IMG/VR virus record: IMGVR_UViG_3300043313_000799
Coordinates: 1-25,502 of that record
Source of the DNA: a virus
DNA length: 25,502 nt
Strand: one strand, 5' to 3'
Each line of letters starts with the position of its first letter. Position 1 is the stretch's first letter. The translations under genes were made by a program, and so were the position numbers. The notes below the pieces were generated by a model. The model was not told where the DNA came from. It did no database searches and saw only the letters and a list, made by a program, of their open reading frames with translations. Positions 1 through 25,502 of the stretch are shown piece by piece.

Positions 1-2
1 CG

Positions 3-368
3 AACGCCTACGACGGGGCCATCCTGTTGATGCCACGCTTTGTGCCCGGGACCATGATGATCGAGAAGGTCAGAGCTGTCCGTGACTACAGGGCCTGGCG
101 AGAGGGCGCGTTCGAGTTCGAGATCTACCTCGAAGACGACGGCTCGGAGTACATCGTCCAATTGGACCAAGGGTCAAAGTCTGCGCATCCGCTGGTTGCG
201 TTGGTTCAGCGGCACCCCGGTATCCTCCGGAGCGAAGCCGCAAAGCTGCTGAACATCGACGAGTCGAACGTCTCACGGGCGGCCAAGAGGCACGGCCTCG
301 TGTTGCGAAAGGTGGAGAAAGAGGGGGCAGGGCGACGTAAGCTCGCAGTTTTCCCGCAGAATTCATAG
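3..368 (+). CDS. C-terminal part of a replication-type ATPase with winged-helix tail (5' truncated)
   Basis: The reading frame is open to the left edge, beginning with residues NAYDGAILLMPRF, so this is the end of a larger protein. The first ~55 visible residues (an aspartate near the edge, then a K-R-containing strand and FEIYLEDDG) resemble the last strands of RecA-like/RepA-type helicase or primase-helicase ATPases. The final ~55 residues (LVALVQRHPGILRSEAAKLL, then DESNVSRAAKRHGL) form a clear winged HTH, which would bind DNA. The Walker motifs would lie outside the window, so the ATPase call is inference. The 3' end contains the first two copies of the iteron array. It is read in the same direction as the next gene and 140 bp before it. 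Alternative: any ATPase or regulator ending in a winged helix. Confidence 0.5.
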   Translation, partial: NAYDGAILLMPRFVPGTMMIEKVRAVRDYRAWREGAFEFEIYLEDDGSEYIVQLDQGSKSAHPLVALVQRHPGILRSEAAKLLNIDESNVSRAAKRHGLVLRKVEKEGAGRRKLAVFPQNS

Positions 369-430
369 GTAAGAACGCAGAATTGGACGCAGAAAACTGC
401 AGGGTCAGCGCAGAAAAGACCGCAGAATTC
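344..430. repeat. Six phased 10-bp iterons (CGCAGAAWWS)
   Basis: Copies start at 344 (CGCAGTTTTC), 355 (CGCAGAATTC), 376 (CGCAGAATTG), 388 (CGCAGAAAAC), 409 (CGCAGAAAAG) and 421 (CGCAGAATTC). They form three pairs, with members 11-12 bp apart and pairs repeating every 32-33 bp, so all copies face about the same side of the helix. The array starts inside the end of the ATPase gene and fills most of the gap before a tandem-HTH gene. This is the layout of a replication-origin iteron array or a cooperative operator. Confidence 0.75.
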
Positions 431-447
431 CTGTCCCATTCGCGTGC

Positions 448-467
448 GCGCACCCCGAAGGGGGCGC
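448..467. other. GC-rich hairpin after the iterons
   Basis: GCGC-a-CCCC, loop GAA, GGGG-GCGC gives an 8-bp stem with one bulged A. No T-run follows on either side, so it is not a convincing terminator. It lies between the last iteron and the start of the HTH gene and may belong to an origin or leader structure. Confidence 0.4.
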
Positions 468-508
468 TGCGAACAGATTTCCGACGTGGAATGAACCAAG
501 GTGGAACG

Positions 509-844
509 ATGAACGGTAGAACCCAACGTAAGAACGAACTGATCCGTCAGGCCCGGGAGCTTGAGCGGGAAGGGTTGAAGCGCTGTGAGATCGCGGAACG
601 GCTGGGAGTGACGTGTCCCCGGGTGTCGCAGTTGCTGGGAGCGAGGCACGCTCACCGAAGTTACAAGGTGAAGGACGCGCTGATGGTCAAGAAGATGAAG
701 GAACGAGGGCTGACTGTAGGACAGATCAGCATGTACCTGAACATTCCCCGCTCTACCGTGACTGATTGGGTCCGGATAGGCGGGTATGCATCTTCGCCAG
801 ATTCCTCTTTGCCTGCTCGAGGAAGCGCAGCTCCGCGGCCGTGA
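509..844 (+). CDS. Small DNA-binding protein with two helix-turn-helix motifs
   Basis: A 111-aa protein with two HTH units in tandem: about residues 25-46 (CEIAERLGVTCPRVSQLLG) and 69-89 (TVGQISMYLNIPRSTVTDWV). Both have the resolvase/sigma-like HTH pattern, but there is no catalytic domain. The start at 509 is chosen because AAGGTGG lies 5 nt upstream; an in-frame ATG at 491 has a weaker site. It follows the iteron array directly, so it is a good candidate for the protein that binds the iterons, as repressor or initiator (inference). The last ~20 residues are Ser/Pro-rich and encoded over the end of the convergent gene on the other strand. Confidence 0.75.
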   Translation: MNGRTQRKNELIRQARELEREGLKRCEIAERLGVTCPRVSQLLGARHAHRSYKVKDALMVKKMKERGLTVGQISMYLNIPRSTVTDWVRIGGYASSPDSSLPARGSAAPRP

Positions 845-1001
845 GAACGCCCATGTTGTAGTGAGCTAGGGCGTGGAGCCAGACGACGGCTTCTTCGATT
901 TGCGTCGTTGGGTCGCCGCTTGCTGATTGTCCCTGAGCACGTTTAGGAAGCCGTCGAGACGGCGAGCGACCCTTACTCGATGATCGAGTCACGTTAGGCA
1001 T
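753..1001 (-). CDS. Hypothetical small protein (last gene of the minus-strand block)
   Basis: An 82-aa protein with a basic, Ser/Arg-rich first ~28 residues and a helical remainder (EEAVVWLHALAHYNMG, then AAELRFLEQAKRNLAKM). The start overlaps the end of the preceding minus-strand gene by 8 nt, typical of coupled translation. Its 3' end overlaps the 3' end of the plus-strand HTH gene by 92 nt. No family is recognised. Confidence 0.65.
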   Translation of the reverse strand: MPNVTRSSSKGRSPSRRLPKRAQGQSASGDPTTQIEEAVVWLHALAHYNMGVLTAAELRFLEQAKRNLAKMHTRLSGPNQSR

Positions 1002-1335
1002 CTTCTTTCTTCAGGCAATTCGCAGGCATTCGACAGATGGGTCCGTACCGCCCCACTCGCTGCTTGAAGTCCACCCACACGTATCCCTGCTTGCGGACGT
1101 CGTGTTGGGCGAAGGTGGGCGTGCCGATGACTTCTCCCACGGCCCCCTTCATGTACTTCGGCTTGATGCCCTCGACTACCACGACTCGCGTGCCGATGAC
1201 GAGGTCCCGGGCGTTGCGCCTCATCTTCTTGTCGCGTAGGTACCGCAGGCGTGCTACGCAGGCCTCGTTGAGCGGACGGAGGATCTTGTCGAGCTTGCCG
1301 TCGTCGACCAGGGTGATGATGTCCTCGGCCCTCAT
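994..1335 (-). CDS. Small protein with SH3/KOW-like domain
   Basis: A 113-aa protein. The ATG at 1335 overlaps the upstream stop (ATGA). The first ~45 residues are helical and charged (DDGKLDKILRPLNEACVARL). The second part (VIGTRVVVVEGIKPKYMKGAVGEV and later YVWVDFKQRVGRY) has the alternating strand-Gly pattern of a small SH3/KOW-type barrel, a fold that often binds RNA, DNA or RNA polymerase. This family assignment rests on pattern only. Expressed with its neighbours on both sides. Confidence 0.75.
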   Translation of the reverse strand: MRAEDIITLVDDGKLDKILRPLNEACVARLRYLRDKKMRRNARDLVIGTRVVVVEGIKPKYMKGAVGEVIGTPTFAQHDVRKQGYVWVDFKQRVGRYGPICRMPANCLKKEDA

Positions 1336-1682
1336 AGTCCCTCGAACCCCTCGTCTTCGTCCTCGTGGTTCCACGCTTGCGCCACCACCCAGGGATTGGG
1401 CTCCCGCTTGAGGGTGATGAGCTTGCACTCCTCGATCCGCGTCGAGAAGCGAGCGACCATCAAGTGGATCTCGGACTCATCGGGCTCGGCGTACTTCTGC
1501 ACCCACATCATGGCCGCTGCGGTCCAGCGGATCCCGACGGTGGCGAGGGTCACGTCCTCCCTGCCGGGGATGAGACGGTAGGTCTGCGTTGCGTTGGACC
1601 ACTTGAAGACACGGTAGGTCATGAGGTTCTTCCTTCGGATCTGCTTCTTGCGAGCGATCTGGTCTTTGTAGGATTTAGCCAT
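1332..1682 (-). CDS. Hypothetical protein, 116 aa
   Basis: A mixed alpha/beta protein with no recognised family. It has a very basic first 20 residues (KDQIARKKQIRRKN), then a middle segment TYRLIPGREDVTLATVGIRW and an acidic tail (NHEDEDEGFEGL). An alternative in-frame start is ATG at 1622 (MTYRVFKW) with GGAAG 6 nt upstream; the ATG at 1682 has AAGGAG only 2 nt away, so the shorter 96-aa form is a real possibility. It lies just after a terminator, so its transcription needs read-through or a local promoter. Confidence 0.7.
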   Translation of the reverse strand: MAKSYKDQIARKKQIRRKNLMTYRVFKWSNATQTYRLIPGREDVTLATVGIRWTAAAMMWVQKYAEPDESEIHLMVARFSTRIEECKLITLKREPNPWVVAQAWNHEDEDEGFEGL

Positions 1683-1696
1683 AGCTCCTTCTCTCT

Positions 1697-1724
1697 AAAA
1701 GGAGGCGCCCCGAAGGACGCCCCC
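1697..1724 (-). terminator. Rho-independent terminator with UUCG loop
   Basis: Read on the minus strand: GGGGGCGTCC, loop TTCG, GGGCGCCTCC, then TTTT. This is a 10-bp stem with two G-U pairs, a stable UUCG tetraloop and a short U-run. It sits 30 nt after the stop of the acidic-protein gene and just before the next minus-strand gene, so it should end or attenuate the upstream transcript. Confidence 0.8.
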
Positions 1725-1753
1725 TGTTGTCTCAGCCGGCTGGTGAGAAGGTG

Positions 1754-2563
1754 CTACTCGTCGTCGTCCTCGACGGGACGCTTCTTCGCCTTCTTCTTGG
1801 AGCTGCCGGTCTTCTTCGCGGCCTTCGCCTTAGCCGCCTTCTTCGCCGCCTGGGTCTCCTTGAGCTTGTCGAGGGACTCCTTCTTGATCTCGTCCGCCTC
1901 GCCGGCCTTGAGCCACTTGAGGATGTTCTTGACCGTCTTGTCGTTCCAGCTCTTCCACTGGTAGCGACGCGTCTCCGGGTCCTTGGCGACGGAGTGCTTG
2001 CGGAGGACCATGCGAAGCGTGCGGGCGTCCACGCCGGCGCGTTCCGCGATCTCGTTGGAGCCGATCATGCCCTCGGCGGCGGCGCGAGTCTGGCGAGGCT
2101 TCTTGGCACGCTTCGGGGGCGCTTCGTCCTCCTCGTCGTCCTCGTCCTCATCGTCCTCGTCTTCGTCTTCCTCGTCGTCAGGCTCGTCCTCGTCCTCGTC
2201 CTCCTCCTCTTCGTCCTCGTCTTCCTCGTCGACGTCCTCGTCGTCGTCCAGGTCCTCGTCGTCCTCGAGCTCGTCGACCGACTCCAGCTCGTCGATCTCG
2301 TCGTCCGTCACGACGACCTCTTCCTGCTTCTTGCGGCGGGAGCTGCCCTTCGCTGCGGCCTTCGGCTTCGCCTTCGTACTACGTGCCACGATGATGACCT
2401 CCTGTAAGGTCTGCTTGTATTTGATCCTGCGGAACTTGCGGAGTCCCCCAGCCACCTTGAACATCCGTTCTTCAGGTGGAAATGAGAGGGACTTGACGGT
2501 GATCTTGTTGCCCCTACGGTCCTTGTAGAGTGCTACGTACCCCGGCCATGTCTTCCTGACCAT
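1754..2563 (-). CDS. Acidic-tract HTH protein with histone-H1-like tail
   Basis: A 269-aa, four-part protein. Residues 1-58 form a small basic globular region (YVALYKDRRGNK, SLSFPPEER). Residues 59-82 are a Lys/Ala/Ser linker. Residues ~87-147 are almost purely Asp/Glu. Residues ~166-215 contain an HTH (MIGSNEIAERAGVDARTLRMVL) of a type I know from phages of high-GC bacteria. Residues ~217-269 are Lys/Ala-rich like histone H1 and end EDDDE. Role inferred: DNA or nucleoid binding, perhaps with the acidic part mimicking DNA. The ATG at 2563 has no good ribosome site, whereas an in-frame GTG at 2389 has AGGAGG 8 nt upstream and would give 211 aa. Followed by a terminator. Confidence 0.75.
   Translation of the reverse strand: MVRKTWPGYVALYKDRRGNKITVKSLSFPPEERMFKVAGGLRKFRRIKYKQTLQEVIIVARSTKAKPKAAAKGSSRRKKQEEVVVTDDEIDELESVDELEDDEDLDDDEDVDEEDEDEEEEDEDEDEPDDEEDEDEDDEDEDDEEDEAPPKRAKKPRQTRAAAEGMIGSNEIAERAGVDARTLRMVLRKHSVAKDPETRRYQWKSWNDKTVKNILKWLKAGEADEIKKESLDKLKETQAAKKAAKAKAAKKTGSSKKKAKKRPVEDDDE
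2387..2403 (-). promoter_or_regulatory. Strong internal ribosome site and GTG start
   Basis: AGGAGG (2403-2398) stands 8 nt before GTG (2389-2387), inside the acidic-protein gene and in frame with it. It decides between a 211-aa and a 269-aa product, or allows both. The codons upstream of it still look coding. Confidence 0.6.
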
Positions 2564-2672
2564 GTGTAGGCGGGGTCGGTCAAGCCTCCTTCCTACGTTG
2601 GCAATGCTTCCTCCCTTCTACGCGGCCCTTTCTGACCGGTCTGTGTAACAGTATCACATCGGTACGGGAATT

Positions 2673-2954
2673 TCAGCCCGTCTTGTTGTCTCGTCTACGG
2701 TCGCTGATGTGAGCGAGCTGCCTGTGCCATTTGGCATAGCAGCCGCAGGTGACGCCGATGGCGTACGGTCCCTTGAGGACCAACGACTTGCTCGGCTTGA
2801 TCCCGAGTGCCGTGAGCGACTTGCGGACGTCCGATGCCTTGTAGAAGGCGGCGATGTTCACGTCCTCGCCGCAGGTGTAGCAGTTGCCGGGGACGAAGAC
2901 CTCGAACGGGGCGAACGAGTCCTCTCCCTTGGTGGTGATGCGGATGTCGGTCAC
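2673..2954 (-). CDS. Hypothetical protein with paired cysteines (zinc-ribbon-like)
   Basis: A 93-aa protein starting at a GTG that overlaps the previous stop (GTGA). It carries NCYTCGE near residue 25 and VTCGCYAKWH near residue 69: two Cys pairs about 40 residues apart plus a nearby His, as in structural zinc ribbons. The stretch between (VRKSLTALGIKPSKSLVLKG) is likely helix then strand. Function unknown. Last gene of the block that starts at 3755. Confidence 0.75.
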   Translation of the reverse strand: MTDIRITTKGEDSFAPFEVFVPGNCYTCGEDVNIAAFYKASDVRKSLTALGIKPSKSLVLKGPYAIGVTCGCYAKWHRQLAHISDRRRDNKTG

Positions 2955-3121
2955 TTGGGCGGTTCCTCCTTCACGAGGTCACGGACGCGGACGGGCCCCA
3001 CCGTCAAGGACATCTTGGGGTACCACAGCACGGCGTTGCCGTCCACGAGCGTCTTGATGACGCCCACGCCCCGGTGGGGCTTCTTGGAGTGGGAGACGTA
3101 GTCCCCAGCGCAGAAGTTCAC
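2951..3121 (-). CDS. Small SH3-like protein (DUF3553/CarD-like pattern)
   Basis: A 56-aa protein beginning at GTG (3121), overlapping the upstream stop by GTGA and the downstream start by GTGA. The pattern CAGDYVSHSKKPHRGVGVIK, then NAVLWYPKM, resembles small SH3-like domains that open with a GDYV motif and a G-x-G turn. Possible nucleic-acid or RNA-polymerase contact is inference. Coupled to both neighbours. Confidence 0.65.
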   Translation of the reverse strand: MNFCAGDYVSHSKKPHRGVGVIKTLVDGNAVLWYPKMSLTVGPVRVRDLVKEEPPK

Positions 3122-3303
3122 GAGCCGCCCTTCAACAGGCGGACGACGTCCTTGTAGTCGAGCGTGCAGAAGAGCCGGTAGCTCATCACGTGCTCGCCGT
3201 AGGTCCGGGTGATCTTGCGGCTCTTCGCCTTCGCCTTGGGGCCCGTGGGGACCTTCAGCGTGCGGGTGTGCTGGTGAATGCGGTACTCGGGAACGAACCT
3301 CAT
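3118..3303 (-). CDS. Hypothetical small basic protein, 61 aa
   Basis: Begins immediately after the stop of the upstream gene (TAG then ATG) and overlaps the next gene by 4 nt. It is rich in Lys/Arg (GPKAKAKSRKITRTYGEH), with a more hydrophobic end (YRLFCTLDYKDVVRLLKGG). No family recognised. Confidence 0.7.
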   Translation of the reverse strand: MRFVPEYRIHQHTRTLKVPTGPKAKAKSRKITRTYGEHVMSYRLFCTLDYKDVVRLLKGGS

Positions 3304-3549
3304 CTACTTGCCTCGCTTCTTCCTGTTGGAGGTGTGGGGCGCCTTCTGCTTCTTCGCCTTCTTGGTGGCGACCTTCTCGGCGAACTTGTCCTTCTCGGCG
3401 TTCAGCTGCGCCTGCAACTTCAACGCCTCCTTGCAGTTGCCGTGCCCACGGTTGATGAGGGTCATCAGCTTCTCGTGGGTGGACAGCGAGGCGTGTTCCT
3501 GCTGCCTCCGCGCCGCATCCTGGCGACGCTTCTCGGGCGAGTGGGGCAT
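3304..3549 (-). CDS. Hypothetical charged helical protein, 81 aa
   Basis: A good ribosome site (AAGGAGATCC) precedes the ATG. The protein is highly charged and probably largely helical (EKRRQDAARRQQEHASL, then KEALKLQAQLNAEKDKFAEK), ending in a Lys-rich tail. It may bind nucleic acid through the tail (inference). Confidence 0.7.
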   Translation of the reverse strand: MPHSPEKRRQDAARRQQEHASLSTHEKLMTLINRGHGNCKEALKLQAQLNAEKDKFAEKVATKKAKKQKAPHTSNRKKRGK

Positions 3550-3557
3550 GGATCTCC

Positions 3558-3755
3558 TTAGGAGAGGGGACGGATGATGATCTCGATGGCGTCGGGGTTA
3601 CCGATCTCCGCGAGCGCCTTCTTGCTGATGTAGATGTTGGTGACGGGCTCGTTGGACTCCTTCGCGTCCTCGACCTCGTACCGAACGACCTTCGACTTGG
3701 GAATGGCGATGGGCATCTCGACGGCAATCTGCTTGCCTGTCCTCGTGGTGGGCAT
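3558..3755 (-). CDS. Hypothetical protein, 65 aa (first gene of its block)
   Basis: The start at 3755 is chosen because AAAGGAGGTGAG lies directly upstream; a longer frame reaching 3806 would run over the candidate promoter. The product alternates beta-prone stretches (QIAVEMPIAIPKSK, TNIYISKKALAEIG) and ends AIEIIIRPLS, a small compact beta-rich fold. It is the first gene after the sigma70-like promoter at 3809-3837 and should be well expressed. Confidence 0.8.
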   Translation of the reverse strand: MPTTRTGKQIAVEMPIAIPKSKVVRYEVEDAKESNEPVTNIYISKKALAEIGNPDAIEIIIRPLS

Positions 3756-3808
3756 TATCTCACCTCCTTTCCGTGCCGTGGATTGTGTGCGCGTCGTGTC
3801 ACACACAT

Positions 3809-3837
3809 ATCATCGCATGGGGATCTCTAGGGGTCAA
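3809..3837 (-). promoter_or_regulatory. Sigma70-like promoter with adjacent inverted repeat
   Basis: On the minus strand: TTGACC (3837-3832), a 17-bp spacer, then GATGAT (3814-3809). Just downstream, over the expected transcript start, lies GTGT-C-ACAC (3796-3804), which could be an operator. It stands ahead of the gene starting at 3755 and after the end of the previous block. Confidence 0.45.
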
Positions 3838-4253
3838 CTGCTGGTGGTCTCGGGTTTGTGGAGAATGCCCTTCTCTACCTCGTAGATCAGCGTGGGCGTG
3901 GTGTCGAAGACCTGGACGATCCAGTGGACCCTCACGTCCTCCAGTCGGTGGGTCTCGTCGGTGTAGCCACCGTATTCGATGCCCACGTACAGCTCGTTGG
4001 GTCCGCCGTCGTCGCCATCGGAGCAGGTGATCTTGACCAGGGAGTCCGGGTACGCCTCGGGGTCGAGCTCCTTCCAGCGGCACTCACCGTAGAGGTCCCT
4101 GTCGTGGTCGGTCGTCGTCCACATCTCACGGGTGTAGAGGTGGGTGTCCGGGTCGGGGACGGGTCCCTCCCTCATCCACAGGTTCAGGTACTCCACGAAG
4201 ATGTCGAGGGCGGAGTTGACGATGGTCTCCTGTTGTTCCTCAGTGAGGGGCAT
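3834..4253 (-). CDS. Hypothetical protein, 139 aa
   Basis: Overlaps the upstream gene by 14 nt. Helical start (TEEQQETIVNSALDIFVEYLNLWMRE), then a strand-rich acidic middle (LVKITCSDGDDGGPNELYVGIEYGG) and end (VRVHWIVQVFDTTPTLIYEVEKG). An alpha-plus-beta fold, net acidic, without signal peptide or membrane segment. No family recognised. Confidence 0.8.
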   Translation of the reverse strand: MPLTEEQQETIVNSALDIFVEYLNLWMREGPVPDPDTHLYTREMWTTTDHDRDLYGECRWKELDPEAYPDSLVKITCSDGDDGGPNELYVGIEYGGYTDETHRLEDVRVHWIVQVFDTTPTLIYEVEKGILHKPETTSS

Positions 4254-4908
4254 GGCGCTTGATCTCTCCTAGGTCGCTGATGTAGTGGATCACGTTGTCC
4301 TCCTTGATGTTGCAGTCCGTGGCGAGCTCCTTCACGTGGTCCTCAATGATCTCGCCCACCCAGTCGCCTCGCTGCCCGGGGTCCTTCACGTTGCGGAGGT
4401 ACTCACGCACGAGGAAGTCGACCTGGACAGCGCGGTAGACGCCCATGAAGCCGGGCTTGGCGTAGAAGGCGCCTACGAGTCCGTCGTCGGGCACGAGCGA
4501 CCTCAAGTCGATGGCGAACTCGCGCAGGCACTCCATCCCGCCGGGCCAGTAGTCGAAGAAGTCGTCGTCCCCGCCCGGCGTGTACCCGCTGGGGTCGAGC
4601 GACGGCATCAGCGCCGCGGCGAGCTTCTGGAACGCCTCCACGATGCGGAAGAACGGGCCCTCGATGAGGATGACGGTCCCCCAGTCGTCCTGCTTCCACG
4701 CCTCCCAGTGCTCCTCGGGGATCGTGGAGTTGCCGATGAAGGTGCCGTTGCCCTCCTCCTCCTCCTGCGCGCTGAGGGTGTAGACGGTCTCCTTGATCCC
4801 CTCGACCTGGCCCCAGTGGTACTCGCCGTGGCGGACGTTGAGGAGCATGGTGCCGTAGGCGATCTCCGCCCCGCCGATCATGCGGCGTTCTGTCTTGATG
4901 ATGGACAT
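4240..4908 (-). CDS. Hypothetical acidic protein, 222 aa
   Basis: The largest clear gene of this block after the acidic-tract protein. AGGAGG precedes the ATG with a 3-nt gap. The first ~90 residues are strand-rich (AEIAYGTMLLNVRHGEYHWG, WGTVILIEGPFFRIVEAF); the rest is helical, with an aromatic-acidic patch (DDDFFDYWPGG) near residue 114. The last ~50 residues resemble a helical bundle (DHVKELATDCNIKEDNVIHYI). No signal peptide or membrane helix. Function unknown. Confidence 0.85.
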   Translation of the reverse strand: MSIIKTERRMIGGAEIAYGTMLLNVRHGEYHWGQVEGIKETVYTLSAQEEEEGNGTFIGNSTIPEEHWEAWKQDDWGTVILIEGPFFRIVEAFQKLAAALMPSLDPSGYTPGGDDDFFDYWPGGMECLREFAIDLRSLVPDDGLVGAFYAKPGFMGVYRAVQVDFLVREYLRNVKDPGQRGDWVGEIIEDHVKELATDCNIKEDNVIHYISDLGEIKRHAPH

Positions 4909-4915
4909 GGTCCTC

Positions 4916-5053
4916 CTACTGGTGCCTGTCGGCCCAGAGGTAGAGGGTGTACAGGAAGGGGAAGTTTTGGATGCGTTCCCATCGGCTGTCCGGGAGGTAG
5001 TCGACCCAGCAGACGTACCTCACGCAGAGGTGGGAGATCGTCAGGCGTAGCAC
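4916..5053 (-). CDS. Probable tiny protein, 45 aa
   Basis: Best start is GTG at 5053, overlapping the end of the upstream gene by 13 nt. The product contains RYVCWVDYLPDSRWERIQ and ends LYTLYLWADRHQ, aromatic-rich and plausible as a folded mini-protein. It fills the gap between two well-supported genes in the same direction. The start has no strong ribosome site, so the call is moderate. Confidence 0.5.
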   Translation of the reverse strand: MLRLTISHLCVRYVCWVDYLPDSRWERIQNFPFLYTLYLWADRHQ

Positions 5054-5283
5054 AGGATCCTGGCCTTTCCGTCGGGGGTCTTGACACGCAGGCAGCGGGA
5101 GAGGGGCCCGAACGAGTCGCCCTCGCCCGTGTACCACCGGTTCGGCACGGTGTAGCCCTTCTCCACGAGCTCGGCGGTGATGAGGCGCTCCTGCTTGGTC
5201 ATCTCGCCGCTGCGGAAGTCGTACGACGGCTCGTTGGTGAGCCCCAGGTCGTAGAGGTCGATGTAGAGGTCGTCGGTGTTCAT
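5041..5283 (-). CDS. Hypothetical protein, 80 aa
   Basis: Preceded by AGGAGG four nt before the ATG. Acidic N-terminus (MNTDDLYIDLYDLG), then a helix (KQERLITAELVEKGY) and a beta-prone end (CLRVKTPDGKARILCYA). Unknown family. Confidence 0.8.
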   Translation of the reverse strand: MNTDDLYIDLYDLGLTNEPSYDFRSGEMTKQERLITAELVEKGYTVPNRWYTGEGDSFGPLSRCLRVKTPDGKARILCYA

Positions 5284-5291
5284 GGTGCCTC

Positions 5292-5534
5292 CTAGTTGCG
5301 CCCGGAGCCGGTGAGCTGGAAGGCGACGATCTGGTCGACCTCGCCCTCGGTGAGCCCCATGTTGTAGATGGCGTTCATCACCTGGCAGCAGGGCAGCGCG
5401 CAGGTGGGTTCGAGGTTGAGGGCGAAGAAGTTCATGATGTCCACGAAGTCGTCGTGGTCCTCGGGCTCGCGTCCGGCGAGCATGTAGTCCTTGGCGGCGG
5501 CGAACATCTCGTCAGGCGTGACCATGCGGCTCAT
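5292..5534 (-). CDS. Hypothetical protein, 80 aa
   Basis: The start overlaps the upstream stop (TGATG). Mostly helical and acidic (TPDEMFAAAKDYMLAG, DDFVDIMNFFALNLE), with a cluster of three cysteines (CALPCCQVMNAIYNMG) and a helical C-terminal end. Function unknown. Confidence 0.75.
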   Translation of the reverse strand: MSRMVTPDEMFAAAKDYMLAGREPEDHDDFVDIMNFFALNLEPTCALPCCQVMNAIYNMGLTEGEVDQIVAFQLTGSGRN

Positions 5535-5809
5535 CAGAAGTTCTCCTTGTCGGCTTTCGTGGCGTTGGCGCGGGCGGGGTTCATGCGGACGGCACGCATG
5601 GGCATCGGCTGCGCGCCCATAGCGTCGGTGTTTTGCCGCTTGGCGCGGCGAGTCCTCGATCGGTCGGGCTTGTGAGCCGCGATCCCTCGGGCGTTAGAGC
5701 CCTTGGTCACGGGTCGCCCTACCGTCGGCTTCCGCTTGGTCTTGAGGTGTGCGGAACACAGCCTCAATCCCTTACGGATCGGCGTCGAGCACACTGAGCA
5801 GCGCGACAT
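5534..5809 (-). CDS. Small zinc-finger-like basic protein, 91 aa
   Basis: The N-terminus has C-x2-C at residues 4 and 7 and C-x2-H at 18 and 21 (CSVCSTPIRKGLRLCSAH), a likely zinc-binding knuckle. The remainder is strongly basic and disordered-looking (KTKRKPTVGRP, DRSRTRRAKRQN). It is the first gene of the block that ends at 3834, and the shared 23-bp element lies about 80 nt upstream. Nucleic-acid binding is likely but inferred. Confidence 0.75.
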   Translation of the reverse strand: MSRCSVCSTPIRKGLRLCSAHLKTKRKPTVGRPVTKGSNARGIAAHKPDRSRTRRAKRQNTDAMGAQPMPMRAVRMNPARANATKADKENF

Positions 5810-5887
5810 GAAGCGCGCCTCAGCCCAGAGCGGTGATGAGATGACGATCCTTTCGGTTGTGGTTCATGCGGATTATTTCGCGCATCG

Positions 5888-5910
5888 TGATATTGTCGCG
5901 TCCACCAAAC
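5888..5910 (-). promoter_or_regulatory. Conserved 23-bp element, copy 1
   Basis: On the minus strand it reads GTTTGGTGGA, then CGC, then GACAATATCA (split for length; 5910-5888). It matches 7554-7532 at 22 of 23 positions. Both copies lie ahead of a minus-strand gene block. Around this copy TTGCGT and GACAAT are 17 bp apart, so part of it could be a -10 box. Confidence 0.55.
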
Positions 5911-5934
5911 TACCACGCAACCCGCGGGAAGACC

Positions 5935-6339
5935 TTATTTCGCCGTGTGGACGAGCATCCAAACCCTCTTGCCGTCAGTGTTCAAGCCCTCGACCTGGAA
6001 GTCCCCGTCGCCCAGGTGAAGGACCTTGCTGAGGGTCAGGTCCTTGTACCTCTCATCGAAGACGTCCTGGTGGCCTCGGATGCAGATCATGAAGTTGGTG
6101 TAGACGCCGTTCCTGTCCCTGATCTCCAACTCGGGGTCGACCTCCTCCCCCTTCCTCGCGTAGTCGAGGACGCCCTTGATGGTCTCCCAATCCCTGTGGT
6201 ACATGAGGTCCTGGAAGGGCTCGAGGAACGCCAGCGCGTCATCCGCCTTCTCGAACGGCCGCTCGAGGTTCTCCATGTAGTTGGCAAGCCCCTTGCCTCG
6301 GTCGACGTTGCCGGTGGTGCCGATGCTGATGTAGATCAT
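5935..6339 (-). CDS. Hypothetical protein, 134 aa
   Basis: The start overlaps the upstream stop by one base (TGATG). It begins MIYISIGTTGNVDRGKG, with a central helical part (DDALAFLEPFQDLMYHRDWE) and a strand-rich end (DGDFQVEGLNTDGKRVWML). Early Gly/Lys residues are not a true Walker A. Last gene of the block starting at 7492. Unknown function. Confidence 0.8.
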   Translation of the reverse strand: MIYISIGTTGNVDRGKGLANYMENLERPFEKADDALAFLEPFQDLMYHRDWETIKGVLDYARKGEEVDPELEIRDRNGVYTNFMICIRGHQDVFDERYKDLTLSKVLHLGDGDFQVEGLNTDGKRVWMLVHTAK

Positions 6340-6542
6340 CAGTCCTCCAGTTTGTAGAGCTTGCTGAAGTAGGTCTTGTAGACCGTGTTGCCGAGTCCCG
6401 TCTGTTCCTTCTCGGGCCCCTCGAAGTCCTCGACGTACATGGGGTGTAGCTGCTGCCCCGTGACGGTTGAGCGGGTCCCCTTCTTGCCGCCTTCCGCCCA
6501 GGCGTTGTCACGCCTCTGACGGGACATGAACAGTCGGTGCAT
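6339..6542 (-). CDS. Hypothetical protein, 67 aa
   Basis: Starts two bases after the preceding stop. Basic N-terminus (MHRLFMSRQRRDNAWAEGGK) and a Tyr-rich end (TVYKTYFSKLYKLED). A longer upstream frame reaching 6686 overlaps the preceding gene and lacks phage-like codon use, so the shorter start is preferred. Confidence 0.65.
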   Translation of the reverse strand: MHRLFMSRQRRDNAWAEGGKKGTRSTVTGQQLHPMYVEDFEGPEKEQTGLGNTVYKTYFSKLYKLED

Positions 6543-6544
6543 GG

Positions 6545-6712
6545 TCAGTCCTTCAGTTGGATGAGGATGTCGAACTTCTCGGGGTGGGCGAGCGCGATGG
6601 CGACCATGTCGGTCTTGGTCACCATCGTGCCGTTGGCGAACATGGTCTCCGCGAGGGCCGCCTTCGCCTGGATCGCGGCTTCCCACACCTCGTTGACTTG
6701 GTCGGCGTCCAT
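6545..6712 (-). CDS. Hypothetical helical protein, 55 aa
   Basis: ATG at 6712 overlaps the upstream stop (TGATG). The product is MDADQVNEVWEAAIQAKAAL, then AETMFANGTMVTKTDMVAIA and an end DILIQLKD: mostly helical, hydrophobic on one face. Good codon use and exact packing between neighbours support it. Confidence 0.65.
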   Translation of the reverse strand: MDADQVNEVWEAAIQAKAALAETMFANGTMVTKTDMVAIALAHPEKFDILIQLKD

Positions 6713-6870
6713 CAGCCCTTCAGCTCCATCTTCTCGGCGGTGGGCACCTTCTTGAAGGCACGCCGGTTGGCGACCTCCTCGGAGGCAGCGCGCACGCTGA
6801 CCTCCTTCGTCTTGCCCGAGGGCAACGTGGCGATGTAGGTGAAGAAGCGCTGCTGGCTGATCTGTTGCAT
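6712..6870 (-). CDS. Hypothetical protein, 52 aa
   Basis: ATG at 6870 lies 8 nt after the previous stop. Product: MQQISQQRFFTYIATLPSGK, then KEVSVRAASEEVANRRAFKK and VPTAEKMELKG. Its pattern (strand, turn, strand, helix beginning ASEEVA) resembles small phage proteins with a beta-hairpin plus helix. Packed end-to-start with both neighbours. Confidence 0.65.
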   Translation of the reverse strand: MQQISQQRFFTYIATLPSGKTKEVSVRAASEEVANRRAFKKVPTAEKMELKG

Positions 6871-6878
6871 GGTGTAGG

Positions 6879-7091
6879 TCAGTCCTCGTAGTAGCGTTCG
6901 CCTGCGTCCAGGTAGTTCACCTTGCGAGCGTCGGCGTCCCGACGGTTGAACTCGTCCTGCTTGTCAAGTCGCTTGTCCCAGTGGTACTCGCACCGGGGGA
7001 AGGACCTGCCCGTGCCGGACAGCGGGTGGCGGTACTCGACCTCGCCGACGCAGTCAGCGCCGTGCTCGAGGCACTCGATGGTGTCGTTCAC
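6879..7091 (-). CDS. Small Cys/His-rich protein of a phage type (zinc-binding-like)
   Basis: GTG at 7091 overlaps the upstream stop (GTGA), giving 70 aa. It carries CLEHGADC near the start and CEYHW near residue 38, i.e. a C-x2-H-x3-C plus C-x2-H set that could hold zinc. The core VEYRHPLSGTGRSFPRCEYH is a pattern I associate with small proteins of phages of high-GC Gram-positive hosts (recollection, not searched). Function unknown. A much longer upstream frame is an overlap artefact. Confidence 0.7.
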   Translation of the reverse strand: MNDTIECLEHGADCVGEVEYRHPLSGTGRSFPRCEYHWDKRLDKQDEFNRRDADARKVNYLDAGERYYED

Positions 7092-7243
7092 TTCTTGACC
7101 CCCTTGAGGACCGTGTTGATCTCGGCCTTGAGCTCCTTCAGCTCGTCGACCGTGAGGTTGCCTTGTAGGATGAACGCGCCATCCCTGGTGCCCATCACGT
7201 TGTAGGTGCCGTTGACGGCGGTGGGTCCGTGCAGCGAGATCAT
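7088..7243 (-). CDS. Hypothetical protein, 51 aa
   Basis: ATG at 7243, three nt after the preceding stop; TGA overlaps the next GTG. Product MISLHGPTAVNGTYNVMGTR, then DGAFILQGNLTVDELKELKA, ending EINTVLKGVKK: two to three strands then a helix. Exact packing in the operon supports it. Confidence 0.65.
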   Translation of the reverse strand: MISLHGPTAVNGTYNVMGTRDGAFILQGNLTVDELKELKAEINTVLKGVKK

Positions 7244-7246
7244 AGG

Positions 7247-7492
7247 CTACTTCAGGGCTCCGAAGCGCGACCCCTGGGTGACGACCTTCACGTGGGACGC
7301 CTTGCCGGGGATCAGCGTGGCGTTGGTCGTGAACTCGGAGCCGTTGTTGGACGCGGACTCGAGCTCGAACGGGGTGTAGTCGACGAGCGGCTGCGTGTGC
7401 GTCCGCCAGACGGCGTCGTAGATGGACTCGCGCCGGACGGGCGCCTTCACGTAGCACGCCTTCGGCGTGGTGTAACCGTCGGGGTAACTCAC
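7247..7492 (-). CDS. Hypothetical protein, 81 aa (first gene of its block)
   Basis: GTG at 7492 is chosen because AAGGAG lies 8 nt upstream; the open frame extends to 7561 but would cross the repeated promoter/operator element. Product begins VSYPDGYTTPKACYVKAPVR, contains ESIYDAVWRTHTQPLVDY and ends KVVTQGSRFGALK. Likely a beta-rich small fold, family unknown. It is first in the seven-gene block running to 5935. Confidence 0.7.
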   Translation of the reverse strand: MSYPDGYTTPKACYVKAPVRRESIYDAVWRTHTQPLVDYTPFELESASNNGSEFTTNATLIPGKASHVKVVTQGSRFGALK

Positions 7493-7514
7493 GGTGAGTA
7501 CTCCTTGGATTGAG

Positions 7515-7554
7515 TTGATATTGTCACGCATTGATATTGTCGCATCCACCAAAC
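7515..7554 (-). promoter_or_regulatory. Conserved 23-bp element, copy 2, with an extra half-repeat
   Basis: Positions 7532-7554 match the element at 5888-5910 at 22 of 23 bases. Next to it, 7515-7530 repeats TTGATATTGTC (plus-strand reading) with a 16-bp period, so GACAATATCA occurs twice on the minus strand. It lies just upstream of the gene starting at 7492 and in the divergent gap with the small terminase. Candidate promoter and/or operator. Confidence 0.6.
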
Positions 7555-7584
7555 CAACCACATACTGCAGGGAGGACTCGATTC

Positions 7585-8076
7585 ATGGCAAGGAAAAAGG
7601 CAAGTGTTGGCACTGACCTAGTGCTCAAGGGTGGGCCATCCACTAAGGCCAGCCTTGAGAAGAAGAGGCACATCCAGCAACTGTTCGTGGACGCGATGTG
7701 GGAGGGCGATGGGGATCCCATGTCTGTGGTGAAGAAGCTGGCCAACGGCGACCGCAAGAAGTACAAGCGTTGGCGTCAGCGTTGGCAACGATGGCTCAAT
7801 GAGCCTGAGTTTCAGGAGATGATCGGTGTAGCAGCGAAGGGTGAGAAGGTTAGCCATCTGATCTCTGCTTCCAAGGCCCTCGGTAGACGCGCGGATAAGG
7901 GCAACGTTCCTGCCATCAAGTTGTTGTTCGAGGCTGTAGGATACTGGTCGCCTCGTACCACGATGGAACATACGGGCGAGGTTCAGGTTGTGCTCAAGGG
8001 TGGGTACCGACCTAAGCCTGTCGAGGATGACATTGAGATTGAGGAGGCTGACGTGGTTGAGGATACCGAGGACTAA
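7585..8076 (+). CDS. terS: Probable terminase small subunit
   Basis: A 163-aa protein; GGGAGGA about 8 nt upstream supports ATG 7585. Small terminases recognise the packaging site and hand DNA to the large subunit. Here the basic N-terminus is followed by a helical DNA-binding-like region (KKRHIQQLFVDAMWEG, then KRWRQRWQRWLNEPEF), a segment RRADKGNVPAIKLLFEAVGY typical of phage small-terminase-like proteins, and an acidic C-terminal tail (EDDIEIEEADVVEDTED) of the kind that contacts the large subunit. It lies 3.1 kb before the large terminase, which is not the usual adjacency. Directly downstream is an inverted-repeat region that could be its target. Alternative: another HTH packaging or regulatory protein. 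Confidence 0.6.
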   Translation: MARKKASVGTDLVLKGGPSTKASLEKKRHIQQLFVDAMWEGDGDPMSVVKKLANGDRKKYKRWRQRWQRWLNEPEFQEMIGVAAKGEKVSHLISASKALGRRADKGNVPAIKLLFEAVGYWSPRTTMEHTGEVQVVLKGGYRPKPVEDDIEIEEADVVEDTED

Positions 8077-8608
8077 AGCCCGGGGGTCAGATCCTTTTCC
8101 GTGAGATGACGGGGATCACCCTTTGCCCTGTTTATGCAGCCGCCCGGCCTGTTTGGCCCGCTGACAGGAGTTCTGCGGCTCCGCGAAGCCAAGTGTTGGC
8201 ATGGGTCATCTCCGGGGACGCCGGAGGTGGCCAACTTGGCCGTGGCCCGCATGGGCCGCATTTTGTAGGGACGGGCCAACGTGGCCGGCGGAGGTGTTGG
8301 CATGGGGCTGGTGCGGCCCGCGTGGCCGGGGCCAACGTGGCCGTGTGGCTCTCCAGGGGGAGCCGCGAGGCTCCGCGGGGCGCGGAGCGCACGCGAGCGC
8401 GAACGCGGCGCGCGCGTGGCGCGCTCGCACGTCCGTCGCTCGCGGTCTCGCGCGCGTTCGAGTGATCGCGAGCCGGGAGGGCGGTCGTGCGGCGCGTGAC
8501 GCGCGCGCGTGCGGCGCGCGGTGGGCGGTGGAGGGCGGTCGTCGCCGGAGCGACGATCACCGCCGGAGCGGACGCGCGCGTGCGCGCGCCCGTTGCCGAC
8601 GGCGCGCA
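8077..8608. other. Non-coding, structured GC-rich region after the small terminase
   Basis: No frame here has convincing protein character. It contains direct repeats of GTGTTGGCATGGG (8193-8205 and 8294-8306), three GGCCA-N3-TGGCC elements, hairpins GGAGCC-GCGA-GGCTCC (8359-8374) and CTCCGCG-GGG-CGCGGAG (8371-8387), and a 9-bp inverted repeat GCGAGCGCG/CGCGCTCGC (8393-8401 and 8420-8428). From about 8350 it becomes extremely rich in CGCG and GCGC. Candidate packaging site, origin or structured RNA. Confidence 0.6.
8229..8342. repeat. Three copies of GGCCAACNTGGCC
   Basis: Copies at 8229-8241 (GGCCAACTTGGCC), 8274-8286 and 8330-8342 (both GGCCAACGTGGCC), spaced 45 and 56 bp. Each is a tight inverted repeat GGCCA/TGGCC around 3 nt. 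A related element GGCCC-GCAT-GGGCC lies at 8244-8257. This layout suggests repeated protein-binding sites. Confidence 0.65.
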
Positions 8609-8968
8609 TCAGCGCTTCGCGCCCTTGATGATCGCCTGCGCGACCGTAGCGGGGATCGCGCCCCACGGGCGACGGTCGTTCGGTTCGCGCTTGATCGCGC
8701 CCTTGGGACCGTACGACTTCGGCGCGGCCTTGACGCACGCGCCCCAGTACTTACCGCGCAGCATGCCGCGCAGCACCTTCTTCTGATCGGACAGCCGCTC
8801 GTCAGAGCGGATGCCCTGCGCGCGCAGCATCGCACGCGCGATGCCGTCGAGCGTGGTCGGCGTGCGGTCGGCACGCGCTGCGCGCTTCGGCGCAGTGGTC
8901 GGCGCGCTTTCGCGCGCGCTCGCGTCCGCGCGAGGCGCGGCGGGCGAGGGATTCGTTGAATCGGACAC
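8609..8968 (-). CDS. Hypothetical basic protein, opposed to the late operon (moron-like)
   Basis: Best start is GTG at 8968 (119 aa), although no strong ribosome site is visible; ATG-led shorter forms are possible. The first ~45 residues are Ala/Pro/Arg-rich and disordered-looking. The rest has a plausible fold (TLDGIARAMLRAQGIRSDER, then KKVLRGMLRGKYWGACVK and GAIPATVAQAIIKGAKR) and is strongly basic, fitting a DNA- or RNA-binding role. The gene is the only minus-strand gene to the right of 7492, and its codons are far richer in CG and GCGC than neighbouring genes, which suggests separate acquisition. Function unknown. Confidence 0.6.
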   Translation of the reverse strand: MSDSTNPSPAAPRADASARESAPTTAPKRAARADRTPTTLDGIARAMLRAQGIRSDERLSDQKKVLRGMLRGKYWGACVKAAPKSYGPKGAIKREPNDRRPWGAIPATVAQAIIKGAKR

Positions 8969-8980
8969 AACTGCATTCTC

Positions 8981-9000
8981 GCACGCGCGCGCGCGTACGT
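8981..9000. other. 20-bp alternating purine-pyrimidine tract (Z-DNA prone)
   Basis: Every base alternates purine and pyrimidine, mostly CG steps, ending GTACGT. Such tracts readily form Z-DNA under negative supercoiling. It lies just upstream of the minus-strand gene and next to the palindrome cluster. Confidence 0.55.
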
Positions 9001-9007
9001 CAAGCAA

Positions 9008-9085
9008 CTGCGTACGCAGGTGCGCTACGCACCATGCGGTTCGCGAACGCATGTTCGTACGCATGTGCGTACGAACGTACGTTCG
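9008..9085. repeat. Cluster of five perfect palindromes/inverted repeats
   Basis: In 78 bp: CTGCGTACGCAG (9008-9019); GGTGCG-CTA-CGCACC (9019-9033); GTTCGCGAAC (9039-9048); GTTCGTACGCA-TG-TGCGTACGAAC (9053-9076, 11-bp arms); and CGAACGTACGTTCG (9072-9085), overlapping the previous one. Several share the core CGTACG. Candidate operator, origin or terminase site between divergent genes. Confidence 0.75.
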
Positions 9086-9095
9086 GGGGGGTACG

Positions 9096-9127
9096 TGGGC
9101 CAGAACCAGCGTAGCTGGTTTTGCCCA
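9096..9127. terminator. Hairpin before the tail gene, possible terminator
   Basis: AACCAGC-GTA-GCTGGTT (9104-9120) is a perfect 7-bp stem; an outer TGGGC/GCCCA stem pairs 9096-9100 with 9123-9127 across a small internal loop. The T-run is short, so termination is uncertain; it may instead be a leader structure or part of the adjacent palindrome cluster. Confidence 0.35.
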
Positions 9128-9151
9128 TGGACCTATGTGGCGAGAAGTGCT

Positions 9152-9180
9152 TTTAGAGTTCCCACGTCGGGTGTGATACC
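9152..9180 (+). promoter_or_regulatory. Candidate late-operon promoter
   Basis: TTTAGA (9152-9157), 17-bp spacer, then GATACC (9175-9180) with an upstream TG giving an extended -10 (TGTGATACC). The transcript would begin almost at the ATG at 9189, and no ribosome site precedes that ATG, so a leaderless message is possible. A weak match to consensus. Confidence 0.3.
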
Positions 9181-9188
9181 ATGAGTCC

Positions 9189-10745
9189 ATGAGCCTTGAA
9201 CCATTCCGTCTCACAGACTTCTCCGGGGGGCTGAACGACGTTGACCCTCCCCTCCGCCTGGGCCCGACCGAGCACACGTGGAACTCTCACGACCTAGAGA
9301 TCGACGGAACGCGGGGAGTCCTAATGGCCCGCCGGGGACTCGCGAGGTACACGCCGTCGCTGGCCCTCCCTGTGATCTCGGACTCAACCTACCGCGTCAC
9401 CAACATGAGGACCTACCGCCGCGCGAACGGACCAGGCGACCTGCTCATCATGTGCAACGACAGAGCAGCTGTGTGGCGACAGGACCCGAACGCAGCGGCC
9501 AACACCACCACTGTAGTACAGGCTGGACTGGTGGGGTCAGGAGGGGAGTACGACTTCATCCAAGCATCTGACTCTGTAGGACAGGAGTACGTGTGGGCTC
9601 TCAACGGGTTCACTGCTCCTGCGAAGATGCAGGTGGACACGAGCGCGTGGAGCGGGTGGGCGGGGTCGCCGCCGAACGGCAAGATGGCCCGTGTGTGGAA
9701 GAACCGGATGATTATCGCCGGTGTACCAGGTCAGGCCGCGAGGCTCTACTACTCGACCATCGCTAACCCAGAGTCGTGGCCAGCCAACAACTTCATTGAC
9801 ATCAAGTCCACCGACGATGAGCAGGAGCCTATCACTGCCATCGAGGTCATCGGTGAGAGCCTACTCGTGTTCAAGGCCAGCTCTGTGTGGCTCGTCTTCG
9901 ATCCCGTCAGCTTCGACAACCGCCGCATCGCTGACATTGGTTGTGTAGGACGACTGGCAACTGCTCGCTCCGTCGCAGACCCCTCGGAGAAGGTCTACTT
10001 CGTAGCACGCACTGGAGTCTACTCCACCGATGGGGACGACGTGAAGCACGAGTCGAAGATGATCGACCGACGCTTCAACAGCTCCGAGCTACTGCATGCC
10101 GAGTACTTCCAAGCTTACCGCGAGAAGACCAACCTCCGGATGCTCAACGACGGTAAGCTCTACCTCTACAACTTCGTTGCCTGGGGGACCTACTCGTTCG
10201 GGATCATCCTCTATATGGACACGAAGCTCTCGAGGCCTGATGGGCAGCACCCGTGGTTCAAACACACCAACGCCATGTCGGGGATCACGACCATGGTCTC
10301 TGGCTACTTCCGCGACCACGACATAAACTCCTTCGAGGTCTCAGGCACCAAAGGTATCCTCGACACCGATGGGGCAAGCGGGCCGCAGTACTTCGCTGAC
10401 CTGCTGCGGGACGATCGGTGGAACGACACGTGGATCTCATTGGACGACATTGAGGTGTCGGGCTACTGGGAGAGTGGCTTCCTCGAGATTCACCCGAACA
10501 CGGAGAAGATGGAGCGTGTTCGTCGGGTCAACATTCACGGGGACCAGGGGACGGTGTCCGCCACACTGCAGGGGGACGAGGATACCATCGTCTCCTCCGG
10601 AACCAAGAACCTCGACGTCCTGTCGCGGTTCGTGCGGTTCCGTCCCGAGTCAAGAGGCAGGTTCTTCCAGATGACGATGGATCTAAGACAAGGAGCTCAC
10701 GTGATGGAAGTTGAGATGATGGTCAGAGGGGGGAAGGAGCATTGA
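9189..10745 (+). CDS. Tail nozzle / beta-propeller tail protein (P22 gp10-like)
   Basis: A 518-aa protein. In short-tailed phages this protein forms the six-fold tail tube end through which DNA leaves the head. The start contains the typical LTDFSGGLND motif. Residues ~160-235 carry the hallmark order: an NRMIIAG strand, RLYYSTIANPESW, then ITAIEVIGESLLVFKASSVW. Further propeller-blade-like strands follow (VYFVARTGVYSTDGDDV near 272) and a beta-rich C-terminal part. The length is close to P22 gp10. It opens the late operon and overlaps the next gene by 4 nt (TTGA). Its place ahead of the large terminase, far from the portal, is unusual. Confidence 0.75.
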   Translation: MSLEPFRLTDFSGGLNDVDPPLRLGPTEHTWNSHDLEIDGTRGVLMARRGLARYTPSLALPVISDSTYRVTNMRTYRRANGPGDLLIMCNDRAAVWRQDPNAAANTTTVVQAGLVGSGGEYDFIQASDSVGQEYVWALNGFTAPAKMQVDTSAWSGWAGSPPNGKMARVWKNRMIIAGVPGQAARLYYSTIANPESWPANNFIDIKSTDDEQEPITAIEVIGESLLVFKASSVWLVFDPVSFDNRRIADIGCVGRLATARSVADPSEKVYFVARTGVYSTDGDDVKHESKMIDRRFNSSELLHAEYFQAYREKTNLRMLNDGKLYLYNFVAWGTYSFGIILYMDTKLSRPDGQHPWFKHTNAMSGITTMVSGYFRDHDINSFEVSGTKGILDTDGASGPQYFADLLRDDRWNDTWISLDDIEVSGYWESGFLEIHPNTEKMERVRRVNIHGDQGTVSATLQGDEDTIVSSGTKNLDVLSRFVRFRPESRGRFFQMTMDLRQGAHVMEVEMMVRGGKEH

Positions 10746-11158
10746 GGTTCCCATACAAAGTCAAGGACTTCAAGAGCGTCCAGAAGAACTTCGACTACCT
10801 TCAAGGCTTTCTGACGAGGAAGTTGCAATTCGTAGTAGTAGCCGGTGTAGGGCCCTTCTCCGGGGGCAACGTGAACTGGACTTCACCTGACGCGGGCAAG
10901 GCACTGTGCATCGCTTCTCTGACGGCCTACCAAACCACGGGAGTGAACTGCGTATACAGGCTAACCGTCAACGGTGTAGTCCTTGACACCAACACACTGG
11001 CTCAGAGTATTCCTAGTTCTTCCAGACTGGCTCAGCCACTCCTTGTAGGGGTAGCTGATGTGACGGCGGGTACTAACACTTTCGCCTTGTCTACCATCTC
11101 GGGGACGTCAGACGTTAGTGATACTTACCGGTTCATCGCTATCGTGGCGGCAGCATGA
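10742..11158 (+). CDS. Small virion-type beta protein, 138 aa
   Basis: Starts at TTG overlapping the previous stop (TTGA) and ends overlapping the large terminase ATG (ATGA). After a charged start (KVKDFKSVQKNFDYLQ) come beta-rich repeats of short hydrophobic strands and Ser/Thr/Gly turns (CVYRLTVNGVVLDTNTLAQS). This is the look of a small tail- or fibre-associated jelly-roll. Function inferred only from position and composition. Confidence 0.75.
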   Translation: MRFPYKVKDFKSVQKNFDYLQGFLTRKLQFVVVAGVGPFSGGNVNWTSPDAGKALCIASLTAYQTTGVNCVYRLTVNGVVLDTNTLAQSIPSSSRLAQPLLVGVADVTAGTNTFALSTISGTSDVSDTYRFIAIVAAA

Positions 11159-12627
11159 GGGTTCAAAGCAAAAGCGTGGAGATCAAGCTGGGCTACGATC
11201 CCCTGCCCAAGCAGATCGAGTTCCACACGTCCAACGCGAAGTACAGGTTCTTCGGAGGGGGGTTCGGTAACGGCAAGACGGCAGGGGGGTGCTTCGAGGC
11301 CTTCATGCTCAGCATGGAGTACCCGGGAACCGAGGGCCTCATCTGTAGGAAGACTCGTCCTGAGCTCAAGGCCACGACGCAACAGGTCTTCTTCAAGGGA
11401 GGTGGTGGTGACCCTGATCGCGGTGACTGGACAGGATGCCCTCCTGAGGTCATCAGGAGTTTCAACAAGACCGAGGGACGGCTCGAACTCATCAACGGTT
11501 CAGTCATTCACTTCTGGCCGCTCGACGATCCCGACAAGTTGACCAACCTCAACCTCGGCTGGTACATGATCGACCAGGCCGAGGAAGTGCCTGAGGATAT
11601 GTTCCTCATGCTCAATGGTCGTCTACGTCGTAGGAAGAGCCCGCGTAAGGGCATCCTCCTCTTCAACCCGAACGGGCACGATTGGATCTGGCGTTGGTGC
11701 GTGCAGAACGGGGGCAAGGAGAACGCGCACCTCATCCACGCGAAGACGAGCGACAACCCGAACCTGCCGGCTGACTACATCGCCCAGTTCGATGGCTACC
11801 CGAAGAAGTGGAGGGACCGATTCTTCAACGGGTCGTTCGACGTCTTCACCGACCAGATCTGGCCTGAGTTCGACCCGGACATCCACGTGATCCGGCCCTT
11901 CGAGATCCCGCCGTGGTTCGAGATTGTAGAGGGGATCGACCATGGTCGTCGCAACCCGACCGCTGTCATCTGGGCAGCCTTCGACGAGGTGGGCAACTGC
12001 TTCATTGTAGACGAGCACTACCGCTCAGGCCAGCTCGTGGGGCACCACGCGCAGAAGATCCTCGAGCGGCGCGAGCACAGGTGGGGGGAGCCGAACTACA
12101 CCGTGATCGACGCAAGTGCCGCACAGGAGGACCCGAACACGGGTAGGTCCGTGATCGACGAGTACTGGGACTACGGTGTGTTCACGGTCCCATCAGACAG
12201 GCACAAGATCGCGCGCGTCAACCGTGTAGCCGAGTGGCTCCGGCCCACGCCCCACTGGCCGCACCCGCTGACGCGCAAGGTGATGGAGCCGCCTGAGGAC
12301 TACAACCCTGAGGTCGACGATTATGGATACCCGAGACTTTACATCTTCCAGAACTGCGTCAATCTGATCGAGCACGTCCCACAGTACAAGTGGAAGCCAC
12401 AACCCCCTACGAGGGAGGAAGACGCAAAAGAAGAGCCGCTCAACAAAGATGACCACGATGTTGATGCTTTGGGATATATTCTGATGAGCAGGCCGTCGCC
12501 TGCGACACGTCCGAATATCCTCCCGACTATGGACCCGAGGACCGCGAAGTATTGGGACATGGTCGAGAAGAAGACAAAGAAGAGAAAGAGTGGCAGAGGC
12601 CACTCACGATTGGGAGTTGATGCGTAA
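11155..12627 (+). CDS. terL: Terminase large subunit (packaging ATPase-nuclease)
   Basis: The motor that cuts concatemers and pumps DNA into the prohead through the portal. A 490-aa protein, normal size. ATPase domain: Walker A GGGFGNGKT at residues 34-42; Walker B YMIDQAEE at 137-144, including the catalytic Glu. C-terminal RNase-H-like nuclease with acidic residues D262 (GIDHGRRNPTAVIW), D319 (YTVIDAS) and D435/D437 (DDHDVDALGY). The last ~45 residues are basic and loose, likely for small-subunit or portal contact. Coupled to the gene before it (ATGA) and after it (TAATG). All key motifs are present, so it should be active. Confidence 0.95.
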   Translation: MRVQSKSVEIKLGYDPLPKQIEFHTSNAKYRFFGGGFGNGKTAGGCFEAFMLSMEYPGTEGLICRKTRPELKATTQQVFFKGGGGDPDRGDWTGCPPEVIRSFNKTEGRLELINGSVIHFWPLDDPDKLTNLNLGWYMIDQAEEVPEDMFLMLNGRLRRRKSPRKGILLFNPNGHDWIWRWCVQNGGKENAHLIHAKTSDNPNLPADYIAQFDGYPKKWRDRFFNGSFDVFTDQIWPEFDPDIHVIRPFEIPPWFEIVEGIDHGRRNPTAVIWAAFDEVGNCFIVDEHYRSGQLVGHHAQKILERREHRWGEPNYTVIDASAAQEDPNTGRSVIDEYWDYGVFTVPSDRHKIARVNRVAEWLRPTPHWPHPLTRKVMEPPEDYNPEVDDYGYPRLYIFQNCVNLIEHVPQYKWKPQPPTREEDAKEEPLNKDDHDVDALGYILMSRPSPATRPNILPTMDPRTAKYWDMVEKKTKKRKSGRGHSRLGVDA

Positions 12628-13013
12628 TGGGTAGGTGGGTCGCAGTTCCAGCCATGCACCTCAAGCCGTACAAGTGCGTCGCCTGCGGTGGTACACCGAG
12701 GGACGACGAAGTCGAAGGTCGGCCCAACATGCAGGCGTACTTCTGTGAGGGCGTGGATATCGACTGGGGGAACGCACTGTTCCTCTGTGGCAACTGCGTG
12801 CGAGTGCTCGGCGAGTTGCGGGGCATGGTCGGTGTAGGTGACCACAAGAAGGTCGTGCAGAAGCTGGAGCAGACGGAAGCTCAGCTGACCCAGGCCCAGA
12901 ACGAACTCGAGGAGGCCCACGACCGCATCGACCGTATGCTCGACGGGGTCAAGGCCAAGAAGGAAGCAACGGCAGCGAGGAAGCCGACGACTAAGAAGAA
13001 GGTGAGTGCATGA
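12627..13013 (+). CDS. Small protein with zinc-knuckle and coiled coil
   Basis: A 128-aa protein. The N-terminal half has CVACGG near residue 18 and CGNC near residue 51, two C-x2-C pairs fitting one zinc site. The second half is a heptad-like coiled coil (QKLEQTEAQLTQAQNELEEA) ending in a Lys/Ala-rich tail (KKEATAARKPTTKKKVSA). It follows the large terminase with a 1-nt overlap, so a packaging-related or virion accessory role is possible. No family recognised. Confidence 0.75.
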   Translation: MGRWVAVPAMHLKPYKCVACGGTPRDDEVEGRPNMQAYFCEGVDIDWGNALFLCGNCVRVLGELRGMVGVGDHKKVVQKLEQTEAQLTQAQNELEEAHDRIDRMLDGVKAKKEATAARKPTTKKKVSA

Positions 13014-13360
13014 GCGCATACAACGTCAAGCGAGCCGTCGTGGCCGCAGCCCCGGGTGCAGCAGCACCAATCGTGGTGGTCCCCGGTGTAGTCGGCAAGA
13101 GCATCGTGGTCCACGCGTTCTGGCTCGTCGTGAGTGCCTCCGGTACCCACGCTCGATTCCAGTCCGACTCGACCGAGATCTTCGGTGGCGGTAGCGCCAC
13201 ACAGGGGATCCCGCTGGGGGCCAACGGCGGCATCAGCATCGGCAACGCGGGCGAGACTCCGACGGACTTCTGGTTCCAAACAGCCGTCAGTGCTGCTCTG
13301 ATCCTCAAGGTCGAGGCAGCCTGCGAAGTCTGCGTCGGCGTCATCTATGAGGAGCGATAA
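13010..13360 (+). CDS. Small beta-sandwich structural-type protein, 116 aa
   Basis: Overlaps the previous gene by 4 nt (ATGA). Short hydrophobic strands and Gly/Ser turns (KSIVVHAFWLVVSASGTHAR, GGGSATQGIPLGANGGISIG) are typical of small jelly-roll virion proteins that decorate capsids or tails. It opens a run of five small virion-type genes. Function inferred from pattern and place. Confidence 0.75.
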   Translation: MSAYNVKRAVVAAAPGAAAPIVVVPGVVGKSIVVHAFWLVVSASGTHARFQSDSTEIFGGGSATQGIPLGANGGISIGNAGETPTDFWFQTAVSAALILKVEAACEVCVGVIYEER

Positions 13361-13749
13361 TGCCTACCGCACTATACGACAACGGCAGAGAAGGCTTCCT
13401 CGACGGGTCCATCGACTGGGACACGGACGACATTCGAGGTGCCATCGTCACCAGCTCCTACACCCCGACGCTCGCTTCCGACAAGTTCCTGTCCACTCCG
13501 ACGGCGAACATCGTGGCCCGCACCGGCGCCCTCACGGCCAAGACCGTGGCTGCTGGTGTAGCAAACGGCACCATCCCGCTGATGACTGCAGTCACCGGCT
13601 CGGCGTGCATCTACTTCATCCTGTTCAAGCACACGGGATCCGACGCGACGGCGAGGCTCATCGCCATCTACGACATCTCCTACACACCATCGGGGAACGA
13701 TCTGCAGATCTCCTTCTCCACAGGTGCGAACAAGGCCTTCAAGCTATGA
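13360..13749 (+). CDS. Virion-associated protein of a common phage type, 129 aa
   Basis: The N-terminus ALYDNGREGFLDGSIDWDTD matches a pattern seen in many phage structural proteins (…GREGFL-GDIDWDTD…), usually annotated as structural or head/tail protein of unknown role. The remainder alternates strands and Thr/Ala turns (TPTANIVARTGALTAKTVAA). It ends overlapping the next start (ATGA). Recognition is by memory of the pattern, not by search. Confidence 0.8.
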   Translation: MPTALYDNGREGFLDGSIDWDTDDIRGAIVTSSYTPTLASDKFLSTPTANIVARTGALTAKTVAAGVANGTIPLMTAVTGSACIYFILFKHTGSDATARLIAIYDISYTPSGNDLQISFSTGANKAFKL

Positions 13750-14027
13750 GCTACGTGAACTACAACCACATGAGCGACGACGAGCTGGTGGACGCCAACC
13801 TCGAGCTCTCGGAGAAGAAGGAAGAGATCAGGGCCGATCAGCTCAAGATCAACCAGGTCCTGACCGACCGAGCGCAGCGGGGCGTGCGTGGCGTGTACGC
13901 AACCAAGGACCGACCGTACCGCAAGAGCCTGCGCGAGCTCATCGAGGTCCCGACCAACGTCAGCGACAGGGATCTCCTGAAGCTGAAGGGTATCCACACA
14001 GAGGAGGAGGTGAAGGGTCTTGGCTGA
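13746..14027 (+). CDS. Small helical charged protein, 93 aa
   Basis: ATG at 13746 overlaps the previous stop (ATGA); a longer open frame upstream is out-of-frame shadow of the previous gene. Starts MSYVNYNHMSDDELVDANLE, then a charged helix (EKKEEIRADQLKINQVLTDR) and a basic segment (KDRPYRKSLRELIEV). Possibly a head or tail adaptor helper. Unknown family. Confidence 0.75.
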   Translation: MSYVNYNHMSDDELVDANLELSEKKEEIRADQLKINQVLTDRAQRGVRGVYATKDRPYRKSLRELIEVPTNVSDRDLLKLKGIHTEEEVKGLG

Positions 14028-14586
14028 TGGCCCCTTCTACCACGATTCGCGTCCACCGTTCCAGACCTCGGGGTTCGCGGCGGTAGCACCCCTCACCACG
14101 TCTGTAGCCCTGTGGCCCGTGCTGGGCAACTCGGAACTACCGACGAACTACTGGACGCCCGGCAAGCGTATCTGGGTCCGTGCCTTCGGCACCATGACCA
14201 CAGGCGCTACCCCGGGCAACATGACGCTGGAGATGCGTTGCGCCCAGGCCTCAGCCCTCGGCGTCATCATCGCCACGTCTACCGCCATCGCGTTGACGGC
14301 CAACAAGACCACCATCTCGTGGTTCTTCGAGGGCGTCTACGAGTGTAGGACGAACGGTGCCTCCGGCACTATGTTCGCGTACGGCAAGTTCATCGCCAAC
14401 CAGCTGGGCCTACTGATCCCCGCTGCCAACAACCCCCTCGTCATCCCTGAATCGGGTGCCATGGCTGCAGTGGCCATGGATACGACTGCTGCGGCCAACG
14501 CCGGCATCAGCCTGCAGATGAAGCGTTCGGGATCCACGGCCGAGTCCGTGACAGTCCACGACGTCGCCATCAACTCCATGAACTGA
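14020..14586 (+). CDS. Beta-rich virion protein, 188 aa
   Basis: TTG start at 14020 overlaps the preceding gene by 8 nt, with GAGGAGG upstream. The sequence is a long series of strands with Ala/Thr/Gly turns (RIWVRAFGTMTTGATPGNMT, then ISLQMKRSGSTAESVTVHDV), without charged helices, as in jelly-roll decoration or fibre-tip proteins. Its last residues (VHDVAINSMN) form the final strand. Structural role inferred. Confidence 0.8.
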   Translation: MADGPFYHDSRPPFQTSGFAAVAPLTTSVALWPVLGNSELPTNYWTPGKRIWVRAFGTMTTGATPGNMTLEMRCAQASALGVIIATSTAIALTANKTTISWFFEGVYECRTNGASGTMFAYGKFIANQLGLLIPAANNPLVIPESGAMAAVAMDTTAAANAGISLQMKRSGSTAESVTVHDVAINSMN

Positions 14587-14957
14587 TGACTCTGGTCGTC
14601 AAGGAGACGCTAGCCGGGGTCCTGATCCTGAGCACTGCCACGAGAAGGGATCAGGTCCGAGGCGTCATCAACTCCTACTTGGCCCGCCCTCGGGTGAACG
14701 TCGGCCCCTGGACTCCCGCCTTCCTTGACGAGAACTCAGGTAAGTACGGTGTAGGATTCGGGCTGATCGTCCGTGTAGAGTGGGTGAACAAGGCAGACGC
14801 TGATGCCGCGTGGGCTGACGCGACTGCCAACCTGGCGATCCTCGAAAGTGGGTCCTTCCTCGACCAGTATACGTCGAGGGAGGATCAAGACCAGCAAACC
14901 AACGAGACCATCTACCACCACAGGATTCACGTTCCAAGTAGGCCCGAGGACTTCTAA
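14586..14957 (+). CDS. Hypothetical protein, 123 aa
   Basis: One-base overlap with the previous gene (TGATG). Alpha/beta pattern: LVVKETLAGVLILSTATRRD, then a strand KYGVGFGLIVRVEWVNKADA, a helix (DAAWADATANLAILES) and an acidic end. It looks like a compact enzyme-like or adaptor fold rather than a fibre. No family recognised. Confidence 0.75.
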   Translation: MTLVVKETLAGVLILSTATRRDQVRGVINSYLARPRVNVGPWTPAFLDENSGKYGVGFGLIVRVEWVNKADADAAWADATANLAILESGSFLDQYTSREDQDQQTNETIYHHRIHVPSRPEDF

Positions 14958-14959
14958 CC

Positions 14960-16495
14960 ATGGGCATCCTCAAGTTCGATGGCATCAACGACTTCGTCCT
15001 GTTCAATGGGGCGACGGCGGCCTTGCAGGCAGTCCCGCAAGCGGGCAACACCATTGTAGCGGTTCTCAAGCGTGTTACCGTTTCGGCCGTGTGGAACGGC
15101 ATCGTGACGTTGGAGACTGCTGCAGCAGCTTACGATCTCACGCTAGAGATCGACCTGAGCAATCACCTGTTCTGGGACAACACCAATGCCAGCTTCGGGG
15201 GCACTATTACTACAGATGTAACCGACGCAACAGACTACCATCTCCTCGGGGCGTCAAAGGTTCTGGGTGGAGCCGTCACCTTCACCAACAAGAACATCAC
15301 TACAGGTGCCGCGGTAGGTCGCCAATCCTCAGCTTCCCTAGGGGACGCAGGGGCGGGCCTCGGCGCAAACGGGTTCGTGCGCCTGGGTATGTGGCAGACC
15401 TCCGACCCAGCGAACGTGTGGATAGCTGTTGTAGGTATTTGGAACAAGGCGCTCACCAACGCACAGGTAGATGAGTGCTTTGCCAACAAGCGCACGTCGG
15501 ACTTGTGGAACAACTCGGCTGGACCACCGCTAGTTCTCATCGAATGCAACACTCTTACTCCTGTAGACCTAGGGGGTAACTGCTCGTTCGTCTCGAACAA
15601 CGCAGCCTTGGATGCTACCGAGACTGCCGAGAATTGGCAGTTCGACGGCAAGGGGTACAACCTCTCGGTTCCGACGTTCCGACCTTTGCTGATGACGCTG
15701 GTCAAGCCCTTCAAGGGGCTGCCTATCTTGGGCCAGCTTGCTCCTGCTCCTACGCCCCTAACGTCAGGGCCGGACAGTATCAGCCTCGGGGATATCGCGT
15801 CAGCAGAGGTAGTGCCTGCGCTGAATCTGCAGGACCAGATGCTCCTCACGGGGATTGCCTCGAGCGAGGCAGTCTCGGCTCTGAACCTCCAGGACCGCAT
15901 CGCCCTGACGGGCATCGCTACAGGGGAAGCGCTGAGTGCCCTCGCGCTCCTCGACAAGATGAACTTGGCAGGCATCGCGTCTGCCGAAGCGGTCAGTGCC
16001 ATCACTTTGAAGGAGTTCCTTGTTCTCACAGGGATCGCCAGTGCTGAGGCTGTAGGGGCACTAAAGCTTACGGACTTCATCACGCTCGCGGGTATCGCAA
16101 GCGGCGAGAACGTGCCCGCCCTGAGGATGCCTGACCAGATCTTCCTGTCGGGTATCGCTTCGGCCGAGAACGTGCCCGCCGTGTCGCTTGGCGCCACTGA
16201 CACCATCAACCTGACGGGGATCGCCACGGGCGAAGCGGTCAGCGCGGTCGCGCTCAAGGATCTTCTCACCCTCGCGGGTGTGGCCTCAGGTGAGGCGCTC
16301 TCCGCTGTCAAGTTGACCGACCAGCTCGGTCTTTCAGGTATAATCTCAGGTGAGATTGTTCCAGGTATCTTCCAACCGTCCATCAATCTAGTGGGCATCG
16401 CGTCAGCTGAGAGTGTGCCGGGAGTGACCCTGACCGAACCCGGTGTCAGCACAGGGAACCAAACCAGACTGCTAATGACAGGAGTAGGAAACTAA
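14960..16495 (+). CDS. Fibre-like protein: LamG-type domain plus 11 short repeats
   Basis: A 511-aa protein. Residues 1-~215 have the pattern of a concanavalin A-like/LamG domain (ILKFDGINDFVLF start, FVRLGMWQTSDPANVWIAVV, GIWNKALTNAQVDE), which usually binds sugars. After a Pro-rich hinge (~260), residues ~272-500 hold 11 imperfect repeats of about 20 aa with core GIASAEAVxALxL. Similar GIxSAEA repeats occur in other phage structural proteins and may form a beta-helical or extended shaft (known pattern, fold inferred). Likely a host-binding or decorating fibre. Short coupled gene follows (TAATG). Confidence 0.75.
   Translation: MGILKFDGINDFVLFNGATAALQAVPQAGNTIVAVLKRVTVSAVWNGIVTLETAAAAYDLTLEIDLSNHLFWDNTNASFGGTITTDVTDATDYHLLGASKVLGGAVTFTNKNITTGAAVGRQSSASLGDAGAGLGANGFVRLGMWQTSDPANVWIAVVGIWNKALTNAQVDECFANKRTSDLWNNSAGPPLVLIECNTLTPVDLGGNCSFVSNNAALDATETAENWQFDGKGYNLSVPTFRPLLMTLVKPFKGLPILGQLAPAPTPLTSGPDSISLGDIASAEVVPALNLQDQMLLTGIASSEAVSALNLQDRIALTGIATGEALSALALLDKMNLAGIASAEAVSAITLKEFLVLTGIASAEAVGALKLTDFITLAGIASGENVPALRMPDQIFLSGIASAENVPAVSLGATDTINLTGIATGEAVSAVALKDLLTLAGVASGEALSAVKLTDQLGLSGIISGEIVPGIFQPSINLVGIASAESVPGVTLTEPGVSTGNQTRLLMTGVGN
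15775..16440 (+). repeat. Eleven ~60-bp coding repeats (GIASAEAV units)
   Basis: Each unit encodes about 20 residues of the form L-x-G-I-A-S-A-E-A-V-x-A-L-x-L-x-D-x-I. The DNA of the units has diverged more than the protein core, indicating old duplication with selection on the amino acids. Two units (7 and 11) carry small insertions, and unit 10 is the most degenerate (GIISGEIVPG). Confidence 0.85.
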
Positions 16496-16701
16496 TGTTC
16501 CACCGGAGGTGCGATAAGAGGATCGACCATCTCGAGCGACTTCTAGACGAGGAGCGTGAGAAGAACAAGAACCTTCAAGAGCAGATGCTTACCCTCGCCG
16601 ACAAGCCCGTCATCCCTGTAGGGGCAAGACCAGCCAACGTGTTCTACATGGACGAGGCGCGGCTAATGGAGATGGAGGCAGACGGTGACATCCCCACGTA
16701 G
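16495..16701 (+). CDS. Small coiled-coil protein, 68 aa
   Basis: The start overlaps the previous stop by one base. Residues ~6-36 form a charged coiled coil (DKRIDHLERLLDEEREKNKN), followed by a flexible part and an acidic end (EARLMEMEADGDIPT). Small coiled-coil proteins of this kind often sit beside phage structural genes; role unknown. Confidence 0.7.
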   Translation: MFHRRCDKRIDHLERLLDEEREKNKNLQEQMLTLADKPVIPVGARPANVFYMDEARLMEMEADGDIPT

Positions 16702-17206
16702 ACGTTCAACCCTCGGTGTAGGAGCCGGGGAGATCGATGTTCCATACGACCAAAGCGGAGGCAACATGAGCACAGGTGGATTCCAGGTCCCCGAACCCGG
16801 CGGGACCATGAAGAAGATGCAGTTCGAGTTCACGGACCCCGCGGACGCAGCAGCCCAGGGCCCGCAGATCCCACCCGGCGCAGGCGTCCCCCCGGCAGGG
16901 GCGCAGGGCGCGCCCGTGCCCCCGGCAGGGATGCAGCCCCCGCCGATGATGCAACCCCCAATGCAGGAACAGGGTCAGGGAACGCAGGGAGGCCTGTTTG
17001 GGAGTCTGGCAGGCGGCGGTCAACAAATGGGTCAGGGCTTCGACTCTTCGATGTTGGGGAACGATCAGCTCGCCGCGATGGCGGACACTGATATGGGCGG
17101 TAGCCCCATCGACCTCGAAGCAGAGATGATGGAGCAGCAGCTCATGCAGGACCCACAACTTCAGATGAGGATGATGGAGGCAGCACGTCGAATGGGGAAC
17201 TTCTGA
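16685..17206 (+). CDS. Pro/Gly/Met-rich disordered protein
   Basis: 173 aa from the GTG at 16685 (GGAGG 6 nt upstream), or 146 aa from the ATG at 16766, which also has GGAGG upstream. The centre is Pro/Gly/Gln-rich and disordered (GAGVPPAGAQGAPVPPAG, MQPPPMMQPPMQEQGQ). The C-terminal ~40 residues are helical and Met-rich (EAEMMEQQLMQDPQLQMRMM). It precedes the portal. A similar Met/Gly-rich protein lies at 19987-20301, so the two may be related or do related work. Function unknown. Confidence 0.7.
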   Translation: MTSPRRRSTLGVGAGEIDVPYDQSGGNMSTGGFQVPEPGGTMKKMQFEFTDPADAAAQGPQIPPGAGVPPAGAQGAPVPPAGMQPPPMMQPPMQEQGQGTQGGLFGSLAGGGQQMGQGFDSSMLGNDQLAAMADTDMGGSPIDLEAEMMEQQLMQDPQLQMRMMEAARRMGNF

Positions 17207-17210
17207 TCGT

Positions 17211-17256
17211 GGCGCCGCGGTCATCCTCGAGTCTCCCTCCCGCTCGAGGTGGCGCC
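17211..17256. other. Inverted repeat upstream of the portal gene
   Basis: CCTCGAG (17225-17231) and CTCGAGG (17243-17249) form a 7-bp stem around an 11-nt loop, flanked by GGCGCC at 17211-17216 and 17251-17256. It lies in the 111-bp gap before the portal, the largest gap of the late operon. Possible attenuator or processing site; no U-run. Confidence 0.4.
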
Positions 17257-17317
17257 CTGGGGTGGGGCGTGAGTAAGTCCTCGTCCTCCGCTCCACCCCT
17301 CAAACTTCGGTGAATAC

Positions 17318-19354
17318 ATGGCACTAAGAGTCCAAACCCCAGAATCACAGGAACAGCTCCACGACTGGTGCCGCACAGTTGTGGAAGACTGCAAGGATCG
17401 TAGACGCGGCCACGAAGTGATGTGGTGGGAACAGATCTGCGTGTACGCAGGCGACCTCTGGGTCGAGTACAACCCCCACTCCAAGCGTCTCGAGGAGGTG
17501 CCGGCGCCCGAGCACAAGGTGCGCCTGCCCATCAACCTGGTCTCACCTGTAGTGAGGACCGAGTATGCGAAGCTCCTCAAGAACCGACCCATCGCCGAGT
17601 GCGTCCCACGGTCGGGCGACAAGTCCGACATTGACGCCTCCAAGATGGGCGACAAGATCCTGAACCACTACGTCGAGAAGCAGTTCTCCATGCCTTCCGT
17701 TCGTAGGGAGGCTCTCATCTGGACCCTGGTGACGGGTCTGGGCGCGATCTTCGTCGACTACGACCCGTCGGCGATGGGCGAGATCGAGGTCATGGTCGGC
17801 CCCGACGGGGCACCGATCTTCGACCCCGCAGCGATCAAGGAAGCGCAGCAGTTCTACAAGGACAAGCATCGGTCGATGAAGACCATCCAGATCCCGCAGG
17901 GCGACCTCCGTATGCGGGCCCTCGGCCCGATGCAGTGGGGCTGGGACTTCTCGCAAAAGAACCCACGCCTCGCGAAGTGGTGCTTCGTGACCGAGGTCTA
18001 CGATGCTCTCGAGGTCGAGCGTCGGTGGGGTGTGGAGCTCGAGAGCACAGACGGGGGCGTCAACGACACGCTCCTCGAGCGACGCATCCTGGAGAAGGCT
18101 GACCTCACAGGCTATATCCAGAGCCAAGGGCGCGCGAACAACCCAACGTCGCAGGACCTCGTCACGGTCCACCGCATGTTCGTCCTGCCGGGGCATAAGT
18201 ACTTCCCGCAGGGGTCCGAGATCATCTTCACGGACAACCAGTTCATCGACGCCACGAAGTACCCGTTCGGCCACAACCAGCTGCCCGTCAGCTGCATGGG
18301 GCACATTCCGTTCCCCTCGTCAGACTACCCCCTCTCTGTAGTGTCGCAGATCAGGGACCCGAACCTCGAGCTCTCGAAGACCGAGTCGCAGATGCTTGAG
18401 AACCGCAATCTCATGGGCAACCCGCCCTGGGTGTACTACAAGCAGCACGGCATCAAGGAAGGCCAGCTCGTCAACAAGCCCGGCCTGCAGCTCGAGGTGG
18501 ACTACCGGCCCAACATGCCGGACCCCCACCCCGTAGACATGCCGGAGATCCCTGCCTACATCCAAAACCTCCCCGAACTCCTTGAACAACATATCCAGAC
18601 CATCGCAGGCCAAGGTGAAACTTCCCAGGGGCGCGTCCCGGCCGGTGCCCGATCCGGCGTGGCGATTGCATATCTACAAGAGGAAGATGACACGAAGCTG
18701 GGGCCGACGGTGGGCGAATACGAGGAGATGATCGAGCGTGTGGGCTGGCAGCAGCTTCGACTCATTGCCGAGAACTATGACGCACCCAGGACCGCAAGAA
18801 TTCCTCGCCCTCATGCTCTGCCTGATGTCTTTGACTTCATTGGTTCTATGTTCGCTGGAATTGCTGCGGTACAGGTCCAGGCGGGCTCAGCGCTACCTCG
18901 AAGCAAGGCAGCGAAGCAGCAGTTCTGGTTGGATCTGTTCTCGATGGGTGCGGAACAGGATCCGCGCAAGCTGAAGGAACAGATGGAGTTGGGCGAGGCA
19001 GAACCCGACGAGATCGCCAAGGACGAGATGCAGGCGGAGCGCGAGAACGACCTCATGGAACGAGGTCAGATGGCCCCCGTCAAGGACTGGTTCAACCACG
19101 AAGTCCACGTCCGTATTCACCGCGCGTACATGAAGTCCGTGGACTACGAGGCCCTCGACCCAAGACTCCAGGCCGTCTTCGACGAGCACGACGCGATGCA
19201 CCAACGCTTCCTCACCGGAGCCGCTCAGGCAGCCGCTGCCGGTGTTCCCGTTCCCGGGCAGGGTGACCCTGCCGCTAGTCAACCCGTAGGAGGTGCGGCA
19301 GCTCCAAGTACCAACGGCACTCAACCCTCGATTGTAGAAGGCCAAACCGCATGA
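17318..19354 (+). CDS. Portal protein
   Basis: The portal is the twelve-fold ring at one head vertex through which DNA enters and leaves and to which the tail attaches. A 678-aa protein, in the size range of P22-like podovirus portals. Seen: a helical N-terminus with aromatic residues (EVMWWEQICVYAGDLWVEYN), the conserved RLPINLVSPVVRTEYAKLLK stretch near residue 70, VTGLGAIFVDYDPS near 140, and a long helical C-terminal part (crown/barrel region), ending in an Ala/Pro/Gly-rich loose tail. Neighbours (terminase upstream, scaffold and capsid downstream) fit. The ATG has no strong ribosome site. Its last third is less GC-rich in places. Confidence 0.85.
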   Translation: MALRVQTPESQEQLHDWCRTVVEDCKDRRRGHEVMWWEQICVYAGDLWVEYNPHSKRLEEVPAPEHKVRLPINLVSPVVRTEYAKLLKNRPIAECVPRSGDKSDIDASKMGDKILNHYVEKQFSMPSVRREALIWTLVTGLGAIFVDYDPSAMGEIEVMVGPDGAPIFDPAAIKEAQQFYKDKHRSMKTIQIPQGDLRMRALGPMQWGWDFSQKNPRLAKWCFVTEVYDALEVERRWGVELESTDGGVNDTLLERRILEKADLTGYIQSQGRANNPTSQDLVTVHRMFVLPGHKYFPQGSEIIFTDNQFIDATKYPFGHNQLPVSCMGHIPFPSSDYPLSVVSQIRDPNLELSKTESQMLENRNLMGNPPWVYYKQHGIKEGQLVNKPGLQLEVDYRPNMPDPHPVDMPEIPAYIQNLPELLEQHIQTIAGQGETSQGRVPAGARSGVAIAYLQEEDDTKLGPTVGEYEEMIERVGWQQLRLIAENYDAPRTARIPRPHALPDVFDFIGSMFAGIAAVQVQAGSALPRSKAAKQQFWLDLFSMGAEQDPRKLKEQMELGEAEPDEIAKDEMQAERENDLMERGQMAPVKDWFNHEVHVRIHRAYMKSVDYEALDPRLQAVFDEHDAMHQRFLTGAAQAAAAGVPVPGQGDPAASQPVGGAAAPSTNGTQPSIVEGQTA

Positions 19355-19381
19355 TGTATGATCCTCTAAAGGAGGTGTAGT

Positions 19382-19987
19382 ATGTCGTCCCATGACGACC
19401 AGCGTGAACTGGACCCGGCCGCAGCGCAGCGGGCCCAGGAAGCAGAAGATGACGGAAAGTTCCCCAAGAAGGAAGAGTGGGAAGCTCTCCGCACCCAGCG
19501 CCAGACCGAGCAGAATCTCGGCCCCGACGGTACGCCGGAAGATCGAGAGGCTCGGTTCCGCCCAGCCCCCGAGTCTGCCGTCGTGCAGAAGCTCCGTGAG
19601 GCCGGCGATCAGCGCGGTTTGCAGGAGCCGGCGCACGGCTACGAGGAGCACAAGCGTGCTGCCTCGAAGGCGCAGATGAACAAGGCCGAGAAGGAGTCGG
19701 CTGGCAACAACCGGTACTTCAACGGTACCAAGGCCTGGATCTACAACCCCGGTGCTCCCGACCACGGGCGCGCCATCGGGATCAACCGCGTCTCCGAGTA
19801 CGAGAGCGTGGAGGACGAGCTCCTCGACGCCGTGCAGGGCGGGCGTGGCAAGGTCAAGGCCTACGAGTGCACGACCCGTGACGGTCGCTCGGAGCTGATG
19901 ATCGTCAGCCACGAGCACATCCGTCCGGCGTTCAGCGAAGCCGAATGGGGCAAGAGCCCCATCATGACCCCCATCCCTGACAACTGA
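19382..19987 (+). CDS. Hypothetical protein between portal and scaffold, 201 aa
   Basis: Has the best ribosome site of the operon (AAAGGAGGTG before ATG 19382). The first ~110 residues are charged and loose (DDGKFPKKEEWEALRTQRQT). The second half looks folded (NNRYFNGTKAWIYNPGAPDH, then VKAYECTTRDGRSELMIVSH). The place is where head-assembly helpers often lie, but no family is recognised. One-base overlap with the next gene (TGATG). Confidence 0.75.
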   Translation: MSSHDDQRELDPAAAQRAQEAEDDGKFPKKEEWEALRTQRQTEQNLGPDGTPEDREARFRPAPESAVVQKLREAGDQRGLQEPAHGYEEHKRAASKAQMNKAEKESAGNNRYFNGTKAWIYNPGAPDHGRAIGINRVSEYESVEDELLDAVQGGRGKVKAYECTTRDGRSELMIVSHEHIRPAFSEAEWGKSPIMTPIPDN

Positions 19988-20301
19988 TGAACCCTGACGA
20001 CCTCCTAGCCCAGATCATGGACCTGTGCGGCCAGTACGTGCAGTCCGGTGGCGACCCCGCTCAGATCATGGACGCGGTGAGCCAGGTCGCCGGCGGTGGA
20101 GGAGGCGGACCCATGGATCAGATGGGGGGCGGCATGCCTCCCGAAGAACCGCAGATGCCCATGATGGGCGGCGAAGTGGGAATGCCTGATATGACGGGCG
20201 GCATGCCCCTGGACGAACAGCAGCCACAGAACTTCTCTTCGTTCGGGGACGCTAATGCCGCTCTCGAGGAGGACATCCGAAAGAAGATCAAGGGCCGCTA
20301 G
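19987..20301 (+). CDS. Gly/Met/Pro-rich small protein, 104 aa
   Basis: Helical N-terminus (MNPDDLLAQIMDLCGQYVQS, PAQIMDAVSQVA), then a Gly/Met/Pro-rich disordered middle (GGGMPPEEPQMPMMGGEVGM) and a short charged helix at the end (EDIRKKIKGR). It resembles the 16685-17206 product in composition. Probable head-assembly accessory, inferred from position only. Confidence 0.75.
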   Translation: MNPDDLLAQIMDLCGQYVQSGGDPAQIMDAVSQVAGGGGGGPMDQMGGGMPPEEPQMPMMGGEVGMPDMTGGMPLDEQQPQNFSSFGDANAALEEDIRKKIKGR

Positions 20302-20324
20302 GCCACAATCTTCAGGAGAAGACC

Positions 20325-21257
20325 ATGTTTACGAGGACAACAACCCCAGTTATCTACTACGCGGCAATCGACCCCGGAGGGGCCGGCGGCGGTGTCGCAC
20401 CTGGAGCAGGACAGCAGAACGGAGCACCCACACCCGGCGCACAGCCTGGGGGCCAAGGCAACGGGCAAGGGGGCGGCTTCCGAGAGCAGTTCTTCCAAGG
20501 AGTCCCGGACGAGGTGTGGGGGCAGGTCGAGCCTCACGTCCGTAACGTCCAGGGGCACCTGACACAGCTGGAGCAGCGATACGCTCCATTCAAGGGCTAC
20601 AGAGACCAAGATCTCCAAGGGCTCGCGGAGTTCTCGCAGCGGTTCGACCGTGACCCTGTAGGACAGTGGGTCAACATGGCGCGCGGCCTTCAAGAGGCCG
20701 GCGTGCTTGACCCGGAGTTGGACCTGGACCATCTCGCGCAGCTCGTGAGTGGTCAGCAGGCCGGCCCGGCACCCACAGCCCCGCAGGATCCGAACATGCC
20801 CGAGTGGGCACAGGCACTCAACGCTCGCCTGGACCAGCTCGAAGGCAACACGACGAAGTTCCAGCAGTCCCATCAGCAGCAGGTCGAGGATGCCGTGCTC
20901 AAGCGGCAGGTCAGCTCCATCAAGAACACCTTGAAGGCAGCCGAGATCCCCGACGGTGCGTTTTCCGAGGAGACCATCCTCGCTTCGTACATCGCCCACC
21001 GCGGCAACGCGCAGATGGCGGCACAGTCCCTCGTGAACGCGAGGAACGAGTTGCTCAAGGGCTACGTCAAGAACGCGGACCCGAACCAGCAACAGCAGCA
21101 GCAACGGCGCAGAGCGTCGACTCAGTCCAACGATCTCGAGCTTCCCAACGGGGCTCCGCAGGCCCGCGACCAACGCGCTACGCGCGGTCGGGGCAAGATG
21201 ATTCCGCCTGCAACACGGGCGGCTGCGGAGCAGTTCCTGCGGAAGCAGGATCAGTAG
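20325..21257 (+). CDS. Capsid scaffold protein
   Basis: A 310-aa protein directly before the major capsid. Scaffold proteins guide capsid assembly and then leave or are degraded. Typical features: Gly/Pro/Gln-rich loose N-terminus (GGVAPGAGQQNGAPTPGAQP), long helical middle (VRNVQGHLTQLEQRYAPFKG; ALNARLDQLEGNTTKFQQSH), a Gln run (near residue 265) and a basic C-terminus (RAAAEQFLRKQDQ) of the kind that touches the capsid protein. AGGAG lies upstream of the ATG. Identification is by position and composition. Confidence 0.7.
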   Translation: MFTRTTTPVIYYAAIDPGGAGGGVAPGAGQQNGAPTPGAQPGGQGNGQGGGFREQFFQGVPDEVWGQVEPHVRNVQGHLTQLEQRYAPFKGYRDQDLQGLAEFSQRFDRDPVGQWVNMARGLQEAGVLDPELDLDHLAQLVSGQQAGPAPTAPQDPNMPEWAQALNARLDQLEGNTTKFQQSHQQQVEDAVLKRQVSSIKNTLKAAEIPDGAFSEETILASYIAHRGNAQMAAQSLVNARNELLKGYVKNADPNQQQQQQRRRASTQSNDLELPNGAPQARDQRATRGRGKMIPPATRAAAEQFLRKQDQ

Positions 21258-21269
21258 AAAGGAGTTCTC

Positions 21270-22556
21270 GTGGCTCAGACCACGACGAACGCGGATGCGG
21301 TGCTGAAGGTCTACTACATCGGCCCCATCCGTGAACAGCTCAATCAGAAGGCCGTGCTCATGTTCGCGGCCGACGACGACGAGCCGGCCCCCAAGACTTC
21401 GGAAGCGAAGACGTGGGACTGGCGTGGTCTCAGTCGTGAGTCGGAGCGGATCGAGTACGCGGGTAAGAAGTGGGTCATCCCGGCTCACAAGTCCCGCAAC
21501 GAGGGCATGGGCGCCATCGACGAAGCCGGCCCCGTGCCGACCGCCGGCCAGCAGGGCTTCGAGGATCTGGAGGACGTGCTTCGCCACAACCTCGGTTCCA
21601 TCGAGCTCTCGCGCTACGCGCTCCGCCTGTCGAAGCGCAAGCCCGGTTCGTTCATCAACCTCCTGACGGCCGAGACCGAAGGTCTCGTCAAGGACCTCCG
21701 CAAGGACGTCAACCGTCAGGCGTTCGGCGATCAGACGGGCGCCCTGGCCGCGGTCACCGCGGACGGCGCGAACACCGTCACCGTCTCGTCTGTCCAGTAC
21801 CTCCGTGTAGGGATGCGGGTCAACTGGACGGACCGCACCAACAACACTCCCATCATCGCCTACGGTACCTTCCGTACCATCACGGCGATCAACCCGACCA
21901 CGAAGGTGGTCACGTACGACGGCACCGACCTGACGCTGACGACGAGCCACGACGTCCACCGCTACCTCAACTGGAAGCGCGAGATCCACGGTCTCGGCAA
22001 CCTCATCGGTACGACCGGCACGATCCACTCCGTGGACGCGACGGCCCCCGGCAACGAGTACTGGCGCTCCATCGACTTCGCAAACGGCGGCGCGCCGTGG
22101 AACGAAGACCTGGGGCAGCAGACGCTGGACGGCATCGGTTCCTCAGGTACGGGCGACGGCGAGCTCCTGCTCACCACGCGCGGCATCCGCCGGCGCTACA
22201 TCAACACCCTGAAGTCCGAGAAGCGCTTCACCAACGAGGACTCCGTTGTCCTTCGCGGTGGCTTCAAGGCGGTCCTCTTCAACGAGACGCCGATGTGCTT
22301 CGATGACGACTGCCCGAAGGGCACGATGTGGTACATCGACCCGGAGGCTCTGGGGTGGATCTTCCTCCCCGACGGCGATCAGCCGGGCAACTGGGACTGG
22401 GTGGACGACGACGGCGCCATCCTGACCCGCAAGGCCGACCGCACGGATGCGTTCGAGGGCTACCTGGCCGCGGACCACAACATGGCCGTGTTCCAGCGCA
22501 ACCGCCTGGGTCGCAACACCGGCCTCGAAGACGACGCCGCGGGCGTGTGGAACTAG
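21270..22556 (+). CDS. Major capsid protein (HK97 fold)
   Basis: A 428-aa protein, the main shell subunit. GTG start with AAAGGAG upstream; very even, C-ending codon use fits high expression. Seen: N-terminal VLKVYYIGPIREQLNQKAVL, an E-loop/spine-like region (EGMGAIDEAGPVPTAGQQGF and VLRHNLGSIELSRYALRLSK), then a small inserted beta domain at ~165-232 (NTVTVSSVQYLRVGMRVNWT and onward), and an A-domain-like C-terminal part with KADRTDAFEGYLAADHNMAV. The inserted domain is common in capsid proteins of podovirus type. Follows the scaffold by 12 nt. Confidence 0.8.
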   Translation: MAQTTTNADAVLKVYYIGPIREQLNQKAVLMFAADDDEPAPKTSEAKTWDWRGLSRESERIEYAGKKWVIPAHKSRNEGMGAIDEAGPVPTAGQQGFEDLEDVLRHNLGSIELSRYALRLSKRKPGSFINLLTAETEGLVKDLRKDVNRQAFGDQTGALAAVTADGANTVTVSSVQYLRVGMRVNWTDRTNNTPIIAYGTFRTITAINPTTKVVTYDGTDLTLTTSHDVHRYLNWKREIHGLGNLIGTTGTIHSVDATAPGNEYWRSIDFANGGAPWNEDLGQQTLDGIGSSGTGDGELLLTTRGIRRRYINTLKSEKRFTNEDSVVLRGGFKAVLFNETPMCFDDDCPKGTMWYIDPEALGWIFLPDGDQPGNWDWVDDDGAILTRKADRTDAFEGYLAADHNMAVFQRNRLGRNTGLEDDAAGVWN

Positions 22557-22557
22557 C

Positions 22558-22887
22558 ATGGCCCTCGTCTTCACCCCCGACAAGGGCGGCTCAGGAGCAA
22601 GCCCCATCGCACTCGCGGGTGGGGTGTGGTTGCTCTTCGGCACGCTCACGTTCTCGGGCTCGTACGCCACCGGCGGCGATTCTCTCGACCTGGCGCGCTA
22701 CCTCCCAGCGATGGGTACGGTGCGTCAGGTCGTTGGGGTGTCCACCCTGCGTGGCAACACTCCCGAGTTCGATGCAGTCAACAAGAAGCTGAAGCTCTAC
22801 AGCACAGCGAATACCGAAGTGGCGGCGGCAGCGTACAACGCGGCGCTCACCGCCTCTCCTGTTCCCGTCGCGTTTCTCTGCAAGTAG
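22558..22887 (+). CDS. Small capsid-decoration-like protein, 109 aa
   Basis: ATG at 22558, one base after the capsid stop codon. It alternates strands and Ala/Gly/Ser turns (VWLLFGTLTFSGSYATGGDS, then AAAAYNAALTASPVPVAFLC) with few charges. Small beta proteins directly after the major capsid gene are often head decoration (cement) proteins; that is the likely role here, by position and composition. Confidence 0.65.
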   Translation: MALVFTPDKGGSGASPIALAGGVWLLFGTLTFSGSYATGGDSLDLARYLPAMGTVRQVVGVSTLRGNTPEFDAVNKKLKLYSTANTEVAAAAYNAALTASPVPVAFLCK

Positions 22888-22895
22888 GAGGCACA

Positions 22896-23399
22896 ATGAG
22901 TCCGGGTCGAATCATCCCTGTAGGAGGTCTCACGTATCCCGATGCCAATACGGGTCGGCTGATCACGGAGGGCCCCGACGTCTGCGATTACAAGTCGAAG
23001 ATCAGGGCGCTCGACCCGGGCCTCGAGTGCTACTACGACCAGGTCGACGAGCAGTGGATCATCACATGGTGGGACGAGCGCAAGCAGCAGGATACGCTCG
23101 TTCTCACCTGCGGTGATCTCGCCGAGGGCTACGACGCTGTGTGTAGAGCACGCAACGACCGGCCCGGAGCCCTCACAGGGGACCAGCTCGCGCGCAAGCT
23201 CGAGAAGGAACAAGAAGCAGAAGAAGAGAAGAACCTGCACGCCTTCCGTCAGATCGCGGGCGACGCGGCTGAACGCTTGATCCACGCGCTCAAGAAGGAT
23301 GGGTTCTTCGACCACGAGAACATCTACGGACCAAAGGAGAAGCCTGCGCTGTCGGCAAGGGCCTCCTCCATTAGAGGCGATAGGAGCTTCTCTTCATGA
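22896..23399 (+). CDS. Hypothetical protein, 167 aa
   Basis: ATG at 22896 after TAGGAGGCACA. N-terminal ~95 residues fold-like with scattered Cys (DVCDYKSKIRALDPGLECYY, VDEQWIITWWDERKQQDTLV, LVLTCGDLAEGYDAVCRA); the C-terminal part is a charged helix (ARKLEKEQEAEEEKNLHAFR) and a loose end. It overlaps the next gene by 4 nt (ATGA). Between capsid and adaptor, so probably a head or neck accessory protein. Family not recognised. Confidence 0.75.
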   Translation: MSPGRIIPVGGLTYPDANTGRLITEGPDVCDYKSKIRALDPGLECYYDQVDEQWIITWWDERKQQDTLVLTCGDLAEGYDAVCRARNDRPGALTGDQLARKLEKEQEAEEEKNLHAFRQIAGDAAERLIHALKKDGFFDHENIYGPKEKPALSARASSIRGDRSFSS

Positions 23400-24028
23400 A
23401 CCTCTTCAATATGAAGGTGGCGCTCAAGCGGATTGCGGGTGTAGGAGATGACGACCCGCTGAACGACTGGATCAACGCGGCCATGCACGAGTTCGAGGAG
23501 GCCTACCCCTGGCCCTTCCTCGAGACAGTGTTCGACGCGGCCCTGTTCACGGGCTCCCCCAACATCTCGCCCATCGCTGACCTCTTCAAGCCCATCAACA
23601 TCAAGGTCAGCGTGAACAACGTGGTCGGGCACAACTACCTGACCTACGTGTCGAAGGCCCAGTTCGATCAGGAGTTCAGCAACCAGGCGCAGAGGGGCCG
23701 CCCGCAGATCTACACGCAGTACGGGGGCACCCTGACCGTCTGGCCTGTCCCCGACAAGGACACCTACTCGGCAAGGGTGAGCTACATCAGGTCCGTCCCG
23801 GAGATCACGGTCGATGGGGACAGCTTCGACCTCCCCTCTCGCTACCACTACACAATCGTCCAGGGCGCTGCGATCCGCGCGCTCGAGGCGGAGTCCGAGG
23901 AGGAGAGGGCGCAATCTTGGAGGGGGATCTTCGAGGACGCCATCGACCGCCACATCACAGCCATCGGCGGTCGCAAGCAGGACGGCGAGTACAAGACCAC
24001 GAGAGACGTGATGGGATATGGCTCTTAG
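23396..24028 (+). CDS. Head-tail adaptor (neck) protein
   Basis: A 210-aa protein. Adaptors bind the underside of the portal and begin the tail. Seen: a helical start (MKVALKRIAGVGDDDPLNDW), the characteristic NAAMHEFEEAYPWPFLETVF segment near residue 28, a beta part (GGTLTVWPVPDKDTYSARVS), and a C-terminal helical region (QGAAIRALEAESEEERAQSW). The pattern is that of podovirus/SU10-type adaptors in my memory. Place after capsid and before the tail-inner genes fits. Overlaps the next gene by 11 nt. Confidence 0.65.
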   Translation: MNLFNMKVALKRIAGVGDDDPLNDWINAAMHEFEEAYPWPFLETVFDAALFTGSPNISPIADLFKPINIKVSVNNVVGHNYLTYVSKAQFDQEFSNQAQRGRPQIYTQYGGTLTVWPVPDKDTYSARVSYIRSVPEITVDGDSFDLPSRYHYTIVQGAAIRALEAESEEERAQSWRGIFEDAIDRHITAIGGRKQDGEYKTTRDVMGYGS

Positions 24029-24980
24029 AGCACGTAACAAGCGACAGGGGGGTTCCTCCCACGGGACGCAGCCGATCCGCCCGCCGATGGGCGCGGCGAT
24101 CAACTCAGCGGGCCCAGCGAAGGGTCTCTATGCGCCGGGCGGCGCTACCCCCAGAGGGCCCGCGCGTGCTCCTGCTGCAGCAGCAGCCCCTGTAGGAGCA
24201 CCTAAGCCCCCCGCAGCTACGTATGCTCGTACGCCAGCCCCCGGTCCGAGTGCCCCCATCCGTGGTGCCAACAGCGAAGCCCTGCGAGCGAACGCTAGCA
24301 CAGCACTGGGCCTCGCACGCGGACAGAACAGGGATGCTGTGTACCGCGCGATCATGCAGCTCGGTGATCCCACCCAGTTCGCTAAGTACCAGGCGGACCC
24401 GAACTTCGCGGGCTACCAGTTCACGCAGGACCCCAACAGCATCTTCGCTTCGCTCGCGCGCCAGGAGACCGAAGGGCTCAATCAGATCGACGAGGGCACC
24501 CTGTCGGGGAACACGTTCTTCTCGGGGCGTCGGCTTCAAAATAGGAACGACCTAACAGACGAGACAGGGCGACAGCGCCTTGCGGGTTCAACGTCATTCT
24601 CTGACGATCTAAAGGGTCTTGCAGCCGCCCTGGGATACGCCGAGAATGACTACAACAAGGCGTTGACCGACGCTGACCAAATGGACATTGACGCTGCCCT
24701 CGAGAGGGACCGCGTCGCTCGGGAAGACTGGCAGGCACAGCAGAGCGAAGAGCCTGCACCTCCCGGCCCAGCAGCACCCGCGCCCCCTCCGCAGATCCCC
24801 GGTATGACCGGTGCTCAAGTCAACCAAGCGATCCAGCAGCTCAGCAGCCCGAACGTGTTGTCCGATATGCCTGGTGTAGGGAAGGGCTACCAGGAGAAGC
24901 CAGGCAAGGACAGTAAGGGCCACCCAGGTGTCTGGCACATCTACCCCGATGGCCACAAGGTGTTCGTTAGGAGAAGGTAA
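24018..24980 (+). CDS. Ala/Pro-rich virion-type protein, 320 aa
   Basis: Starts inside the adaptor gene's end. The first ~90 residues are Ala/Pro/Gly-rich and disordered (PARAPAAAAAPVGAPKPPAA). The middle (~90-235) is helical and polar (ANASTALGLARGQNRDAVYR, FASLARQETEGLNQIDEGTL). A second Pro/Ala linker follows and then a small C-terminal module ending GVWHIYPDGHKVFVRRR. Likely an internal or ejected virion protein, as is usual after the adaptor in short-tailed phages (inference). Confidence 0.7.
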   Translation: MALRARNKRQGGSSHGTQPIRPPMGAAINSAGPAKGLYAPGGATPRGPARAPAAAAAPVGAPKPPAATYARTPAPGPSAPIRGANSEALRANASTALGLARGQNRDAVYRAIMQLGDPTQFAKYQADPNFAGYQFTQDPNSIFASLARQETEGLNQIDEGTLSGNTFFSGRRLQNRNDLTDETGRQRLAGSTSFSDDLKGLAAALGYAENDYNKALTDADQMDIDAALERDRVAREDWQAQQSEEPAPPGPAAPAPPPQIPGMTGAQVNQAIQQLSSPNVLSDMPGVGKGYQEKPGKDSKGHPGVWHIYPDGHKVFVRRR

Positions 24981-25502
24981 TGGCCGCAACCAAGAAGCCA
25001 CGTAAGAAGCCTACCGCGAAGCCAGCAGCGAAGCCGGCTCCGTACAATCCCGCCGCGATCACTCAGTACCCCAGTGAGAAGGCGTTCAACCAGACGCTGA
25101 ACACCCGAGCGCAGACGCAGCTCCGCCCCGTCCTGGACGATATCCGCGCTCGCCGCAAGGAAGAGATCGGTGCTCACGCTACGCGCGGGCGGGATATCAA
25201 CAGCTACTACGACTACGACCTGGCTGCTCGCCAGGCAGCTCAGACCCGTATGCAGGAGGCCTTGCAGGGCATCCTCGGGCGGAACGACGTGATGGGTGCG
25301 GGCGCACAAGAGGGGCTCTCTGCTGCACTCCGTCAGGCCACAGCAGGCAACGACGAGGCAGCGAAGCAGCTCGGTGTTCAGATTCCAGGTGTCAACCCCG
25401 ACCTCGCCAACACGTTGGCCGCATACTCCAAGAGCAATCAGATGGGGCTCGCGGGCGACTTCGGGCAGCATCTAGTGCGGTCTGCAGCTGACATTGGGCT
25501 CA
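24980..25502 (+). CDS. Probable internal/ejection or tail-inner protein (3' cut by window end)
   Basis: ATG at 24980 overlaps the previous stop (TAATG); the frame is still open at the edge (at least 174 aa). Basic Lys/Ala/Pro start (KKPRKKPTAKPAAKPAPYNP), then long polar helices (NQTLNTRAQTQLRPVLDDIR, RRKEEIGAHATRGRDINSYY). Long helical proteins here are often ejection proteins or, less likely, a tape-measure-like protein. The rest lies outside the window. Confidence 0.7.
   Translation, partial: MAATKKPRKKPTAKPAAKPAPYNPAAITQYPSEKAFNQTLNTRAQTQLRPVLDDIRARRKEEIGAHATRGRDINSYYDYDLAARQAAQTRMQEALQGILGRNDVMGAGAQEGLSAALRQATAGNDEAAKQLGVQIPGVNPDLANTLAAYSKSNQMGLAGDFGQHLVRSAADIGL

Follow-up and report, generated by a model that had tools for sequence, protein, structure and literature searches.

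An iteron-like repeat array at the 3' end of a probable RepA-like helicase gene as a candidate phage replication origin

The 25,502-nt stretch analysed here (the window) is an IMG/VR fragment of a phage whose genes include those for a terminase, a P22-like portal and an SU10-like adaptor. It carries near its start an 87-bp array of short direct repeats (344-430, plus strand) which is probably the site where copying of the phage DNA starts. We propose that the array serves as the iteron, or initiator-binding, part of the replication origin and that this origin lies at the 3' end of the gene for the replicative helicase. A RepA-like AAA_25 helicase would bind the CGCAGAA copies through its winged-helix tail, helicase rings would assemble on them, the adjacent DNA would be opened by the helicase, and a partner RepB-type primase would lay the first primers, with the helicase acting as its own initiator. 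We infer that the truncated ORF at the contig end encodes such a helicase, that its tail binds the array and that replication starts there, and we assign this full mechanism a probability of roughly 0.57. Membership of the array in a replication module is a safer proposition than the mechanism as a whole, while recognition of the array by the helix-turn-helix (HTH) protein encoded next to it is a less secure one.

Six copies had been predicted at 344, 355, 376, 388, 409 and 421, with spacings of 11, 21, 12, 21 and 12 bp, and this description was confirmed. The core CGCAGAA is exact in five copies, all in one orientation: CGCAGAATTC at 355-364 and again at 421-430, CGCAGAATTG at 376-385, CGCAGAAAAC at 388-397 and CGCAGAAAAG at 409-418. 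The remaining copy, CGCAGTTTTC (344-353), lies within the 3' end of ORF 3-368, has two mismatches to the consensus among the seven core positions and is counted as degenerate only. Together the copies make three pairs, 11-12 bp apart within a pair and 32-33 bp between pair starts. They span the stop codon of ORF 3-368 (366-368), the array covering the final 25 bp of that gene and lying upstream of ORF 509-844.

What is unusual about the motif is its clustering, not its frequency in the window. With one mismatch allowed, it occurs 7 times against 7.8 expected, which is no excess, while exact CGCAGAAWWS sites are confined to the array. Outside it, 7-mers with five copies in 90 bp are found only in an Asp/Glu-rich coding run (2124-2303), and when the window was shuffled 300 times under a first-order Markov model, no shuffle yielded a 7-mer so clustered. 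On the 8-mer score used in the survey described below, which is coarser, the array region falls in the top 5.3% of such intervals across the window. Its GC content is 0.49 against 0.62 for the window, a value equally low in 1.5% of 87-bp intervals, and the neighbouring stretch (431-508) is GC-rich (0.63). In its non-random cluster of short direct repeats that are nearly identical, the array matches the repeat pattern by which iterons are recognized. The proposal that all copies face one side of the helix held roughly. Strict helical phasing was rejected: the resultant length is 0.76 at 10.5 bp per turn (reached by 2.5% of random placements), with a drift of about one third of a turn across the array, and 0.96 at 11.0 bp per turn.

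The gene into which the array reaches is cut by the contig end. Of ORF 3-368 (plus strand) just the C-terminal 121 aa fall within the window, without Walker motifs, the ATPase core lying beyond the contig end. It is most likely the C-terminal end of an AAA_25 (RepA-like) helicase, including the winged-helix tail, because primase and helicase genes stand at the same place in the best relative, G003 (46.9 kb). This relative shares with the window its terminase (62% identity), capsid (59%) and portal (50%) as well as a conserved minus-strand early block. Directly preceding that block in G003 are a RepB_primase gene (12946-13788, plus strand; PF16793, E=9e-11) and an AAA_25 helicase gene (13785-14822, plus strand; PF13481, E=3e-10), and ORF 3-368 occupies the position of the latter. 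The segment 183-356 (plus strand), a probable winged-helix tail and our proposed reader of the array, matched the Pfam families MarR_2 (E=0.007) and AbiEi_4 (E=0.018), though neither match reaches the curated threshold. When compared with a profile built from the tails of AAA_25 helicases, the ORF scored a weak 6.1 bits, which ranks first among the ORFs of the window and was equalled by none of 2000 shuffles. Searches of viral contigs, phages and plasmids returned no significant direct homologue, and an AlphaFold model built without an alignment was uninformative (pLDDT 43). As a helicase gene, the ORF is well identified by its position and only weakly by its sequence; the replication ATPase gene of the original prediction draws support from synteny and, weakly, from sequence. 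The initiator gene to be expected beside iterons would be this probable helicase, recognized by synteny in an ORF that is truncated and of weak homology.

In G003 an array of the form CAGTTTGTC-CAGTTTGTC-CGGTTTGCG begins 15 bp past the helicase stop and is the only exact tandem 9-mer in the 46.9 kb once low-complexity units are excluded. No plus-strand gene, HTH or otherwise, lies between the G003 helicase and the minus-strand block, and no RepC-like gene was found in this genome. An early-gene search recovered only G003 and a near-identical contig. GC skew, examined as a sign of an origin, gave no clean signal: the minimum in G003 does not coincide with the array but falls at 12.7 kb, close to the primase start, a point at which the genes also change direction.

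Mycobacterium phage Boilgate, which has a related helicase, has a 240-bp gap behind gene 66, its helicase gene, and in this gap lie CAGTCGGTGCA-type copies of either orientation. As both G003 and Boilgate showed arrays behind the helicase, we surveyed AAA_25 helicase genes from IMG/VR, GTDB genomes and phage records (153 after removal of redundancy). Within loci of about 8 kb, the score was the number of exact 8-mer pairs, in direct or inverted orientation, found in the 300 bp at each helicase stop. These 300 bp were the most repeat-rich stretch of the locus in 27 of 153 cases, where about one was expected, and arrays were present at 16% of helicase stops against 2% of other ORF stops in the same loci. 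Among stops followed by a gap of at least 100 bp, arrays were present at 18 of 86 helicase stops (21%) and at 10 of 405 other ORF stops (2.5%; Fisher p=1.5e-8). Most of the 153 helicases have no array at the stop, and the same was found for Larva, Quammi and their relatives, in which the helicase is present. The motifs are 8-12 bp long and private to each element (TGAGACAACTG, TTGGCACACCAG, CAGTCGGTGCA, TTGAACGG, CTCATCTTCG, TTGGCAATG, GAAAATGG), and some loci can be grouped by them (L180 and L181 with TTGGCAATG; L135 and L114 with TGAGACAAC). Many loci feature two opposed repeat clusters, whereas the array of the window is one-directional. Known families encoded just behind the arrays were HNH, VRR-NUC and DEAD/ResIII helicases, and never a tandem-HTH gene. 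This distribution suggests that in many phages the origin follows directly on this helicase gene and uses a repeat peculiar to that phage. Of all arrays surveyed the strongest, in a Chthonomonadales contig (L252:3179-3420), consists of TGAGCGCCTATG units in alternating orientation behind the AAA_25 gene and extends past the stretch examined.

No relative sharing the CGCAGAA array came to light, and a loose-pattern search matched 45 viral contigs, mostly inside long ORFs or in 11-12 bp tandem repeats, with none of the loci related to the window. CGCAGAA arrays at L010:2744-2786 and L011:3636-3678 sit just upstream of ORFs with a weak match to the AAA_25 profile, so some arrays may precede the helicase rather than follow it. 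Irregularly spaced, non-coding CGCAGAACGG arrays immediately follow stop codons in some unrelated viral contigs (L046:2359-2464; also L007, L023 and L047), at loci where no AAA_25 helicase could be detected. Tandem repeats of 11 bp (AAATCGCAGAA, 6-7 copies) occur outside ORFs of at least 100 aa at approximately L038:4786-4850 and L050:6333-6400.

If the helicase tail reads the array, motif and tail are expected to change together. We compared them by Mantel correlation in the 27 array-bearing loci, using only DNA downstream of the stop. Motif similarity rose with similarity of the tail (r=0.54), and the partial correlation that controls for the ATPase core was 0.476, a value reached in none of 3000 permutations. 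The converse partial correlation, of motif with core while the tail was held constant, was 0.06 (593 of 3000 permutations). Omission of the closest pairs left a motif-tail correlation of 0.40. Such co-variation backs the helicase tail as the reader of the array; it is support and not proof, since a tail and the array DNA beside it may also co-vary through joint inheritance.

The competing readings turn largely on ORF 509-844 (plus strand), a 111-aa protein that may be a bystander regulator. Pfam places Sigma70_r4 (residues 7-43) and HTH_23 (58-89), both generic HTH models, in its two halves, and the structure model shows two three-helix units (pLDDT 68), for which Foldseek returned no match at E<=0.001. 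Searches of viral contigs, phages and plasmids gave no useful homologue. A ribosome-binding site, AAGGTGG, precedes the ORF at 498-504, and its 3' end overlaps that of a minus-strand ORF (753-1001) by 92 bp (753-844). Its two HTH units and the paired sites, together with the end of the array only 78 bp upstream of its start codon, make it conceivable that this protein binds the pairs and regulates its own transcription, perhaps as a master regulator. We consider this unlikely: a scan of 200-1100 for promoters of the sigma-70-like type found none, two copies lie inside the preceding gene, the array of G003 has no plus-strand gene after it at all, and equivalent arrays behind AAA_25 helicases precede HNH, VRR-NUC or another helicase. 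The array goes with the helicase and not with the HTH gene, because in G003 and in the surveyed loci arrays occur without such a gene. The original prediction had offered a phage origin or a master operator; of these the origin is favoured, by the enrichment of arrays at AAA_25 helicase stops and by known layouts of this kind.

RSF1010 combines an AAA_25-type helicase (RepA) and a RepB-type primase with iterons at oriV, a pair resembled by the RepB_primase and AAA_25 helicase, which are found in G003 only, this part of the genome lying outside the window. As the HTH gene comes directly after the array, its product could be imagined as an initiator in the manner of RepC, after whose melting of oriV the RSF1010 RepA helicase is loaded (PMC8965321). 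In RSF1010 a separate RepC acts at oriV, but G003 possesses the replication module and a repeat array with neither a RepC-like gene nor a plus-strand HTH gene, and the motif-tail co-variation points to the helicase; we rate this arrangement as quite improbable. The earlier suggestion that the two-HTH protein reads the paired sites is not supported: comparable arrays lie beside helicase genes that lack such an HTH neighbour, and array motifs co-vary with the helicase tail. Less probable still is some other role, in partition, packaging or a transcription terminator or antiterminator region, or a non-functional expansion of repeats. A branched GC-rich hairpin (431-476) does follow the array, between it and the HTH gene, but no par genes turned up in the protein searches, 7 kb separate the array from the gene for the small terminase subunit, and the positional rule of the survey would become a coincidence; the diverged copies and their regular 32-33 bp pair spacing are unlike simple slippage. 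The folding of the 78-nt stretch has a z-score of -1.77 (11 of 200 shuffles equally stable), and a simple terminator was rejected, as the plus strand has no T-run. The hairpin may mark a transcript end, help melting or act as a priming site.

Initiation by the helicase itself, proposed here to occur at repeats next to its own gene, has counterparts in other elements. The alpha protein of the phage satellite P4 is an initiator helicase with a winged-helix origin-binding domain, acting with ori and crr iterons. To our knowledge, the origin elements of P4 show no such link to the gene's 3' end as is seen behind AAA_25 helicases. In the pRN1 replicon, ORF904, a primase/helicase with a C-terminal winged helix, has its essential origin in the 166 bp downstream of the gene (PMC4234260, where the P4 alpha protein is also named); that origin is a stem-loop and not a set of iterons, and the helicase belongs to SF3. 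In SCCmec, short repeats that follow directly on the helicase gene are bound by the isolated C-terminal domain of Cch2 (PMC7581432), the differences being a 3'-to-5' helicase, an A-family primase-polymerase and a cassette element.

A further parallel is offered by SaPIs and other PICIs. The C-terminal domain of SaPI Rep binds iterons directly downstream of the rep gene (PMC7581432), and the PICI origin, immediately 3' to rep, has been described as unmatched in its layout by any other known bacterial replicon (PMC6092414). Presuming that ORF 3-368 is the helicase, the window too has its repeats immediately 3' of an initiator-helicase gene, and many of the surveyed AAA_25 arrays share the opposed clusters. 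The AAA_25 elements differ in their helicase, of the RecA/RepA fold and paired with or fused to RepB_primase or Prim-Pol, and in being phages and prophage-like loci. In place of a PICI-type Pri-Rep in a phage-inducible island we found an AAA_25 helicase in G003 and phage structural genes in the window. The window would therefore resemble SaPI, PICI and Cch2 in its proposed logic but is not a PICI, since it differs in helicase family and in type of element and has a one-directional array. Surveyed AAA_25 elements whose repeats form opposed clusters look like an exception to the uniqueness described for PICIs. In the open-access papers searched we found no account of this layout for RepA-like phage helicases.

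We give a somewhat better than even chance to the reading that a large class of phages and prophages with RepA-like AAA_25 helicases has self-contained origins made of a helicase gene with private iterons at its 3' end, in which the winged-helix tail and an 8-12 bp repeat co-evolve as lock and key, making origin and specificity predictable from one gene end. Most phage origins in public data are unknown and have no shared sequence. Were the rule to hold, one could look for a phage's origin directly behind a single gene wherever such a helicase is encoded, matched pairs of tail and repeat would form a set for deciphering the winged-helix recognition code, and in laboratory strains the same pairs might be used to build compatible phage-derived plasmids. 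PICI-like logic would then extend to a second, unrelated helicase fold, raising the question of why unrelated folds reached the same layout.

Several minor observations accompany these results. A weak tandem-HTH match led to the Streptomyces phages Bing and pSt2402, in which TTAGTCACTT- and AAGTGGCAAGT-type repeats in both orientations (L065:1896-2396; L066:1929-2354) occupy a gap of 400-500 bp after a DEAD-type helicase gene; the downstream protein that gave the match is annotated in some records as an RNA-dependent RNA polymerase. Both phages were dropped as parallels, their helicase being DEAD-type and not AAA_25. The minus-strand gene at 1754-2563 of the window encodes a protein with a long Asp/Glu run between conserved ends, the C-terminal 75 aa of which are 49% identical in G003. 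The plus-strand gene at 14960-16495 encodes many GIASAEAVSAL-like repeats in the second half of its product, which is probably a virion or fibre protein.
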